Shown one piece after another: positions 1 to 64,000 of a stretch of DNA of 64,000 nt; the stretch's first letter is position 1, and the number at the start of each line of letters is the position of its first letter. The stretch covers positions 653,689 through 717,688 of the forward strand of contig NZ_SLXS01000003.1 in the NCBI RefSeq assembly GCF_004340785.1. The letters run 5' to 3'. The DNA is from Tumebacillus sp. BK434. Its GTDB lineage: Bacteria; Bacillota; Bacilli; Tumebacillales; Tumebacillaceae. The position numbers were made by a program, and so were the translations under genes. A model generated the notes under the pieces. The model made no database searches, was not told the origin of the DNA, and worked only from the letters and a program-made list of their open reading frames with translations.

Positions 1-97
1 CTCCTGTGCCTTGCAGCATTGTTACTTACTGTTTCGTTCCCTTGCCAGTCAATTCCTATCTTGCTCCGAATTGGACATACTCTTGCCAAAACCATGC

Positions 98-133
98 AAA
101 AAGACGGAGCGCTCAGGACGCTTCCGTCTTTTT
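98..133 (-). terminator. Intrinsic terminator of the PAP2 gene
   Basis: A GC-rich stem (GACGGAGCG paired with CGCTTCCGTC) is followed by a T-run on the minus strand. It overlaps the last codons and stop of the PAP2 gene. Confidence 0.8.
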
Positions 134-751
134 CTGCTGATAATACCAAACGGCAAAAGTGAGCAGGCTGGCCCCGCCCAAAAAGCCGCCGACCACATCG
201 CTCGGATAATGGACGCCAAGATAGATCCGCGACGTGCCGATCAGCAGCACCATCGCGATGCAGACGAGCAGCAGCGCGGTGCGCCACAACTTGTTCTCCA
301 CTTTCAGCCAGATCAAAAAGCCGAGGATACCGTACAAAGCAAACGCCGACATCGAGTGTCCGCTCGGGTAGGAAAAACCGTCCGCGTGCACCAGCGGATT
401 GAGTTCGGGACGCACGCGCTGGAACACATTTTTGAGCAGGAAGTTGAACACGCCCGACGAGATCACCACCGCCAGAAACAGCGCCAATTCCATCCGTGAA
501 CTGCCGAGGTGATAGAGCAAGAACAACGCCGTCAGCGAGATCGCCGCCACGGTGGCCGCATCGCCGATCGTCGTAAACAAGACCATGACTTGGGTGGCCA
601 GATCGGAGTGCCACCCGTTGACCAGATCGATCACCCAGCTGTCAAACCCGACGACCCGGTCCCAGTGAATCAGCTGCGCAATCGCCAGCAGACCTGCCAA
701 GGCGAGCACGCTGAGAAAAAAAGCTTTCGTCAACTGCAGATTCAGCCGCAC
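113..751 (-). CDS. Phosphatase PAP2 family membrane protein
   Basis: An integral membrane phosphatase of the PAP2 superfamily, acting on lipid phosphates such as phosphatidic acid, phosphatidylglycerol phosphate or undecaprenyl pyrophosphate. The three motifs are intact: a K-x6-RP motif (KNVFQRVRP), PSGH, and SRIYLGVHYPSDVVGG with catalytic His and Asp. About five to six hydrophobic segments fit a protein of about 212 residues. A GTG start at 751 lies six bases after GAGGTG; an in-frame GTG at 760 is the alternative. The gene stands alone, ending in its own terminator. The exact lipid substrate cannot be read from the sequence. Confidence 0.9.
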   Translation of the reverse strand: MRLNLQLTKAFFLSVLALAGLLAIAQLIHWDRVVGFDSWVIDLVNGWHSDLATQVMVLFTTIGDAATVAAISLTALFLLYHLGSSRMELALFLAVVISSGVFNFLLKNVFQRVRPELNPLVHADGFSYPSGHSMSAFALYGILGFLIWLKVENKLWRTALLLVCIAMVLLIGTSRIYLGVHYPSDVVGGFLGGASLLTFAVWYYQQKKTEAS

Positions 752-815
752 GAAACGCACCTCGCTCTCTGTAGATCGAAACCTCTCTTAAATTATACGG
801 ACAAACACAACAAAG

Positions 816-845
816 AAAACCCCGGAATGAATTTCCGAGGTTTTT
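816..845. terminator. Hairpin between the PAP2 and sugar kinase genes
   Basis: An imperfect inverted repeat (AACCCCGGAA/TTCCGAGGTT) has A-rich and T-rich flanks. It lies downstream of the minus-strand sugar kinase gene, so it probably ends that operon. The T-run is stronger on the plus strand. Confidence 0.5.
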
Positions 846-930
846 GTCATCACTTTGTCATTTCCTGCAAATACAGCTCAGGCTGCAGCCCGTCCAGCTC
901 GATCACAAACGCCGTCAATGCGAAACAGCT

Positions 931-1944
931 TCATCGCTTCCCCGCCTCTTTCACGTTTTGGCGGCGTCGTCCCGCGTACATGAACTCGTACACTTCCTGC
1001 TTCGTCGGCAGGGCGGGGATCGCGCCGAGGCGGGATACGGTCAGCGCGCCGACCGCGTTGGCATAGCGGGCCATCTCTTCGATCTCTTCCGGGATCGACA
1101 GCGAGTAGTCGAGCGAGCGCCCCTGCACGCGGTCGACCAGCTGGCGCAGGAAGCCGGCCACAAAGCCGTCGCCCGCCCCGGTCGCATCGACCGTCGGCAC
1201 GCGAAACGGCAGCACGCGGGCCTGCAAGTCTTGCGTTTTGTAAAAAACGCCCTTCTCAGCGAGCGTCACGAAGACGATCTTCGGCCCCAGCGCCAGCAGC
1301 GCAGCAGCCCCTTGCTCCACGTTCGACGTGCCGGTGAGGAACTCCATCTCCTCTTCGCTGACTTTCAGTACATCGGACAATGAAGCTGTCTCGCGCACCT
1401 TCGCCCGCCCTTCCTCTTCGCGCCCGCGCCACAGCCCCAGCCGAAAATTGACGTCAAAGGAGACGATCACGCCGTGCTCGCGGGCGATCTTTTGCGCTTT
1501 TACCGTCGCGGCGAACGCTTCCGGGAGCAGCTGCGTCACCGAGCCGATGTGGATGACGCGCGCCTGTTTGATCAGGTCTGCGTCGATGTCCGCTTCCTGC
1601 AGCAGCATGTCGGCTGACGGGTTGCGGTAAAAGTGAAAATGGCGGTCGCCCATCCCGTCGATCGCGACGAAGGCCAGACCTGTCTTCGCCTCATCGGTGC
1701 GCACGCAGCCATCCGTCTGCACACCGTAGCTTTGCAAAGTCTGGATCAGGTAATCTCCGAACGGGTCGGTGCTGAATTTGCCGAGAAACGCGGCGCGGCC
1801 CCCGAGCTTGGCGACGCCGACCGCCACGTTGGCAGGCGCGCCGCCGGCCGCCTTGTGAAAGCCGGGCACCCGGTCCAAGGTGATGCCCGTCTCCTGCGGC
1901 ATAAAGTCGATGATCATCTCACCGATCGAAAGCACATCATACAT
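931..1944 (-). CDS. PfkB-family carbohydrate kinase, probable fructokinase
   Basis: A ribokinase-fold (PfkB) enzyme predicted to phosphorylate a sugar with ATP. The N-terminal segment carries the GGAPANVAVGVAKLGG signature and the C-terminal segment carries DATGAGDGFVAGFL, with the catalytic Asp and anion hole. The length of about 337 residues is normal. The ATG at 1944 is preceded by GGAGGG; an upstream extension in the same frame would run into crcB and is unlikely. It lies 22 bases after the second crcB gene and may be cotranscribed. The family resemblance is closest to bacterial fructokinases, but sugar specificity is an inference. Confidence 0.85.
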   Translation of the reverse strand: MYDVLSIGEMIIDFMPQETGITLDRVPGFHKAAGGAPANVAVGVAKLGGRAAFLGKFSTDPFGDYLIQTLQSYGVQTDGCVRTDEAKTGLAFVAIDGMGDRHFHFYRNPSADMLLQEADIDADLIKQARVIHIGSVTQLLPEAFAATVKAQKIAREHGVIVSFDVNFRLGLWRGREEEGRAKVRETASLSDVLKVSEEEMEFLTGTSNVEQGAAALLALGPKIVFVTLAEKGVFYKTQDLQARVLPFRVPTVDATGAGDGFVAGFLRQLVDRVQGRSLDYSLSIPEEIEEMARYANAVGALTVSRLGAIPALPTKQEVYEFMYAGRRRQNVKEAGKR

Positions 1945-1966
1945 GCAGAACCCTCCGATCCTCTCA

Positions 1967-2326
1967 TTAGCCTCCAGTATACCACGCAAAGCCCAGCCCT
2001 GCCGCCAGCATACCGGCCAGCGCCGAGCCGAGCACATAGCAGAGCGCCATCCCTTTGCGCCCCTGCTCAAGCAGCGTCACCGCTTCCACGCCAAACGTGG
2101 AAAACGTCGTAAACGCTCCCAAGAGCCCGGTGCCGAGCAACCAGCGCCAAGGCCCGTCCTCCGTGGCGGCGAACAGCAGACCCAAACAAAACGACCCGAG
2201 CAGATTGATCAGAAACGTCGGCAGCGGAAACGCGTTGCGCCACATTTTCAAGATCAACCGCCCGAGTCCATAGCGCAGCGGCGCACCGATCGCACCGCCG
2301 AGCAGCGTCAACAGCCACATCGTCAT
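1967..2326 (-). CDS. crcB: Fluoride channel subunit CrcB/FluC (second of a pair)
   Basis: A small four-helix membrane protein of the Fluc fluoride channel family, which exports F- passively as a dual-topology dimer. It shows the family features: a GGAIGAPLRYGLGR start, an NLLGSF motif and GAFTTFSTFGVE with the central Phe/Thr residues. It has 119 residues. Its ATG at 2326 overlaps the stop of the upstream crcB (ATGA) and follows a GGGGGGAG ribosome site. Two unequal crcB copies in tandem are common in Bacilli and probably form a heterodimer. Confidence 0.93.
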   Translation of the reverse strand: MTMWLLTLLGGAIGAPLRYGLGRLILKMWRNAFPLPTFLINLLGSFCLGLLFAATEDGPWRWLLGTGLLGAFTTFSTFGVEAVTLLEQGRKGMALCYVLGSALAGMLAAGLGFAWYTGG

Positions 2327-2697
2327 GAAACTCCCCCCGCCTTTCGCGCCTTCCTGGCAGCCAGCGTCCCGCACCAGGCGAGGCAGACGCCGCCGACCAG
2401 ACTGCCTGCCGCATACAGCGCCGCCTGCAGCCAGAGCCCTTTATGCAAAAAGCTGAGCGTCTCGACGCTGAACGTGGAGAAAGTGGTGAAGCCGCCGAGC
2501 ACGCCGGCCGAGATGCCGAGGCGCAACGGCTCCGGCAGCCGCCCGCCAGCCGTGTACGGAAGAAAAAAGCCGAGCAGCAAGCAGCCCAGCCCGTTGATGC
2601 CAAGCGTCGTCCAGGCCCCGAACGGCAGCAGGAGGCCGGTGAGCAGGCGCAGCAGCGCGCCCAGCGCGCCGCCGAAGATCAAAGCGCCGTAGATCAC
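2323..2697 (-). CDS. crcB: Fluoride channel subunit CrcB/FluC (first of a pair)
   Basis: This is a paralogue of the adjacent crcB. It has four hydrophobic helices, GALGALLRLLTG near the N terminus, INGLGCLLLGF, and the GGFTTFSTFSVE pore motif. The length of 124 residues is typical. It starts 15 bases downstream of the methyltransferase gene and overlaps the second crcB by four bases, so translation of the two subunits is probably coupled. No fluoride riboswitch is visible in the short upstream gap, so control would come from the promoter in front of the methyltransferase. Confidence 0.93.
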   Translation of the reverse strand: MIYGALIFGGALGALLRLLTGLLLPFGAWTTLGINGLGCLLLGFFLPYTAGGRLPEPLRLGISAGVLGGFTTFSTFSVETLSFLHKGLWLQAALYAAGSLVGGVCLAWCGTLAARKARKAGGVS

Positions 2698-2712
2698 ACA
2701 GGTCGCCCCTTT

Positions 2713-3507
2713 CTACTCGGTCGCTTTGACCGCTTTCCAGATCGTCCAGCGGTCCTGTTCCAAGACTTCCTGCATGCCGCGAAACAGCATCTGCTCCTGA
2801 ATGTGGGCGACCAGTTCCTGCAGCTCCGGATCGCTCAGCTCATGCAGGATCGAGCGTCCGGTGCGGGTGAGCAGGTCGGCGGCCAAGTCTTCCAGATCGG
2901 GATAGACCTTGCGCGTCTCCCACAGCTTGTGCTCCTCGACGATCTGGAACCCGGCGGTGCGGAGCGACTCGACCATCGTCGCGCTGCTGTGGCGGCGTCT
3001 CGTCTCCCGCTCGATCAACCGCGGGTAAAGCTCGAAAAAATAGCCGCGCAGGTTCGTCTCGCTGCCCGGCATGAGACAGTCTTCCGGCGTGCGGTTCTGC
3101 ACGAGCAGCGTGCCGCCCGGGCGCAGGATGCGCAAAGATTCCGCAAAGCTCGGCACGAGATCCTCCACCTTGAGATGATGAGTCAGCGCCCGCTTCAGCA
3201 CGATGTCGCAGGCCGCGTCGGCCAGCCCCGTCGCGAGCGCGTTCCCGTTGTAGTAGGCAATCTGCGGATAGCCGACCGTCTGCGTGCGCGCCCCGGCCAG
3301 CATTTCCAGCGAAAAATCAACCCCGGTCACCTGCCCCGCCCCCAGATGAGCAAATGCCCGCGTATAGATGCCGCCGCCGCAACCGATATCGACCGCATGC
3401 CGGCCCCGCACTTCGACCAGCTTTTCAATCATTGCCGTCCAGGAAACGTCTGCGTGACGGCGCGTATAGGTAAAGCGGTTTTTCTCCGCATGAAAATCGA
3501 TCGCCAT
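2713..3507 (-). CDS. Class I SAM-dependent methyltransferase
   Basis: A Rossmann-fold methyltransferase of 264 residues. Motif I (HAVDIGCGGGIYTRAF) binds SAM, an acidic residue follows in VTGVDFSLEML, and a DIVLKRALTHHL-type motif comes next. The start has a clear GGAGGGG site. It is the first gene of a probable operon with the two crcB genes and the PfkB kinase. The substrate (small molecule or lipid) is not identifiable; the UbiE/MenG-like relatives are broad. Confidence 0.85.
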   Translation of the reverse strand: MAIDFHAEKNRFTYTRRHADVSWTAMIEKLVEVRGRHAVDIGCGGGIYTRAFAHLGAGQVTGVDFSLEMLAGARTQTVGYPQIAYYNGNALATGLADAACDIVLKRALTHHLKVEDLVPSFAESLRILRPGGTLLVQNRTPEDCLMPGSETNLRGYFFELYPRLIERETRRRHSSATMVESLRTAGFQIVEEHKLWETRKVYPDLEDLAADLLTRTGRSILHELSDPELQELVAHIQEQMLFRGMQEVLEQDRWTIWKAVKATE

Positions 3508-3578
3508 GATAGGTCCCCTCCACCTGAAATCCGCAACTCATTCTTATTCTTATCTTCCTAGTTTACCACTTTTAGGAA

Positions 3579-3617
3579 CAAAAAAGATACGGACATCTGT
3601 GGAAGATGTCCGTATCG
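3579..3617 (-). terminator. Intrinsic terminator of the cohesin/dockerin gene
   Basis: A perfect stem (GATACGGACATCT/AGATGTCCGTATC) is followed by a T-run on the minus strand, 10 bases after the stop codon. Confidence 0.9.
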
Positions 3618-3627
3618 AAGAGAAGAA

Positions 3628-5673
3628 TTATCGTTGTACGACCTCAAGTCCAGCACCTTGTTCCGTAGCGTTAAAATCTGCACCGTACCAATTGCCGACC
3701 CATGCGCTGTCGAGCGGCATGCTCAAGTTCACCCAGCCGCTTGCCCCCTCTTTCACTTTGAAGGTCAGCTTGATCAACTGGGTTCTTTCTCCCGGGTTCA
3801 GATCTTCCGTCTGGCCGGTGTTGGCGAGCACGAAACGCAGTTTGCCTGGTACTGAGGAGTCTTGCTTGACAATTTTTACACCGGCGCGGACAGGAACCGC
3901 TTCGACAAACTCCAACTTGTTGGTGTCAAAAGTAACCGTCGCGTCTTCCGCTTGCATGTTGCCGTAGTTATGCACGATCAAACTCGCGTCGAACGTTTCG
4001 CCCTGCGCCACATTCCATGCACCGCCCGCCGCTGCGTCGACGCGGGTGATGTCAAGGCCGACAGCCGGCGAAGCTCCGATTTTCGAGAACATCTCCATCT
4101 CGCCGACGCCTACATAAGAAGCGTTGTTCGATGCGGAGATGTTGATGCGGTACTTGTCGTACGCCACATTGTTCTCGAAGGTAAACTCTTGTTTATTTCC
4201 GGTCACCCAGTTGGTGACTCCTTGTTTCGAATCGAGGACCACCCAGCTTTGGTTCCAGCCGTCCCAGCCTTCGAACGTCCAGTCTTTCGGCATATACGAC
4301 TCAAATCCGGTATGCAATTGCCAGAGCAGCGAATATTTGTTGACCGGCATCTGGCGGATGCGCAGGTCATACTCCAGCCAGCCGGACGGAACTTTCGTTC
4401 CGGCGTTCCAGTAGAAGCCGGACGTTGTGTCGCCGTCAAATGCGAATTTCGGCTGATAATAGTTGTAGTTCCAATGCGAACTGCTCGCCCGCGCAGAGCC
4501 GCCTTGGGTCAAGTCCATCGAGTAGCCGTAACCGCCGTCCGCAATGACCGGCTTTTGGATCAGACCGGCGATCAAAGCGAGGTCGGTGTCGTCGACCAGC
4601 TCATCGCCGTTTACATCCGCAAAACTCATCAGATGCGTGTAGGAGCCGTATGTCGAAGCGGCCATCGCCAGGTCGGCCACAGTGATGTACCCGTCCAGGT
4701 TCACGTCGCCCACTTTGTAGGTAAGCGCGATATTTTCGCCGCCGAAAATGACGGGGAGCACATTTCCTGCGCTGTCGGTCGCGAAACCGGCCGACGTTTC
4801 GATGCGGGCTGTCTTGTTGACCGCCCGGGACTTCATGGCGATTTTAAACATCCGCGTTTCTGCCGTCGTGCTGAAAGTTGCACCGCTGCTGGACAGCTTG
4901 ACTTTGATCTGACCTGGCGTACTGGTATCGGTAGACAGAATCGTGAAGCCAGGCTCCGGGGTGATCTCGCCGAGGAAGAAGGCCTCTTGGTCATAAGAGA
5001 CGGTCACTTCCTCTGTCTTCAACCCGGTCGCATTGCGGGAGACCACGTAGGCGTCCACGTCCTCAATGCCATAGAGGCTGGAATCGGAGACGTCGACATC
5101 AAACTGCACAGTCGGCGTGGTCGGCAAGGATGCCATCATTTCAATTTCGCCGATGCCAGATAATGTATACGTTGAGTTTGACTTGGTGTATTTTATACGG
5201 TACGACTTATAACTTCGCGTGTTCGAGAACGTGAATTCCTTCTTCTCAGAGCCGCTCCAATCTGTCACGTTCGTACGTGAGTCCAGCACCACCCATACGT
5301 TTGTCACCGTATCTAGAGCCTCGAAGGTCCAATCTCTTGGCATGTAGTGTTGCCAGCCGGTTAAAGCAGACCAGCGCATCGTATATTTGGTAATCGTTTG
5401 AGGTTGCGCAAACTCATAACCAATATGACCAGTCGGCGCATTTGCATTCCAATAATTTGTGTCGATGACGTTATCGAATGCGTTACGGGCCAGATAACAA
5501 GTCTTGCATACTAACGTATTGGTAAATTCATCGCTAAAAAGTATCGTTCCGTTCGGAGATCCTTGCGGCCCCGTCAAATCCTCTGTGTACGAACCTGCCG
5601 CCATCGTGAAATTTGCCGGAATCAATACGCCTGCCATCACTGCAGCACTTGCAAAAAGCTTGATCGCTTTCAT
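3628..5673 (-). CDS. Secreted multidomain protein: two discoidin-like, two cohesin-like and one dockerin-like module
   Basis: The 681-residue product begins with a signal peptide (residues 1-26, cut near FTMAAG). A discoidin/F5-8-type module follows (about 28-182, with ITKYTMRWSAL and MPRDWTFEALD), then a cohesin-like beta module (about 187-318) and a dockerin-type pair of calcium loops (VGDVNLDGYITVADL at 321-335 and FADVNGDELVDDTDL at 351-365). A second discoidin-like module (about 385-530) and a second cohesin-like module (about 537-678) complete it. The ATG at 5673 follows AGGAGG. No catalytic domain or sortase motif is present, so it is probably a secreted carbohydrate- or surface-binding scaffold. 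The modular order is discoidin-cohesin-dockerin-discoidin-cohesin. Confidence 0.8.
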   Translation of the reverse strand: MKAIKLFASAAVMAGVLIPANFTMAAGSYTEDLTGPQGSPNGTILFSDEFTNTLVCKTCYLARNAFDNVIDTNYWNANAPTGHIGYEFAQPQTITKYTMRWSALTGWQHYMPRDWTFEALDTVTNVWVVLDSRTNVTDWSGSEKKEFTFSNTRSYKSYRIKYTKSNSTYTLSGIGEIEMMASLPTTPTVQFDVDVSDSSLYGIEDVDAYVVSRNATGLKTEEVTVSYDQEAFFLGEITPEPGFTILSTDTSTPGQIKVKLSSSGATFSTTAETRMFKIAMKSRAVNKTARIETSAGFATDSAGNVLPVIFGGENIALTYKVGDVNLDGYITVADLAMAASTYGSYTHLMSFADVNGDELVDDTDLALIAGLIQKPVIADGGYGYSMDLTQGGSARASSSHWNYNYYQPKFAFDGDTTSGFYWNAGTKVPSGWLEYDLRIRQMPVNKYSLLWQLHTGFESYMPKDWTFEGWDGWNQSWVVLDSKQGVTNWVTGNKQEFTFENNVAYDKYRINISASNNASYVGVGEMEMFSKIGASPAVGLDITRVDAAAGGAWNVAQGETFDASLIVHNYGNMQAEDATVTFDTNKLEFVEAVPVRAGVKIVKQDSSVPGKLRFVLANTGQTEDLNPGERTQLIKLTFKVKEGASGWVNLSMPLDSAWVGNWYGADFNATEQGAGLEVVQR

Positions 5674-5808
5674 GTCAGTACCTCCTGATCGATCATTTTT
5701 AAAACATAAAATCACAGTGCACTAAACAATAAAACCTAACCACACCTTAATGATAGGTCACACCGAGACTTGAATCAAGAATAAATTCACATTTTATGCC
5801 AATTACAT

Positions 5809-5841
5809 AAAAACAGGCACCCGCCCTTGGGTGCCTGTTCC
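5809..5841 (-). terminator. Intrinsic terminator of the BsuPI-like gene
   Basis: The stem AACAGGCACCC/GGGTGCCTGTT is followed by a T-run on the minus strand. Confidence 0.85.
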
Positions 5842-5853
5842 ACTTTCGTCCAC

Positions 5854-6219
5854 CTATCCAACTCTGCCGGTCAATTCGATCTTCGTTTCCGCCCGCTCGC
5901 CCGTGCCGATGATCCAGCCTTTTAGCGTGACGGGGCCGCGGGGGACCGTGCGGCCGCGGAGGTCGGTCTGCTTCCAGTCCGCCTTGAACACCCGCGAGTC
6001 GCCCGGCTGGATCACGAGCGTGGTCAGCACTTGGGCGAACAGGCGGTCATGGCTCCACTGCCAGAGCGTCTGTCCGTCCCGTTCTGCCGTCACGTCAAAG
6101 CGCTGCGCCGTGTAAAAACGGTACTCGCGCGCCTCTTTGCCGTCGTTTTGCAAGAGCAGGGTGATCAGCACCGTTTCCTCGGGACGATAGGCCGTTTTAT
6201 CTGTGCGGATGATGAGCAT
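5854..6219 (-). CDS. BsuPI-related (intracellular proteinase inhibitor-like) protein
   Basis: This 121-residue all-beta protein matches the BsuPI family, named for the B. subtilis intracellular proteinase inhibitor. Visible family features are the YRPEETVLITLLLQNDG segment, QRFDVTA followed by LWQWSHDRLF, and a C-terminal VPRGPVTLKGWIIG strand. There is no signal peptide. The ATG at 6219 lies eight bases after GGAGG; an in-frame TTG at 6222 is also possible. The inhibitor function is inferred from the family name only. Confidence 0.75.
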   Translation of the reverse strand: MLIIRTDKTAYRPEETVLITLLLQNDGKEAREYRFYTAQRFDVTAERDGQTLWQWSHDRLFAQVLTTLVIQPGDSRVFKADWKQTDLRGRTVPRGPVTLKGWIIGTGERAETKIELTGRVG

Positions 6220-6293
6220 CAAAAGTTCCTCCGTTTCCAAGAGTCCTTTTTAAATCAATACTCATCACCCTGCATCTTTAGCACGTACATGTG

Positions 6294-7256
6294 TCAGACA
6301 TGCGCTTCTTCCGGGTTCCAGTCCCGCACATCGTTGTCTTCCAAGATCCCGATCGTCGCGTCGGCGATGTCCGGATCGGCGGTCAGCTTGTATTGGATGC
6401 GCAGCTTCACATCGTCCGCGTCGGCCAGCGACATCCCTTTGCGCAGCTCGACATACGCTTCCACGTGGTAGTAGCGCCCTTCCTGCAAAATGCGCATCTT
6501 GTTGATGTCGACCGCTTCCGGGTCGCTCAGGATGATCGCGGCGACTTTGTCCTCGACCACCTTCGGCGCGGCGACGCCGATCAAGCCGACCATGTTGTCG
6601 TAGCCGACGCGAAACGCCACCAGCAGCAGCAGGCAGGCGATGGCGATCGCCGCATAGCCTTCCAGCGCGTAAAAGCCGGTCAGCGGCGCCAGCACCACCG
6701 CCACCATGGCCAAAAATGCGCCCAAGGTCGCCACGCAGTCCTCATAAAAGACCAGCCGGGTCGGCGGCGCGGCCAGGCGCAGATGTTTCACCGCTTTCAT
6801 CGGCAGAAGGCCCGGCTCCTGCTCCATCCGCGCTTCATAGACGATCTCTTTCATCGCTTTGATTAAGATGAAGCCGTCGACGATGATCGAGACGACCAGC
6901 AGCGATGCGTTCAGCCAGATCTCGCCCGACACTTTCGGGTGATGGATGATCTCCCAGCCTTTTTCGATCGTCTCCACCGCCATGATCGTCACCACGATCA
7001 CCGCGACCATCACAAATACGTTGATCACCCGGCCGAAACCGGTCGGAAAGCGCTTGGTCGGCTTTTTCTCCGCCAGCACGCTGCCGCCGTAGACGAAGCC
7101 TTGGTTGACCGCGTCGGCCACCGAGTGCATCGCCGACGCGTACATCGCGCTGCTTCCGCTGTAAGCGGCCGCCGAGCCTTTGAGCAGCGCCAGCAGCGTA
7201 TTGCCCGTGGCGGCGATCAGCGAAGAGGTGTTGCCCCGCTTCAAGAGTTCTAACAT
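6294..7256 (-). CDS. Cation diffusion facilitator (CDF) family transporter
   Basis: A 320-residue proton-coupled divalent cation exporter of the CDF family (Zn, Mn, Co or Fe). Six predicted membrane helices lie in the N-terminal 200 residues, with an HSVAD (HxxxD) metal site in helix II and a second acidic position in helix V (SIIVDGFILIKA). A cytoplasmic C-terminal domain of about 90 residues follows. The GRVINVF variant segment resembles the ZNT9-like branch. The metal is not determinable. Confidence 0.85.
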   Translation of the reverse strand: MLELLKRGNTSSLIAATGNTLLALLKGSAAAYSGSSAMYASAMHSVADAVNQGFVYGGSVLAEKKPTKRFPTGFGRVINVFVMVAVIVVTIMAVETIEKGWEIIHHPKVSGEIWLNASLLVVSIIVDGFILIKAMKEIVYEARMEQEPGLLPMKAVKHLRLAAPPTRLVFYEDCVATLGAFLAMVAVVLAPLTGFYALEGYAAIAIACLLLLVAFRVGYDNMVGLIGVAAPKVVEDKVAAIILSDPEAVDINKMRILQEGRYYHVEAYVELRKGMSLADADDVKLRIQYKLTADPDIADATIGILEDNDVRDWNPEEAHV

Positions 7257-7299
7257 TCGCGTTCGCTCCCTCTCTGTTGCTTGTCCTTATCATAACTAA

Positions 7300-7330
7300 A
7301 AAGAGAGCCGGCTAATCGGCTCTCTTCTTC
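7300..7330 (-). terminator. Intrinsic terminator of the DedA-PAP2 gene
   Basis: The stem AGAGAGCCG/CGGCTCTCT is followed by a T-run on the minus strand, directly after the stop. Confidence 0.85.
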
Positions 7331-7333
7331 GGC

Positions 7334-8641
7334 TTACTCATGTGTGATTTTAAACTTCCCCCGCTCTACCGCACGGTAGACAATCCGTGTGATCAGACAG
7401 CCGATCATCCAGAGGATGCCTGCCGTCAAGCCGCCCATCGTTGAGGACAGCGAGTAATTGCCGATCAGTACCGGCGACAACGGGGCGATGATGATCAGCG
7501 AGAATGCGACCAAAAGCCCGAGGATGCGTGCCCACCACGATTTCTGCGTTTGCCAGACGATGTAGGCGAGCGACGTGTACAGGACGATCGCCGCCATCAC
7601 CTGACCGCTTGGCAGGTTCGGCAGCACCGGCAGCGTATCGGTCACTTCCAGCAGCATGTCGACGGTGGTCTCCACCGAAGTCGGGAAGAAGTAGCGGAAC
7701 GATACCTGGATCAGCAGCATGCCGATCACAAGCCCGGAGAACAGGCGCATCTTCGTCGATTTGCGCAGATGAAACAAGAGGACGAACGAGACGAACAGGT
7801 AGCCGAGAATCACGACCGGCACGGAGAACGCCCAGTCGACCACTTTGGCCGGGAACCCCCAGGTCGGATGGAGCGTCTGCTGCACCCACTGGAGTGTGAT
7901 GTCGTCAAACTTCTGCAGGAAATCGGACACCACATCGCCGGCAAACGTGGCGACGATCAGCGAAGCGAGAATCCCGAGGGCCAGGAACGTCGCGCCGCGG
8001 CGCGACCCGCGCTTGAGCGGGGTCAGAAAGTCTTTGCGAAAAAAGGTGACCAGCCCGGCCAGGCGTTCGCGCAGCCAAGTGCCTTTTTTCGACTTGAGGT
8101 AGTACCACAGCACGGCCAGTCCGACGAGGACGAGCAGGCCGATCAAAAACTGCATCTCCAAGCCTTCCGGAATCTTGATCACGCCGATCTGGCGCACGAG
8201 CAGCACCAGCCCGAAAAAGCGCACGCCGCGCCCGATCAAGGCGCCGATCATCAGCGGAATCCGCTTCATCTGGAACACGCCGGCGGCGATCGTAAACAGC
8301 TTGAACGGCAGCGGGATCAGACCGGCGACGACGATCGCCCAGATGCCCCAGTGCTGGAACATGCGTTGGACTTTCTCCAAGCGCTGCTCCGACATGAACT
8401 TCCGCAAGATCGGATAGCCTGCCTTAGAGCCGATAAAATGTCCGAACATAGAACCAAACACAGACCCTGCCACCGCGATCGCGCCATACAGAAAGCCCAG
8501 ATCGGGAGACGCGCCGGTCAGCGGGATCAAAATCAAGTCAGGTGCGACGGGGAGAAACGAAGCTTCAGCGAGTGAGACGATCAACAAACCGATCCAACCG
8601 TAGTTCATCAACATATCCATGATCCAGTGGAACATAGTCAT
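7334..8641 (-). CDS. DedA (VTT) domain fused to a catalytically degenerate PAP2-like domain
   Basis: The product has 435 residues. Residues 1-180 form a DedA/SNARE-associated (VTT) membrane domain with the family signatures EASFLPVAPDL, FGHFIGSKAGYPIL and a GLIPLPFKLFTIAAGV helix; DedA proteins flip lipids such as undecaprenyl phosphate. Residues 215-430 form a six-helix PAP2-like domain. Its catalytic motifs are altered: PSGQ (344-347) replaces PSGH, and GNYSLSSTMGGLTAG replaces the usual SR-x-LG-x-H-x3-D motif. The second half is therefore probably not a phosphatase and may bind lipid. The ATG at 8641 follows GGAGGGGG; an ATG six bases further in is possible. Confidence 0.8.
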   Translation of the reverse strand: MTMFHWIMDMLMNYGWIGLLIVSLAEASFLPVAPDLILIPLTGASPDLGFLYGAIAVAGSVFGSMFGHFIGSKAGYPILRKFMSEQRLEKVQRMFQHWGIWAIVVAGLIPLPFKLFTIAAGVFQMKRIPLMIGALIGRGVRFFGLVLLVRQIGVIKIPEGLEMQFLIGLLVLVGLAVLWYYLKSKKGTWLRERLAGLVTFFRKDFLTPLKRGSRRGATFLALGILASLIVATFAGDVVSDFLQKFDDITLQWVQQTLHPTWGFPAKVVDWAFSVPVVILGYLFVSFVLLFHLRKSTKMRLFSGLVIGMLLIQVSFRYFFPTSVETTVDMLLEVTDTLPVLPNLPSGQVMAAIVLYTSLAYIVWQTQKSWWARILGLLVAFSLIIIAPLSPVLIGNYSLSSTMGGLTAGILWMIGCLITRIVYRAVERGKFKITHE

Positions 8642-8768
8642 TCCCCCTCCTTCACACAGCCGTATAAAATTATCGAAATTTTGCAACTTCGATGAGATTC
8701 GACACGTTTCTTTCTTATTGTATCACCTTTTAAGGGGCCAATACATAGCGATTCTTACCTTTTTTTTG

Positions 8769-8777
8769 TGTTACAAT
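8769..8777 (+). promoter_or_regulatory. Extended -10 promoter of the DUF1450 gene
   Basis: TGTTACAAT gives an extended -10 (TG-n-TACAAT) 48 bases before the start codon. No good -35 is visible. Confidence 0.45.
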
Positions 8778-8825
8778 ACCCTTGGGAATTAGCCTTCCCA
8801 AAAAGGACTGGAAGGATGAACCGCC

Positions 8826-9080
8826 ATGAGCCGAAAAATTAATAAAGTCGATGTGTGCATCGGCAACCTCGACAAGGGAACCGACTGGGTCATCGAGCAG
8901 TTGAAGGCCGAACACCCCGATCTCGAAGGTCAGCGCTGGGGCTGCCTCGGCAACTGCGGCGACTGCTACAAGCGCCCGTTTGTCCTCGCCGACGACCGCT
9001 GGCTGTATGAAGCCAAGACCAAAGAAGAACTCCTCGACAAAATCCGTCCTGATATGAATATAGAAGACTCTACCAAATAG
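8826..9080 (+). CDS. DUF1450 family protein (YuzB-like)
   Basis: This 84-residue cytoplasmic protein belongs to the DUF1450 family found across Bacilli. The conserved centre is CLGNCGDCYKRPFVLAD, with three cysteines in a thioredoxin-like or metal-binding arrangement, plus an N-terminal Cys (VDVCIGN). A GGAAGG ribosome site precedes the ATG. It is monocistronic, between a weak promoter and a strong terminator. Its role is unknown; a redox or iron-sulfur link is only a guess from the cysteines. Confidence 0.85.
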   Translation: MSRKINKVDVCIGNLDKGTDWVIEQLKAEHPDLEGQRWGCLGNCGDCYKRPFVLADDRWLYEAKTKEELLDKIRPDMNIEDSTK

Positions 9081-9084
9081 TATG

Positions 9085-9122
9085 ACAAAAAACCGCCTGT
9101 CGTGAGGGACAGGCGGTTTTTT
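9085..9122 (+). terminator. Intrinsic terminator
   Basis: AAAACCGCCTGTC/GACAGGCGGTTTTTT stem with T-run after the DUF1450 gene. It could also serve the converging DUF2922 gene. Confidence 0.9.
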
Positions 9123-9140
9123 GTGCGTTTGACGCGTGGG

Positions 9141-9356
9141 CTAGATCGCGATGTCGGCGATCTCCGTCTCGACGATGCGGGCGGACGACTTGCCGATCAG
9201 CCGGCCTTGGGCGAATCCGAAGACGCCTTTTTGCAGGATCAGGTCCATCACGGCGCTGACGTTCGCCGAGGTGATACCCGGCTTCGGTTCCGGGATCGCG
9301 ATTTTGACTTTCTTGTTCATGTCGGTCAGGAAATACAGTTCGAGTTCGCGTTTCAT
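9141..9356 (-). CDS. DUF2922 family small protein
   Basis: This 71-residue protein begins MKRELELYFLTD and contains KVKIAIPEPKPGITS, the core of the DUF2922 family. The ATG at 9356 follows GGAGGTGA. It forms a pair with the upstream DUF1659 gene, an arrangement frequent in Bacilli. Function unknown. Confidence 0.8.
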   Translation of the reverse strand: MKRELELYFLTDMNKKVKIAIPEPKPGITSANVSAVMDLILQKGVFGFAQGRLIGKSSARIVETEIADIAI

Positions 9357-9404
9357 GAGGGTCACCTCCGGAAGTTTTGAGCAGCTGAGCATCTGTTCGG
9401 CCGG

Positions 9405-9626
9405 CTAGATGCGGACGAGGTCTTCGCGGTCGACGCGCTGGATGAAATGCAGGCGCCAGGCCGACAGCGAGGCCAGCGCTTCGCCGATCTGGTACAGGTC
9501 GTCCGGTGTAACGGTCGGCAGCACGCGCGGGTAGGACTTGTCTTTGTACACCCCGTTGCCCGCTTCATCTGTGCCCGCCTGCAGGCGGAGCACCATGCTG
9601 GAGAAACCTTGGTTGATGTCGATCAT
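9405..9626 (-). CDS. DUF1659 family small protein
   Basis: This 73-residue protein resembles the DUF1659 family: a basic N-terminal half with KDKSYPRVLPTVTPDDLY and a helical C terminus ending in REDLVRI. The ATG at 9626 lies 10 bases after GAGGAGGG. It is followed 48 bases later by the DUF2922 gene and is probably cotranscribed with it. Function unknown. Confidence 0.8.
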   Translation of the reverse strand: MIDINQGFSSMVLRLQAGTDEAGNGVYKDKSYPRVLPTVTPDDLYQIGEALASLSAWRLHFIQRVDREDLVRI

Positions 9627-9709
9627 GACTGTTGCCCTCCTCTTGGGTGGTGTTGGTTGGTACACCCTTTCTATGCAACGAAGCAGCAACTTCGGGGACA
9701 AGCGTATAC

Positions 9710-9747
9710 GAAAAAGCTCCAGCCAGTTGAAGTCTGGCTGGAGCTTG
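9710..9747 (-). terminator. Intrinsic terminator of the YjcZ-type gene
   Basis: The long stem AGCTCCAGCCAG/CTGGCTGGAGCT is followed by T5 on the minus strand. Confidence 0.9.
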
Positions 9748-9762
9748 CATCGAGATGAGCGA

Positions 9763-9876
9763 TTAGCAGCCTGCTGCAGCGCCACCGTAGTAGCCCGGAA
9801 CGAGCAGGAAGAACAGGACGAAGATGATCAGGAACACTACCGCCCAACGAGTGTATGAGCCGAATGCACCGTACAT
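9763..9876 (-). CDS. YjcZ-family sporulation peptide
   Basis: A 37-residue peptide that starts MYGAFGSYTRWAVV, continues through a single hydrophobic helix rich in Phe/Leu/Ile, and ends VPGYYGGAAAGC. The hydrophobic core and the Gly/Tyr-rich tail match the YjcZ/YhfH-type sporulation peptides of Bacilli, which are expressed in the mother cell or found in spores. GGGGGG precedes the ATG and a strong terminator follows, so it is a separate transcription unit. Confidence 0.85.
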   Translation of the reverse strand: MYGAFGSYTRWAVVFLIIFVLFFLLVPGYYGGAAAGC

Positions 9877-10013
9877 GGAACAGACCCCCCTTCAGAGCTG
9901 GGTTTCAACGTTCCCCCAAGGTGTTCCCTTGAGTTAGTACAGTAGATGCTGTTGTCCCGTTTTTTGTACAGGGCATCTGCCTCACATCCGGCCAAAAAGG
10001 GCGTTTGCCCAGA

Positions 10014-11189
10014 TCAGCGCGACAGGTACGTCAGCACCCCGGCCGTCAGCAGCTGTACCCCGAGCGGCAACACGCGCTCGTCGATGTCAAACGCCGGATG
10101 GTGCACGTTGTAATCGGCGACCAATGGCTCGGGATGCTTGCAGCCGAGGAAGGTGAAGCACCCGGGCACCTTTTGCAGAAAATAGGCAAAATCTTCACCT
10201 GACATCTGCGGCGGCACATCGAGCACGCGACCTTCGCCCAACAGCTCGACGCCCACTTCGCGCATCAGGCTGGCCGCTTCCACATGGTTGATCAGCACCG
10301 GATACTTGAACTGGTAATCCAGCTCATACTCAGCGCCAAAACCGGCGGTGATGCCGCCGATGATGCTGTCGATGCGCTTGGGCAGCTCTTCGCGCAGCAA
10401 GGGGTCGAACGTGCGCACCGTGCCGGTCAGCTCCACGCTGTCGGCGATGACGTTGCTTTTCGTGCCCCCTTGGATCGTGCCGATCGACAGCACCGCCGTC
10501 TGCGCCGGATCGACCGCGCGGGAGACGATCTGCTGCAGGGCGATGACGACTTGCGCCGCGATCGGGATCGCGTCGAGCGCCATGTGCGGGTAAGCGGCAT
10601 GGCCGCCAATGCCACGGATCGTCACGCGGAACTCATCGGCCGACGCCATCACCGGCCCCGGCGAGACGCCGACGATGCCGACCGGCGCGACCGGTGCCAT
10701 GTGGATGCCAAACGCCATGTCCACACCGTCCAGCACCCCCGCTTCGATCATCGGCGCCGCGCCTCCCGGACCTTCCTCGGCCGGCTGGAAGATGAACAAG
10801 ACGTCGCCTGCGAGCTGCTCGCGCAGCTCCGACAGCATCGTCGCCGCCCCCAGCACGATCGTCGTGTGCGCATCATGCCCGCAGGCGTGCATCTTCCCCG
10901 GCACCTGGCTTGCGTAGTCGCAAGTCTTGAGATCTTGAATCGGCAGCGCATCCAGATCGGCGCGCAGCGCTACCGTCTTGCCCGGACGCCCGCCGCGCAG
11001 CCGCCCGACCACGCCGGTCCGGGCGATCCCGGTCTGGACTTCCAGCCCCAGCTCCGTCAGCCAATCGGCGACGATCCGGCTCGTCCGCACCTCTTCATAC
11101 CCCAGCTCGGGATGCCTGTGCAGATCCCGTCTCGTCTCCACCAATTTCGGGTACAGCTCCTGCGCTTTCTGTGCGATCCACTCTTTCAC
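10014..11189 (-). CDS. M20-family amidohydrolase (N-acyl amino acid hydrolase)
   Basis: A metal-dependent amidohydrolase of the M20D group, about 391 residues, which hydrolyses N-acyl or related amides of amino acids. Metal-site motifs are visible: MHACGHDAHTTIVLGAA, FIFQPAEEGPGGA with catalytic Glu, and a C-terminal PQMSGEDFAYF. The dimerisation lid lies between. The best start is the GTG at 11189, 10 bases after CGGAGG; an in-frame GTG at 11210 precedes that ribosome site and is less likely. The exact acyl substrate is unknown. Confidence 0.9.
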   Translation of the reverse strand: MKEWIAQKAQELYPKLVETRRDLHRHPELGYEEVRTSRIVADWLTELGLEVQTGIARTGVVGRLRGGRPGKTVALRADLDALPIQDLKTCDYASQVPGKMHACGHDAHTTIVLGAATMLSELREQLAGDVLFIFQPAEEGPGGAAPMIEAGVLDGVDMAFGIHMAPVAPVGIVGVSPGPVMASADEFRVTIRGIGGHAAYPHMALDAIPIAAQVVIALQQIVSRAVDPAQTAVLSIGTIQGGTKSNVIADSVELTGTVRTFDPLLREELPKRIDSIIGGITAGFGAEYELDYQFKYPVLINHVEAASLMREVGVELLGEGRVLDVPPQMSGEDFAYFLQKVPGCFTFLGCKHPEPLVADYNVHHPAFDIDERVLPLGVQLLTAGVLTYLSR

Positions 11190-11249
11190 CTTCGCCCGAC
11201 CTCCGTTCACTCTTTTACTTTTTCATAATTCTATTATATGTGATTGCAA

Positions 11250-11277
11250 GAAAAAAGACCTCCCTCAGGAGGTCTCA
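11250..11277 (-). terminator. Intrinsic terminator after the C26 hydrolase gene
   Basis: AGACCTCC/GGAGGTCT stem followed by T6 on the minus strand. Confidence 0.85.
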
Positions 11278-11288
11278 TTTCGGTATCT

Positions 11289-12002
11289 TTACTTGCAGGC
11301 CGCCACAAACGCTTCGAACAGGCGAAGCACCGTCGCGTCTTTGCGCCACATGTTCTCCGGGTGCCATTGCACGCCGAGCAGGAACGGGCCGTGCGGACGC
11401 TCGATTGCTTCGATCACCCCGTCGTCGGCGACACCCGACACGATCAGCCCCGGCGCTGCGTCACGCACCGCCTGATGGTGGTAGGTGTTGGTGCGGATGC
11501 GGGTCGCGCCAAAGATCTCATGAAGCTTGGTGCCTTCCTTCACGTTGACGTGATGCGCGCCGAACCAACGCGGCGCCTTCTGGCTGTGCTGGAACAGCGC
11601 GCCTTCCTTTTGCGACGGGAGATCCTGGTAGATCGTGCCGCCGAGCAGGATGTTGATCACCTGCACACCGCGGCAGATGCCGAGCACCGGCTTGCCCTGC
11701 TTTTGCATCTCGTCAAACAGGATCGCTTCCAGCCAGTCGCGCTCCGGGCACATTTCCCCGTTGCCCGGCACCGGCTGTTCCCCGAACAGAGTCGGGTCCA
11801 TGTCGACCCCGCCGCCGAGCAGCAGGCCGTCTACCTTCTGCGCCAGAGCGCGGACTTGCTCTTCCTTCTCCAAAAACGGAACGGCGAGCGGAACCGCACC
11901 GGCTTCAGCCAGGGCATTGGTGTAGCCTTCCCCGACGAAAACACCCGCCACTTCCCGCGAATAAGGGTGCAAATACCCGGTCACCCCGATCAATGGTTGC
12001 AT
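11289..12002 (-). CDS. Class I glutamine amidotransferase-like (C26) hydrolase, PuuD type
   Basis: This 237-residue enzyme belongs to the gamma-glutamyl-GABA hydrolase/peptidase C26 family. The nucleophile Cys is in GICRGVQVINI and the catalytic His-Glu pair in GVQWHPE; a GLLLGGGVDMDP oxyanion segment precedes them. It probably cleaves a gamma-glutamyl amide, but the substrate is not readable. The ATG at 12002 follows GGGAGAGGAG. It lies 56 bases downstream of ahcY and shares its terminator, so the two may be cotranscribed. Confidence 0.88.
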   Translation of the reverse strand: MQPLIGVTGYLHPYSREVAGVFVGEGYTNALAEAGAVPLAVPFLEKEEQVRALAQKVDGLLLGGGVDMDPTLFGEQPVPGNGEMCPERDWLEAILFDEMQKQGKPVLGICRGVQVINILLGGTIYQDLPSQKEGALFQHSQKAPRWFGAHHVNVKEGTKLHEIFGATRIRTNTYHHQAVRDAAPGLIVSGVADDGVIEAIERPHGPFLLGVQWHPENMWRKDATVLRLFEAFVAACK

Positions 12003-12058
12003 GGTTGTTGCTCCTCTCCCTGTTCGACCAGCCTTGTTGGTTGGGATTCGACTCCCGC

Positions 12059-13327
12059 TTACTCCGCCCAGGAGTCGAGGTATCGCTCCTGCTCTTCGGA
12101 CAGCTTGTCGATGCCCACGCCCCACGTTTGCAGGCGCAGGTTGGCGACGTATTTGTCCATCTCTTCCGGCACGGAGTAGACGTGCGGGTCGAGGTTCTTG
12201 CCTTCTTCGACGATCCAGCGCAGGCCCATCGCCTGCAGCGCAAACGTCATATCCATCACTTCAGCCGGGTGGCCGTCGCCGGCTGCCAGGTTGACGAGGC
12301 GGCCTTCTGCCAGCAGGAACACGCGGCGGCCGTCCTTAAAGGTGAACTCTTCGATGTTCTTGCGCACTTCACGCACGCCCGTCGACAGCGCGTGCAGATC
12401 CGGTTTGGAGATCTCCACGTCGAAGTGACCGGCGTTGCAGAGGATCGCGCCGTCTTTCATCACTTCGAAAGCGTCTTTCGTAATGCAGTCTTTGTTGCCG
12501 GTCACGGTGACGAAGAAGTCGCCGTGCTTCGCCGCTTCGACGATCGGCATCACTTCGTGGCCGTCCATGATCGCTTCCACCGCTTTGATCGGGTCGATCT
12601 CGGTGACGATGACGCGGGCGCCGAGGCCTTTCGCGCGCATCGCCACGCCTTTGCCGCACCAGCCGTAGCCGACGACGACTGCCGTTTTGCCTGCCACGAC
12701 AAGGTTGGTCGTGCGCATGATGCCGTCCCAGACAGACTGGCCGGTGCCGTAGCGGTTGTCGAACAGGTATTTGCAGAACGCATCGTTGACGGCGACCATC
12801 GGGAACTGCAGCGCGCCTTCTTTATCGAGCGCTTTCAGGCGCAGGATGCCGGTCGTGGTCTCTTCGCAGCCGCCGATGATGTTTTTCATCAGATCAGCGC
12901 GGTTCGGATCGCTGTGCAGGGTGGAGACGAGGTCACCGCCGTCGTCGATGATCGCGTCCGGACCGAAGTCGAGCGCTTTGTTGATGTGATCCATGTACTC
13001 TTCATGCGAGCAGCCGTGGATCGCATAGCAGGTGATGCCGCGCTCGACGAGCGCCGCCACCACATCGTCCTGGGTGGAGAGCACGTTCGATGCGCACATC
13101 GCCACATCGGCGCCGCCCGCTTTTACCAGCAGGCCGAGGTAAGCGGTCTTCGCTTCCAAGTGCAGGCAGATGACGATCTTTTTGCCTTTGAACGGCAGAT
13201 CTTTTTCGAACTGTTCCTTCAAAGTATTCAAAAGCGGCATGTGCTGCGCTACCCAGTCGATTTTCAAATGACCGGACGGAGCGAGGTTGATGTCTTTGAT
13301 GATCGAGTTCTGAAGCGCTGTGGACAT
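12059..13327 (-). CDS. ahcY: Adenosylhomocysteinase
   Basis: S-adenosylhomocysteine hydrolase, NAD-dependent, reversibly splitting SAH to adenosine and homocysteine and so relieving methyltransferase product inhibition. The 422-residue length is the short bacterial form. The NAD-binding motif is VVGYGWCGKGVAMRAKGLGA, with CNAGHFDVEI and NLAAGDGHPAEVMDMTFALQ near the C terminus. The ATG at 13327 follows AGAGGTGAT. Many Bacilli instead use the Pfs/LuxS route. Confidence 0.96.
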   Translation of the reverse strand: MSTALQNSIIKDINLAPSGHLKIDWVAQHMPLLNTLKEQFEKDLPFKGKKIVICLHLEAKTAYLGLLVKAGGADVAMCASNVLSTQDDVVAALVERGITCYAIHGCSHEEYMDHINKALDFGPDAIIDDGGDLVSTLHSDPNRADLMKNIIGGCEETTTGILRLKALDKEGALQFPMVAVNDAFCKYLFDNRYGTGQSVWDGIMRTTNLVVAGKTAVVVGYGWCGKGVAMRAKGLGARVIVTEIDPIKAVEAIMDGHEVMPIVEAAKHGDFFVTVTGNKDCITKDAFEVMKDGAILCNAGHFDVEISKPDLHALSTGVREVRKNIEEFTFKDGRRVFLLAEGRLVNLAAGDGHPAEVMDMTFALQAMGLRWIVEEGKNLDPHVYSVPEEMDKYVANLRLQTWGVGIDKLSEEQERYLDSWAE

Positions 13328-13387
13328 GGAAAAATCACCTCTATGTAAATGATTTGTTTTCACAATACACCAATCTTATTGTACTAC

Positions 13388-13422
13388 AAAAAGCCGATTT
13401 CTCCCAAACGGGAAAAATCGAC
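13388..13422 (-). terminator. Intrinsic terminator of the diguanylate cyclase gene
   Basis: The stem GTCGATTTTTCCC/GGGAGAAATCGGC is followed by T5 on the minus strand. Confidence 0.85.
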
Positions 13423-13429
13423 CCTGCAC

Positions 13430-14536
13430 TCACCCGGCGCTGACCGTGCGGTTGCGCCCTCGTTGTTTCGCCTGATACAGACGTTCATCCGCTTTCGTCT
13501 TCATCCTGTCACCGCGCGACTCCTCGTGCGTCGCCACCCCGATCGAGACGGTGACCCGCACGTGATACCCTTGCGAAGTGACGATCTCCTCCTCTTCGAT
13601 CGCGATACGCACGCGCTCGGCGATCTCGCTCGCCGCCTGCTTGCCGAGATGCGGGAAGACGATCATAAATTCTTCGCCGCCATAGCGGCCGACCCGGTCG
13701 TACGAGCGCACGTTGTTTTGAATCAGTTGGGCGACCTGCTGCAAGACCTCATCGCCCGCTTCGTGCCCGTAGCTGTCGTTGACCTGCTTGAAATGGTCGA
13801 TGTCGATCAGCGCCACCGACAGCTCGCCGTCGGAGCGCGCCGCGATCGTCAGCTGCTCTTCCATCGTGCGGTCGAGCATGCGCCGGTTCTGCAGGCCGGT
13901 CAGGAAATCGGTCTCCGCCGTCTCCCGCAGCTCGGTGTGCACGCGCATCTCGCGGAAGATCACGCGATAGGTGAAGACCATCGCGATCATGGTCACGATG
14001 TGCACGATGAACACGGTCGCCGCAAACTGCTGCATGAAGTCGATCATCGGCATCGCGCCGACGAGACCGGCCATGATGATGTTGATCACGCTGCCGACGA
14101 TGGTGATCGTCCAAGCCCGCGTGCGGAACGGCTGGTCCTTCAGCCACAGCGAGTTGAGGAAGCCGATCACCACCGCGATCGCGAGCAAGTTCAACAGCGA
14201 GGCAAACGCGCCGGCGTTGACGGAGATGCCGAAGCGGAGCGCCACGATCAGCGCGGCCGTCGCAAACGGTGCCCACGGCAGGTAGCGCTTGCTCCAGATG
14301 AACATCAGCAACAGCGGCACGATCCGCGTGTCGACGATCGCGCCGTTTTCCAATTTATAAGCAAAGAGCATCGATAACAGTCCGGCTAAGCCATGAACGA
14401 TGATCCCATACACCGTGCGATACCGCTCTGATTTACCTTCGACATACATGATATAGATGTAATGCTGCAAAAAGACGAAAGCAATCATCACGGAAGCATT
14501 GGTGACCATAGCTCCAAGAAAAGTACCCGTCAACAA
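13430..14536 (-). CDS. Membrane diguanylate cyclase (5TM-GGDEF)
   Basis: This protein of about 368 residues has six or so N-terminal hydrophobic helices, like the 5TM-5TMR_LYT sensor domain, and a C-terminal GGDEF domain. The catalytic motif is GGEEF in RYGGEEFMIVF. The inhibitory I-site is present as RSYD five residues upstream, so product inhibition by c-di-GMP is expected. DFLTGLQNRR marks the domain start. It should make c-di-GMP in response to a membrane signal. The start is probably TTG at 14536, eight bases after GAGGAGG. Confidence 0.9.
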   Translation of the reverse strand: MLTGTFLGAMVTNASVMIAFVFLQHYIYIMYVEGKSERYRTVYGIIVHGLAGLLSMLFAYKLENGAIVDTRIVPLLLMFIWSKRYLPWAPFATAALIVALRFGISVNAGAFASLLNLLAIAVVIGFLNSLWLKDQPFRTRAWTITIVGSVINIIMAGLVGAMPMIDFMQQFAATVFIVHIVTMIAMVFTYRVIFREMRVHTELRETAETDFLTGLQNRRMLDRTMEEQLTIAARSDGELSVALIDIDHFKQVNDSYGHEAGDEVLQQVAQLIQNNVRSYDRVGRYGGEEFMIVFPHLGKQAASEIAERVRIAIEEEEIVTSQGYHVRVTVSIGVATHEESRGDRMKTKADERLYQAKQRGRNRTVSAG

Positions 14537-14555
14537 ACAAAGTGCCTCCTCACTT

Positions 14556-15845
14556 CTACAATCCCAATTCCCCTCTTGCAACTCCCCCGCCGCATTTCTT
14601 CAACAGCCGTTGCCGACGGTAGCTGAGCTCGTGCAGCTCGTGATCAAGCCGCACGGAACGCAGCGCGGCACGCCTGCTTTGCACGACTTCGAGCGTCTCA
14701 TTCGTAAGTTGAAGCGCCCGCGCATAATCCCGCGCCTTGTGCTCGTAGTATTTCGCCAGCTCGATGCGCGGCGCGGTCTGCCACATGCCGCTGCCATCCA
14801 ACAGGTCGTGCCACAGCAAAACGGCCTTGTCATACTGCCCCCGCCTTTTGTAAAACAGCGACAGTTTCCAAAGCGCTTCCGAAGCGTAATCCTGCTCTTC
14901 CATCCGGGACACCTTGACCAGACAGGCGACGCTGGAGTCGCTTTTTTCCCATTCGTCATACCAGCGGGAGAGGCCAAACAGCTCCTCCGGATGCGATGCC
15001 ATCTGCAAAGGCTGTTCCACTAAAAGTCCAATATGCGCAGATAGAGTTGCCAGCGTCAAGATATCATGTACATTGTGCGTAAAGATCCCGGTCAGCGGCC
15101 GGGCATCCCCGTCCGTCTGATAGGCAAAATACAATTCCGGCGCCATCTTGCCCGGCGTGTCATCTTCGCGGGCAAACCCGAGCACTTCCTGTTCCAGCGT
15201 GATCAGTTTGCAGTTCTTGAGCACCTTTTTCCACAACCGCCGCGCCGGCGGGAGCAGGTCGAGGTGCAGCACCGGTGCCAGCTGCAGCCGGGCCAAGGTA
15301 AAGCGGGTCTCCAGCAGCTTCCAGTCGAACCCCTTGCCGTTAAACGACACCATCACTTCGAAGCGCTGCAGCAGTTCGGACAGGGCGTGGAGCACCGCCC
15401 GCTCTTCCGCATAATTGCGCAAGAAATACTGACGCACGATCAATTCATCGTCTTCGTAAAAGCCGATCCCGAACAAAAAGATAAAGTTTCCGGCCCCCGA
15501 ACCGAGCCCGGTCGTCTCCGTGTCAAAAAAGCAGACTTTCCCCCAGTCGGCGGGACCGTCTTTGATCTTGCAGACTCCATATAGCACCGAAAGCGGAAGG
15601 TGGCGGGTACGGGCGAGCGGATAATGGCCGTGCAGCGACAGGACATCAAAGCGCACATCGCGGTAGTAGCACATTCCATACGGCGTCGCTTGTTCCACGC
15701 CCGGCAGCGCCCGTTCCACCGCCGTCTCCGGCAGTTCATCGGTCAGCGCCTCCGCTTCCTGCACCATCTGTTCCAGCTTGACTTCCGCATCCCCAAGCGC
15801 CAGATCCTTCTTGTAGCTCTTCAGCCGGTCTCGCAAACTCCGCAT
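14556..15845 (-). CDS. mrfB: MrfB/YprB-like exonuclease (ribonuclease H-like) with TPR-like tail
   Basis: This 429-residue protein resembles B. subtilis YprB/MrfB, the metal-dependent exonuclease that works with the helicase MrfA in mitomycin C lesion repair. The DEDD-type nuclease fold starts at VCFFDTETTGLGSGAG and continues with VMVSFNGKGFDWKLLETRF and a THNVHDILTLATL motif holding a further Asp. The last 120 residues are helical and TPR-like. The ATG at 15845 follows GGAAGGAGGG. In B. subtilis the gene sits beside mrfA; here the helicase is about 9 kb away. Confidence 0.85.
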   Translation of the reverse strand: MRSLRDRLKSYKKDLALGDAEVKLEQMVQEAEALTDELPETAVERALPGVEQATPYGMCYYRDVRFDVLSLHGHYPLARTRHLPLSVLYGVCKIKDGPADWGKVCFFDTETTGLGSGAGNFIFLFGIGFYEDDELIVRQYFLRNYAEERAVLHALSELLQRFEVMVSFNGKGFDWKLLETRFTLARLQLAPVLHLDLLPPARRLWKKVLKNCKLITLEQEVLGFAREDDTPGKMAPELYFAYQTDGDARPLTGIFTHNVHDILTLATLSAHIGLLVEQPLQMASHPEELFGLSRWYDEWEKSDSSVACLVKVSRMEEQDYASEALWKLSLFYKRRGQYDKAVLLWHDLLDGSGMWQTAPRIELAKYYEHKARDYARALQLTNETLEVVQSRRAALRSVRLDHELHELSYRRQRLLKKCGGGVARGELGL

Positions 15846-15917
15846 CCCAACCCTCCTTCCGATTCTAAACGCAATTTGACAAACTACAATTCGACACAAA
15901 TATCAAACGTCCTTTTA

Positions 15918-16298
15918 TTAAATAATTTCCACAATTCCCAGAGATAAATAGTTAATTCCATATTGCGGGTACGTGCCCGGCGTGATGTAGGCGTCTGCGG
16001 GCAGTTGGTGCAGTTGCGCGGTAAATTCGCTGCGCAGCCGCTGCATGTCGATGCCTTGGTAGACGTCCGGCAGCCGTTCCAAGACGGGGAAGCAGAAGCC
16101 GTACAGTTTGCGAAAGCCGTTCATGTAGCCTTGGTTCAGCTTGAACTGGGCGGTGGCGACCTGCACCAGCGCTTTGTAATACGACTTCAGCGGCTCTTCC
16201 GATTCGGCTTTCCACGCTTCCTCGAAGACCTCGTGGCACTCGTAAAAATCGCGTTCTTCATTAAAGAGCCGCACAAACTCGCGGGTGATCTCGTTCAT
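15918..16298 (-). CDS. DUF309 family protein
   Basis: This 126-residue helical protein carries the DUF309 signature FNEERDFYECHEVFEEAWK near the N terminus and a KALVQVATAQFKLNQG helix after it. The conserved His and Glu residues in ECHEVFEEAW suggest a metal site, but the family function is not known. The start follows GGGAGGG. It lies 72 bases upstream of mrfB in the same direction. Confidence 0.85.
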   Translation of the reverse strand: MNEITREFVRLFNEERDFYECHEVFEEAWKAESEEPLKSYYKALVQVATAQFKLNQGYMNGFRKLYGFCFPVLERLPDVYQGIDMQRLRSEFTAQLHQLPADAYITPGTYPQYGINYLSLGIVEII

Positions 16299-16360
16299 GA
16301 GTTGCCCTCCCTTTGACCATACTGAGATGGTAACGATTCCTAAGTAAAGGTGGATTCCAG

Positions 16361-16624
16361 ATGCCCATCACCGTTGTCCATGAATTCCTGCGCGAAAACG
16401 AAAACGGCATGGTCCTGACCCTGTACCTCTCCCGCGCCGACCAAGACGTCGAGTTCGCCGCCGAGCTCGGCCGCATGGAAAACCCGGTCGACGACCGCTA
16501 CCTCTATTCGTATATCAAACGCAACCACCCCAACACCCCGATCAACCACGTCCAGATCGTCAACTGGGATGCCCAAGTGACCACACTTTCGTATATGAGC
16601 ATCATGGCCGGTGTACGGCCGTAA
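16361..16624 (+). CDS. Hypothetical 87-residue protein
   Basis: A small soluble protein with no recognised domain, signal peptide or membrane helix. The N-terminal half is acidic (ENENGMVLTLYLSRADQDVE) and the C-terminal half contains YIKRNHPNTPINHVQIVNW. The start follows AAAGGTGG. GC-rich third positions match the neighbouring genes, which supports real coding. It diverges from the DUF309 gene. Confidence 0.6.
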   Translation: MPITVVHEFLRENENGMVLTLYLSRADQDVEFAAELGRMENPVDDRYLYSYIKRNHPNTPINHVQIVNWDAQVTTLSYMSIMAGVRP

Positions 16625-16644
16625 CCCCACAAAACCTGATTATA

Positions 16645-16686
16645 CCAAAAACAAAGACGACCCGCTTCACACGAGCCGCCCTTTTT
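16645..16686 (-). terminator. Intrinsic terminator of glnS
   Basis: A GC-rich stem with several G-U pairs (GGCGGCTCG/CGGGTCGTC) ends in TTTGTTTTT on the minus strand. Confidence 0.7.
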
Positions 16687-16697
16687 TCCATAGAATT

Positions 16698-18347
16698 CTA
16701 GATCTTAAACGAACTTTTCAGAGAGACGATCAAATTGAACACTTTATGATCGGCCGTGCTGTGCTTCGGATCGACATTGAAATAGCCATGACGGAAGAAT
16801 TGGAACTTGTCCTGCGGCTGTGCATCTTTCAGGCCGCTCTCGACATAACCGTTCACCACTTCCAGCGAGTTCGGGTTGATGCGCTCCAGCAAATCGGTGT
16901 CGCCGTCTTTCTCGTCGGTCAGCAGCGAATCGTAGAGGCGGAACTCCGCCGGAACTGCGCTTTGTGCATCGACCCAGTGGATCGTGCCTTTGACTTTGCG
17001 GCCGGTGAAGCCGCTGCCGCTTTTCGTCTCCGGGTCGTAGGTGCAGTGCAGTTCGACCACGTTGCCGTTGTCATCTTTGATCACGTCGTTGCACTTGATG
17101 AAGTAGGCGTTCTTCAAGCGGACTTCATTGCCCGGGTACAGGCGGTGATACTTCGCCGGCGGCACTTCCATAAAGTCGTCCTGCTCGATGTAGATCTCGC
17201 GCGAGAACGGAATCTGCTTCGTGCCCATCTCCGGCACTTCCGCGTTCACTTCCGCTTCCAGCATTTCCACGCTGTCTTCCGGGTAGTTGGTGATCACCAC
17301 TTTCAGCGGGCGGATCACGCCCATCGTGCGCGGTGCCTTCAGCTTGAGGTCTTCGCGGATGTAGTGTTCAAGCATTTTGTAATCGACTTCGCCGCTGCCA
17401 ACCCCAACGCCCAGATCGCGGACAAAGGTGCGGATCGCTTCCGGCGTGAACCCGCGGCGGCGCACCCCGGAGATCGTCGGCATGCGCGGGTCATCCCAGC
17501 CGTCGACCACGCCTTCATCGACCAGGCGCTTCAAGAAGCGTTTGCTCATGATCGTCTGAGACAGGTTCAGGCGGCCGAATTCGTACTGGCGCGAGATGTG
17601 CGGCATCTCACATTCGCGGATCACCCAGTCGTACAGCGGGCGCTGGTCCCGGAACTCCAGCGAGCAGAGCGAGTGCGACACGCCTTCGATCGAATCTTCC
17701 AGCGGATGGGCGAAGGCGTACATCGGGTAGATGCACCATTTGTCGCCCGTGTTGTGGTGCGTGACGTGCGAGATGCGGTAGATGACCGGGTCGCGCAGGT
17801 TGATGTTCGGCGACGCCATGTCGATCTTCGCGCGCAGAACGCGGGAGCCGTCCGGGAATTCGCCTTGGCGCATGCGGTCGAACAGATCGAGGTTCTCTTC
17901 GACGGAGCGGTCGCGGAACGGCGAGTTTTGGCCCGGCTCGGTCAGCGTGCCGCGCGTTTGGCGGATCTCGTCGGCCGATTGGTCGTCGACGTAGGCGAGA
18001 CCTTTTTTGATGAGCAGCACGGCGCGGTTGTACATTTCGTCAAAGTAATCGGACGCGAAAAACAGCCCGTCCCATTGGAAGCCGAGCCAGGCCACGTCTT
18101 CCTTGATCGCGTTGACGTACTCGACATCTTCCTTCAGCGGATTCGTGTCGTCAAAGCGCAGGTTGGTCTTGCCTTTGTAGTCCTTGGCGATCTCAAAATT
18201 GATGCAGATCGCCTTGGCATGTCCGATATGCAGATAGCCGTTCGGTTCCGGCGGAAAGCGGGTGACGATCGTCTCGACATTGCCCGTCTCCAAGTCTTCC
18301 GCGATAATCTCCCTGATAAAGTCGGAAGAGTTCGATGTAGTTTCCAT
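16698..18347 (-). CDS. glnS: Glutaminyl-tRNA synthetase
   Basis: Class I aminoacyl-tRNA synthetase charging tRNA-Gln directly. The HIGH-type motif is in [15 protein letters not shown] and the KMSKS-type motif is [17 protein letters not shown] follows the first motif, as in GlnRS and non-discriminating GluRS relatives. The 549-residue length with the C-terminal beta-barrel anticodon-binding domain fits GlnRS. The ATG follows GGAAAGGTGAT. Most Firmicutes lack GlnRS and use Glu-tRNA-Gln amidation, so its presence is notable. Confidence 0.93.
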
Positions 18348-18442
18348 GGTATCACCTTTCCGTATGCACTGAAGTCACCAATAGTTTGCTTCTATCATAC
18401 AAAAAAAGCGGGGTCAAGGGAAAGTTGTATTTTTTAAACGCT

Positions 18443-19051
18443 CTATTCAGACAATTCCCTGATGAAATCGGCCCTTGCCAGTGGCTGTTCCGTCTGCAGA
18501 TAATGGTCTTCAGCCGCCCAGTAGCGTCTTTTGTAGAGATCGATGCGCGCCGGATCGTGCAGGTCCTGCCCGCCGCGCTTCGTGACGCGTGCAAAGCGGA
18601 CCTCGCGCGGGCAGTCGATGTACACCATGTAGTCGAAGAAGCCCCGCCATTCCTTCCGCTGCAGGTAGACCCCTTCGACGATCAAAATGCCATCCTGCGG
18701 CACGGTGAATGTCTGTGGATGCACCGCGTCCCCGGCGGAGTCATACACGTCCAGCTCCAGCTGCCGATCTCCGCGCACCCACGCCCGGAACACGTTTTCC
18801 GCGATGCTTTCGGCGTCCCATTGCAAGGTGTAGTGCTCGTACCATTCCGGCTGTCCCGTGTGATAGCGTCGCTCGCGCACCGTGATCAAGTCATCCACAT
18901 GCAGCACCGCCGTCTCGATGCCGCGCCGTTCCAACTCCGCCGCCAGCCCCTGCACCAGCGTCGTTTTCCCCGCCCCGCTCAAGCCGTCAATGCCCAGCAG
19001 GAGGCGCAGGTCGGGGTGTTTTTTGCTGAGGATTTCGTCTATGAAAGTCAT
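18443..19051 (-). CDS. Uridine kinase-like P-loop protein
   Basis: A 202-residue P-loop NTPase with Walker A in GIDGLSGAGKTTLVQ, a DD pair in LHVDDLITVRERRYH, and ILIVEGVYLQRKEWRGFFD typical of uridine kinase/phosphoribulokinase-type folds. It probably phosphorylates a nucleoside or related small molecule. The ATG at 19051 follows GGCGGTGGGAAG; a GTG nine bases upstream lies inside that ribosome site. It is transcribed away from the toxin locus at 19.1 kb. Confidence 0.75.
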   Translation of the reverse strand: MTFIDEILSKKHPDLRLLLGIDGLSGAGKTTLVQGLAAELERRGIETAVLHVDDLITVRERRYHTGQPEWYEHYTLQWDAESIAENVFRAWVRGDRQLELDVYDSAGDAVHPQTFTVPQDGILIVEGVYLQRKEWRGFFDYMVYIDCPREVRFARVTKRGGQDLHDPARIDLYKRRYWAAEDHYLQTEQPLARADFIRELSE

Positions 19052-19201
19052 TCTTCCCACCGCCTGATTGATAAAATAGTAACTTCCGCCTAAAGAACAC
19101 CTGTTCCGAATTTGTTTCCGCTGTGATAGAATACAACCAACACAATTGAATATGGCTCCTCAAGGGTGATCGGCTCATCCCCTCAGAAAGGGGGTGAGAG
19201 A

Positions 19202-19321
19202 ATGTCGGCACATGAAGTGATTTCGCTCATGCTCCAGTTTGGGTTGTTCCTCGTAGCAGCGCTTTCGCTGGTCGTGACCATCATGAAACACATGTCTGAC
19301 AGTCAAAATAAAAAGAAATAG
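19202..19321 (+). CDS. Putative holin-like type I toxin, copy 1
   Basis: A 39-residue peptide: MSAHEVISLMLQFGLFLV leads into one hydrophobic helix (about residues 7-27), followed by a polar, basic tail ending QNKKK. The layout matches holin-like type I toxins (TxpA/BsrG-like, Hol_Tox family), which insert into the membrane. Its Shine-Dalgarno sequence sits inside a stable hairpin. The second copy at 41695 shares layout (single helix, KKK end) rather than close sequence. Confidence 0.8.
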   Translation: MSAHEVISLMLQFGLFLVAALSLVVTIMKHMSDSQNKKK

Positions 19322-19410
19322 ATCGCCTCTTGAGTGTTCGGAGCTCTGGCGATCTATTTCGCGTTCCAACTATGAGCCGACACCCTTCGAGGGTATCAGT
19401 TGTGTCAATC

Positions 19411-19446
19411 GACCGTAGGTGTTACAGCACCTATGGTCTTTTCTTA
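19411..19446 (+). terminator. Terminator of toxin locus 1
   Basis: GACCGTAGGTG/CACCTATGGTC stem followed by TTTTCTT. The stem is identical in the second toxin locus. Confidence 0.85.
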
Positions 19447-19462
19447 TCTTACGCTTGCAGGG

Positions 19463-20017
19463 TTATTTTAACACAAAGCCATTTTCTTCTTCAACTCTCT
19501 CCGCTACATACCTCAGCACTTCTCCTAGATAGCTCTCCAACGCCTGTGACGTATCCACCACCAGGCACTTCACATCTGCCGGTTTCTTGCTTCCTGCAAA
19601 CGCTTTGCGAAACGCTGCTTCCGACGGGACGCGGTCGTTCTGGCTGATCATGCGCTCCCGGGTCTGCAGGCGGTGGTCCACTTCCCGGATGTCATCGAGG
19701 ACGCACTCGACATATCGATAGGTAGCGCGGTGCTTCTGTGCGAGCGCCGTGCCCCGTTCGACCATCACGTCATACAAACACGGGCTGTCGAGGATCACGC
19801 TCTGCCCCTGGGCGAGGTGAAAATCGATCAGCGCCCACTCGATCTCATAGGACATCTTCCCGGCCAGCCCCGCGTCGAGGTCGGCCGGTCCGGACTGGAG
19901 CAGAGCCGATTTGACGAGATCGTGGTCGATCACCACCGCCCCGGCCGCTTGGCCGACCGCCCGGGCCAGCGTTGATTTGCCGGAGCCGGGGACGCCCGAC
20001 ATCTGCAGAAAAAACAT
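19463..20017 (-). CDS. AAA/P-loop kinase-like protein
   Basis: A 184-residue zeta-toxin/adenylate-kinase-like P-loop protein. Walker A is GVPGSGKSTLARAVG; VIDHDLVKSALL and VILDSPCLYDVMVERG follow, as in small-molecule kinases that act on a metabolite. The start follows AAGGGAG. It converges on toxin locus 1, ending 16 bases after that terminator. Specific substrate unknown. Confidence 0.75.
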   Translation of the reverse strand: MFFLQMSGVPGSGKSTLARAVGQAAGAVVIDHDLVKSALLQSGPADLDAGLAGKMSYEIEWALIDFHLAQGQSVILDSPCLYDVMVERGTALAQKHRATYRYVECVLDDIREVDHRLQTRERMISQNDRVPSEAAFRKAFAGSKKPADVKCLVVDTSQALESYLGEVLRYVAERVEEENGFVLK

Positions 20018-20143
20018 GCGCTCAACTCCCTTGTGATGAATCCTTTTATTGTATCAGAAATAAAATAGCAGAGAGCCTCTATAGATCCGTCCGACTAAAA
20101 AATGACAACTTTTTCGAATTCCTACTAAAAAGGGGGTTTCTGA

Positions 20144-21928
20144 ATGAGCATACCGGACCTGACTCCAGGAGCTTGGCAGACACTCTCCATTCTCTTGATC
20201 GTACTCCTGCTGCTCGTCACCAACAAAGTCCGCATCGACGTGATCGGGATCTTCATCCTCCTCGCGCTCGGCCTCGGCGGACTCGTACAGGAAAAAGACC
20301 TCTGGGCCGGCTTCGGCAGCGAAGCGGTGATCGTGATCGCCGCCATGCTGGCGATCGGCGAAGCGCTGGTGCGCACCGGCATCGCCGACCGTTTGGCGGT
20401 CTGGATGACGCGCATCGGCGGGCGCAGCGAACGGCGTCTGATGCCGGTGATGATGATCCTCGTCGGCCTGCTCTCGGCCTTCATCTCCGACCTCGCCATC
20501 GTCGCCGTCTTCCTGCCGGTCGTGCTCGGCTTCGAACAGCGCTACAAGATCCCGGCCTCGCGCATGCTGCTGCCGCTGGCGCTGTCCTCGACGCTGGGCC
20601 TGTTCACCATCGTCGGCTCCTCCTCGATCATCGTCGCCAACCACGCCTTGGTCGAAGCGGGCCAGCCCTCACTGTCCCTGTTTTCGGTCGCGCCGCTCGG
20701 GTTCGCCTTGCTGACGCTTGGCACCTTGTATGTCGTGCTCTGCAGACGCTGGGTGCTGCCCACTGTCACCGGGGAAACGGAGCAGTCACGCCCCTCGATC
20801 GGCGTCCCTGAATATCTGACCGAACTGCTGGTCACCGAAACGTCCGGCTGGCACGGGCAAAAGCTGAAAGACATCTCGTTCCTCAAAGAAAATGGCCTGA
20901 ACATCATCCGCATCCTGCGCGAAGACTCGGTCTACCGCGTCCGCGCCGCCACCGTGCTGCACCGCGGCGACATCCTGCTCGTCACCGCCTCCCGCGATGA
21001 CCTGCTGAAACTGCGCTCCACGCCGGACGTCTCCGTGCAAAAGGAAGTCCAGCGCTCGCTGGAAGAGCAGGACATCCATCTGGCCGGAGAGGTGATCGTC
21101 CGCAGCGGGTCCGATTTTGTCGGGCGCACCTTGCAGGAATTGCGCTTCCGGGAAAAATTCGACGTGACAGTCGTCGCCATCTACCGCGACGGGCATGCCA
21201 TCTCCCGGTCGCTCGCGTCCACCCGGCTGCGCATCGGTGATATGCTGCTCCTGCAAGGGGCGCGGGACAGCATGCACGAGCTGAGCGAAGACACCGGCCT
21301 GATCATGATCTCCCAGACCTCGCACAATCCGCAGACGCGGAAAAAAGGGCCCTTCGCGCTGCTCGTCCTCGCGCTGATGCTCCTGCTCTCAGCGACCGAA
21401 ACCTTGCCGATCTCCATCGCGGCCGTGCTGGCCGTCGGGCTGCTCGTGCTGTTCCAGATCATGAGCATGAACTCGGTGTACCGCTCCATCGAATGGCACA
21501 TCCTCGTCTTCGTGGCGGCGATGATCCCACTGTCGACGGCGATGAAAGAGACCGGGCTGATCGACTTAATGAGCCAGAGCATCGTCAGCGGCTTCGGCAG
21601 CCTCAGCCCGTACGCGCTGCTCGCCGCCACCTTCTGGCTTGGCGCGCTGATCACGCAGGTGCTGTCCAACACCGCGACCGCCCTGCTCCTCGCCCCCGTG
21701 GTGATCTCCGCCGCCACGGCGATGGGCATCAGCCCCGTCCCGCTGATCCTCAGCCTGATCACCGGCGTCAACGCCTCCCCGCTCACCTACATCGCGCACA
21801 AAGTCTACCTCGTCGTGATGGCGCCGGGTGGCTACCGGTTCCGCGACTATGTGAAATTTGGCGTCCCGATGACCCTGATCACCTTCGCCGTCACCATGCT
21901 GCTCGTGCCGCTGGTCTGGCCTTTCTAA
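20144..21928 (+). CDS. SLC13/DASS family permease with two RCK-C domains
   Basis: A 594-residue ion transporter. About 12 hydrophobic helices are split by a cytoplasmic region (about residues 210-400) containing two TrkA-C/RCK-C-like domains: SGWHGQKLKDISFLKENGLNI and DFVGRTLQELRFREKFDV. The membrane part resembles SLC13 (Na+/dicarboxylate or sulfate) transporters, with SNTATALLLAPVVISAA near the end. Such fusions (YbhI/SdcS-like) are common in bacteria; substrate is uncertain. GGGGG precedes the ATG. Confidence 0.85.
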   Translation: MSIPDLTPGAWQTLSILLIVLLLLVTNKVRIDVIGIFILLALGLGGLVQEKDLWAGFGSEAVIVIAAMLAIGEALVRTGIADRLAVWMTRIGGRSERRLMPVMMILVGLLSAFISDLAIVAVFLPVVLGFEQRYKIPASRMLLPLALSSTLGLFTIVGSSSIIVANHALVEAGQPSLSLFSVAPLGFALLTLGTLYVVLCRRWVLPTVTGETEQSRPSIGVPEYLTELLVTETSGWHGQKLKDISFLKENGLNIIRILREDSVYRVRAATVLHRGDILLVTASRDDLLKLRSTPDVSVQKEVQRSLEEQDIHLAGEVIVRSGSDFVGRTLQELRFREKFDVTVVAIYRDGHAISRSLASTRLRIGDMLLLQGARDSMHELSEDTGLIMISQTSHNPQTRKKGPFALLVLALMLLLSATETLPISIAAVLAVGLLVLFQIMSMNSVYRSIEWHILVFVAAMIPLSTAMKETGLIDLMSQSIVSGFGSLSPYALLAATFWLGALITQVLSNTATALLLAPVVISAATAMGISPVPLILSLITGVNASPLTYIAHKVYLVVMAPGGYRFRDYVKFGVPMTLITFAVTMLLVPLVWPF

Positions 21929-21936
21929 ATGCATAC

Positions 21937-21973
21937 AAAAAGGCGGCTCGCAACGCTCTGCGAGCCGCCTTTG
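21937..21973. terminator. Bidirectional intrinsic terminator
   Basis: AAAGGCGGCTCGCA/TGCGAGCCGCCTTT stem between the converging SLC13 and MFS genes. Confidence 0.9.
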
Positions 21974-21980
21974 CTGCTGA

Positions 21981-23165
21981 TTAATGCCCGGCTTCCACCC
22001 GATCGACATGTTCAACATGCTTGATGTTCAACGCGATAAACACGACCGAAGCCAGCACAAACGCCCCGCCGACGAGGAATGGCACGTGCGGATTGTACCA
22101 CTCGGCCAGTTTGCCCGCCAAAAACGGCGCGATCGCCCCGCCGATGAAACGCAAGAAGCTGTACGCCGCCGACGCGGTGGAACGCTCGACCGGCGCGGCG
22201 TTCATCACCGCCGTGGTGATCAGGGTGTTGTTGTTGCCGAGCAAAGCCCCGGCAAACACCACACAGGCGATGGTCACCCATTGCAGGTCCGTCCAGATCC
22301 CCATCACGACGAGCACGAGGGCAAACAGCGTCAGCATCGCGCCCATCGACTTGACCGTGCCGAAGCGCCGCTGCAGCTTCGGCGCCATGAACACCGAAGT
22401 GACGGCCAGCAAGATGCCCCAACCGAGGAACACGAAGCCCAGGCCATGCTCATCCAGCCCGAGCACAAACGGCGCGTAGGCCAGCAGCGTAAAGAAGCCG
22501 AAATTGTACAAACAAGCGGTCAGACCAAACACAAAAAGCGAGCGATGCTTCATCGCCCGGAACGGTTCAAGCAGCGAAGTCTTCTTTTGGGACGCCTGGC
22601 CCGCCTGTTTAGGCATCATCACCAGCAAAAACACAAACGCGGCCGCCATCAGCACCGCCACGCCCAGAAACGGCCCGCGCCACGACATCGCGCCCAGCCA
22701 GCCGCCGAGCAGCGGTCCGACGGAGATGCCAAGCCCAATCGCCGCCTCATATAAAATGATCGCTTGCGCCGTCCCGCTGTTCGACAGCGTCACGATCGCC
22801 GTCAGCGCCGTCGCCACAAACAGCGCGTTGCCTAAACCCCAGCCGCCGCGCAGCGCCACCAGCGTCCCGATGTCATTGGAAAAGCCGCCGAGCGCCGAAA
22901 ACAGGGCGATGGTGATCACCCCTGCCAGCAGCGTGCCTTTGATGCCCCATCGCGACGAGACCACCCCGGTGATCAGCATCGCGACGGCCATCACCGCATT
23001 ATAACTGGTAAACAATAAGGTCACTTGACTTTGCGAAGCATGCAGCTTGCTCGCAATGGCGGGCAAAATCGGGTCGACCAGCCCAATCCCCATAAACGCG
23101 ATGATCCCGGCGAAAAACACCGCCCACACCGCTTTTGGCTGTTTCAACAGGCTGTCCTGTGCCAT
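21981..23165 (-). CDS. MFS efflux transporter
   Basis: A 394-residue major facilitator with about 12 hydrophobic helices. GIGLVDPILPAIASKLHAS in helix I and SRWGIKGTLLAGV after helix II resemble 12-TM drug:H+ antiporters (Bcr/YceL-like). The ATG at 23165 follows GGAGGGTAAC. It is divergent from a MarR gene, and a palindrome overlaps its promoter, so MarR-controlled efflux is likely. Confidence 0.9.
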   Translation of the reverse strand: MAQDSLLKQPKAVWAVFFAGIIAFMGIGLVDPILPAIASKLHASQSQVTLLFTSYNAVMAVAMLITGVVSSRWGIKGTLLAGVITIALFSALGGFSNDIGTLVALRGGWGLGNALFVATALTAIVTLSNSGTAQAIILYEAAIGLGISVGPLLGGWLGAMSWRGPFLGVAVLMAAAFVFLLVMMPKQAGQASQKKTSLLEPFRAMKHRSLFVFGLTACLYNFGFFTLLAYAPFVLGLDEHGLGFVFLGWGILLAVTSVFMAPKLQRRFGTVKSMGAMLTLFALVLVVMGIWTDLQWVTIACVVFAGALLGNNNTLITTAVMNAAPVERSTASAAYSFLRFIGGAIAPFLAGKLAEWYNPHVPFLVGGAFVLASVVFIALNIKHVEHVDRVEAGH

Positions 23166-23188
23166 GATGTTACCCTCCTGAAATTTAG

Positions 23189-23201
23189 TTGTATAATACA
23201 A
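23189..23201. promoter_or_regulatory. Probable MarR operator
   Basis: TTGTATAATACAA is a perfect 6-1-6 palindrome in the 93-bp gap between the divergent MFS and MarR genes. It overlaps a plausible -10 (TATTAT/TATACA) for the MFS gene. MarR proteins typically bind such AT-rich palindromes. Confidence 0.65.
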
Positions 23202-23258
23202 ATAGTCTGTTTGCATCATACATCCCTATGCTATAAGATGTCAACAGGAGGTGTGTAG

Positions 23259-23684
23259 ATGAACAAGCAATATCTGGAAATCCTAGAATTGGAACTGGCA
23301 AAGCTCGTGCGCAACATCACGTCGCTCGCGACCAACAAGAAAAAATTCGGCAATCTCGACCGATCTGCCTATCTCTTGCTGCACTACATCTCCGACCACG
23401 GAGCCGTCGGGGTCAAAACACTCGCCGAAGGCCTCCGCCTCGACATCTCCACCGCCTCCCGCCAAGCGACCGCATTGGAACAAAAAGGCTACGTCACCCG
23501 CACCCCTGACCCGCTGGACGGCCGCGCCTTCACTTTCAGCCTGACCGCGTCGGGGGAAGCCGAATACGCCCGCACCAAGCAGGAGCGCATGGAGCGGATC
23601 TCCGTTCGTTTGCATGACTGGTCGGATGATGAGCGGGAACAATTCGGTCAGCTCTTGGGCAAGTTCAACGATTCGTTCAAATAA
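23259..23684 (+). CDS. MarR-family transcriptional regulator
   Basis: A 141-residue winged-helix regulator. The recognition region is AEGLRLDISTASRQATALEQKGYV, followed by the wing RTPDPLDGRAFTFSLT with the conserved DxR-type motif. The start follows AGGAGGTG. It is divergent from the MFS gene, with a palindrome between them. It probably represses both and responds to the transported compound. Confidence 0.93.
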   Translation: MNKQYLEILELELAKLVRNITSLATNKKKFGNLDRSAYLLLHYISDHGAVGVKTLAEGLRLDISTASRQATALEQKGYVTRTPDPLDGRAFTFSLTASGEAEYARTKQERMERISVRLHDWSDDEREQFGQLLGKFNDSFK

Positions 23685-23685
23685 A

Positions 23686-23710
23686 AACGGCCTCCTCAGG
23701 AGGCCGTCAA
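23686..23710 (-). terminator. Terminator overlapping the stop of the 71-residue gene
   Basis: A perfect ACGGCCTCCT/AGGAGGCCGT hairpin is followed by T5 on the minus strand. It contains the stop codon of the minus-strand gene. Confidence 0.85.
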
Positions 23711-23911
23711 CACTCGCACCGCTTCATGCCGGTACACAAACGCTTTGCCGCCGATCCAGAGCATTTCCAGACCGGATGTATGAAAGAGATCCCGAAGCGC
23801 GCGGTAGCTCATCCCGAATTCCTTCGCCAGATCCACAATGCGAGTCACCCCGTCGCTTGCCACACCTTTGAGTCTTGCGTAGAACGATTTCAACACTTCT
23901 TCATGAGCCAT
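23696..23911 (-). CDS. Small helix-turn-helix-like protein
   Basis: This 71-residue basic protein contains VDLAKEFGMSYRALRDLFHT, which reads like a helix-turn-helix, and ends in a short YRHEAVRVL helix. The ATG at 23911 lies eight bases after GGAGGG, supporting a real gene. It could be a DNA-binding protein; no family was recognised. Confidence 0.6.
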   Translation of the reverse strand: MAHEEVLKSFYARLKGVASDGVTRIVDLAKEFGMSYRALRDLFHTSGLEMLWIGGKAFVYRHEAVRVLTAS

Positions 23912-24078
23912 CTTCGATCCCTCCAGACCAATTTTTGCTGTTGGTATAGAGTATGCCCGGCTCTACTATTTTTATTCCTCCATTTTGCTAGATACATAAG
24001 AGAAAAAATTCTGAACACGTGTACAAGTGCCATCTCCCCGTCTTTTTGAATATAGATAAGGCAGGGGGAGGGGTTGTT

Positions 24079-24354
24079 TTGCCGCAATCATCGGGGAGTT
24101 ATCTGGTGTATCTGCTGCTCTACACCGTGTTCTGGAATGCGCTGGCCGCCATCGCCTATCGGTTTTTGGTGATCGACGGAGCGCTGGCGGTGCAGGAGGC
24201 GCTGTTTTTCTTCATGGCCGGGCTGCTGCTGATCGTCAGCGGCGCGATCCGGTCGTTGTCGCCGCTGATCAAGAGCCGTAACGGCCGCTGCCCGATCGTC
24301 GGCTCCTTCTATCTGAGCGGCCTGTTGCTGATCGTGTACGCCAATCTCGCGTAA
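24079..24354 (+). CDS. Small membrane protein
   Basis: This 91-residue protein has three hydrophobic helices (about 8-30, 38-58 and 75-90) and a basic loop between the second and third. It starts at TTG (24079), seven bases after GGAGG. No family recognised. It converges on the MrfA-like helicase gene and shares its terminator. Confidence 0.6.
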   Translation: MPQSSGSYLVYLLLYTVFWNALAAIAYRFLVIDGALAVQEALFFFMAGLLLIVSGAIRSLSPLIKSRNGRCPIVGSFYLSGLLLIVYANLA

Positions 24355-24356
24355 CA

Positions 24357-24399
24357 AAAAAACTCTCCCCATCACGCCCCGTGACAGGAAGAGTTTTTT
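24357..24399. terminator. Bidirectional terminator
   Basis: AAAAAACTCTCCCC and GGAAGAGTTTTTTT flank a loop between converging genes. Confidence 0.85.
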
Positions 24400-26654
24400 T
24401 ATTTGACCGCCTGCAGGAAACGGCGCGTCGTCGCTTTGCCTTTGTCGCCGACGATCTCAACTGGCCCGACGCAGGACGGGCAGCCGTGCTCGCAGGAGCA
24501 GCCTTCCAGCATGTCGAGCGCCGTGGTGATCACGTCGCGGCGCACTTGATAAAACTTGTCGGACAGCCCGATGCCGCCCGGATAGGAGTCATACAAGAAC
24601 ACGGTCGGCGCTTTCGTGTGCATCGCCCGCACCTGCGGCTGCACATGCAGGTCGCCCGGCGCACACATCAGGTAGAGCGGCGCCACCCCTTTTAACAGGT
24701 TGGCCGTGCCGACGAGACCGCCTTCGATCTCTTCCTTCGACAGGTCTCGGGTCAGCGGTTCATCAAAGGCCAGCCAATAGGACATCGTGTGCAGCTCCGC
24801 CTCCGGGAGGTGGATCTTGCCCCAGCCGAGGTTCTCATGCGTGTCGAACTTGATCTTCTTGTAGATCGTCGGCATCGCATTGACCATCACTTCGCCGTAG
24901 CCGTGACGCACCGACTCCTCCGGCTGCTCGCGAAACTCGTCGAGCACCCGCAGGTTCACCGCCAGCTCCGCGTCGGTGTAATAGTCGGAGTCGACCTTGC
25001 GCACAAACGCCTTGCCGTATTCCAAGTCCAATTTTTCCACTTGGAACTGCACGCCTTCATGAATGTAGATCGCCTTTTCATGCAGCGTGGTCAAGGCGGA
25101 GAACCGATCGGTCTCGCCGATGACGCGGTTCTGCTCGGTCATGTCGATGATCAGCACGTTTTCCTGCGCCGCCGAGCGCAAGGAGATGTCATGGCTTGGC
25201 ATCGCGTCGTTCATCCAGTAGTAGCGCTCGTCCTGCGCTTTGTTCAGCACGCGCTCTTCGACCAGGTAATCGAGAATCTCCGGCGTCGTCGCCACGCCAA
25301 ACTGCTCGTCCGGCTCAAACGGCAGCTCAAACGCCGCGCATTTCAAATGGTCGACGAGGATGATCAGATTCTCCGGATGCACCCAGGCATGTTCCGGCGA
25401 CCCTTCGAAAAAGTATTCCGGGTGCTGGACGATATACTGGTCGAGCGGCGCGGAGGAGGCGACCATCACCGTCACCGACTTGCCGTGGCGGCGCCCCGCC
25501 CGGCCGGCCTGCTGCCAGACCGAAGCGATCGTGCCCGGGTAGCCGGTGATGACGCACGCTTCCAAGGAGCCGATGTCGATGCCAAGCTCCAGCGCATTGG
25601 TCGACACCACGCCCCGCACGTCGCCGTTTCTCAGCCCGCGCTCGATCTCGCGCCGCTCGTTCGGCAGATAGCCGCCGCGATAGCCGCGCACCGCCTTGCT
25701 CGGCACGACGCCGGCGGTCGCTTCCTTCAAATAAGTGAGCATCACTTCGACCTGCGTCCGCGCTTTGGTGAAGACGATCGTCTGCACTTCGCGCTTGAGC
25801 AGTTGCGCCGCGACTTTGCGCGCTTCGAGCAGGGAGCTGCGGCGGATGCCGAGCTGCTGATTGACGACCGGCGGGTTGTAGAAGATGAAATGCTTCTCGC
25901 CGCGCGGCGCTCCGGACTGATCGATCAGCTGAAACTCTTCGCCGAACAGTTCGACGGCGAGCTCCCGCGGGTTGGCGATCGTCGCCGAGCAGCAAATAAA
26001 CTGCGGGTTCGACCCGTAGAATTTACAGATCCGCTTCAAGCGGCGGATGACGTTGGCCACGTGCGAGCCGAACACGCCGCGGTACATATGAATCTCGTCG
26101 ATGACGACATACTTGAGATTTTCAAACAGCTTGACCCACTTTGTATGGTGCGGCAAGATCCCCGAGTGCAGCATGTCCGGATTGGTCACCACGATGTGAC
26201 CGGCCTGGCGGATCGCCTGCCGGGCCGTGACCGGGGTGTCGCCGTCGTACGTAAACGTTTTGATCTCCTGCTCGAGATGTTCGACCATTTCGTGCAGTTC
26301 TTTCATCTGATCCTGGGACAGCGCCTTGGTCGGAAACAGGTACAGCGCCCGCGCCTCCGGGTCCTGCAGCAGGTGGTCCAGCACCGGGAGATTGTAGCAC
26401 AGCGTCTTGCCCGAAGCGGTCGGGGTGACGACCACGATGTTCCGGCCCGCCTTGACCTGCGTAAAAGCTTCCGCCTGGTGCGAATACAGCTGACGGATGC
26501 CCTTTTTCACCAGCCCCTCGCCGATTCGCACATCCATCGCCGCCGGGAAATCGGCATAGACCGCTTCCTGACCCGGGTAGACGCGCCAATGGGTGACATT
26601 TTGAATAAAAGAGGGGGTGCGCTTCCACTCATCAAGAAGCATCTCGATCGACAA
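24399..26654 (-). CDS. mrfA: MrfA/YprA-like DEAD/DEAH helicase (DUF1998)
   Basis: A 751-residue superfamily 2 helicase of the MrfA (YprA) type, which unwinds DNA from a mitomycin C lesion so that the MrfB exonuclease can act. Motif I is TPTASGKT (77-84), motif II DEIH (186-189), motif III SAT (223-225) and motif VI QQAGRAGRR. The C-terminal DUF1998 region ends in a CSCEHGCPSC zinc cluster, as in MrfA. The start is probably TTG at 26654 after AAGGGATG, or ATG 12 bases in. The partner mrfB is at 14.6-15.8 kb. Confidence 0.88.
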   Translation of the reverse strand: MSIEMLLDEWKRTPSFIQNVTHWRVYPGQEAVYADFPAAMDVRIGEGLVKKGIRQLYSHQAEAFTQVKAGRNIVVVTPTASGKTLCYNLPVLDHLLQDPEARALYLFPTKALSQDQMKELHEMVEHLEQEIKTFTYDGDTPVTARQAIRQAGHIVVTNPDMLHSGILPHHTKWVKLFENLKYVVIDEIHMYRGVFGSHVANVIRRLKRICKFYGSNPQFICCSATIANPRELAVELFGEEFQLIDQSGAPRGEKHFIFYNPPVVNQQLGIRRSSLLEARKVAAQLLKREVQTIVFTKARTQVEVMLTYLKEATAGVVPSKAVRGYRGGYLPNERREIERGLRNGDVRGVVSTNALELGIDIGSLEACVITGYPGTIASVWQQAGRAGRRHGKSVTVMVASSAPLDQYIVQHPEYFFEGSPEHAWVHPENLIILVDHLKCAAFELPFEPDEQFGVATTPEILDYLVEERVLNKAQDERYYWMNDAMPSHDISLRSAAQENVLIIDMTEQNRVIGETDRFSALTTLHEKAIYIHEGVQFQVEKLDLEYGKAFVRKVDSDYYTDAELAVNLRVLDEFREQPEESVRHGYGEVMVNAMPTIYKKIKFDTHENLGWGKIHLPEAELHTMSYWLAFDEPLTRDLSKEEIEGGLVGTANLLKGVAPLYLMCAPGDLHVQPQVRAMHTKAPTVFLYDSYPGGIGLSDKFYQVRRDVITTALDMLEGCSCEHGCPSCVGPVEIVGDKGKATTRRFLQAVK

Positions 26655-26883
26655 ACTTCATCATCCCTTCAAGAGAACAGATGTTCCATAACAGGTATTT
26701 GATTCGGCAAAGCAGCCTGAAATTCCTCTTGGAAACTACTGAATTCGGCGTAAATGGAGGATTTGGCAATTGTACCAAAGAACTCATAATGAGTCGTTCT
26801 TGACTAATAGAATTAATACATAGCTCATAAACTGTTTCAAATAAATCCGGCTGGAACAACAACACATAAAATGAGGGAACTTG

Positions 26884-29073
26884 ATGAACCGTAAAGTACT
26901 TTACATCTGGAAATACCTGCTGCCCGCCATGGTGATCCTGCTGACCACTTGGTTTCTCGTTCAGGTTGCCATCGATTCCGTTCATGAGGAGAACCGCAAC
27001 AAACTCGGGCTGATCGCGCAGATCCTGGAGAACGAGATCCGCAACAGTGAAGAGGCGAAAGCGGCGTTTCGCGCCAAGGACAGCGCCAAGCTGGAAGCGT
27101 TGCTGCAGCCGCTGCTCGACGCGAAGATCCTCGTACAGGACGGCATCCTCGGCGCTTCGGTCTATCTCCCCGACCAGCAGCGGAACGTCGCCTTCTCCCC
27201 GCGGTCGGCGATGTCGGGCAACCTGCAGAATAAGATCTCGATCTCCAAAGAAGCGGTCCAGGCCTATCAGTCTGGCCAGCCCGGCTATTATTCGATACAG
27301 AATGAGACCCGCATTCAGCCGATCTATAACTATATCAACGTCTTGGAAGTAGACGGGCAAAAAGTCGCTTTGATCTCTGTCAACCAGACGGTCGCCTCGA
27401 TGGAAGGCGAGACGCGCACGATCTGGCTATACGGCATCATCATCAGCGTCCTGTCCCTGCTCGTGCTGATCGCCGCCGCCGTCAGCGAGTACCGCCGCGA
27501 GCGCACTTTGATGCGCGAACTGGCCAACGTGACACAGTGGCTGAAGGGGCTGACTTGGAGCTACGTGTCGGCCAGCGATGTCGACCGGCAGTTGACCCTG
27601 CTCAAGAAACTGCCCACCGAGTTCCAGAAGGCGATCCGCTTCGTCGATTACGCGCGGCTGCAGAAACGCCACGTGCTGGAACACCTGCCGCTTGGGATCA
27701 TGATTCTCGATACAAACGCGAAGATCACCTACGCCAACCCCTCGCTCCGCCGCCTGCTCGGGCGCACGCATGAGGAACTGCACGCCATGTCGGCCGAGGA
27801 ATGGCGCTGCTGCTACCAGCTCTCAGACGGCTCTTACGTGTCCGACCTGCTCGAGCGGGGAGAACCGGTCGAAAACTGCCTTGGCGTCATCCGACACAGC
27901 ACCGGCAAGGAGATCCCGTTTACGTTGACGATGCGCAGCCTCCCTGACGATGACGGCAAAGCGATGGGCTATTTCCTGTACGTGCGCGACCTGTCGGAAG
28001 AGATCGCGCTCGACCGGCAGGAGCAGAAGATCCACTACCTGTTTAATGCGATCCCGATGTGCGTGCTCCTGATCAACGAGCAGAAGCAGATCGAATACAT
28101 CAACCCGTCCGTCTCCCGCCTCTTCTCCTGCACGGAGCACGACCTGCTCGGCAAAGCGCTGTTCGAGGCGCTGCCTTGGCAGTTGGAGGAGTCTGCACGG
28201 CTCTTCTACGAACCGCTGCACAAGGCGCTGTCGACCGGTATGCGCATGCACAGCTCGGACATCCAGGCGCTGATCCACGGCCGGGAATACGATCTGGACT
28301 GCGACTTCTTCCCGATCTTAAACGCCTACTCGTCGACGGCGGACGGCTGCATGATCCTGATCAAAGACAAGACTTTGTACCGCGAATGGGAAGACCTCTC
28401 GCAGCGCGTCGCCCAGCATACCAACTATGTGCAGATGGCGGCGACGATCGCCCATGAAGTGCGCAACCCGATGACGTCGGTGCGCGGCTTCCTGCAGCTG
28501 CTCTCCTCGCAGATCAACGGCGACACGCACCGCAAGTACCTCGATGTGATGACGACGGAGATCGACCGGATGAACACGATCCTGAGCGAATACTTGAGCA
28601 TGGCGCGCACACCGCAGCCAGAGTGGGAGCCGATCCATCTGACCGAGCTCGTCAACGACACCTTCCTGCTCTTGGAAGGCGAAGCGAACTACCGCGGGGT
28701 CAACCTGTCGCTGGAACTCGCAGCAGATTGCCGCATCCACGGCATCGCCCGCGAGCTGAAACAGGTGCTGATCAACCTCGTGCGCAACGCCTTTGATGCG
28801 CTGGAAGACGGCGAAGGGCTGATCGAGCTGCGTCTGCAAGCCGCCGAGCCGAACGACTACCTCGTCACAGTCACCGACAACGGCGTCGGCATCGCGCCGG
28901 AGCAGTTGGCCCGCATCTTCGAGCCCTTTTTCACCACCAAAGCGATGGGCACCGGCCTCGGCCTCCCCGTCTGCAAAAAAATCATCGAATCACACGGCGG
29001 CTCGCTTCGCGTCCAAAGCGAACCTGGCGCCGGCACGACCTTTACCATTCAACTGCCCAAATCATTCGACTAA
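26884..29073 (+). CDS. Membrane PAS sensor histidine kinase (KinA/B/E-like)
   Basis: This 729-residue kinase has a transmembrane helix at about 8-30, an extracytoplasmic sensor region, a second helix at about 177-200, two PAS domains (about 250-375 and 385-500), a HisKA domain with the phosphoacceptor in ATIAHEVRNPMTSVRGFLQLL, and an HATPase domain with NLVRNAFDAL, VTDNGVGI and GTGLGLPVCKKII boxes. It resembles orphan sporulation kinases that feed Spo0F/Spo0A. No response regulator is adjacent. ATG at 26884 follows GAGGG. Confidence 0.9.
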   Translation: MNRKVLYIWKYLLPAMVILLTTWFLVQVAIDSVHEENRNKLGLIAQILENEIRNSEEAKAAFRAKDSAKLEALLQPLLDAKILVQDGILGASVYLPDQQRNVAFSPRSAMSGNLQNKISISKEAVQAYQSGQPGYYSIQNETRIQPIYNYINVLEVDGQKVALISVNQTVASMEGETRTIWLYGIIISVLSLLVLIAAAVSEYRRERTLMRELANVTQWLKGLTWSYVSASDVDRQLTLLKKLPTEFQKAIRFVDYARLQKRHVLEHLPLGIMILDTNAKITYANPSLRRLLGRTHEELHAMSAEEWRCCYQLSDGSYVSDLLERGEPVENCLGVIRHSTGKEIPFTLTMRSLPDDDGKAMGYFLYVRDLSEEIALDRQEQKIHYLFNAIPMCVLLINEQKQIEYINPSVSRLFSCTEHDLLGKALFEALPWQLEESARLFYEPLHKALSTGMRMHSSDIQALIHGREYDLDCDFFPILNAYSSTADGCMILIKDKTLYREWEDLSQRVAQHTNYVQMAATIAHEVRNPMTSVRGFLQLLSSQINGDTHRKYLDVMTTEIDRMNTILSEYLSMARTPQPEWEPIHLTELVNDTFLLLEGEANYRGVNLSLELAADCRIHGIARELKQVLINLVRNAFDALEDGEGLIELRLQAAEPNDYLVTVTDNGVGIAPEQLARIFEPFFTTKAMGTGLGLPVCKKIIESHGGSLRVQSEPGAGTTFTIQLPKSFD

Positions 29074-29081
29074 ACGAACAA

Positions 29082-29114
29082 ACGAAAGGCATCGGATCAG
29101 CTCCGATGCCTTTT
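29082..29114. terminator. Bidirectional terminator
   Basis: AAAGGCATCGGA/TCCGATGCCTTTT stem after the histidine kinase; it also overlaps the end of the converging MFS gene. Confidence 0.85.
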
Positions 29115-30275
29115 GTTGACTACATATAAGACGACCAGCACCCCGACGCCGATCCAGGAGACGACTCCGAGCAGCCAGTAGGTGGTGAAGATGTCATAGC
29201 GGTCGGCCAGCACACCGCCGACCATCGTCCAGGTCATCGCGCCGAGGCCATGTCCGACCGCCGAGTAGATGCCGAGCGCCGTGACTTGCATCTCCGGCGG
29301 CGACACTTCGCGCACCAGTTGGGCTGCGGCGGGCAGGTAGAGCCCGACCGAGATGCCCTGCATGAACAACAGCCACATCACCAGCACCGCCGACGGTTCC
29401 GTGCCGTAAAAGATCCAGCGCATCGACGACACGGTGGCGGCGAGGATCAGCACCGGGATCATGCCGTAGCGCCGGATCAGCTTCCCGGCGAAGCGCATCA
29501 CCGGCGCTTCCGAGCCGGCTGCGATCAGGAAGGACAGGCCGACCCCGGCGATCGTTCCGCCGATCGCCATATAGAAGAACCCGTACAGCGCGTTGTTCGC
29601 TTGGATCACGCCAAACACGAGGAATGTCGACAGCATCAGGAGCAGATAGCGCGGGATGAAAAACAGCCGCTTCACGCCATGCAGCATGCTGCCCGTAAGC
29701 GGCGTCTTCTCCTGCGGCAGCCCCCGCGTCATCAACACACAGATAATCATCGCAGATGCATAAATATAAAAAATCGCCGACAGATCGGTCGCCTCGGCGA
29801 TCACGCCGGCCCCCCATGACGCCACCGCGAAGCCGATCGCGCCCCACAGCCGCAGCGAGCCGTAGTCGCCGCCGTGTTTTTGCGTGTAGGACAGCGAGAT
29901 CGAGTCGAGGACCGGAACGCCGGACGAATGAAACAGCGCCATCCCGGCAAACAGGATCAGATAGAGCAGATAGGTGTCACCAAACGAGTAGATCAGACCG
30001 ATCGTCGCAGCGGCGAGCAGCGTGCCGACCAAGACTTTGCGCTGGGCGTTGTAGCGGTCGCAGATCATCCCCCAGATCGGCTGGAAGAGCACGGTGACGA
30101 CCGGCCCGACCGCCATGATCGAAGACGCCTGCTGCTTGCTCAGCCCCTTGCCTTCCAAGAAGAGCGGCAGCATGGTGTAAAGTGCGCCAAACGCGATAAA
30201 AAAGAAGAAATAATAGCTCCCGAGCAGTCGTAGCTTGCCCGGTGCGGCACCGGCCGCACGCAGCTGTTGTTCCAC
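29097..30275 (-). CDS. MFS transporter, MFS_1_like type
   Basis: A 392-residue 12-helix transporter. GMICDRYNAQRKVLVGTLL after helix II and GSLRLWGAIGFAVASWGAG in the middle resemble the LacY/nucleoside-H+ symporter-like group (MFS_1_like). Substrate unknown. It starts at GTG after AAAGGGTG and is divergent from the Zur-like regulator gene. Confidence 0.85.
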   Translation of the reverse strand: MEQQLRAAGAAPGKLRLLGSYYFFFFIAFGALYTMLPLFLEGKGLSKQQASSIMAVGPVVTVLFQPIWGMICDRYNAQRKVLVGTLLAAATIGLIYSFGDTYLLYLILFAGMALFHSSGVPVLDSISLSYTQKHGGDYGSLRLWGAIGFAVASWGAGVIAEATDLSAIFYIYASAMIICVLMTRGLPQEKTPLTGSMLHGVKRLFFIPRYLLLMLSTFLVFGVIQANNALYGFFYMAIGGTIAGVGLSFLIAAGSEAPVMRFAGKLIRRYGMIPVLILAATVSSMRWIFYGTEPSAVLVMWLLFMQGISVGLYLPAAAQLVREVSPPEMQVTALGIYSAVGHGLGAMTWTMVGGVLADRYDIFTTYWLLGVVSWIGVGVLVVLYVVNKRHRS

Positions 30276-30339
30276 CGGAATCTAACACCCTTTCTGTTGT
30301 GCTATAATAGAGTGATGTTGGGAAAGGAGTGTCTCTGCC

Positions 30340-30816
30340 ATGTCGGAAAAAGACCATCCGCAGGCTCACGATCATCGCCACGACCACAGTCAGCAGGCTG
30401 CCAAAGAGAAATTTTTGGAGCGTTTGAAAGAGCAAGGCTTCAAGCTGACCGGCAAACGCCAGATGATCGTTGACATCCTGCTGGGAGAAGACCGCTACAT
30501 CTCGGCCAAAGAACTTTTGGAGCGGATGCAGGAAGTATTCCCGCGCCTCTCTTTCGATACGGTATACCGCAACCTCCGGCTCTTGCAAGAAGAAGGCATC
30601 ATCGAAGAGTCGACGTTTGGCGATGGCGGCAGCAAATACCGCATCACCTGCGGCACGCACGACCATCACCACCACCATTACATCTGCACGGTCTGCGGCA
30701 AGACGGAGCTCGTCGAAGGCTGCCCGATGGATCTGCTCGGCATCACAGCGCCGCGCGGCTTCCAGATCGAGTCGCACCGCTTTGAGATCTTCGGCCAATG
30801 CGAAGACTGCCACTAG
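30340..30816 (+). CDS. zur: Fur-family regulator, probably Zur
   Basis: A 158-residue Fur-family metalloregulator. DTVYRNLRLLQEEGIIEES is the DNA-recognition segment, CGTHDHHHHHYICTVCGKTE gives the metal-sensing His cluster plus CxxC, and the C-terminal CEDC completes the structural zinc site. The ELVEGCPMDLL segment and HxHHHHH cluster fit Zur better than PerR. The N terminus is unusually His-rich (HPQAHDHRHDH), possibly an extra metal buffer. GGAAAGGAG precedes the ATG; TATAAT lies just upstream. Confidence 0.85.
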   Translation: MSEKDHPQAHDHRHDHSQQAAKEKFLERLKEQGFKLTGKRQMIVDILLGEDRYISAKELLERMQEVFPRLSFDTVYRNLRLLQEEGIIEESTFGDGGSKYRITCGTHDHHHHHYICTVCGKTELVEGCPMDLLGITAPRGFQIESHRFEIFGQCEDCH

Positions 30817-31187
30817 CGCAGCCTGCGCTCCGCTCTGGCGGCAGCGTCGAGCATGGCATCGACCAGCTCCGGCGCGCCGCCGAGCGGTTTTGCTTCCTGC
30901 ACGTCAACCTGAGTTCCCCGCAGCGCTTCCCGCACCTGGCGAAGCGCTTTTTTGCATAAATATCCATCAGTTAGAAAATACGGCACAACCAAAAGGTCTG
31001 TCAACCCCCGGGCTAGACAGACCTTGACCGCGTCTTGGATGGACGGCGTGGTGTAGTCAAGGTAGCCGATTTCCACAGAGAGCACCCCGGTCGCTTTTTT
31101 CAAAAATGCGGCCAACTGCTCCACATCTCCTTCTGCGCCCGGCAGGATGCTGCCGTGTGCGACGAGCAATATTCCTCTCGCGTTCAT
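30813..31187 (-). CDS. Sirohydrochlorin chelatase-like (CbiX/SirB) protein
   Basis: This 124-residue small chelatase has the LLVAHGS motif with catalytic His near the N terminus and VPYFLTDGYLCKKAL with the second part of the site. The size fits single-domain CbiXS/SirB proteins that insert Co or Fe into sirohydrochlorin. ATG at 31187 after GGAGGCGGGG. It converges on zur, with stops overlapping by a few bases. Confidence 0.85.
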   Translation of the reverse strand: MNARGILLVAHGSILPGAEGDVEQLAAFLKKATGVLSVEIGYLDYTTPSIQDAVKVCLARGLTDLLVVPYFLTDGYLCKKALRQVREALRGTQVDVQEAKPLGGAPELVDAMLDAAARAERRLR

Positions 31188-31224
31188 CTGCCCCGCCTCC
31201 TTCTGCCCATCCCTTCCGTCCATC

Positions 31225-31890
31225 TTACTCTTTTTTCGCTTCCGCTTCCAGCAACCCGTTTTTCAGGGCGTAGATCGCCGCCTGCGTGCGGTCTTCCACG
31301 CCGAGTTTGGCGAGGATGTTGCTGACATGCGTCTTCACCGTCTTGATCCCGATGTACAGCGTTTCGCCGATCGCCTGATTGGTCAACCCCTGTGCGAGCA
31401 GGCGCAGCACATCCTGCTCGCGCTCGGTCAGCGCGTCGAGCTTCGCGCTCTCCTGCCCTTTCGGCTTCTGCAGCGCGGCCAGCATCTTCGCGGCGACGGC
31501 CGGTTCGAGCACCGTCTCGCCGGCGCAGACTTTGCGAATCCCCTGCACCAGTTCGTCGCCGAGCACCGTCTTCAGCAGATACCCGGACGCGCCCGCTTCC
31601 AGAGCGGGCAGGACTTTGTCATCCTCCACAAAGGACGTCAACACCAGCACTTTCGTCTCCGGGCGCACGCGCAGCACGTCGCGGGTCGCCGCGACGCCGT
31701 CCATGCCGGGCATCACGAGGTCCATCAGCACCAGATCCGGCTCCAGCTCCTGCACCAGCGCGGCTGCCTCACTGCCGGAACTGCCTTCGCCGACCACTTC
31801 GATATCCGCTTCGGTCAGCAGGTAGGTCCGAATGCCCTGCCGCACCATGTCGTGGTCATCAACCAATACCAGGCGGATGTGAGTTCCCAC
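31225..31890 (-). CDS. liaR: LiaR/VraR-like response regulator
   Basis: A 221-residue NarL/LuxR-type regulator. The receiver has DDHDMVRQG and the phospho-acceptor Asp in LVLMDLVMPGMDG; the C-terminal HTH is LTEREQDVLRLLAQGLTNQA. It is the last gene of a liaFSR-like operon and starts at GTG after GGAGGG. By homology it would activate cell-envelope stress genes in response to lipid II-binding antibiotics. Confidence 0.88.
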   Translation of the reverse strand: MGTHIRLVLVDDHDMVRQGIRTYLLTEADIEVVGEGSSGSEAAALVQELEPDLVLMDLVMPGMDGVAATRDVLRVRPETKVLVLTSFVEDDKVLPALEAGASGYLLKTVLGDELVQGIRKVCAGETVLEPAVAAKMLAALQKPKGQESAKLDALTEREQDVLRLLAQGLTNQAIGETLYIGIKTVKTHVSNILAKLGVEDRTQAAIYALKNGLLEAEAKKE

Positions 31891-31903
31891 CGTTCGATCC
31901 CTC

Positions 31904-32986
31904 CTATCGATTCAAGAGCTGCACGCTGACCCGCACTTCCGTCCCGAGACCTGGCGACGAGCGCACTTCGCAGCGCCCGCCGATCTCCAGCGCCCGCTCG
32001 CGGATGCCGTGCAGCCCGAACGAACCGTCTTTTGCCGCCCGTGTGTCAAACCCCGCCCCGTCATCGCGCACGGTCAGCGCAACCACATCGTCTTCCCGCA
32101 CCAACCGCACCTGCAGCGTGTTCGCTGCGGCATGGCGGATCACGTTCGACACCGCCTCCTGCACGACGCGGAACAGTTGCGATTCCAAGCCTTCGGGCAG
32201 CCTCGACTCCTGCTCCACGTCGAGATCGTAGCGAATCCCGTGCCGCGGGCAGACGTCATGCAAAAAGCGCTCCAGCGCCTCCCGCAGCGACCGGCCTTCC
32301 AGCTCGACCGGGCGCAGCTGCAGCAGCAAGGCGCGCATCTCCGCCTGCGCCTTGGCGGCCATCTCTTCGGTCTGCGCCACCAGCGGGCGGGCCCGCTCCA
32401 CGTCCAGCGCCAGCAGCTTGTTGGCCGCCCCCGCCGTCATACCCAGCGCGAACAGCTGCTGCGACACCGAATCGTGCAGATCCCGCGACAGGCGCGCCCG
32501 CTCTTCCAGCGCCGCCAGTCCGGCCGCCTGCTGGTAGAGCTGCTCGTTGGTTTCGACGAGGCGCTCCAAGGCGCTTTTTTGCTCTTCCAAGCGCTCCGCC
32601 ATCCGGTTCAGCGCCCCTGCCAGATCCTCCATCTCATCGTCCGCTTCCTGCACGGCGACGCGATGCCCGAGCCGACCGTTCGCCCAGAGCAGGATCGCTT
32701 CGTGAAAGATGATCATCTTGCGCCGGAACGAGCGCGCTTCTACGTATCCGGTCACGCCGCCGATCAGCACGATCGAAAGCAGGGCGGCGATGACGACCAC
32801 CGTGAACAGGCCGCCCGTCCAGATCGCGTCGGGCAGCAGCGGCCGGTCTGCGAACAGTTCCCACAGCATCGCGCCGAGCATGACCAGCCCGGAGAAAACA
32901 GCAAGAGCCGCCGCCGATGCCCGCACATAGGCGAGCAGCATCGACCAGCGGACGCTGCGGAATCTCAACTCACGCTCGTTTGACAT
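31904..32986 (-). CDS. liaS: LiaS/VraS-like sensor histidine kinase
   Basis: A 360-residue NarX/LiaS-type kinase. Two N-terminal helices flank a short extracytoplasmic loop; a HAMP-like segment precedes the HisKA_3 phosphoacceptor in RLSRDLHDSVSQQLFALGM, and the HATPase domain has DDGAGFD and GSFGLHGIRERA. The ATG at 32986 follows GGTGAT. The gene overlaps the end of liaF by 17 bases and lies 13 bases from liaR, so the three are one operon. Confidence 0.88.
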   Translation of the reverse strand: MSNERELRFRSVRWSMLLAYVRASAAALAVFSGLVMLGAMLWELFADRPLLPDAIWTGGLFTVVVIAALLSIVLIGGVTGYVEARSFRRKMIIFHEAILLWANGRLGHRVAVQEADDEMEDLAGALNRMAERLEEQKSALERLVETNEQLYQQAAGLAALEERARLSRDLHDSVSQQLFALGMTAGAANKLLALDVERARPLVAQTEEMAAKAQAEMRALLLQLRPVELEGRSLREALERFLHDVCPRHGIRYDLDVEQESRLPEGLESQLFRVVQEAVSNVIRHAAANTLQVRLVREDDVVALTVRDDGAGFDTRAAKDGSFGLHGIRERALEIGGRCEVRSSPGLGTEVRVSVQLLNR

Positions 32987-33728
32987 TGAGATCACCAATC
33001 TTCACTTCGGCGCGAATGCGAACTTTGCGCTCCGCTTCTTCGTAGCCGGGGCTTTGGAAATGGAGCTTGCCGCCGCCGTTGTTCATCTGCTGGAACAGGC
33101 TGATCGAGCCGACGCGGCAGATCGCCTGCACCGACACGGCCATTCCTTCCGGCACCAGCACATAGACGTCGCCCATCTTGCATTCCACTTCCAGCACCGT
33201 CTCCCCGAGCGGAATGACCGTCTCGGTGAGGTCGACGCGGACCGAGCCGATTTTTTGCTCGATCACCGAATCTTTCAGCTCCCAGTCCGGACCCCCGATG
33301 TAGACTTCACCCATCTTGCCGCGAATCTCGGAAATCTCGCCGTCCAGCCCTTCCGTCACCTCGCCCCCGTAGGACTCGGTCTGCCCCCTGCGGATGATCC
33401 TGACGCTGCCTTTCGGACGGCGTCCAAACAGCAGCATCACACCAAACAGGATCAGCAGTCCGGGCAGCACCCACGATGTAAAATCCATCACCTGCAGGCG
33501 GTCGAGCACCAGCATCGAGCCCAGCACGATCACCGCCAGCGGAATCCACCCCGCCCGACGGCGGCGGCGAAAACTGCCGGCCACGCTGGACAGCGCCCAG
33601 ACGATCAGATACAGGGGCCAGAATGCCCCAAACGACTGGCTGAGCGTCCGTACCCCCCACCAGTCAAAGTTCGGTACGACAAAAATAAAGCCCGTCACCA
33701 GCAGAATGATTCCAAGCATTCGATTCAT
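32970..33728 (-). CDS. liaF: LiaF-like membrane inhibitor protein
   Basis: A 252-residue protein with four hydrophobic helices in the first 105 residues and a soluble beta-rich C-terminal DUF2154/LiaF-type domain, with repeated motifs such as GEVYIGGPDWELKDSVIEQK and VECKMGDVYVLVPEGM. LiaF inhibits LiaS in the absence of envelope stress. ATG at 33728 follows GGTGAG. First gene of liaFSR. Confidence 0.85.
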   Translation of the reverse strand: MNRMLGIILLVTGFIFVVPNFDWWGVRTLSQSFGAFWPLYLIVWALSSVAGSFRRRRRAGWIPLAVIVLGSMLVLDRLQVMDFTSWVLPGLLILFGVMLLFGRRPKGSVRIIRRGQTESYGGEVTEGLDGEISEIRGKMGEVYIGGPDWELKDSVIEQKIGSVRVDLTETVIPLGETVLEVECKMGDVYVLVPEGMAVSVQAICRVGSISLFQQMNNGGGKLHFQSPGYEEAERKVRIRAEVKIGDLNVKRA

Positions 33729-33826
33729 CACAGACTCACCTCACTCAAACTTTAAGAAAAGTATAAGCCACGCGGGCTGTCCTTTCCATCCGTCTGCAGG
33801 CTGAGATGAAGACGGAGAAAAAGGGA

Positions 33827-33855
33827 TTGTATTTTTTATTTTCGGGTGATAAGAT
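33827..33855 (+). promoter_or_regulatory. Promoter of the serine operon
   Basis: TTGTAT (33827-33832) and TAAGAT (33850-33855) are separated by 17 bases, directly upstream of the T-box leader. Confidence 0.6.
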
Positions 33856-33861
33856 TACTGA

Positions 33862-34233
33862 CAACATCGCAAAATACGAAAAAGCAACGAAGGAATTGTC
33901 AGTTTCGTTCGTGTTTCAGAGAGCCGGTGGGAGCTGTGAACCGGTACACGGGAAACCAGACGAGCATTCCGGAGCATTTTTTCCGAACACCGCTCGACCT
34001 GTATGCAGGCGGGCAGGCTTAGTAGGGGGAAACGGACGGCCCCGTTATCGGCTTGTTTTAGATCGCAATGGTTGCGGGGGATGCCCTGCGTTGCGACCTG
34101 CTGAGGCAGCCGTGCGCGAGCCGGCTGCGAAGAAGGGTGGAACCGCGAAGGAGTTTTTCAATCCTCTCGTCCCTTTCTGCACATCATAGACACCCGTGTG
34201 TGTATGTGCAGAAAGGGATGAGAGGATTTTTTG
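33862..34233 (+). promoter_or_regulatory. T-box leader, probably serine-specific, with terminator
   Basis: The leader has a stem I apex (AGAGAG, then GCCGGTGG-GAGCTGTGAACCGG), the T-box itself (AGGGTGGAACCGCG at 34134-34147) and a long terminator stem (about 34160-34233: TCCTCTC...GAGAGGA then T6). AGC at 33963-33965, followed by A and the conserved CCGGAGC, is the likely specifier, reading as Ser. Uncharged tRNA-Ser would favour the antiterminator and turn on the downstream aminotransferase and serA. Confidence 0.85.
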
Positions 34234-34271
34234 CGTTTTTAGGCGTGAGTGAAGAGAAGGAGGAGATGAAG

Positions 34272-35438
34272 ATGTTTCAAGAACAAGTGTTGCTGCGCAT
34301 TCCCGGACCGACCCCGCTGCCCCCGCAGGTGGAGCGCGCGATGAACCGCCCGATCACCGGGCACCGCAGCGGAGAGTTTTCCCGACTGTTCGCCGAGACG
34401 GCCGAACGGCTGAAACTGGTGTTCCAAACGCAGCAAGACGTGCTGATCCTCGCCGGCTCCGGCACGGCCGGGCTGGAAGCGGCAGTATGCAATGTCGTCT
34501 CGCCGGGCGACAAAGTGCTGGTGCTGTGCGGAGGCAATTTCGGCGAGCGCTTTGTGAAGATCTGCAAGGCATACGGAGCGAACGTGTTGGAGGTGGAAGC
34601 GAGCTGGGGCGACCCGATCGATCCGGAGCTCGTCGCCGCCACCCTCGCCGAGCACCCCGATGTCAAAGCGGTCTTCGCCACCCACTGTGAGACCTCGACC
34701 GGCGTGCTGCACCCGATCCGCGAGATCGCCCGCCGCGTGCAGGCGACCGCTGCGCTGCTGATCGTCGATGCCGTCTCCTCGCTTGGCGCCGTCGACCTGC
34801 CGATGGACGACTGGGGCTTGGACATCGTCGTGACAGGATCGCAAAAAGCGCTGATGCTGCCGCCGGGCTTGACTTTCCTCGCCTTGAGCGAACGGGCGTG
34901 GGACGTCGTGGCGAACAACCGGACGCCGCGTTTTTACTTCGACCTGCGCGCCTACAAGAAGCAGTTGCAGGCCCGCACGACGCCGTACACCCCGGCCGTC
35001 TCCTTGCTCTACGGGCTGGACGAAGTGCTGAAGCTGATCGAAGCGGAAGGACTGCCGCGCATCTTCGACCGCCACCTGCTCTTGCAAAAGATGACCCGCC
35101 GCGCGGTGCAGGCGCTGGAGCTGCCGTTGTTCACGACAGACGAAGCGGCCTCGCCGACCGTGACGTCGGTCGGCGTGTGCGACTTCGATGTTGAAAAGCT
35201 GCGCCAAGCGCTGCGCACCGCGTTCAACTTGTCGGTCGCAGGCGGCCAGCAGCACCTGAAAGGCCAGATCTTCCGCATCGGCCACATGGGGTACTGCTCG
35301 CCGGCCGATGTGCTGCAAACGATCGCACTGCTGGAGGTCGGGCTGTTCCAGGCTGGCGCACCCGTCGCGCTCGGCAGGGGCGTGCGGGCAGCGCAGGAAG
35401 TGTATCTGACACACAAGGAGGCGGTTACTCATGGTTAA
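34272..35438 (+). CDS. Class V aminotransferase, serine biosynthesis or alanine-glyoxylate type
   Basis: A 388-residue PLP-dependent aminotransferase. PLP Lys is in VVTGSQKALMLPPG; GSGTAGLEAAVCNV and HCETSTGVLHP are typical of the alanine-glyoxylate/serine-pyruvate/phosphoserine group (YhxA/SpuC-like group in Bacilli). Its position between a serine T-box and serA suggests it supplies the transamination step of serine biosynthesis. The best start is ATG at 34272, eight bases after GGAGG; ATG at 34266 is too close. It overlaps serA by eight bases. Confidence 0.87.
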   Translation: MFQEQVLLRIPGPTPLPPQVERAMNRPITGHRSGEFSRLFAETAERLKLVFQTQQDVLILAGSGTAGLEAAVCNVVSPGDKVLVLCGGNFGERFVKICKAYGANVLEVEASWGDPIDPELVAATLAEHPDVKAVFATHCETSTGVLHPIREIARRVQATAALLIVDAVSSLGAVDLPMDDWGLDIVVTGSQKALMLPPGLTFLALSERAWDVVANNRTPRFYFDLRAYKKQLQARTTPYTPAVSLLYGLDEVLKLIEAEGLPRIFDRHLLLQKMTRRAVQALELPLFTTDEAASPTVTSVGVCDFDVEKLRQALRTAFNLSVAGGQQHLKGQIFRIGHMGYCSPADVLQTIALLEVGLFQAGAPVALGRGVRAAQEVYLTHKEAVTHG

Positions 35439-37023
35439 GCATCGCGTATTGGTCAGCGACCCGATCTCGGAGCAAGGTCTGGCCGCCTTGCTGGAAGCGC
35501 CGGAAGTGGAGGTGGACATTCGCACCGACCTGACGCCCGAGGGGCTGCTCGAAGTGATCGGCGGCTATGACGCGCTGCTCGTCCGCTCGCAAACGCAAGT
35601 GACGGCCGAAGTGCTGCAGGCCGGAGTCAACCTCCGAGCCATCGGGCGGGCCGGGGTCGGCGTCGACAACATCGACGTGGCCGCCGCGACCCGGCAAGGC
35701 GTGATCGTGATCAACGCACCGGACGGGAACACGATCTCCACCTGCGAGCACACTTTCGCCATGCTGCTCGCCATGGCGCGCAAGATCCCGCAGGCGCACG
35801 GCAAGCTGAAAGGCGGTGCGTGGGACCGCAAATCATTTGTCGGCGTGGAGCTTAGCGGCAAGACGCTCGGCATCTTGGGCTTTGGCCGCATCGGGACGGA
35901 AGTGGCCAAGCGGGCCTTGGCGTTCAACATGCGGGTGCTGGCGTTCGACCCGTTTTTAACCCGCGAGCGCGCGGAGAAAGTCGGCGTGGTGATGGCGTCG
36001 GTGGACGAGGTCGTCGCAGCGGCAGATTTCATCACCGTGCATACGCCCTTGATCAAAGAGACGAAACACCTGCTCTCCCGCGACCAGTTCGCCCGGATGA
36101 AGCCGGGCGTGCGCATCCTCAACTGCGCCCGCGGCGGCATCATCGACGAAGCGGCGCTGATCGAAGCGTTACAGCGCGGCAAGGTGGCAGGCGCCGCCCT
36201 GGACGTTTTTGAAACGGAGCCGGCGACTTTGGAGAACCCGCTGCTCTCGTTTGAGAACGTCGTGGTCGCGCCGCATCTGGGCGCTTCGACCGAAGAGGCG
36301 CAGATCAACGTGGCGATCGACGTCGGGCGGGAACTGCTCCAGTTGCTCCGGGACCGTCCGTTCAAAAATGCGGTCAACCTGCCGTCCTTGTCGGACGAAG
36401 CGATGCGCACGATCTCGCCGTATCTTGAGCTGGCGGAGAAAGCGGGCCGTCTGGCGGCGGCGCTGGCGGAAGGGCCGGTGCAGAAGATCGAGATGACCTA
36501 CGCGGGCAAGCTGGCCGACAAGCAGACCGACCCGCTGACCCGTTCGATTCTGAAAGGGCTGCTCGGGTACCACCACGGAGAGGAAGTCAACTACGTCAAC
36601 GCGCCGTATCTGGCCGAGCAGCACCGCATTCGGCTGACCGAGACCAAGACGACGCGCCATGATCTCTACGCCGACCTGCTGCAGGTGACGGTGCAGACCG
36701 ACCAAGGCGACGTGACGATCGCAGGCACTTTGATCGCCGACCTCGGCCCGCGCATCGTGCAGATCAACGATTTCAAAGTCGACCTCGCCCCGGAAGGCAC
36801 GCTCCTGATGACCGAGCACCTCGACCAGCCCGGCATGATCGGCAAAGTCGGCACCCTGCTCGGCCGCGCCGACATCAACATCGCTGCCATGCAAGTCGCC
36901 CGCCGCTCACAGGGTGGAATGGCGCTGATGATTCTGGCGGTGGATAAGATGTTAGATGCGGAGACGTTTGAGGCGATCCAGTATGTCAACGGGATTCGGA
37001 GAGTACGGGAAGTGACGGTGTGA
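35431..37023 (+). CDS. serA: D-3-phosphoglycerate dehydrogenase
   Basis: A 530-residue NAD-dependent dehydrogenase for the first step of serine synthesis from 3-phosphoglycerate. The Rossmann motif is LGILGFGRIGTEVAKRALAF; catalytic Arg, Glu and His lie in NCARGGIIDE, DVFETEPA and APHLGASTEEAQ. An intervening domain (about 320-450) precedes a C-terminal ACT domain (TEHLDQPGMIGKVGTLLG) that probably binds serine. It starts inside the end of the aminotransferase gene after CACAAGGAGG, so translation is coupled. Confidence 0.96.
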   Translation: MVKHRVLVSDPISEQGLAALLEAPEVEVDIRTDLTPEGLLEVIGGYDALLVRSQTQVTAEVLQAGVNLRAIGRAGVGVDNIDVAAATRQGVIVINAPDGNTISTCEHTFAMLLAMARKIPQAHGKLKGGAWDRKSFVGVELSGKTLGILGFGRIGTEVAKRALAFNMRVLAFDPFLTRERAEKVGVVMASVDEVVAAADFITVHTPLIKETKHLLSRDQFARMKPGVRILNCARGGIIDEAALIEALQRGKVAGAALDVFETEPATLENPLLSFENVVVAPHLGASTEEAQINVAIDVGRELLQLLRDRPFKNAVNLPSLSDEAMRTISPYLELAEKAGRLAAALAEGPVQKIEMTYAGKLADKQTDPLTRSILKGLLGYHHGEEVNYVNAPYLAEQHRIRLTETKTTRHDLYADLLQVTVQTDQGDVTIAGTLIADLGPRIVQINDFKVDLAPEGTLLMTEHLDQPGMIGKVGTLLGRADINIAAMQVARRSQGGMALMILAVDKMLDAETFEAIQYVNGIRRVREVTV

Positions 37024-37048
37024 GCTGATTTTCCGTTTTGGTAAGAAA

Positions 37049-37072
37049 GAACCCCGCCTCTCGGCGGGGTTT
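37049..37072 (+). terminator. Terminator of the serine operon
   Basis: ACCCCGCC/GGCGGGGT stem followed by TT-CG-T. The tail is T-poor but the stem is strong. Confidence 0.7.
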
Positions 37073-37089
37073 CGTATTTCGACTCTCCA

Positions 37090-37902
37090 TTATTTCGCTC
37101 GCCAGTCTGCCTTCTTAATAATCAGCACCGTAAACACCAGCGCATACCCTGACAAGATCAGCAGTTGCCAGCCCACCGTCGCATCGTACCCGGTCAAGAG
37201 CAGAGTGCGGGCGGCTTCCGCGATGTACGTGGTCGGAAAGACATACGCGATGTTTTGCAGCGCACCCGGCAGTTGCTCCATCGTCACCATGACCGGGGAG
37301 AGGAAGGAGAGGAACATCATCAGCACTTGGCTGATCATGTTGGTCAGCTGCTGGTTCTTGCTCCAGAATCCGATCACCGTGCCGAATGCGGAACAGACAT
37401 ACGTCGCCAGGAAAAACAGCGGCAAGAGCCACCAGCTGTACTGGAAGTCTACCTGAAATGCCAGCTTGCCGATCAGCGTCATCACGACCAGTGACGGCAC
37501 GGTGTTCAACAGTCCGCGGAATAAGACGGCGGTGACAAAAGACAATTTGTGCAATGGAAGTGAGAGATAGTAGGTAAAATGCCCCTGCTCCTTCTGCCAG
37601 GAGATGCTTTGCGACATCATGTTCACGCCCGACACGATCACCCCGAAGATCATGTTGCCCGCGATCGTCTGCACGATGTAGGCCGGGGTGGGATTGGGAT
37701 TCAAGAATTTCATAAACAGCAGGGTCGTCATCGGGAACATGCTGGCCAGCAGCACCACCCAGACCCAGTTTTCACGGAGTTGGAGCAGTTGCATCCAGCA
37801 GAGCGTCGCCAGTTCGCTGACTTTGCGCTTCCAGAGCGGGATGCCTTCGCTCTTGAGAATCGATTGCGGCATCGGGGCCGCTCCCATAGCTGTTGCTTTC
37901 AT
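37090..37902 (-). CDS. ABC-2 type transporter permease
   Basis: A 270-residue ABC-2 permease with about six helices. It lies one base downstream of the ATPase gene and forms an exporter with it. An ATG at 37902 is preceded by GGAAGG at a slightly long distance. The layout resembles NatB/YhfP-like multidrug or antibiotic exporters; the substrate is unknown. Confidence 0.85.
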   Translation of the reverse strand: MKATAMGAAPMPQSILKSEGIPLWKRKVSELATLCWMQLLQLRENWVWVVLLASMFPMTTLLFMKFLNPNPTPAYIVQTIAGNMIFGVIVSGVNMMSQSISWQKEQGHFTYYLSLPLHKLSFVTAVLFRGLLNTVPSLVVMTLIGKLAFQVDFQYSWWLLPLFFLATYVCSAFGTVIGFWSKNQQLTNMISQVLMMFLSFLSPVMVTMEQLPGALQNIAYVFPTTYIAEAARTLLLTGYDATVGWQLLILSGYALVFTVLIIKKADWRAK

Positions 37903-37903
37903 C

Positions 37904-38842
37904 TTAGATCGAACCTTCCTTTCCACCCAGCTTGAAATACACGTCTTCGAGGCTCGGCGGCACCACGCGGTACTCTTCACAGCCTGCGCCCGCCTGACTG
38001 ACGACCGTTTGCAGCGCTTCGCCAGCCTGCCCTTCTTCCATAAAGAGGCGGATCTTGTTCGCAGCCGGGCGCTGCAAGGTGCCGAAGCTTTGCAGCAGCC
38101 GTTCCAGCCGCTCCCCTTCTTCTGGCAACACGGTCAGCTCCAGCCGCAGCCGGCTGTCCACCTGCTGCTTCAGCTTGCCGACCGAGTCGTAGGCGAGCAG
38201 CCGGCCGTGGTCGATCACCGCGACTTTGTCGACGACTTGCTCCGCTTCCAGCACGTTGTGCGTGACGAGCAGGATCGTCGTGCCCGCTTGGCGGTTGCGC
38301 TCCGCCAAGGTGTCCCAGAGCTGGCGGCGGCGCTCCGGGTCGAGCTCGTTGGTCGGCTCGTCGAGGATCAGCACCGGCAGCTCGCCGATCAGCACGGTGG
38401 CGAACCCGACCATGCGCTGCTGCCCGCCCGACATTTTGCGAATCTCGCGCTTGCGGACTTCGCCGAGGTTCAGCAGCTCGATCAGGCGGTCGCTCGCCTG
38501 CTTCGCCGCCGCCCGCGACATGCCGCGCAGACGGCCCGTGCAGTAGATCGCTTCATACCCGGTCAAAGCGTCAAGCGCCGCCGGACGCTGGTCGTAATAC
38601 CCGACATACTGCGGGATCAGGTCGGAGCGCTTGATCACGTCCGCCCCGAACAGCCGGATCTCCCCCGACGTCGGCTTCACATGGCCGACCATCTGCTTGA
38701 TCAGCGTCGATTTGCCGGCCCCGTTTGGCCCCAGCACGCCGACCACTTCGCCTTGTCGGATCGTGAGCGAGATGTTGTCATTTGCCTTTTTCTGATTCTC
38801 ATAGATTTTGGTCAGTCCGTTCACTTCGTACACCGTGTTCAT
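37904..38842 (-). CDS. ABC transporter ATP-binding protein
   Basis: A 312-residue ABC ATPase. Walker A is GPNGAGKSTLIKQM, the signature MSGGQQRMVGFA, Walker B VLILDEPTNELD with catalytic Glu, and the H-loop VTHN. A C-terminal extension of about 80 residues is typical of DrrA/CcmA-like drug-exporter ATPases. ATG at 38842 follows GGAGGGAG. Confidence 0.93.
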   Translation of the reverse strand: MNTVYEVNGLTKIYENQKKANDNISLTIRQGEVVGVLGPNGAGKSTLIKQMVGHVKPTSGEIRLFGADVIKRSDLIPQYVGYYDQRPAALDALTGYEAIYCTGRLRGMSRAAAKQASDRLIELLNLGEVRKREIRKMSGGQQRMVGFATVLIGELPVLILDEPTNELDPERRRQLWDTLAERNRQAGTTILLVTHNVLEAEQVVDKVAVIDHGRLLAYDSVGKLKQQVDSRLRLELTVLPEEGERLERLLQSFGTLQRPAANKIRLFMEEGQAGEALQTVVSQAGAGCEEYRVVPPSLEDVYFKLGGKEGSI

Positions 38843-38918
38843 GCGCTGTCTCCCTCCACAACTTGTTGATTTCATTGTAGGGAAAATCATCCAAACACGC
38901 GCCGCCCCATAGTCGGGA

Positions 38919-38947
38919 TGCCGCTCCGTCCCGAGACGGAGCGGCAG
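38919..38947. repeat. Strong inverted repeat in a divergent promoter region
   Basis: GCCGCTCCGTC and GACGGAGCGGC form a perfect 11-bp stem with a four-base loop, in the gap between the ABC exporter and the DUF1284-CHY gene. No T-run follows on either strand, so it is not an ordinary terminator. Confidence 0.6.
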
Positions 38948-39022
38948 CTAAGACCCTCCTCAGAAAACGGAGCATGTGCTATAGTAGGAAGACTTTGAAG
39001 GATCTGCAAAAGGAGATGCGAC

Positions 39023-39754
39023 ATGAGGATCTCATTGCGAGGACATCATCTGCTCTGTCTGCTCGGCTACCGGGGGATGGGGTATTCGGACGACTATGTG
39101 GACAACATGACCCGGGTCTATCGGCAACTGCTCGACGACCCCAAGACGCCGTGCCAGATCATCAGCGGCAAGGACATGCTCTGCGCCTGCTTTCCGGCGG
39201 ACGGAGAGTACCACTGCGAGGATCAAAATGTGGCCGAGCGCGACGCGCTGATCCTGCAGCGGCTCGGGCTGAAGGCCGGGGACGTGGTGACGTGGGAGGA
39301 GATCTTGTCGCGGGTGGCCCGTTCGCTGCAGCCGGACGATCTGCTGGAGATCTGCTCGACCTGCCCGTGGCTGCCCTACGGAGTCTGTCAGGAAGGCATC
39401 GGCAACATTGTCGCCGGCGAACCGCTGCCCGACGTGCGCCCCCGCGTGTACGGGGTGGAGGTCGATGCACAGACGCGGTGCAGGCATTACCGCTCCGAGG
39501 TGGACATCATCGCGCTGAAGTTCGGATGCTGCGAGCGCTATTATCCCTGCTATGAGTGCCATCAGGAGGTGGCGGATCATCCGCCACAGCCTTGGCCCCG
39601 CGCGCGGTTCGACGAACCGGCCGTGCTGTGCGGCGCCTGCGGAACGGAGCTGACGGTGCAGGCGTACCAAGACTGCGCTTCCCAATGCCCGGCTTGCGGC
39701 GCGTCGTTCAATCCGGGCTGTCAGTTGCACCACCATCTGTATTTTGAGACATGA
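39023..39754 (+). CDS. DUF1284 domain fused to a CHY-type zinc finger
   Basis: This 243-residue protein joins two families. Residues 1-135 form a DUF1284 domain (ISLRGHHLLCLLGYRGMGYS, with further conserved Cys at 44, 54, 56, 65, 111, 114 and 122). Residues 150-243 form a CHY zinc finger: CRHYRSEVDIIALKFGCC, then YYPCYECHQEVADH, CGACGTEL, CPACGASFNPGC and HHHLYF. CHY domains bind three zinc ions. The combined protein may be a redox- or metal-related accessory; function unknown. ATG follows AGGAGATGCGAC. Confidence 0.85.
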   Translation: MRISLRGHHLLCLLGYRGMGYSDDYVDNMTRVYRQLLDDPKTPCQIISGKDMLCACFPADGEYHCEDQNVAERDALILQRLGLKAGDVVTWEEILSRVARSLQPDDLLEICSTCPWLPYGVCQEGIGNIVAGEPLPDVRPRVYGVEVDAQTRCRHYRSEVDIIALKFGCCERYYPCYECHQEVADHPPQPWPRARFDEPAVLCGACGTELTVQAYQDCASQCPACGASFNPGCQLHHHLYFET

Positions 39755-39755
39755 G

Positions 39756-39789
39756 AAAAAGGCCATCCTGCGCCGAGGATGGCCTTTTT
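39756..39789. terminator. Bidirectional terminator
   Basis: AAAAAGGCCATCC/GGATGGCCTTTTT stem between converging genes. Confidence 0.9.
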
Positions 39790-39798
39790 CGATTCCGG

Positions 39799-40635
39799 TT
39801 ATTTGAGCAGCGCCAGATCGAATTCCGGTACCAGACCCTCTTGCGCCGCACGGGACAGCAGGACGGTGACCGCTTCATAGCCTTTGTCGCCAAGATCGCG
39901 GGTGAACTCGTTGACGTAGAGGCCGATGTGCTGTCGGGCCACGTCGGGCGACATCTCCTGCGCGTGGCACATCACGTAGTCTCGGGACGCTTCCGGGTGT
40001 GCCCAGGCGTATTCGACCGACGCGCGCGCCCAGCCGGCGATCGCTTCCAGATCGAGCGAGCGCTTGGCGATGATCGCGCCGAGCGGGATCGGCAGGCCGG
40101 TGTCGCCTTCCCACCAGTTGCCCATGTCGGCGAGCAGGGTCAGACCATAATTTTGATAGGTAAACCGCGCTTCGTGAATGACGAGGCCGGCGTCGATTTG
40201 GCCGTCTCGTACTGCCGGCATGATCTCATGGAACGGCATGACGACGATCTCGCCAACGCCGCCCGGCACGTTTTGCGCCGCCCAGAGGCGGAACAGCAGG
40301 TAGGCGGTGGAGCGCTCGCTCGGCACCGCCACTTTTTTGCCGGTCAAAGCGGCCGGGTTGCCTGCCGCCGCTGCGTTCGCCGTCAGCACGAGCGGGCCGC
40401 AACCGCGGCCCAACGCGCCGCCGCAAGGGAGCAAAGCGTAGTCTTGCAGCACCCATGGCAGGGCTGCGTAGGAAATCTTCAGCACTTCCGGCCCTTCGCC
40501 ACTGGCAGCGAGACCGTTGGTGATGTCGATGTCGGCGTACATCACGTCCAGCTCAGGGGCTCCTTCGATTAATCCATGCGCCCAGGCGTGGAATACAAAC
40601 GTGTCGTTCGGACACGGAGAGTAAGCGATTTTCAT
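39799..40635 (-). CDS. mqnD: 1,4-dihydroxy-6-naphthoate synthase
   Basis: Enzyme of the futalosine route to menaquinone, converting cyclic dehypoxanthinyl futalosine to 1,4-dihydroxy-6-naphthoate. The N terminus KIAYSPCPNDTFVFHAWAHG is the MqnD signature; a periplasmic-binding-protein-like fold follows with HEIMPAVRDGQIDAGLVIHE. 278 residues. It starts directly after the mqnB stop. Presence of mqnB and mqnD implies the organism makes menaquinone by futalosine rather than the MenFDHCEBA pathway. Confidence 0.93.
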   Translation of the reverse strand: MKIAYSPCPNDTFVFHAWAHGLIEGAPELDVMYADIDITNGLAASGEGPEVLKISYAALPWVLQDYALLPCGGALGRGCGPLVLTANAAAAGNPAALTGKKVAVPSERSTAYLLFRLWAAQNVPGGVGEIVVMPFHEIMPAVRDGQIDAGLVIHEARFTYQNYGLTLLADMGNWWEGDTGLPIPLGAIIAKRSLDLEAIAGWARASVEYAWAHPEASRDYVMCHAQEMSPDVARQHIGLYVNEFTRDLGDKGYEAVTVLLSRAAQEGLVPEFDLALLK

Positions 40636-41292
40636 TTACAGCACCTCCACCAAAACTGCGCCTGCCGCTTGCAGGGCATCAAAAGCATCTTTCATCCGCC
40701 ATGCCGCCCGGTCGCGCGGACCGACAGCGTTGGAGATCGCACGAATTTCCAAAACGGGCAGCCCCGCATCCTGTGCGGCAAACGCCACCCCGTAGCCTTC
40801 CATCGCTTCTGCCGCCGCGCCCGGCACGCGTGCGGCCAGTCTCTGCGCGGTCTCGGCCGTCCCGGTCACCGTTGCCAAAGTTAACACCGGCCCGGAGGTC
40901 GCGGTCAGCCCGGCCGCTTGCAGTGCTGCCGTGACTTGGGCAGCCCGTTTTGCGTCAGCCTCCACGCGAGAAGCGCCAAAGCCCAGCTCGTCCACGCTGG
41001 CGAACCCTTCTCCCGTCTCCGCGCCCAGATCGGCGGCGAGGATCTCTGTCGCCACGACGAGCGACCCGACCGGCGCCCGCTCCACAAAGCCGCCGCCGAT
41101 CCCTGCGCTGATCACCAGCCCGTAGTCCCCGGCAGCAATCGCCTTCGCGGTCCTGACCCCGGCCGCCACCGGCCCGACGCCGCCAACCTGCACGTCAAAC
41201 CGTTCCGAGCTGCCAATCCCCCGCAAGATCGCGTCCCGTTCCGCTTCGACCGCGGTGATGACCAGCACGCGTTTTGTCTGATCTTGATTCAT
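40636..41292 (-). CDS. mqnB: Futalosine hydrolase
   Basis: A 218-residue nucleosidase of the MTA/SAH phosphorylase fold that splits futalosine to dehypoxanthinyl futalosine and hypoxanthine. VVISAGIGGGFVERAPVGSLV and the C-terminal EAMEGYGVAFAAQDAGLPVLEIRAISN match nucleoside phosphorylase signature regions. Its stop abuts the mqnD start. ATG follows AAGGTGAAG. Confidence 0.9.
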   Translation of the reverse strand: MNQDQTKRVLVITAVEAERDAILRGIGSSERFDVQVGGVGPVAAGVRTAKAIAAGDYGLVISAGIGGGFVERAPVGSLVVATEILAADLGAETGEGFASVDELGFGASRVEADAKRAAQVTAALQAAGLTATSGPVLTLATVTGTAETAQRLAARVPGAAAEAMEGYGVAFAAQDAGLPVLEIRAISNAVGPRDRAAWRMKDAFDALQAAGAVLVEVL

Positions 41293-41616
41293 TTCTTCAC
41301 CTTCATCCCGTATGTATCCCTTTTATTGTAGCGAACCAGTCGCTGTTTCTCAATTTGCTTCCTCGCGTTGCAGGCAAAATGACGGACATAAAAATAGACC
41401 TGCCATTCTACTAGTCCCCGTAAAAACTCCACTTCGCTTTTGTTTATACTAATATTGCTAATAGAGCGTTGTTGCATAAGGTGGTCCCCGTTAAGTACCC
41501 TGCTGTTAAACAACACTTTGATTGCCTTCCGTAACACAGTACGCCATCCTTTTTAACATTTGCCTCTTTTCTTCTTATTTTATAACAAAAGACTCACACA
41601 CCGCGTTCTTCTATGA
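41293..41616. other. AT-rich intergenic region before toxin locus 2
   Basis: An AT-rich stretch of about 320 bases between mqnB and toxin locus 2. An 82-codon reading frame on the minus strand (41289-41537) lacks a convincing ribosome site and overlaps mqnB. Nothing else recognisable. Confidence 0.5.
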
Positions 41617-41694
41617 TAGAATACAACCAACACAATTGAATAATCTCCTCAAGGGCGGTCGGCTCATCCCCTGTGGAAAGGGGGTGAGAAGAGT

Positions 41695-41811
41695 ATGACG
41701 GAATTCCAGACGCTCACTGTGATGATTGCATTCGGTTCGTTGATTGTCGCGATCATTTTCGGTTTGCTTTCTGTGACCATCAGCATACTAAACCTGATAA
41801 AAAAGAAATAG
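41695..41811 (+). CDS. Putative holin-like type I toxin, copy 2
   Basis: A 38-residue peptide beginning MTEFQTLTVMIAFGSLIVAI, with one long hydrophobic helix and a NLIKKK end. The second member of the toxin family at 19.2 kb; only the general layout and a few residues are shared, but the flanking RNA elements are nearly identical. Confidence 0.8.
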   Translation: MTEFQTLTVMIAFGSLIVAIIFGLLSVTISILNLIKKK

Positions 41812-41891
41812 ACCTCCCTTGAGCTTGACGGCATGGAGGTCTATTTCTCAACATAAGAGCCGACACCCGTTTGGGGTATCAGTTGTGTAAC

Positions 41892-41926
41892 GACCGTAGG
41901 TGTGTCCAGCACCTATGGTCTTTTTT
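41892..41926 (+). terminator. Terminator of toxin locus 2
   Basis: GACCGTAGGTG/CACCTATGGTC stem with T6, the same stem as in locus 1. Confidence 0.88.
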
Positions 41927-42076
41927 AGTTTATGCAAGTTCTATAGGACAATTCTAACATATACAGGAGCGCAACTTCAACTTTTAGAACATGAGCTGTT
42001 CGAGAGAGTTATTCGATACGCCGCTGCCACCTAGATCTACTCCCACACTGTCCCTGCCTAGATATGCAGACACAAC

Positions 42077-42112
42077 AAAAAGGTACTGTCCGCCTCATTC
42101 GCGGTCAGCACC
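42077..42112 (-). terminator. Terminator of the GNAT gene
   Basis: GGTGCTGACCGC pairs with GCGGACAGTACC (one mismatch, one wobble), followed by T5 on the minus strand; it overlaps the stop codon. Confidence 0.7.
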
Positions 42113-42565
42113 GATTCGTTCCATGACGTACAAGAGATCATGGCGCTGAAGCCCGCGCTGATCTTGCACCAGCGAAATTTTGGCCAGGCCCAGCTTTTCA
42201 AAAAAAATACCGGTTTCCTCCGGTGCAAAAAGAAACAAGCGGCGCAGTTCCGCATCTCGCTCCCGGTAATACGCTTCCATATCTTCCACGACCGCTTGAA
42301 ACAACAGTTTCCCGAGCCCACAGCGGCGACGCGTCGTGATGATGCGCAAGCCGGTGATTTGCGCGAGTCCGGTGCGGATGCCGTCGCGGGCGCCCCAGGT
42401 GGCAAGGCCGAGGATGAAGCCCTGTTCCTCCAAGAGCAGCGCGCGGTCGACCTGCAGGTGCTGTCTGGCATACCGCTCCGCTTCCCCCATGTGCGGGCTG
42501 AAGTGCTGCAAATATTCACGGATCAAAAACGGCTGGTCCTGCTCTTGTGCCAATCGTATCACCAT
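42095..42565 (-). CDS. GNAT-family N-acetyltransferase
   Basis: A 156-residue acetyltransferase. The acetyl-CoA motif A region is LRIITTRRRCGLGKLLFQAVVEDM (R/Q-x-x-G-x-G/A type: RRCGLG). No substrate clue in the context. ATG follows AGGAGGAATCC. Confidence 0.8.
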   Translation of the reverse strand: MVIRLAQEQDQPFLIREYLQHFSPHMGEAERYARQHLQVDRALLLEEQGFILGLATWGARDGIRTGLAQITGLRIITTRRRCGLGKLLFQAVVEDMEAYYRERDAELRRLFLFAPEETGIFFEKLGLAKISLVQDQRGLQRHDLLYVMERIGADRE

Positions 42566-42615
42566 TAAGGATTCCTCCTGTTGCCACAGCTGCGATTCTT
42601 CAAACAGAGAATACC

Positions 42616-42639
42616 TTACCGAGTATAGCTTATTTTACA
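42616..42639. repeat. Direct repeat, copy 1
   Basis: Begins TTACCGAGTATAGCTTATTT and continues for 24 bases. A second copy at 42665-42688 differs at two positions. Lies in an AT-rich gap upstream of the GNAT gene. Confidence 0.6.
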
Positions 42640-42664
42640 TTCGTGAAATAGCACGGAGCATTTG

Positions 42665-42688
42665 TTACCGAGTATAACTTATTCTACA
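42665..42688. repeat. Direct repeat, copy 2
   Basis: Begins TTACCGAGTATAACTTATTC, 22 of 24 bases identical to copy 1, 49 bases further on (start to start). Confidence 0.6.
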
Positions 42689-42772
42689 GGTGTACAATAG
42701 AAGGAAATGAAAATAGAGTAAGATTGATAAAATAAGACAATATCATTAACGAACAACAACCTCCCATTTCAT

Positions 42773-42805
42773 AAAAAAAGCCCCGTCTCATAGCAGACGG
42801 GGCTT
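42773..42805 (-). terminator. Terminator of alaS
   Basis: AAAGCCCCGTCT/AGACGGGGCTTT stem followed by a T-run on the minus strand. Confidence 0.9.
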
Positions 42806-42830
42806 TCCATCGTTCAGTTCAAAGCCATTG

Positions 42831-45455
42831 TTACAGCATGCTTGCAAGGATCGCGGAAGCCTGATCCAGCGCTTCCTGCAGCTTGGAGACGTCCTTGCCG
42901 CCCGCTTGCGCCAGCTCCGGACGACCGCCGCCGCCGCCGCCGGTGATGGCTGCGACTTCTTTGACGATCTTGCCCGCCTGGATGCCGCGGCCGTTCAGGT
43001 CTTTCGTCACGGCGACGACGAAGGAGACTTTGTCTTCGCCTTGCGCCGCGCCGAGGACGATGACGCCCGACTCGATGCGGTTCTTCATGTCGTCAGCGAT
43101 GCCCCGCAGGCCGTCCATGTCCACGCCGTCCAGCTTCGCCGCGAGGAACGGCACGCCGGACACATCGGTCATCTTGCCGAGCAGGTTGCCGACTTCGCCG
43201 GCCGCCAGCTTGCCTTTCAGGCCATCGATCTCTTTGCTGAGGTCTTTGATGTTCGCCTGCAGATGGTCGATGCGGTTCGGCAGGTCGTTGACGTTAGCGC
43301 GCAGCTTGCCGGCCGCCTCTTGGAGCAGGCGCTCCTGGCTGACCACAAACTCATATGCGCCTTTGCCGGTCACCGCTTCCAAGCGGCGGACGCCTGCGCC
43401 GATCGAAGACTCGGAGAGGAGCTTGAACAGGCCGATCTCGCCCGTGGAGCGGACATGGCAGCCGCCGCAGAGCTCGGTGGAGTAGTCGCCCGCTTTGACC
43501 ACGCGCACAACATCGCCGTATTTTTCGCCGAACAGCGCCATCGCGCCGAGCTTCTTCGCGTCGTCGATGTTCATCTCGCGGATCTCGACCCCTTCGTTCG
43601 CCCAGATCTGCTCGTTGACTTTGCGCTCGACGGTCGCCATCTCTTCCGGCGTCATGCCGGCCAGATGCGAGAAGTCAAAGCGCAGGCGGTCCGGACCGAC
43701 CAGCGAGCCTGCTTGCGCCACATGGTCGCCGAGCACTTCGCGCAGCGCTTTGTGCAGCAAGTGTGTCGCGGTGTGGTTGCGGGTGATCGAAACGCGGCGC
43801 TCATGGTCGATCGACGCTTCGACAGTCGCCAGCGCCGCCACGGTGCCGGAGAGAACTTTTGCTCGGTGCAGGTTGTGGCCGTTCGGCGCTTTTTGCACGT
43901 CGGTGACTTGGACGATCGCCGATTCGCCGACGGTGATCAGGCCGATGTCGGCCACCTGGCCGCCCGACTCCGCGTAGAACGGGGTGCGGTCGAGGAACAG
44001 TTCGATCTCGTCGCCTTCGTGCGCTTCGGTGACGATCTCACCGTCTTTGATCAAGGCGAGCACAGTTGCCGGTGCGGCCATTTCGTCATAGCCGACGAAG
44101 TCGGAGTTGATGTTGATCTCATCGTACAGGTTGGTCTGCACCGCCATCGACGCCACGTCCTTGCGGGCTGCGCGCGCGCGTTCGCGCTGTTCGTTCAGCG
44201 CCCGCTCAAATCCTTCGCGGTCGATCGCGATGCCTTGCTCCGCGCAGATGTCTTCCGTCAGGTCGATCGGGAAGCCGTAGGTGTCATAGAGGCGGAACGC
44301 CTGATCGCCCGGCAATACATGGTTGCCTTCACCTTTGACGCGCTCCAGCACTTCGGCGAGCAAGTTTTCGCCGTCCGCCAGCGTCACGTGGAAGCGCTCT
44401 TCCTCCGCTTTGACGACGCGCTCGATGAACTCGCGCTTTTGCACCAGTTCCGGGTAGTGCTCGCCCATGATCTCGCCGACGACGCTGACCAGCGTGTACA
44501 TGAACGGCTTCTCGATGCCGAGCACCTTGCCGCAGCGCACGGCGCGGCGCAGCAGGCGGCGGATGACGTAGCCGCGGCCTTCATTGGACGGCAGCGCGCC
44601 GTCCCCGATCGAGAAAGCGACGGTGCGGATGTGGTCGGCGATGACTTTGAACGCCACGTCCCACTCCGCTTTTTCATGGTAGGCTTTGCCGGCGAGGCGG
44701 GCCGTCTCCTGGATGATCGGCTGGAACAGGTCGGTGTCGAAGTTGGTTTCCACGCCTTGCAGGATCAGGCAGAGGCGTTCGAGACCGGAACCGGTATCGA
44801 TGTTTTTCTTCGGCAGCTCGTTGTAGGAGCCGTCCGCGTTGTGGTTGAACTGCGTGAAGACGAGGTTCCAGAACTCGAGGTAGCGGTTGCCGTCATGGTT
44901 GTCCGGGTGGAACACGTCGTCTTTGCCCATTTCCGGCTTCAGGTCGTAGAACAGCTCGGAACAGGGGCCGCACGGGCCTTCGCCGATATCCCAGAAGTTG
45001 TCTTCTTCGGTGCGGGCGATGCGCTCTGCCGGCAGACCGATGTCGTTCGTCCAGTAGCCAAACGCTTCCTCGTCTTCGGTGTGGATCGTCACGTAGATGC
45101 GCTCTTTGTCAAAGCCGAGCTCTGCGGTCGCAAATTCCCACGCCCAGTGGATCGCTTCTTTTTTGAAATAATCGCCGATCGAGAAGTTGCCGAGCATCTC
45201 AAACATGGTCTGGTGACGCGCCGTCTTGCCGACGTTTTCGATGTCGTTGGTGCGGATGCACTTCTGCGAGTTGGTCATGCGTGGGTTGCGCGGAATCTCG
45301 CTGCCGTCAAAGAATTTTTTCAGCGGGGCCATCCCGGCGTTGATCCAGAGCAGCGACGGGTCGTTGTACGGCACGAGAGACGCGCTCGGCACGATCTCAT
45401 GCCCTTTCGATTCGAAAAATTTCAGCCAGCGGTTGCGAATTTCGGATGACTTCAT
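42831..45455 (-). CDS. alaS: Alanyl-tRNA synthetase
   Basis: An 874-residue class II synthetase charging tRNA-Ala. The catalytic N-terminal domain is recognisable by its class II motifs; the editing domain has HTATHLLHKAL and CGGCHVRSTGEIG with zinc-binding residues, and a C-terminal DHHA1 region contains GGGGGGRPELAQAGG. ATG at 45455 follows AGGAGGG. It is controlled by the upstream T-box leader. Confidence 0.97.
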   Translation of the reverse strand: MKSSEIRNRWLKFFESKGHEIVPSASLVPYNDPSLLWINAGMAPLKKFFDGSEIPRNPRMTNSQKCIRTNDIENVGKTARHQTMFEMLGNFSIGDYFKKEAIHWAWEFATAELGFDKERIYVTIHTEDEEAFGYWTNDIGLPAERIARTEEDNFWDIGEGPCGPCSELFYDLKPEMGKDDVFHPDNHDGNRYLEFWNLVFTQFNHNADGSYNELPKKNIDTGSGLERLCLILQGVETNFDTDLFQPIIQETARLAGKAYHEKAEWDVAFKVIADHIRTVAFSIGDGALPSNEGRGYVIRRLLRRAVRCGKVLGIEKPFMYTLVSVVGEIMGEHYPELVQKREFIERVVKAEEERFHVTLADGENLLAEVLERVKGEGNHVLPGDQAFRLYDTYGFPIDLTEDICAEQGIAIDREGFERALNEQRERARAARKDVASMAVQTNLYDEININSDFVGYDEMAAPATVLALIKDGEIVTEAHEGDEIELFLDRTPFYAESGGQVADIGLITVGESAIVQVTDVQKAPNGHNLHRAKVLSGTVAALATVEASIDHERRVSITRNHTATHLLHKALREVLGDHVAQAGSLVGPDRLRFDFSHLAGMTPEEMATVERKVNEQIWANEGVEIREMNIDDAKKLGAMALFGEKYGDVVRVVKAGDYSTELCGGCHVRSTGEIGLFKLLSESSIGAGVRRLEAVTGKGAYEFVVSQERLLQEAAGKLRANVNDLPNRIDHLQANIKDLSKEIDGLKGKLAAGEVGNLLGKMTDVSGVPFLAAKLDGVDMDGLRGIADDMKNRIESGVIVLGAAQGEDKVSFVVAVTKDLNGRGIQAGKIVKEVAAITGGGGGGRPELAQAGGKDVSKLQEALDQASAILASML

Positions 45456-45518
45456 CAAAATACCCTCCTAATTGAATCTTGCAATGATCCTGCAAATGGA
45501 AACCTGCAAAAAACAGGC

Positions 45519-45790
45519 AAATAAAAAAGCCCTTCATCCCCAAAAACAGGGACGAAAGGCGTTGTGCACACTCTCGCGGTACCACCCTGATTACCGCGCC
45601 GAAAGACAGGCGGGTCACCTCAGATGTGCGGTAACGGGCACGAGCCGGCAGGTTTTGCCTGCACTCGGAAAGCAGCGTTCGGGCACTCCTGACTGAAGAA
45701 TCCTCACAGCCTCGGGATTCTCTCTCTGACAGCGGAATTTGCCGTACTATTCTTTCGTCATGGCGTTTAAAGGTTTTCTAAGCTTTGGGT
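45519..45790 (-). promoter_or_regulatory. T-box leader of alaS with terminator
   Basis: Read on the minus strand: a stem I with AGAGAGAG, specifier region GAACGCTGCTTTCCGAGTGC (45680-45661), the T-box GGGTGGTACCGCG (45587-45575) and a terminator stem GCCTTTCGTCCC/GGGGATGAAGGGC with T6 (45563-45519). GCT in the specifier loop reads Ala, as expected for alaS. Confidence 0.92.
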
Positions 45791-45793
45791 TCT

Positions 45794-45822
45794 ATTATAG
45801 AAGCAGGGAACGAATTCGTAAA
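45794..45822 (-). promoter_or_regulatory. Promoter of the alaS leader
   Basis: On the minus strand, TTTACG (45822-45817), a 17-base spacer and TATAAT (45799-45794). Confidence 0.65.
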
Positions 45823-45829
45823 GAGTCCC

Positions 45830-46029
45830 GCCCTATCGATTTTGCTCTGGATATTTTATCCTCAAACTGTAACTTTTATAACCCTATATACGTCTATAAG
45901 AGTAGTGGTGTTTTACATAAGACGTTCCTGAAAGGGCGACTGTAGAACTTTCAAATCACTATATCTTTATAGTAATTGCAGTATTTAGACTTCTTTAAAG
46001 TAGTCGCGGTTCTCCTTTACCGAAACACC
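45830..46029. other. AT-rich intergenic region
   Basis: Between the alaS promoter and the promoter of the IIRGD peptide. AT-rich, no coding or structural feature recognised. Confidence 0.5.
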
Positions 46030-46058
46030 TTGTCAGTCCTACTATCCTATGCTATATT
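46030..46058 (+). promoter_or_regulatory. Promoter of the IIRGD-repeat gene
   Basis: TTGTCA (46030-46035), a 17-base spacer, and TATATT (46053-46058): a near-consensus vegetative promoter about 95 bases before the start codon. Confidence 0.7.
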
Positions 46059-46158
46059 TTTGTTGATGACTCTATTATTTTTGCTATTTCAATTCGTTGA
46101 AGTAGTTAAAAATTCTACGTCTCTTGTCCCACTGAGGACAACAAGGAGGAGTTCATAC

Positions 46159-46434
46159 ATGAAGAAAACACTCGCAATCCTCAGCTTCGCAATCGCTGCA
46201 GTAGCAGTGGTTGGCTTCCAAAACGTCATCATCCGCGGCGACGTTGAACAGGAAGCAGTCATCATCCGCGGCGACTCCCTGGATTCGGTTGATCAGCTTG
46301 CGGTCATCATCCGCGGCGATTCCCCGCGCTCTTTAAACAACGATCACGTTCCGAACGAGCACAGCGCGATCGTACGCGGCAAAGTTCTCCCGAGCGGCAA
46401 CTCCGTGATCATCCGCGGCGGCTTCACTGCTTAA
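46159..46434 (+). CDS. Secreted peptide with five IIRGD-type repeats
   Basis: A 91-residue protein. Residues 1-20 (MKKTLAILSFAIAAVAVVGF) are a signal peptide or membrane anchor. Behind it lie five copies of a [AV]I[IV]RG[DKG] motif: VIIRGD at 23-28, 34-39 and 49-54, AIVRGK at 70-75 and VIIRGG at 83-88. The DNA of the first three is also nearly identical (GTCATCATCCGCGGCGA). Strong AAGGAGGAG before the ATG, its own promoter and terminator. A small hairpin (TTGTCC/GGACAA) precedes the ribosome site. No family recognised; it may be a multi-copy peptide precursor or an adhesin-like peptide. Confidence 0.75.
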   Translation: MKKTLAILSFAIAAVAVVGFQNVIIRGDVEQEAVIIRGDSLDSVDQLAVIIRGDSPRSLNNDHVPNEHSAIVRGKVLPSGNSVIIRGGFTA

Positions 46435-46462
46435 TGCAGATTGAAGTTTGAAGATTCACACA

Positions 46463-46497
46463 CAAAAACCACCTGACTTCGGTCAGGTGGTTTTTTT
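46463..46497 (+). terminator. Terminator of the IIRGD gene
   Basis: AAACCACCTGAC/GTCAGGTGGTTT stem with T7. Confidence 0.9.
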
Positions 46498-46571
46498 CCA
46501 ACACCCTTTTCCCAAACAAAAAGAGCCGTCTCTGCTGCACATCTGTTTGCTCGCAGGATCAGCTCTTTTAC

Positions 46572-46922
46572 TTAGAACTCGATGAGCCCCAAGGAGATCA
46601 TCAGAGATTCGTTTACCCTCGCCATCAGCTCATCATCGAGATGAGTGATCTTATCGGTTAACCGCTGTTTATCGATCGTGCGGACCTGTTCCAACAGAAT
46701 GACGGAATCACGATCCAAACCGTACGTTTTTGCGTCTATTTCCACATGGGTCGGCAGTTTCGCCTTCTGAATCTGCGCGGTAATCGCCGCGACAATCACC
46801 GTTGGACTAAATCGATTGCCGATGTCGTTCTGTATGATGAGGACCGGTCGAAACCCGCCCTGCTCGGACCCTACGACGGGCGATAAATCGGCAAAATAGA
46901 TGTCGCCGCGCTTTACATTCAC
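46572..46922 (-). CDS. ndoA: Endoribonuclease toxin NdoA (MazF family)
   Basis: A 116-residue mRNA interferase. [23 protein letters not shown] and [22 protein letters not shown] are the MazF/NdoA motifs, with [14 protein letters not shown] near the C terminus. GTG start, three bases after the antitoxin stop. In B. subtilis, NdoA cuts at UACAU sites and the pair lies downstream of alr, as here. Confidence 0.95.
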
Positions 46923-46925
46923 CGA

Positions 46926-47198
46926 CTACACCCCGCTAACTAAACGGTCTAGAGTTGTCTCCGCCTCTTCCTCCGCCAAAAACGCTTCTGATGCGATGTT
47001 AAGGTTAATCTTCGCCATTTCCAGATAGCCTTTTTGCAGCGACTCCCGGATATAGCGCTTCTTTCTCTCTTGCAGATACAGGTTCATCGCCTCACGGATG
47101 AACTCGCTGCGGTTCAGGTTTTCCTTCTCCACAATGCCGTCCACTTCCTGCAAAAGATGATTCGGTACACTAACCATAATGCGTTTGGTATTGGACAA
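46926..47198 (-). CDS. ndoAI: Antitoxin NdoAI (ribbon-helix-helix)
   Basis: A 90-residue RHH antitoxin, start TTG at 47198, nine bases after GGAGG. The N-terminal RHH domain (MVSVPNHLLQEVDGIVEKEN) is followed by REAMNLYLQERKK and a C-terminal toxin-binding segment containing GYLEMAKINLNIASEAFLAE, closely like B. subtilis NdoAI. It neutralises NdoA and probably represses the operon. Confidence 0.93.
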   Translation of the reverse strand: MSNTKRIMVSVPNHLLQEVDGIVEKENLNRSEFIREAMNLYLQERKKRYIRESLQKGYLEMAKINLNIASEAFLAEEEAETTLDRLVSGV

Positions 47199-47328
47199 AA
47201 CGCGGCACCTCCAAGCAACAATACAATCCCTTTTCACTAGACATCCAACGAGTATTATACCCATCATAGCCTAAGTATGTCAAAGCATCTGAGGTTTCAT
47301 ACCAGTTTCGACCAGAAACGCAGGCTGG

Positions 47329-48489
47329 CTACATCGTTTGAATCTGGATGGTTTTGCCCATCTGCAGATATTTTCGCGGGACGCGTCGCCCCAAGACACA
47401 GCAGACTTCATAGGTGATCGTGCCGATCTTCTCCGCCACTTCTTCCAGCCGGATGCGGTCATCGCCCTGCTGGCCGTACAGCACCACTTCGTCGCCGTTT
47501 TCGACGCCGGGCACTGCGCTTACATCGAGCATCAACTGGTCCATGCAGACCCGTCCGACCACCGGCACGCGCACGCCGCGCACCAGCGCTTCGCCTTTGC
47601 TGGACAAGAGCCGCGAATAGCCGTCCGCGTAGCCGACAGGGATCGTCGCGATCTTGGCCGACGCCGTTGTTTCATAGGTCGCACCGTAGGAGATCTTCGT
47701 GCCGGCGGGCACTTCTTTCAAGTGCACGATGTGCGACACAAACCGCATGGCCGGCCGCAATTCGAGCCTTTGCGGCACTTCGTCTGACGGGTAATAGCCG
47801 TACATGGAGATGCCGAGCCGGACCATGTTGCCGGGGCATTCTGTGTATTGGAGGATGCCCGCACTATTGGATATATGCTGGAGCGGGATATTCAGACCTG
47901 CATCTTGCAAGCGCTGCCTGAGCGCTCCCCAGCGGCGCATCTGCTCTTGTGCATACGGTGAATCGTGCTCGTCCGACGTGGCAAAATGGGTAAAGATGCC
48001 TTCGACCACAATGCCTTCCAGCGCCTGCGCTTCTTTGGCAAATTCGACCGCCTCCTCGAGGCCGGTGAAGCCGAGCCGGCCCATGCCGGTGTCGACTTTG
48101 ATATGGATGGCAGCCGGACGGTTCGCGGCGACCGCCGCTTCGTGCAACGCATAGAGCAGTTCGCGGCTGTAGACGGTCTGGGCCAGACCATGGCTGACGA
48201 TCAGATCGACACAGTCGGTCGGAGTATGGCCGAGGATGAGGATCGGCGCGGTGATGCCCCCCTCGCGCAGGTCGATGCCTTCGTCAGCTGCTGCCACGCC
48301 GAGGCAGCTCGCTCCGTTTTGCAGCGCGGTCTCCGCGATCTGCAGGGCGCCGTGTCCGTACCCGTTCGCCTTGACGACCGCCATGATGCCGGTGCCCGGC
48401 GGCAGGATCTTGCTGACTTCACGCACGTTGTGCGCGATGCTGTCGAGGTTGATTTCCGCCCATGTCGGGCGTATAAACTTCCCTTCCAC
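47329..48489 (-). CDS. alr: Alanine racemase
   Basis: A PLP enzyme making D-alanine for peptidoglycan. The PLP Lys is in MAVVKANGYGHGALQIAE; the catalytic Tyr region lies later in SYGATYETTASAKIATIPVG, and RVCMDQLMLDVS is the C-terminal signature. About 386 residues. Start GTG at 48489, eight bases after GGAAGG; an upstream GTG at 48498 is also possible. Context acpS-lipoprotein-alr-ndoAI-ndoA is as in B. subtilis. Confidence 0.93.
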   Translation of the reverse strand: MEGKFIRPTWAEINLDSIAHNVREVSKILPPGTGIMAVVKANGYGHGALQIAETALQNGASCLGVAAADEGIDLREGGITAPILILGHTPTDCVDLIVSHGLAQTVYSRELLYALHEAAVAANRPAAIHIKVDTGMGRLGFTGLEEAVEFAKEAQALEGIVVEGIFTHFATSDEHDSPYAQEQMRRWGALRQRLQDAGLNIPLQHISNSAGILQYTECPGNMVRLGISMYGYYPSDEVPQRLELRPAMRFVSHIVHLKEVPAGTKISYGATYETTASAKIATIPVGYADGYSRLLSSKGEALVRGVRVPVVGRVCMDQLMLDVSAVPGVENGDEVVLYGQQGDDRIRLEEVAEKIGTITYEVCCVLGRRVPRKYLQMGKTIQIQTM

Positions 48490-48571
48490 TTCCTTCACCT
48501 TCCGATCCGTGATTCGTAATCCGTTATTTTGATCTGTAAGAGTTCGACAGGAGGATGAATTGTCCTGCTGC

Positions 48572-48600
48572 AAAAAGGAGTGCCTGAATATCAGCACTCC
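48572..48600 (-). terminator. Terminator of the lipoprotein gene
   Basis: GGAGTGC/GCACTCC stem followed by T5 on the minus strand, before alr. Confidence 0.8.
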
Positions 48601-48621
48601 CAACCTGTTCGTACGCGTTGT

Positions 48622-49629
48622 CTATTTTCCTACCGTCCCGATCATCGATTGGGCCACCTTGATCATCTCCTCGACCGGAAGTTTGCCGGTCAGCGAGAAC
48701 TCGACGTTGTTGTGGAACCAATGCATGGAGCGGGTCTGGCCGCCGTCGACCTGCGCGAGCACGGCGGTGGTGCCCCAGAGATCGACGATCTCACCGCTCT
48801 TCATCGCTGAGCTGACCGCCGCCGGACGCTGTTCGATGATCGTGAACGGATCACTGCCGTTAAAGCGCAGCATAACGCTGGACTGGGTTTCCTGCGGCGC
48901 GAGTTTGGTCACGCCTTCCGGAAGGTAGCGCGGTTCGATGATGCCAAAATCTTTCGCCCCGGCCATGACCGGCTGCGCTTCGGTCGGCGCCAGCGCCATC
49001 GCCGCTTCCGGCGAGAAGCTTTCTTTTTTGTAGTCGACACCGGTCTTAAAGGAGGTGAAATCGACGGAGACGATCGATTTGGCGTCTTTGTCGAGCAGAG
49101 CGACTTGCACCGGATGCAGGTTGGTTTCGTTCAGCACGATGCGCTGCTCGGCGACGAGCGGGTTTTCCGGCTCCATCTTCAGCGTGAAGCTGAGCTTGCC
49201 TTCCGCTACGCCATATTTCAAGTCTTTGCTTTTCAGGATGCGGTCAACCGCCGCATGGTACAGATAGACGTGGCCTTGGTTCTCCGCCCAGTCGCCTTTG
49301 AAGCGGAACGATTTCTTCAGCTGTGGCGATACGACGAAGATGCCGGAGTCGTTTTTGACGATCACTTGTGTGATGTCTTTGGCATCATTGCCCAAAGCGA
49401 TGCGATAGTAGTTTGGCGCCAAGTACCAGGTTTCGATGTAATACTTCTGCTGACTGTTATGAGCCGTAACGGTCATCGTCGCCTTGGATTCGTAGCTTTT
49501 CAGCCCCTGCTTGAAGCTCGTCAGGTCTTTCATCACCGTCTCTTGATTCTTGCTCCCGCAGCCCACCATCGCGAGACTGAGCACCAGCACAGTGATGAGA
49601 ACGAGGTAAATGGATCTTTTGTTGCGCAC
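48622..49629 (-). CDS. YdcC-like lipoprotein (LolA-like fold)
   Basis: A 335-residue lipoprotein: the signal peptide ends in LAMVGCGSK, a lipobox with Cys near 24. The body resembles B. subtilis YdcC, related to the outer-membrane lipoprotein carrier fold. Located between acpS and alr, as in B. subtilis. GTG start after AAGGGGGAG. Confidence 0.8.
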   Translation of the reverse strand: MRNKRSIYLVLITVLVLSLAMVGCGSKNQETVMKDLTSFKQGLKSYESKATMTVTAHNSQQKYYIETWYLAPNYYRIALGNDAKDITQVIVKNDSGIFVVSPQLKKSFRFKGDWAENQGHVYLYHAAVDRILKSKDLKYGVAEGKLSFTLKMEPENPLVAEQRIVLNETNLHPVQVALLDKDAKSIVSVDFTSFKTGVDYKKESFSPEAAMALAPTEAQPVMAGAKDFGIIEPRYLPEGVTKLAPQETQSSVMLRFNGSDPFTIIEQRPAAVSSAMKSGEIVDLWGTTAVLAQVDGGQTRSMHWFHNNVEFSLTGKLPVEEMIKVAQSMIGTVGK

Positions 49630-49751
49630 GTTCGCTCTCCCCCTTACCTTATTCGACAGGAATTGTGTGCCCCTGTCGCAATTACCCGGGAAATATCACA
49701 CGAGGGACGTTGTCCCTGCACTGGTACATGTCTATTCTCGTCCGAAGTCGA

Positions 49752-50147
49752 TTATGTACGCGCTGCGGTGCAAGTTTTTTCGAGGATGACGTGGGCGACG
49801 GCGTAGTGGTCGGAGTGCGAAAGGGTCAGGTGAATCCTGTCCACTCCTTTTTGGGCGGCGAGCTCGGCAGCATGTCCCTGCAAGGTGAGCACCGGGGCGC
49901 CCAGCTCGTCGTTGTCGATGATCAGATCGTGCAACCCGACCTTGCCGAGGCCGGTGCCAAGCGCTTTCGATGCAGCTTCTTTGGCGGCAAACCGGCCGGC
50001 GAGGTATTGGAGGCGGCGCTTTTCGTTGCTGATCGGGCGGCGCTCGGCAGGGGCGAGGATGCGCTCCCAGACTTTGTCGCCGAGGCGCCGGCAGAGCCGC
50101 TCGAGGCGGGCGATTTCGGTGATGTCAATTCCGCTGCCGATGATCAT
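49752..50147 (-). CDS. acpS: Holo-[acyl-carrier-protein] synthase
   Basis: A 131-residue 4'-phosphopantetheinyl transferase that activates the acyl carrier protein. GSGIDITEIARLERL at the N terminus and FAAKEAASKALGTGL are the AcpS signatures with metal-binding Asp/Glu. ATG overlaps the stop of the thioesterase gene by four bases (ATGA). Confidence 0.95.
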   Translation of the reverse strand: MIIGSGIDITEIARLERLCRRLGDKVWERILAPAERRPISNEKRRLQYLAGRFAAKEAASKALGTGLGKVGLHDLIIDNDELGAPVLTLQGHAAELAAQKGVDRIHLTLSHSDHYAVAHVILEKTCTAART

Positions 50148-50548
50148 GCCTCTTTTTGCGGCACGACTGCGACGGTGCAGCGGGAGACGCAGATCAGTCT
50201 GTCTCCTTCGTCGGTGATATTGATGTCCCAGACCATCGTGGTGCGGCCTTTGTGCAGCGGCGTCGCCGTGGCGGTGACGATGCCGTCGCGCTTGGCGCGG
50301 ATGTGGTTGGCGTTGATTTCGAGGCCGAAGCAGGCTTGGGTCGTCTGGTCGATCAGGTTCCAGGTGCCGACGCTGGCCACCGTCTCGGCGAGGGCGACCG
50401 AGGCGCCCCCGTGGAGATAGCCGAACGGCTGGTGCGTCGGCGGATGCACAGGCATGGTGGCGATGACTTTTTCAGGTGTGAGCTCGATCAGTTGGATGCC
50501 GAGCGCTTCGGCGAGCGTGTTTTGGTTCGGTGCGATATTGATCGACAT
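50144..50548 (-). CDS. PaaI-type hotdog thioesterase
   Basis: A 134-residue hotdog-fold protein. FGYLHGGASVALAETVASVGT is the PaaI/YbgC-like motif with catalytic region. Likely an acyl-CoA thioesterase (possibly DHNA-CoA-like, but this organism seems to use futalosine, so another substrate is plausible). Translationally coupled to acpS. GGAGGC precedes the ATG. Confidence 0.85.
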   Translation of the reverse strand: MSINIAPNQNTLAEALGIQLIELTPEKVIATMPVHPPTHQPFGYLHGGASVALAETVASVGTWNLIDQTTQACFGLEINANHIRAKRDGIVTATATPLHKGRTTMVWDINITDEGDRLICVSRCTVAVVPQKEA

Positions 50549-50560
50549 GGTGTGTGCCTC

Positions 50561-52360
50561 CTATTTCTTATAAAATACGCGCGAGATGGCGAGCCCGATC
50601 AAGCCGAGGCCGATGAAGAGCAGGGCCCGGATCAGGACCGAGACGGTCGGCAGGTCGAAAACGAGCAGCTTGAGCAGCGTGATGAACAAGAGCACCATGC
50701 CGGCGATGCGGGCCAAAGCGGAGCGGCGGACGGTGCCAAGCAGAATCACGGCGACGGCATACAAGGCCCAGACGGCGGAGACGGCAAAATGCTGGATGTC
50801 GTTGGACAAGCTGTCGGTCAGCAGGCCGGTGATCCGGGTGAGGAAGACGAGCAGCAGCATGGCATTGGCGACCCATAATGCTCGGACGACCGACCACTCG
50901 AAGCCGATCTCTTCCCCGTCCGCTTCCCGGCTGCGCAGGACTTTGGCGGTGAACGTCAGCACGGCGGCGAGCGACAGGATCATCACGATCCACGCCAACG
51001 TCTGGCCGGATGCGACCTGCGGGATGCGGTCAAAGATCGTGACGGACGCCCCCAAAGTAAAGATGGCGACCGACATGATGCTCTGCACGCGCGCCCGCAG
51101 ATGAAGCGCCAAAGCGAACAGACAGGCGCCTTCGAGCAGGAGTGCGATCGCTTCGTTCGGACCGGCCAAGATGCGCAGCAGGTAGAACATCAGCGCGAAA
51201 GACGAGATCGTCAGCGACACGGCGAAGCGGGCGCTGCCCTGCTGTCTGCGGTAGTAGTAGGCCAGCGCCGCATAGAGCACCGTCAACAAGAGCAAAAGCC
51301 AGGTGTACAGAGCTCCTTTGACCGGATCGTGCGCGAACAGGACGTACCACCAGCCCATCGTGAACGCCGCCGACGTGAACAAGGTCAGGAAGCGGCTGTC
51401 CTGCGCTTTCCGCACGATCATCCCCGCCAGCAGGGCGAGATGGTGGATCAGCACGCCATAGCCGATCGTCTGGGTGGCCTCAGAGCCGGTCGCGATGCCG
51501 AAAAAGAGCAGCGCCGCGTGGAAGAAGAGGAAATTGAACACATACAGCGCCCGAAAATTGTGGCGCAGCGCGAGCCCCAGATAAATCAGGGAGGAGAAGA
51601 CCTCGAAGCTGACGAACAACAGCGTGTTCGGCGTTTCGCTTTTCAACAGGAATGGCACAAGCATACCGGCCAAAGCTGTCAGGATGCCCAGCGTCTGCGA
51701 GCGGTACCGCTCGGTGCAGGCGATGCCTGCGAGGACGATCAGCACGTTCAGGCTGAACGCGGCGCCGGAGCTGAGCAAGCCGTAGAGCATGTGTGCGGCG
51801 AAGACGGTGAGCAGCCAGACTGCCAGCGCCCCGCCGAGCAGAACGTTGCCGAGCGCCGTGCGCTGCGCCCGCGCCTGGCGGTCGCCCAGCCACAGGAACA
51901 ACCCTCCGGCCAGCGCGCCGAGGAGGCACCGCACAGGCTCGGTCAACACCCCCGCCGCCACCGCGGTTTGGAAGCCCCAGATCACGCCGAGCAGCAGCAC
52001 CAGCACGAAAATGCGCGGCAGCCAGACCCGACCGAGCAGATGCTCCCAGTCGGTCGGCGGCGGATGCTCTTGCACCTGTTGCGGCTGCGCACCGGGAGTC
52101 TTCGATTCTTGCCCGACCGGGCCGGCAGCAGGTGCCGTTGCACCAGCCAGGTCAGCCGCTGCTTGCGTGCCAATCGGCAGCAGGTCCGGCTCGGCGGCCG
52201 ACCCCGGCGCGGACGCGTGCGGACCGGGGTGACCTGCGCCCGCTTGCAGATCCTCAATTCGCCCGCTCAAGAGATGAATCTGCTTCTGCAGAGACTGGAT
52301 TTCCTGTTTTTGGAGCTGGAGTTCGGCCTCCAGCCGTTTGAGTTTATCATCTTGGCTCAA
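50561..52360 (-). CDS. DUF2339 polytopic membrane protein
   Basis: A 599-residue protein. Residues 1-40 are a charged coiled coil (KLKRLEAELQLQKQEIQSLQ), 40-110 a Pro/Ala/Gly-rich linker, and the rest about 14 hydrophobic helices of the DUF2339 family. TTG start, seven bases after GGAGG. Function unknown. Confidence 0.8.
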   Translation of the reverse strand: MSQDDKLKRLEAELQLQKQEIQSLQKQIHLLSGRIEDLQAGAGHPGPHASAPGSAAEPDLLPIGTQAAADLAGATAPAAGPVGQESKTPGAQPQQVQEHPPPTDWEHLLGRVWLPRIFVLVLLLGVIWGFQTAVAAGVLTEPVRCLLGALAGGLFLWLGDRQARAQRTALGNVLLGGALAVWLLTVFAAHMLYGLLSSGAAFSLNVLIVLAGIACTERYRSQTLGILTALAGMLVPFLLKSETPNTLLFVSFEVFSSLIYLGLALRHNFRALYVFNFLFFHAALLFFGIATGSEATQTIGYGVLIHHLALLAGMIVRKAQDSRFLTLFTSAAFTMGWWYVLFAHDPVKGALYTWLLLLLTVLYAALAYYYRRQQGSARFAVSLTISSFALMFYLLRILAGPNEAIALLLEGACLFALALHLRARVQSIMSVAIFTLGASVTIFDRIPQVASGQTLAWIVMILSLAAVLTFTAKVLRSREADGEEIGFEWSVVRALWVANAMLLLVFLTRITGLLTDSLSNDIQHFAVSAVWALYAVAVILLGTVRRSALARIAGMVLLFITLLKLLVFDLPTVSVLIRALLFIGLGLIGLAISRVFYKK

Positions 52361-52469
52361 CGGAATTCCTCCTTTTGTAAGGATGGAACTTTTTGTTATT
52401 CAGTACGTATGATTCATTGTAAGCGATTGAAATCATCTTGCAAATACCACCTGCTCAGGAGGGAACGAC

Positions 52470-52682
52470 ATGGAAATCATTTTTTTCATCGTGATCATCG
52501 GCGTCGTGGTGTTGCTGGCCACTTTACGGGGCGGCGGAAAATATGCGCACAAGAAGAGCGGCAGTCACAATCTCCATTCATCAGACAGCTCCTCCTCTTC
52601 CTCCGATGGCGGCTGGTTTGATTATGGCGGTGGCGGCGACTCCGGCGGAAGCGGAGACGGCGGCGGAGGGGGCGGCGATTGA
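52470..52682 (+). CDS. Small membrane protein with Ser/Gly-rich tail
   Basis: A 70-residue protein: one N-terminal helix (MEIIFFIVIIGVVVLLATL), a short basic stretch, then a low-complexity tail of Ser and Gly (DSSSSSSDGGWFDYGGGG...). Its stop overlaps the ATG of the N-acetyltransferase by one base, so the two are coupled. GGAGGG precedes the ATG. Function unknown. Confidence 0.75.
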   Translation: MEIIFFIVIIGVVVLLATLRGGGKYAHKKSGSHNLHSSDSSSSSSDGGWFDYGGGGDSGGSGDGGGGGGD

Positions 52683-53488
52683 TGAACTGGACCGCAGCCT
52701 ATCTGCAGCATCTCGGCCTGCCTGCCGAAGCGCCGGGGTTCGCGGCGCTGGAACGCCTGTGCACGGCGCATTTGACCCGCAACGCGTTTGAGAACATCAC
52801 CAAACTGTATTACTTTAAGCGATATGAACAAACGGGCTGGTTCATCCCCCCGATCGATGTATTTGTAGAAAAGATGCAGTCCCTCGACGCCGGCGGCACC
52901 TGTTTCACGCACAACACATCGTTCCACCGGCTGCTCACCGCCCTCGGCTACGACGCGTGGCTGGTCGGCTTCAACGAAAACCATATGGGCATCGCCGTCG
53001 ATCTGCCCGAAGGTCTGCACTACGTCGATGTCGGCGTCGGCGCGCCGGTCTTCTCCCCGATCCCCCTCCCCGCCGGCGGCGAGCGAGTTTCCTGCGGGGT
53101 CGGCGTGCGCATTCAGGATGGCAAATTCCAGCACCTCGCAAAAGGCAACGTCACCTTGGAATGGGAGATGTACCCTGAAAAAAAGCTGAGCTTCGCAGAT
53201 TTTGCCGACATCATTGAAAAGCAAAACACGCCCGGCCAGACTTTTTTCATGAAAACGCTGCGCTGCCAGCTCTGGCAGCCGGAACAAGGCCGCTCGATCT
53301 CGCTGGTCAACAACACGTTGACCCTGCGCTTCGAGGACGGCTCCGACCGGCAGGAAAAATTAGCTTCGTTACAAGAGATCAAACAGGTGCTGGCCGAAGA
53401 GTTCCGGCTGCCTTTACTTCCCGTCGAAGAGGCGGCGGAAGTGCTGGCACGCCTTGGCATCGACATCTTCGCCCCGCCGGAAACGTAA
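52682..53488 (+). CDS. nat: Arylamine N-acetyltransferase
   Basis: A 268-residue NAT enzyme transferring acetyl from CoA to arylamines. The catalytic triad is visible: Cys74 in GGTCFTHN, His101 in NENHMGIAVDL and Asp116 in YVDVGVGAP. Start overlaps the stop of the upstream small gene. Confidence 0.9.
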   Translation: MNWTAAYLQHLGLPAEAPGFAALERLCTAHLTRNAFENITKLYYFKRYEQTGWFIPPIDVFVEKMQSLDAGGTCFTHNTSFHRLLTALGYDAWLVGFNENHMGIAVDLPEGLHYVDVGVGAPVFSPIPLPAGGERVSCGVGVRIQDGKFQHLAKGNVTLEWEMYPEKKLSFADFADIIEKQNTPGQTFFMKTLRCQLWQPEQGRSISLVNNTLTLRFEDGSDRQEKLASLQEIKQVLAEEFRLPLLPVEEAAEVLARLGIDIFAPPET

Positions 53489-53522
53489 AAAGACCAACGG
53501 ACAGCAATCCGTTGGTCTTTTC
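53489..53522. terminator. Bidirectional terminator
   Basis: AAGACCAACGGA/TCCGTTGGTCTTTT stem between the converging nat and ABC permease genes. Confidence 0.9.
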
Positions 53523-54482
53523 TTATGCTGCGACGTCGCGCTTCGTAAACAGCGTCCACGCCAAGACATGCATGATCACAAAGTAGATCGCCAGCATCAG
53601 CACCGAGAAGCCTAAGGTCATGCCTTCGACGAGCGGCATGCCCATGAAGTACATCGAAAGGTCGAGGTTGGCGAACAGGATGTATTTGATCCACTCATAG
53701 CGCGAGAGGATCTGCACGACGATCGAGCCTGCGAACATCACGAAAATCGACAGGGAGATCGACAGGGACGACGAGCGGAACGCCGCCGAGATCATGAAGG
53801 CGATCGTCACGATCATCAGCAAGGTCACCGCTTCCAAGCCAAACGACAGCAGCACTTTGCTCGCCATGTTCATCTGATGCAAAACGCCATCCCCATCGAC
53901 ATAGATGAACGGCTGATCGACTCCGCTGAAGCCGAAGACCAGTCCGCCGAGGACAAACGAGATGACGAGCAGCACGACCGCCATCAACAGTGCGTACAGC
54001 AATGTCGAGATGTATTTGGAATACAAGATCTTCGTCCGACTCACCGGACGGATCAACAGCAATTTGATCGTGCCCCAGGTAAACTCGGTCGCCACGATGT
54101 CACCGGCGACGATGACGGTGAACAACGTGACCAGGAAGATCATGCCCGACGCCGACTCGGCAAATTTCCAAGCGGTATATTCATAAGGCGCGATATTGTG
54201 CTCAATCGCATACTCGTTCATTTTAATCTGCGCTTCCAACTGTTTGCGCGACGCTTCCGGCATCATATTGTTCGTATCGTGCAGCGCCTGGCGCATGCCA
54301 TCGGTCTGCTGCGTGATCTCCTGCTTCCAGTCGACGCCTTCGGGCGGCTTGGCGAGGAAGCGGTCGGTGATCACCAGTTGGACGATGATCGCCAGAATCA
54401 GCACGGCAAACATCGCCCAAGTGCGCGGGCGTCCGTAGATTTTCATGTTTTCATTGCGGATCAGGTTAAACAATTTGTCCAC
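53523..54482 (-). CDS. ABC-2 permease
   Basis: A 319-residue permease with about six helices; a large extracytoplasmic loop (about 45-110) follows the first helix. It overlaps the upstream ATPase gene by 17 bases and forms an exporter with it, of the bacitracin/YtrB-BcrB-like kind. Start GTG at 54482; a TTG nine bases in is an alternative. Confidence 0.85.
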   Translation of the reverse strand: MDKLFNLIRNENMKIYGRPRTWAMFAVLILAIIVQLVITDRFLAKPPEGVDWKQEITQQTDGMRQALHDTNNMMPEASRKQLEAQIKMNEYAIEHNIAPYEYTAWKFAESASGMIFLVTLFTVIVAGDIVATEFTWGTIKLLLIRPVSRTKILYSKYISTLLYALLMAVVLLVISFVLGGLVFGFSGVDQPFIYVDGDGVLHQMNMASKVLLSFGLEAVTLLMIVTIAFMISAAFRSSSLSISLSIFVMFAGSIVVQILSRYEWIKYILFANLDLSMYFMGMPLVEGMTLGFSVLMLAIYFVIMHVLAWTLFTKRDVAA

Positions 54483-55392
54483 CGCCTGTCATTTCAAGGA
54501 ATCGGTCTTCCAGCGACTTGTTCTGCGTGCGGATGCCGTACACGTTTACACCCGCCTGCACGAGGTGGCGGTTGACGTCGGCGATCTGCTCGCGGGTCAA
54601 AGCCAGCTCCAGCCCGTCCGCCTGCACGGTGATCGCCGCCTCGCTGACGACCAGCTCCAGCGTTTTCGCCGCCTCTTCCGGACGGTCGACCTCGAAGCGG
54701 ACGAGCGTCTGCTCCGCGGCGCCGACCATCTCGCGCACCGGCTTCACGTCGATCAGCTTGCCGTTCTGAATGACGGCGATGCGGTCGCACATCAGCTCCA
54801 TCTCCGCCAGCAGGTGCGAGGAGACGATGACCGACAATCCTTCCTGCTTGGCGAGCATCCGCAGATGGTCGCGCAGCTCGCGGATGCCGGCCGGGTCGAG
54901 CCCGTTGGTCGGCTCGTCGAGGATCAGCACGGTCGGCTTGTGCAGCAGCGCCTGTGCCAGCCCGAGGCGTTGGCGCATCCCCAGCGAATAGGTCTTCACT
55001 TTGTCGTTGATGCGGTTTTCAAGGCCGACGAGCTTGATCACTTCGTCGATCCGCCCTGGCGCCACATTTTTGTTCATCCGCGCAAAATGCACGAGGTTGT
55101 CATAGCCGGAGAGAAACTTGTACATCTCCGGGTTCTCGACGATCGCGCCGACTTCGGTCATCGCCGCTTCGAACTCTTTTTCCACGTCCTTGCCGTTGAT
55201 CAGCACTTGGCCTTCGGTGATTTTCATCAGACCGACGATCATCCGGATCGTCGTCGTTTTGCCGGCCCCGTTCGGTCCGAGGAATCCGAACACTTCGCCG
55301 CGCGGAATGTCAAACGTCAGCCCTTCGACGAGCGTTTTCTTGCCGATCTTCTTCGTTAAGTTGCGAATCTGCACAACTGGTGTCTGTGACAT
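54466..55392 (-). CDS. ABC ATPase of a two-gene exporter
   Basis: A 308-residue ABC ATPase with Walker A GPNGAGKTTTIRMI, signature SLGMRQRLGLAQAL, Walker B VLILDEPTNGLDPAG and a C-terminal extension. It resembles BcrA/NatA-type resistance exporters. ATG follows GGAGGGCC. Confidence 0.92.
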   Translation of the reverse strand: MSQTPVVQIRNLTKKIGKKTLVEGLTFDIPRGEVFGFLGPNGAGKTTTIRMIVGLMKITEGQVLINGKDVEKEFEAAMTEVGAIVENPEMYKFLSGYDNLVHFARMNKNVAPGRIDEVIKLVGLENRINDKVKTYSLGMRQRLGLAQALLHKPTVLILDEPTNGLDPAGIRELRDHLRMLAKQEGLSVIVSSHLLAEMELMCDRIAVIQNGKLIDVKPVREMVGAAEQTLVRFEVDRPEEAAKTLELVVSEAAITVQADGLELALTREQIADVNRHLVQAGVNVYGIRTQNKSLEDRFLEMTGGGQIV

Positions 55393-55516
55393 AACGGCCC
55401 TCCGATTCTTAAAACTAGCATCTTGCTACTATTTTAGTCAAAAATAAGACCCATCCATACAGCATAGACGAGTCTTTTGACAAGATTACTTCACGCAGGT
55501 AACAATTTCCTCACTT

Positions 55517-56311
55517 TTACATCCGAACGCTCATCATGTTGCCGGAACCGTACCGTCTCAGCCCCCGGTAAAAGAACCATGTGCCGCCCACCGTCAGCAG
55601 GATCGCCACGCCTAGCGCCGTCAAGGTGAACGTCCAGTTCAGATCGCGCAGGAACCCGACCGGCAGATAGGAGATGAACCCGGCCGGAATCACCGTGAAC
55701 AGCACCATCCGCCCGAGGCCCCGGAAGATGTCGGTCGGGTAGGTGGCAAACGTGATGAAGGTGATGAAGAACTGGTTCGCCAAGCCTTCCGCATTGCCGA
55801 TGTAAAAGGCCAGCGACTGTGCGATCACCATAAAAAAGGTGAAGATCAGCATCGCGACGAGCAGCGCCACTGCAAATTTCACGAGGCCTACGAAACTCAG
55901 CTCCCCAAACAGCCCATACAAGATCAGCCCGAACAAAATGTCCCCGATCGCCGCGATCTGCATCCGCGAGATCAACACGTGCAGGAGCACCGGCTTCGGC
56001 TGGGCCAGATAGGTGTCGAGCTGCCCGGTGGCGATGATGTTGGCCAGGCGGTACACGTTGCCGAACAGCGTCGCCGACAGCCCGTATCCGGCCGCCGAGA
56101 CGGCCCACATCATCATCACGTCCTGGAAGCTCCAGCCGTTCATGATCGGGAAGGAGGTGAAATAAACGCCCCAGAAGAAGATCCAGACCGTGTTGTTGAT
56201 CATCATCATCCCGACCTGCATCAGAAAGGACGTGCGAAACTCCATCGCCCCCGCCAGGTTCAGCTTCCAGCAGGTGAGCATAAAACGCCAATACTTAGCC
56301 GCCGTTGACAT
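55517..56311 (-). CDS. ABC-2 permease 2 of a three-gene exporter
   Basis: A 264-residue permease with six hydrophobic helices. Its start overlaps the end of the first permease by 17 bases. With the upstream permease and ATPase it forms a heterodimeric ABC-2 exporter. Reads in the 55517-56311 frame; an overlapping frame was rejected. Confidence 0.85.
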   Translation of the reverse strand: MSTAAKYWRFMLTCWKLNLAGAMEFRTSFLMQVGMMMINNTVWIFFWGVYFTSFPIMNGWSFQDVMMMWAVSAAGYGLSATLFGNVYRLANIIATGQLDTYLAQPKPVLLHVLISRMQIAAIGDILFGLILYGLFGELSFVGLVKFAVALLVAMLIFTFFMVIAQSLAFYIGNAEGLANQFFITFITFATYPTDIFRGLGRMVLFTVIPAGFISYLPVGFLRDLNWTFTLTALGVAILLTVGGTWFFYRGLRRYGSGNMMSVRM

Positions 56312-57131
56312 TGAGCTTTTTCACTCCTTTCGCATACATTACCGTCAGGATCAGGGCGATCAGCAGCGCCCACAGCGCCTGAATGCCGATCATGTTCAGC
56401 ATCGCCCACGCGTCAAACTGCACCGCCGTCTTCGCCGCAAAATAGACGATCGCCTGAAAGGGCAGGAACTCGCAGACTCTCTGCAGCGTGTCGGGCATCA
56501 TCTCCAGCGGTATCATCATCCCGCCGATCGTAAACAGCAGCTTGTTGTAGACAAAATCGATGCCGCGCACCTCTTCCACCCACAGCGCGCAGAGCCCGAC
56601 CAGCATCGTGATCAGGTAATGCAGCGTGTACGAGCCGATCATCATGATCAAAAAGCCCAGCCAGCCCAATCCAAAATCGGGCCAGCCGAACAGCAGGAGC
56701 CCGAGCAGCCCGCCGATGACGAGGTTGATCGCCACCCGCACCAGCGCTTCACCCATGTAAGAGGCATAATGGAACAGCAGGTAGTTCATCGGCCGGGTCA
56801 GCTGGTAGCCGATGTCGCCTTTCAATACTTCTTCTTCGACTTTCAAGGACACTTTCGGCGCGGCGAGCACAAACGCTTCGGCGAAGATCAGGTACCAGAT
56901 GATCTGTTCAAACGTGTACCCGGCGATGCGTGTGGTGCCAACGCTGTCATAGGTGACGCTCCAGAGCTGGATAAACACATATAAGATGACGATCAGAAAC
57001 AGCGAGCGAATCATAAAATCGTAGATGTACGCCAGATTGTTGCGAATGGTGATCGAGCCGACCGCCGTGTACTTGGCCAGCTTCAAGGCCAGAGAGGACA
57101 CGCGGGGCTCACGCGTGAGATGATGCTGCAT
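56295..57131 (-). CDS. ABC-2 permease 1 of a three-gene exporter
   Basis: A 278-residue permease with six helices. ATG at 57131 follows GAGGAGGCGAGGAG; it overlaps the ATPase gene by 23 bases. Its long hydrophobic segments and GYQLTRPMNYLLFH resemble the ABC-2 protein family used in lantibiotic/daunorubicin-type export. Confidence 0.87.
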   Translation of the reverse strand: MQHHLTREPRVSSLALKLAKYTAVGSITIRNNLAYIYDFMIRSLFLIVILYVFIQLWSVTYDSVGTTRIAGYTFEQIIWYLIFAEAFVLAAPKVSLKVEEEVLKGDIGYQLTRPMNYLLFHYASYMGEALVRVAINLVIGGLLGLLLFGWPDFGLGWLGFLIMMIGSYTLHYLITMLVGLCALWVEEVRGIDFVYNKLLFTIGGMMIPLEMMPDTLQRVCEFLPFQAIVYFAAKTAVQFDAWAMLNMIGIQALWALLIALILTVMYAKGVKKLNVNGG

Positions 57132-58128
57132 CGCTCCTCGCCTCCTCTTGGCCCGTGCGGGCATAGATATGGGTGATGATCTCTTCCATCGGCGGGTCTT
57201 CGATCGTCACGTCGACCAGGCGGTGGTTGTTGACGATGTAGGCGAGCACCGCTTCGATCGTCGTCTGCGCCGTATCGACCGACAGACGCAACCCGCTGCC
57301 CTTTTGCTTGACGATCTCCACGCCTTGCACGTGGAACTGCTCCGGCGCTTCGGCCAGCTTCAGCTTGATCGTTTTATAAGTTAAGAAGTCCCGTTTCATG
57401 TTCGAGACGGTGTCGTCGAGAATGATCTGGCCGTGGTTGATCACGATCGCCCGCTTGCAGAGCTGCTCGATGTCGCCGGCGTCATGCGAGGTGAGGAACA
57501 AGGTGGTGCCTTCCTCTTTGTTCATCTCGCGGATCAGTTCGCGGATCTTGTGTTTGACGACGACGTCGAGCCCGATCGTCGGCTCGTCGAGAAAAACGAT
57601 CTGCGGGCGGTGCAGGAGCGCGGCGGCGATCTCGCAGCGCATGCGCTCGCCAAGCGACAGTTTGCGCACGGCGGTGTGCAGGTACGGCCCGAGCTCGAAG
57701 CACTCGATCAGGTCGTCGCGGCGCTTTTTGAAATCGTGTAGCCCGACTTCGTAGATCCGCCCCATCAGCTCAAACGTGTCGAGCGGCGGCAGGTGATACC
57801 AGAGCTGCGATTTTTGCCCGAAGACGGAGCCGATGTGAAACGCCAGCTTGTGCCGCTCCGTCCACGGACAGAAGCCGAGCACCGCCGCCTCGCCGGCGGA
57901 CGGATGCAAGATGCCGGTCAGCATTTTGATCGTCGTCGATTTGCCGGCTCCGTTCGGCCCGAGAAAAGCCAGCACTTCGCCTTGCTCCACCGTAAAGTCG
58001 ATCGGTTTGACCGCCACCTTTTCACTGACGGTCGGGTTGAACAACCCTTTGACACTGCCCATAAATCCTGCCTGCTTGTGTTTCATCGTGAATGATTTCG
58101 TCAATCCTTGTACACGTATCGCGGACAT
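57109..58128 (-). CDS. ABC ATPase of a three-gene exporter
   Basis: A 339-residue ABC ATPase. Walker A GPNGAGKSTTIKMLTG; signature LSLGERMRCEIAAALL; Walker B IVFLDEPTIGLD; H-loop LTSHD. The long C-terminal region (about 250-339) is like DrrA. ATG at 58128 follows GGGGGA. The ykkC-like leader lies upstream, so the operon may be ligand-controlled. Confidence 0.93.
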   Translation of the reverse strand: MSAIRVQGLTKSFTMKHKQAGFMGSVKGLFNPTVSEKVAVKPIDFTVEQGEVLAFLGPNGAGKSTTIKMLTGILHPSAGEAAVLGFCPWTERHKLAFHIGSVFGQKSQLWYHLPPLDTFELMGRIYEVGLHDFKKRRDDLIECFELGPYLHTAVRKLSLGERMRCEIAAALLHRPQIVFLDEPTIGLDVVVKHKIRELIREMNKEEGTTLFLTSHDAGDIEQLCKRAIVINHGQIILDDTVSNMKRDFLTYKTIKLKLAEAPEQFHVQGVEIVKQKGSGLRLSVDTAQTTIEAVLAYIVNNHRLVDVTIEDPPMEEIITHIYARTGQEEARSDAASSHA

Positions 58129-58180
58129 CTGCACGTTCCCCCTTTACAGTCAATCTTCGGAATCCCGCTCGGAAAAACAG

Positions 58181-58325
58181 AAAAGACCCGCAGCAAGTTC
58201 CCGTGTTGCTGGAACTTGCCGCAGGTCTTTTATCCCCACGGTGTAACGCATCTCCGATGCGCTCGGCCCCGCTTGGTTCGATCCGGTCTCCCGTCGGCTC
58301 CCTAGAGGCCCTTCCACTTGTTCCC
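58181..58325 (-). promoter_or_regulatory. ykkC-like riboswitch and terminator before the ABC exporter
   Basis: On the minus strand the leader reads GGCCTCTAGGG..., then a hairpin region, then GCGCATCGGAGATGCGT, TTACACCG (58246-58239) and GGGGATAAAAGACC (58237-58224), followed by a terminator stem AAGACCTGCGGCAAGTTCC/GGAACTTGCTGCGGGTCTT with T-run (58231-58181). The ACACCG...GGGAUAAAAG element is the signature of the ykkC superfamily (guanidine-I, ppGpp, PRPP and related). The terminator overlaps the aptamer's 3' part, as in transcriptional switches. GGGAGCCG and ATCGAACC differ from the usual GGGUUCCG and ACUGGUCC, so the subclass is unclear. Confidence 0.65.
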
Positions 58326-58446
58326 TGTATCTTAGCATGTGGACATGTCCTTTGACAAGAGACATTTTCACAAAATTTGGGTGAGATCGTATTGTTTGCA
58401 TCTTTTCTCCTTTATAATGGAAAGAAAGTGAATCGGGAGGGATGGC

Positions 58447-59226
58447 ATGAAACCGGAATTGCAGAGCGCGACCGGAAATGGCACGTTGTGGCTGCGCGCC
58501 GCACTGTTTGCGATCGCCTTTGAGGCGGTTGGCATGTTGATCAGCTGGTGGATTTTTGGCGGTCCGCTGTCGATGGAGCCGATCACCTCGCTGAAGGTGA
58601 CGGCCAACGTCGGGCTGCCCGGGCTGCAGTCACTGCTGGAGGCAGCCCACCAGCCGGGCTATCAGGTGACGCTGAGTCAGGGCAACAGCGCCCTGACACT
58701 CGTGCTGATGATCGGCTCCATGTTCTTCTACTGTCTGGGTCAGGCGCTGTATCTCGCGCTGCTGATCCGCAGCCAGCGCGATCTGCCGGGCACGACGGGG
58801 CAGGATGTGCGCCGCTCGTACGGCAAACTGCTGCTCTGGATGTTTACACAGGCCTTGTTTATGGGCATCATGGTGCCGATCATCGGTATTTTTGGTGTGA
58901 TCGGCGGCCTGCTGGCCATCGCGCTGATGCTGTGGTTCCGCTATCATTTTCTCTTCTTTGAATTCACGGTGGTCGTGGAGCGGACGAGATTTTGGGAGAC
59001 GTTCCGGCGCTCTGTGGAATTGCGGAACCGGGTGCAGGGGCGGGCTTTGTCAATGTTTCTCGTCATCGCCGGCGTGAACACGGTGCTGGCCTTTCTGATC
59101 AACGCCTTTTTCTCGGTGGGGATGATCGTGCTGATGCTGCCGCTCAATGCGATCCTGCTGACGGCGATCCAGAACGGGCTGTTGGAAGTCTTTTTTGACG
59201 CGCGCGACCAAGAATCGCTATACTAA
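58447..59226 (+). CDS. Polytopic membrane protein of unknown function
   Basis: A 259-residue protein with about six hydrophobic helices and no recognised family. GGGAGGG precedes the ATG. It lies opposite the ABC exporter. Its termination overlaps nothing; the next gene begins 48 bases later and may be cotranscribed. Confidence 0.7.
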   Translation: MKPELQSATGNGTLWLRAALFAIAFEAVGMLISWWIFGGPLSMEPITSLKVTANVGLPGLQSLLEAAHQPGYQVTLSQGNSALTLVLMIGSMFFYCLGQALYLALLIRSQRDLPGTTGQDVRRSYGKLLLWMFTQALFMGIMVPIIGIFGVIGGLLAIALMLWFRYHFLFFEFTVVVERTRFWETFRRSVELRNRVQGRALSMFLVIAGVNTVLAFLINAFFSVGMIVLMLPLNAILLTAIQNGLLEVFFDARDQESLY

Positions 59227-59274
59227 AAGGGATTCTCTGTGGAATTCCATCAATTTGAACTGAGGTGCTTTCCT

Positions 59275-59583
59275 TTGACAACGACGATCGAAATGAACTC
59301 GCTCGCGGCGAAGAAAATCCGCGAAGCTTTGGCGCAAGAGAACAACCCGGAACTGAAATGCCGCGTCTACGTCGACCATGTGCACGGCGACCATGCCCAT
59401 TACGGCCTGGCGTTTGACACGCAAAAGCCGGAAGACGAAGTGGTGACCGTGCAAGACATGGAACTGCTCGTCGGCCCGGATAACAAAGACTTCCTCAACG
59501 GCCTGTCGATCAAATACCTGCTCTACCCGAGCGAAGGCTTCAAGATCACCAACCCGAGCAAAAACAACCACGGCGACCACTAA
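59275..59583 (+). CDS. HesB/IscA-like protein lacking scaffold cysteines
   Basis: This 102-residue protein resembles the HesB/YadR-like domain of A-type iron-sulfur carriers (MNSLAAKKIREALAQE, VYVDHVHGDHAHYGLAF). But the only Cys is one in KCRVYVDHV, so the CxnCGC cluster-binding cysteines are absent; the protein also has a cluster of His residues (VHGDHAH). It may be a non-Fe-S paralogue. The start TTG at 59275 follows GAGGTG. Confidence 0.7.
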   Translation: MTTTIEMNSLAAKKIREALAQENNPELKCRVYVDHVHGDHAHYGLAFDTQKPEDEVVTVQDMELLVGPDNKDFLNGLSIKYLLYPSEGFKITNPSKNNHGDH

Positions 59584-59588
59584 TCGTC

Positions 59589-60419
59589 ATGAGCACGCAG
59601 GTGCTGAGCGTTGAGGTCGACGGCGGGACTTTATATGTAGAACAGCGCGGAGCAGGCGAGCCGGTGTTATTGGTGCACGGGCTGTTTGCCTCGTCCTATT
59701 GCTGGCGTCTGGTGGCGGAACGGCTCGCGAAGCGCTATGCCGTCTATGCGGTCGATCTGCTCGGCTTTGGCAAAAGCGACATGCCGGACGACGGCGATTA
59801 TTCGCAATCTGCACAGGCCCGGCGCGTGCTGGAAGTGATCCGGCGCTTGGAGCTCTCCGAGGTGCGGCTCGTCGGTCATTCGATGGGCGGCGAGATCTCC
59901 GCGCTCGCCGCCTCCTTCGATCCGACGCCGTTCCGGCAACTGGTGCTGGTCTCCGCCGACGGGTTCCGCCCGGCGTTTAAGCGGTGGCAGCGGCGCTTGC
60001 TGTCCGGATCGTGGATGGGCTGGTTCGTCAAACGCAGGTTCGATGTCAAAGGCTTTCGGCGCTCGATCTCCTACATCGTCGCCGATCCGGCGGTGTATGG
60101 GTCGGACGTGATCGCCGAGTATGTCGCGCCCTATCGGCGGGAAGAGTTCCCGCTGGCGATGCGGCAGTTGGCCCGCGACCGCGAGGCGGGCATCGGGCCG
60201 GAGCTCTGCCGCACGATTCAGATCCCGACGCTGCTGCTCTGGGGCGATCAGGACCGCATCGTACCGCCGCGCATCGGCGACCGCTACCGGGATGTGCTGC
60301 CCAATGTCGTCCGCTATCGGCGGCTCGACAACTGCGGCCACATGCCGATGGAAGAGCATCCGGAGTGGCTGACCCGGGAGTTGCTCACCTTTTTTACCGC
60401 AGCATCTGCAGCTAAATAA
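59589..60419 (+). CDS. Alpha/beta hydrolase
   Basis: A 276-residue alpha/beta hydrolase. The oxyanion region is LLVHGLFAS, nucleophile elbow GHSMGG, and the catalytic His in NCGHMPMEEHPE, with Asp in WGDQDRIVPP. It lies five bases after the HesB-like stop and is probably translated by coupling, since no good ribosome site is visible. Substrate unknown. Confidence 0.88.
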   Translation: MSTQVLSVEVDGGTLYVEQRGAGEPVLLVHGLFASSYCWRLVAERLAKRYAVYAVDLLGFGKSDMPDDGDYSQSAQARRVLEVIRRLELSEVRLVGHSMGGEISALAASFDPTPFRQLVLVSADGFRPAFKRWQRRLLSGSWMGWFVKRRFDVKGFRRSISYIVADPAVYGSDVIAEYVAPYRREEFPLAMRQLARDREAGIGPELCRTIQIPTLLLWGDQDRIVPPRIGDRYRDVLPNVVRYRRLDNCGHMPMEEHPEWLTRELLTFFTAASAAK

Positions 60420-60451
60420 AAACACCGCAGAGTTCACTGCGGTGTTTTTTT
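60418..60451. terminator. Terminator between hydrolase and FbpA-like genes
   Basis: AACACCGCAG/CTGCGGTGTT stem with T7 on the plus strand; overlaps the end of the converging FbpA-like gene. Confidence 0.88.
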
Positions 60452-60598
60452 GCTGGATCGCCCCTGTTTCAGCTCGTAGAGCGGCACAGGGCCCCGCTCC
60501 TGTCTCGTGACGCGCAGCTCGATCAACTTTCGGATCAAGGCGCGTTCGCGCTCTCGCAGATGACCGGCGGGAACACGGGTGAGAGCGTTTTGACACAT
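60434..60598 (-). CDS. Small basic protein, FbpA-like
   Basis: A 54-residue basic peptide: MCQNALTRVPAGHLRERERA, then LIRKLIELRVTRQERGPVPL and YELKQ. The helix-plus-YEL pattern resembles Fur-regulated basic protein A (FbpA), an sRNA chaperone. No Fur box was seen. ATG at 60598 follows AAGGAGGGG. Confidence 0.55.
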   Translation of the reverse strand: MCQNALTRVPAGHLRERERALIRKLIELRVTRQERGPVPLYELKQGRSSKKTPQ

Positions 60599-60661
60599 CG
60601 CGCTCCCCTCCTTTTCCTGCTCTATCCTATGCGGGCGTGTACAGGGCGGTGCGCCCAACTC

Positions 60662-61336
60662 TTAGGCTTCCGCTTCCAACTGCGGCTTGTGGCGGGAGGT
60701 CCACCATTTGCCGAAGCCGACGACGAGCAAGGTCGTGAACGCCGGGATCAGGTAGTGCAGGAAATCGGCCGTGAAGATCGGTGCGAGCAGCTTGTCATCG
60801 ATCAGCATGTTGCCGGCCGTCCAGCCCAGCACCCCGGCCCCGAGGTAGATCAGGATCGGGAAGCGGTTGATCAGCTTGAGGATGACGGTCGAGCCCCAGA
60901 CGATGATCGGGATCGAGATCGCCAGGCCGATCAGGACGAGCGAGATATGTTCTTTCCCCGCAGCTGCCACAGCGAAGATGTTGTCGAGCGACAGCACGAG
61001 GTCCGCCATGATGATCGTGCGGATCGCCGCGCCAAAGGTGTTGCCTTCTTTGATGTTGGCCTCTTCATCGGTGTTGTCGATGAGCAGCTTGATCGCCACC
61101 CAGAGCAGGAACACGCCGCCGATCGCTTGCAAGAGCGGCACTTTCAAGAGATACACCGCCACGACGGTCAGCGACACGCGCAGCCCGACCGCACCGAAGG
61201 TGCCCCAGAAGATGGCGCGCTTGCGCTGCGCTTCCGGCAGCCGGCGGGAGGCAAGGGCGATCACCATTGCGTTGTCACCCGAAACGACCAGGTCGATGAT
61301 AATGATAGAAATCAGAGCCCACAGATACTCAAACAC
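60662..61336 (-). CDS. TerC-family membrane protein (YjbE-like)
   Basis: A 224-residue TerC/YjbE protein with about seven helices and metal-binding acidic residues within membrane segments: DLVVSGDNAMVIALAS and ADLVLSLDNIFAVAA. YjbE-like proteins export Mn2+ or supply it to exported enzymes. It is preceded by a yybP-ykoY manganese riboswitch. GTG start after AAAGGAGCG. Confidence 0.9.
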   Translation of the reverse strand: MFEYLWALISIIIIDLVVSGDNAMVIALASRRLPEAQRKRAIFWGTFGAVGLRVSLTVVAVYLLKVPLLQAIGGVFLLWVAIKLLIDNTDEEANIKEGNTFGAAIRTIIMADLVLSLDNIFAVAAAGKEHISLVLIGLAISIPIIVWGSTVILKLINRFPILIYLGAGVLGWTAGNMLIDDKLLAPIFTADFLHYLIPAFTTLLVVGFGKWWTSRHKPQLEAEA

Positions 61337-61385
61337 GTCGGAATCGCTCCTTTCACCTAAGCAGAATGTCCCTTATGGGAAAAAT

Positions 61386-61525
61386 AAAAGAGACCTTTGC
61401 CATTGGAAAAAATGGCAAAGGTCTCGCTAAGCACTCCGCTCAACAAAGCCGGAGGATCACTCCTCGTCATGACGACTTTGTCTCAGGCAGGGGCACTGCC
61501 TGCAAGCTACTCCCCTTTGATTTTT
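61386..61525 (-). promoter_or_regulatory. yybP-ykoY Mn2+ riboswitch with terminator
   Basis: On the minus strand: AAAGGGGAGTAGC (61518-61506) and GGCTTTGTTGAGC...AGCGAGACC are the conserved yybP-ykoY ends, with intervening helices; the terminator GAGACCTTTGCCATT/AATGGCAAAGGTCTC then TTTTATTTTT follows (61425-61381). Mn2+ binding would favour readthrough, turning on the TerC gene. Confidence 0.85.
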
Positions 61526-61527
61526 CA

Positions 61528-61556
61528 ATTGCAGATCGATTGGGCTTGACCGTCAA
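61528..61556 (-). promoter_or_regulatory. Promoter of the Mn2+ riboswitch
   Basis: On the minus strand TTGACG (61556-61551), 17 bases, TGCAAT (61533-61528). Confidence 0.6.
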
Positions 61557-61626
61557 GGAAAATGGCACCACCCTCGCTAGATGCTATGATCGGACTTCAT
61601 TCTTTATGCCTGCAAGGGTTGCTCGG

Positions 61627-61890
61627 TCAGGTCAGTACATCTTGGATCAGGCGACGGCTTTCCGGGTCGAAGTCGCCGCTGACGAACTCGACATGCGGGT
61701 CAAGCGGCAGGCCTGCCTGGTTGGTGAAGACGTAACATGTTTTGCCCGGATATGGAAACGTCTCCGCCTCGCGCATGTTGAAATCATAGGTGGCGCGCCC
61801 CATAACGAGTTGGTCCACCATGCTGTAAAACGCAGAATAGCCGTTGTCGCCTTTTCGGTTGCGGGTCATTCCCTTCAACTCCTCGCGTAA
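61627..61890 (-). pseudogene. RibD-C/DHFR-like fragment
   Basis: About 80 residues matching the middle of RibD-C/DHFR-type reductases: NGYSAFYSMVDQLVMGRATY, then AETFPYPGKTCYVFTNQ and VEFVSGDF. The N-terminal nucleotide-binding strand (VSLDGYIA type) is missing, and the C-terminal half is cut off by a stop at 61627. Likely a remnant. Confidence 0.75.
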
Positions 61891-61955
61891 AGTGCCGTGC
61901 CGAAAGCAGCGCTCCGCCAATATTTTATAGTATTTGGAAAAAGGAGGAGTGCACC

Positions 61956-62873
61956 ATGAACCCAGTCTCTCACGTTCCGGGCGAGTGGCAACGCTGGATT
62001 TCGGAAAATCTCACGCGAGGCGCATCGCCCGAGGTCGTGATTCAAAAAATGGTTGAGCACAAGTTCGACCTCGCCACCGCCCAAGCGGCCGTCGCTGCAC
62101 AGCAAACAGCGGAACATCCGTCAGGACAGTCGTCGGAACAGCCGTCAGGGCAGACGTCGGGGCAGACGTCGGGGCAGTCATCAGCATCGGCAGCCGACGA
62201 GTCGTACGTCTACGAAACGCCCCGCATTCAGTCGTCCGGGCGCGTCATCTCCACCTCCGACCGCGATGTGCATGTTGTCGTCCGCAGTGAGCGGCCGGTG
62301 ATCGTCGTGTTCGACGACATGCTCAGCGCCGATGAATGCGATGAAATGCTTCTCCTTGCCCAGTCGAGAGGCGTCCTGCGCTCCACCGTAGTCGATCCGC
62401 AGAGCGGCGCAGGCACGGTCGACAACGTTCGCACCAGCTTCGGCACGTATTTTCAACGCGGCGAAAACGAGCTGATCGCGCGCGTTGAGCAGCGCCTCGC
62501 CGAAGTGATGAACGTCCCGCTCGAGCACGGCGAAGGGCTTCAAGTGCTCCACTACAAGGGCGGCGGCGAGTACCGGCCGCATTTTGACTTTTTCCCGCCC
62601 TCCTCGCCAGGTAATCAAAGGCACCTCGCCAACGGCGGACAGCGGGTCAGCACGATGATCCTCTACCTGAATGACGTTCCGGCTGGCGGCGAGACGATCT
62701 TTCCGCAGATCTCGCTGTCGGTCGTGCCGAAAAAAGGGGCGGCTGTGTATTTTGAGTACTGCAACAGCCAAGGCCAAGTCGACCCCTTGACGCTGCATGG
62801 CGGCGCTCCCGTTACGCAGGGAGAGAAATGGATCGCAACCAAATGGGTGCGGCAGCACACTTGGGGTGGATGA
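61956..62873 (+). CDS. Prolyl 4-hydroxylase-like 2OG-Fe(II) oxygenase
   Basis: A 305-residue dioxygenase. Iron ligands His209, Asp211 (RPHFDF) and distal His281 (TLHGGAPV), with a basic 2-oxoglutarate-binding Lys after it (Lys291 in GEKWIATKW), follow the P4H pattern; DNVRTSFGTY and ILYLNDVPAGGETIFP are family segments. Residues 52-80 are a low-complexity Ser/Gly/Gln spacer with SGQ repeats, joining an N-terminal helical segment (1-50). It may hydroxylate a Pro-rich surface protein such as the polyproline protein encoded opposite at 62.9-63.7 kb; that link is inference. AAGGAGGAG precedes the ATG. Confidence 0.85.
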   Translation: MNPVSHVPGEWQRWISENLTRGASPEVVIQKMVEHKFDLATAQAAVAAQQTAEHPSGQSSEQPSGQTSGQTSGQSSASAADESYVYETPRIQSSGRVISTSDRDVHVVVRSERPVIVVFDDMLSADECDEMLLLAQSRGVLRSTVVDPQSGAGTVDNVRTSFGTYFQRGENELIARVEQRLAEVMNVPLEHGEGLQVLHYKGGGEYRPHFDFFPPSSPGNQRHLANGGQRVSTMILYLNDVPAGGETIFPQISLSVVPKKGAAVYFEYCNSQGQVDPLTLHGGAPVTQGEKWIATKWVRQHTWGG

Positions 62874-62888
62874 CGGCAGGATGAACAG

Positions 62889-62919
62889 CAAAAAGACAGC
62901 CTGTGCAGGCTGTCTTTTT
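62889..62919. terminator. Bidirectional terminator
   Basis: AAAAAGACAGCC/GGCTGTCTTTTT stem between converging genes. Confidence 0.9.
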
Positions 62920-62947
62920 GTGTACCTCTGGTCTGTATGCTGCGAGA

Positions 62948-63727
62948 TTAGTCTTCGCAGTGGCCCGGACATTCGTCGAGTTGACCGCTGTTGTACTGTT
63001 CGAGCGTGCTGGCCAGAGCGGCCGCAACGGTCTTCTGATCAGGCGTATCACTTGCGGAGAGGAACTCGTTGGCCGCTGCGATCGCTGCCGTAGCTGCCGC
63101 GCAGGTTGCACCGTTCAGCACGTTCAGGTTGGCGGCGAGCAGTTGTGCGTACAGCTGGTTGTACTGCGGCACAGAGCTCGGACCGGACGACGGCTGGAGG
63201 ATGGCGACCGCTTGTGCAGTGGTGGTGACGTTGATGCTAAGACCGCCGCCATTACCGAGCAGGATCGGCAGGAAACTGGTGGTCAGATCTACACCTTGGT
63301 TGCGCCAGAAGCCGATCGTGTGCGTGCAGCTGCCGGGCGGCGGAGGAGGCGGAGGGGGCGGCGTCGGCGGGCAAGGGGTGAGCGCGGGCATTTCGCAGGT
63401 CGCGCTGGTGTTGCGGACGGCCGCTTCCGCCGAGAAGTTCAGCTTGAACTCCGCACAGATCACTTGGCTGACCGAGAACCGGCAGGGCGTCGGCGCAGTC
63501 ATGGGCGGGGACGCACAAGGCCCGAGCACGGGGCCTCCCACGCATTTCACGCTGATCGTCTGCGTCGTCACGGACGGGACAATCTCCAGATCGGCTTGCA
63601 GGCACACCTGATCCGAGACGGTCACCGGGCAGTTGACCATCGGATCTACCAGCGTTACCTGCGGCTGCTCAGCGGCTTGGGCGCTGGCATTTGCGCCGGC
63701 GCATCCACAGTCGTTTTGATTCGTCAT
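62948..63727 (-). CDS. Cys-rich protein with C-x28-C modules and a polyproline segment
   Basis: A 259-residue protein with no classical signal peptide. Two 30-residue modules bounded by Cys lie at 33-62 (CPVTVSDQVCLQADLEIV...) and 82-111 (CRFSVSQVICAEFKLNFS...). A polyproline stretch (120-131) leads to a C-terminal domain with THTIGFWRNQ (136-144) and helical Ala-rich repeats, like the GFWKN-type domain found in surface proteins. Probably a spore-surface or exported structural protein, inference. GGAAGTGAT precedes the ATG. Confidence 0.75.
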   Translation of the reverse strand: MTNQNDCGCAGANASAQAAEQPQVTLVDPMVNCPVTVSDQVCLQADLEIVPSVTTQTISVKCVGGPVLGPCASPPMTAPTPCRFSVSQVICAEFKLNFSAEAAVRNTSATCEMPALTPCPPTPPPPPPPPPGSCTHTIGFWRNQGVDLTTSFLPILLGNGGGLSINVTTTAQAVAILQPSSGPSSVPQYNQLYAQLLAANLNVLNGATCAAATAAIAAANEFLSASDTPDQKTVAAALASTLEQYNSGQLDECPGHCED

Positions 63728-63807
63728 GCAGAATCACTTCCTTTCATTAATCTGCTTTATCAGATGCAGGAACGAGCCATCGCGCATTGAGGCAAATGCT
63801 GTTTTTG

Positions 63808-64000
63808 TCAAAAATCAGCGTTTGTCCCGCAATCCTCCAGCTCCGGAATTCGACAGACCGATCCGCCATGCGCCACGTTCGTTTTGGCACCAAATTGGAT
63901 CGGGATGCGCAAGCGCAGTTGTTGCTGCACCGTAAACGAGCAGGGGGACGGCGGGCAGGCACGAGGAGGGGCGCCTCTGCGACAGCGCAGCGGTCCGACG
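63808..64000 (-). CDS. 3' end of a related C-x28-C protein gene (partial)
   Basis: The minus-strand frame ending in a TGA at 63808-63810 encodes ...ACPPSPCSFTVQQQLRLRIP and finishes RIPELEDCGTNADF. Its module C-SFTVQQQLRLRIPI...GGSV-C has the same 30-residue Cys-bounded layout as the neighbouring gene. The gene runs off the right edge. It lies 80 bases upstream of the C-x28-C gene, so they are probably cotranscribed. Confidence 0.75.
   Translation of the reverse strand, partial: VGPLRCRRGAPPRACPPSPCSFTVQQQLRLRIPIQFGAKTNVAHGGSVCRIPELEDCGTNADF

Follow-up and report, generated by a model that had tools for sequence, protein, structure and literature searches.

The leader of a three-gene ABC exporter operon in Tumebacillus sp. 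BK434, carried on the minus strand of the 64,000-nt stretch of DNA analysed here (the window), is a real riboswitch of the ykkC superfamily. It probably acts as a transcriptional ON switch for (p)ppGpp and belongs to the subtype 2a lineage, in a form with a rebuilt P1a/P1b junction and a short linker; the ligand and the direction of switching are what we infer. The pairs of the aptamer covary, its 3' part overlaps an intrinsic terminator, the operon that follows is conserved, and the leader is related in sequence to the 2a-type leaders of natA genes.

Leader architecture and downstream operon

The aptamer, 107 nt long (58211-58317, minus strand), was delimited by covariance models and covariation as ykkC subtype 2a-like, with helices P0, P1, P1a, P1b, P2 and P3. 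Reading from 58317 to 58211, we recovered the motifs of the first-pass annotation in the order it had given: CUAGGG, a hairpin, GAUCGAACC, a hairpin (P2), UUACACCG and GGGGAUAAAAGACC. The 5' strand of P0, GGAA (58312-58315), has its partner UUCC at 58214-58211; the remodelled P1a/P1b 5' strand GGGAGCCGA (58294-58302) and the remodelled 3' strand UCGAACC (58275-58281; canonical CUGGUCC) pair GG with CC and CGA with UCG; and UACACCGUGGGGAUAAAAGACCU (58223-58245) comprises C75-A76-C77-C78 and P3 with its loop, all on the minus strand. In the minimum free energy (MFE) fold of the isolated aptamer stretch P0, P1, P1a, P1b and P2 are present, as is P3, extended into the tail. Fold energy is weak evidence for the aptamer alone (z -1.4; 21 of 200 shuffles equally good) and stands at z -4.4 for the whole leader. 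When the plus strand is folded, the terminator palindrome dominates the region (z -1.9; 11 of 200 shuffles equally good), and this strand was rejected as the one carrying the leader.

An intrinsic terminator hairpin followed by a U tract (58181-58231, minus strand) has a predicted energy of -35.4 kcal/mol (z -9.0; none of 200 shuffles equally stable). Its 21-bp stem takes its 5' arm from the 3' part of the aptamer (AAAAGACCUGCGGCAAGUUCC), just as had been claimed: these 21 nt (58231-58211) comprise the 3' strand of P3, the linker and the 3' strand of P0. A simple terminator scan listed nothing at the leader, because it allows loops of 3-8 nt and the loop of this hairpin has 9 nt. The aptamer/terminator overlap recurs in 58 of the 59 loci described below, the 59th being cut by the locus end (control windows passing, 18 of 295). 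A mir-499 match in Rfam (24.9 bits, E up to 10) lies over the terminator hairpin and was discarded. At L007 (about 1409-1500) the leader of a natA orthologue keeps the P0 5' strand and the terminator, most of the aptamer being lost; it is a natural aptamer deletion.

Upstream of the aptamer a sigma-70-type promoter is predicted at 58329-58358 (minus strand; TTGTCA-18-TAAGAT), with 9 of 12 consensus matches and a TG before the second hexamer; the consensus scan of both strands of the region gave 2 sites, against 0.3 in shuffles. A perfect palindrome, GGACATGTCC (58341-58350), sits between the -35 and -10 of this promoter and is a possible operator; it is also found in L004 and, in part, in L008.

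The three-gene ABC exporter reported downstream proved to consist of a NatA-type ATPase and two ABC2_membrane_6 permeases, all on the minus strand. natA (57109-58134; likely start ATG at 58128) matches PF00005 and is drrA-like below the curated cut-off, and the permeases match PF06182 with E 2.7e-13 (permease 1, 56295-57164) and E 2.2e-29 (permease 2, 55517-56311). Directly downstream lies a second ABC-2 ATPase/permease pair (53523-55392, minus strand); genes resembling it also follow in L078, and the permease only in L042. The window holds other RNA elements as well. A manganese (yybP-ykoY) riboswitch at 61527-61359 (minus strand; 55.3 bits, Rfam cut-off 45) precedes an apparent TerC-type membrane protein, read by eye (60662-61336, minus strand), and two BsrG matches (RF01412) on the plus strand, at 19139-19435 and 41629-41917 (91.6 and 88.5 bits, cut-off 55), suggest two type I toxin-antitoxin loci.

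Distribution, covariation and gene context

Scanning genome contigs with one pattern gave 54 more places, spread over Paenibacillus, Cohnella, Tumebacillus and two Paenibacillaceae MAGs, against about 2 chance matches expected by our own arithmetic. Five copies from the Tumebacillus sp. BK434 genome and relatives bring these to 59 loci, among which three places are counted twice (L004/L036, L006/L042 and L008/L078); the CTAGGG, CGAACC, AG, ACACC and GGGAT columns are invariant in the scan loci by construction. No description of the variant was found in the literature searched, a search with most subscription papers outside its scope.

We aligned 48 non-redundant copies (more than 4 edits apart), each row ending at the GTTCC that first follows the match; 58 of the 59 loci have this GTTCC. 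Over 25 pairs 90.5% of cells pair and 13 pairs are changed on both sides; the covariation score is 0.247, compared with 0.124 in shuffles that ignore kinship (0 of 500 as high), and sliding the pairing partners abolishes the signal. Every copy forms all four P0 pairs, which lie outside the scan pattern, and 7 of the 48 have a G-U at one of them. Because P0, P1a and most of P3 are nearly invariant, covariation offers no test of these helices. The arrangement expected of subtype 2a, a P1-P2-P3 scaffold with a P0 formed from the ends, is seen both in pairing and covariation over the 48 copies and in the MFE fold.

Downstream of the leader a NatA match was obtained at 54 of the 59 loci; that of L069 lies about 0.9 kb away and that of L073 is split in two. 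The downstream DNA of L054 and L082 is too short for a gene-context call. In L041 the start of natA is fused to a permease; L041 and L202 are eroded natA operons with internal deletions that retain the riboswitch, which in L202 still matches the 2a model described below. In T. flagellatus (L046/L201) the gene behind the variant aptamer is of MFS efflux type, and running the variant model on 26 related genomes reached both L202 and a second MFS case (L204 in G003, same family), whose protein matches multidrug-efflux MFS families below their cut-offs. Tails of these MFS-linked copies are one nt shorter and end in GAAAGUUCC. In T. lacus (L080/L203) the aptamer precedes a GNAT acetyltransferase (the L203 protein matches GNAT families), after which comes a tryptophan 2,3-dioxygenase-like gene, named by eye. 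The MFS and GNAT contexts of the Tumebacillus copies are absent among our 2a comparators, and no purine genes were seen downstream across the 59 loci. According to the available text of PMC5912903, natA transporters and glutamate synthase are gene contexts of subtype 2a (ppGpp), and the natA operon falls within the 2a set of BCAA, glutamate synthase and natA genes.

Scoring against ykkC subtypes

At the Rfam gathering threshold the leader is without a match, and the guanidine-I model (RF00442) aligns to it end to end with 22.9 bits against a cut-off of 63 (E up to 10). Six loci with 2a-, 2b-, 2c-type or variant leaders have no ykkC-family match at this threshold while some other PRPP-type leaders and one ilvE leader exceed the guanidine-I cut-off, so that Rfam is a poor guide here. 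Comparators were drawn from 398 genomes. The pattern ACACCGTRGGNAKARAAGACC, found in the UACACCGUGGGGAUAAAAGACCU region of the window, matched in 25 of these, Tumebacillus sp. BK434 included, and also occurs in leaders of BCAA, liv, opp/nik-type permease and natA genes. Behind these leaders lie ilvE in 10 cases (by eye; L166 checked), acetolactate synthase (L173 and L176 checked), branched-chain amino acid binding proteins (L160 and L177, checked; L178 and L179, by eye), an oligopeptide/nickel-type permease (L174), a sodium symporter (L180), natA in three (L181 checked), and a ketol-acid reductoisomerase gene that follows a short ORF with a sub-threshold ACT-like match (L175); in the remainder the genes are of membrane type or unclear (L161 without family; L162 and L184 unassigned). 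The 2a comparators were chosen by ACACCGT..GACC and then by CTAGGGTTCC and CCRAGCG, which 17 of the 25 loci (L160-L184) passed, 16 distinct leaders being aligned; the intermediate L175 is among the 8 that failed. A PRPP-type pattern matched in 67 of the 398 genomes and 30 loci were taken. Since the recognisable genes at these 30 are purine-type (by eye), the set served as 2b comparator, with 19 of 27 distinct leaders aligned and 8, mostly with long insertions, left out. A purine riboswitch lies just upstream of the PRPP-type leader L108 and a T-box at the ilvE locus L167, in line with these classes.

From these sets we built a 2a model (R1; 16 pattern-chosen 2a-type leaders, no variant copy included) and a PRPP model (R2; 19 PRPP-type leaders). 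With R1 the window copy scores 63.6 bits (E 4.8e-14 by a rough calibration), and no other place in the 64-kb window matches at E up to 10; it scores 49.6 bits with R2, and 107.4 bits with a variant model (R3) whose training set included it. The first-pass annotation had called for a covariance-model search and named the absence of any score, together with that of a ligand-dependent change, as its refutation; the scores are 63.6 (2a), 49.6 (PRPP) and, below the cut-off, 22.9 bits (guanidine-I). Its call of a divergent ykkC-superfamily riboswitch closer to ppGpp/PRPP than to guanidine-I was right.

Thirty-five variant sources from the 59 loci were scored with both models: 31 are higher with R1 and four (L035, L056, L058 and L069) with R2, the R1-R2 differences running from -4.9 to +20.0 with a median of +8.2, and +14 for the window. 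The 2a-type leaders L181 and L167 reach 104 and 97 bits with R1 and 83.9 and 86.7 with R2; the PRPP-type L108, L111 and L114 reach 68.7-73.8 bits with R1, above the window copy, and 101-109 with R2; and the guanidine-I-type L001 and L117-L119 (86-91 bits in the Rfam model) reach 29-48 bits with R1. Judged by these canonical scores the window copy is weaker than canonical members on both models, and its difference of +14 resembles 2a. The difference is no clean test of subtype, because two gltB-like leaders favour R2 despite their published 2a context (L193 and L194, 80.3 and 82.5 with R2 against 71.7 and 66.0 with R1); the ilvE-like L200 ties at 75.0 against 74.4.

A rebuilt junction and a short linker

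The strand changes at P1a/P1b that had first drawn attention to this leader are genuine and amount to a rebuilt junction; in addition, the 3' linker that joins P3 to P0 has lost 2-3 nt. Canonical GGGUUCCG / CUGGUCC becomes GGGAKCCG(A) / (U)CGAACC in the variant. The usual strands GGGUUCCG / UGGUCC are conserved in most 2a members and were not taken as defining; in their place GGGA and CGAACC stand in 48 of 48 copies, CGAACC by construction. The base after CUAGGG is A in all 48, outside the scan pattern, whereas the 2a and 2b comparators, for which UU was a selection criterion, have U. The canonical P1a/P1b register was rejected for the variant alignment, where columns 21 and 65 never pair (48 of 48). 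With the register shifted, pair 24-62 occurs as A-U, G-C, C-G and U-A, with both sides changed in 11 of 48 copies and the pair unformed in 14.

Forms between the two states occur in other leaders. A half-change, CUAGGGAUCC with GGACC, is found before ilvC in L175 and before the gltB-like genes of L193 and L194 (two same-order genomes; GATase_2 was found in the L193 gene), and all three leaders have GGGAUCC. Variation of the 3' strand is also seen among the 16 2a-type leaders (GGACC in 3, GUGACC in 2, GCGACC in 1), and a likewise shortened linker is seen in L200, from a same-order genome. On this sequence evidence, the rebuilding appears to have taken place inside the 2a lineage. The P3 loop docks into the P1a/P1b junction of the ykkC fold (PMC6031431).

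The window NatA is 54% identical to NatA of L181, from a genome of the same phylum and another class. A tree of 51 NatA proteins separates the variant set (24 proteins) and L181-L183 from 24 paralogues with branch support 100/99; L007, despite having lost most of its aptamer, is counted there with the riboswitch group, and the tree program gave a warning that long branches meet within the paralogue part. The natA genes of L181-L183 carry ordinary 2a-type leaders, and the variant model has no match at the loci of the 24 paralogues. For a Clostridiales natA aptamer a preference of about tenfold for pppGpp over ppGpp is reported in the available text of PMC12373219.

Ligand-pocket positions

In the available text of PMC6031431, position 49 is A in guanidine-I aptamers and a pyrimidine in 2a and 2b, C75 pairs with the guanine of ppGpp, G48, C77, A5, G6, G104 and G105 help to hold the phosphates, and G96 is a hallmark of PRPP aptamers that 2a members do not conserve; a PRPP aptamer with G96 changed to A preferred ppGpp. 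We assigned these contacts in the variant by position from the published structures, so that they are putative. C49 is present in 48 of 48 copies, as in 2a and unlike the A of guanidine-I, A5 and G6 are present in 48 of 48 and GACC in 47 of 48, all outside the scan pattern. G48, C75 and C77 are also present, in columns that the scan pattern fixes, although C75 was seen independently in the window copy, where it is available for a ligand guanine as in 2a. Judged by sequence position, then, most residues reported to contact ppGpp are kept in the variant. Position 104, a reported ligand contact as G, is A both in the variant and in the three related natA leaders L181-L183.

Position 96, counted from P3, is T in 20, C in 18, G in 8 and a gap in 2 of the 48 variants, compared with A in 7, C in 6 and G in 3 of the 16 2a-type leaders and G in 19 of 19 PRPP-type leaders; over the variant set G looks unconserved here, as in 2a and unlike the PRPP-type leaders, but the shorter linker makes the alignment at this position uncertain, and two columns on G stands in 34 of 48. 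The window copy itself has G96, which, on the published structures, could compete with the ppGpp guanine for C75.

Proposed switching and alternative readings

In the ligand-free state the downstream arm would pair with the aptamer's 3' part (the 3' strands of P3 and P0 and the linker between them), and the terminator so formed would keep the natA-permease-permease operon off. On starvation (p)ppGpp would rise and occupy a site between P3 and P0, where C75 would pair with the guanine while G48/C77 and A5/G6/G105 would hold the pyrophosphates; with P3 and P0 held together the terminator would be blocked and the exporter switched on. Ligand-driven antitermination of this ON type has been published for 2a and 2b (PMC6031431). 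The Tumebacillus sp. BK434 genome encodes three RelA_SpoT-domain proteins, and (p)ppGpp is therefore expected in the cell.

The first-pass annotation had taken an exporter under such a variant to point to a ligand that might lie outside the known ones. The remodelled aptamer might on that account sense neither (p)ppGpp nor PRPP but another ligand, perhaps a toxic compound handled by the exporter, MFS pump or acetyltransferase. Several features can be read that way: the 48 copies from Paenibacillus, Cohnella and Tumebacillus have in common the P1a/P1b change (CGAACC by construction) and the short linker, their target genes code for exporters, an MFS efflux-type protein or a GNAT enzyme, and position 104 is A. 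Such a ligand is nonetheless unlikely and the original claim is not supported: natA is a listed 2a context (PMC5912903), outside the class the genes for related NatA proteins are preceded by ordinary 2a-type leaders with the same A at 104, and the claim is weakened further by half-change leaders before gltB-like and ilvC genes and by the retention of C49, A5 and G6 with G48, C75 and C77 present. A PRPP riboswitch (ykkC subtype 2b) is very unlikely. The window copy does score 49.6 bits with the PRPP model, shares ACACC and has G96, and 4 of 35 variants score higher with that model, but G96 occurs in only 8 of 48 copies, P0 is GGAA/UUCC rather than GAAA/UUUC and P3 has GACC rather than GCCC (a comparator difference that is partly due to selection), purine genes are missing downstream among the 59 loci, and a separate PRPP-type leader stands before a purE-like gene in the same genome.

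Sensing of guanidine, for which the end-to-end alignment with RF00442 might speak, is extremely unlikely given a score of 22.9 bits against the cut-off of 63, C49 in 48 of 48 copies, ACACC in place of ACACG, and another locus of the genome, before an SMR-like pair, that matches guanidine-I strongly (85.8 bits). That the leader is an ordinary attenuator or terminator with no ligand-binding aptamer would fit the strong terminator and its persistence in L007, where most of the aptamer is lost; we hold it to be exceedingly improbable, as P1, P2 and pair 24-62 covary outside the terminator and the leader matches riboswitch models. A further idea, rather unlikely in our view, is that the rebuilt P3-docking module and short linker changed ligand choice, to pGpp, to pppGpp exclusively or to a ligand outside the known ykkC set, which would make the variant a further ligand class on the ykkC scaffold, tied to efflux (ABC exporter, MFS pump and GNAT enzyme).

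If the (p)ppGpp reading of the leader is correct, and if the variant is not already contained in published 2a alignments, Paenibacillaceae and Tumebacillus would possess (p)ppGpp-type riboswitches of a variant form. There would then be a link from the stringent response to an ABC exporter, and a few species would have one to an MFS pump and an acetyltransferase as well. The ykkC fold would also be shown to tolerate a rebuilt P1a/P1b junction.

Comparison with known systems

The variant shares with the 2a natA form of L181-L183 the P0-P1-P2-P3 layout, the GGAAG...GUUCC ends, CCRAGCG, ACACCGURGG.AKAAAAGACC, a natA relative downstream and a common tail, GGCAAGUUCC in L181 and L183 or GGAAAGUUCC in L182. 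It differs from that form in the P1a/P1b strands and the linker described above, and in having been found here in Paenibacillaceae and Tumebacillus, whereas L181-L183 belong to another class of the phylum. The 2b PRPP riboswitch resembles it in P0, overall architecture and ACACC core, and in the G96 of 8 of 48 variants including the window copy, but has G96 in 19 of 19 leaders, mostly GAAA/UUUC in P0, GCCC in P3 and purine-type genes (by eye); the PRPP-type leader of the Tumebacillus sp. BK434 genome (L002/L087), before its purE-like gene (by eye), scores 89.1 bits with R2. Guanidine-I aptamers (RF00442) have the same P1-P2-P3 scaffold with CUAGGG and GGGAUAAAAG elements, and differ in ACACG and in their SMR-like genes, as in L001, the 85.8-bit copy of the same genome (SMR-like pair named by eye); they have A at position 49 and no P0 (PMC6031431). 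The 2c NDP riboswitches (L157 and L158) share the scaffold with CUAGGG and the 3' tail, and differ in a GCACC core, in GGUAUAAAAGGCC or GGCAUAAAAGGCC, and in a NUDIX context (by eye).
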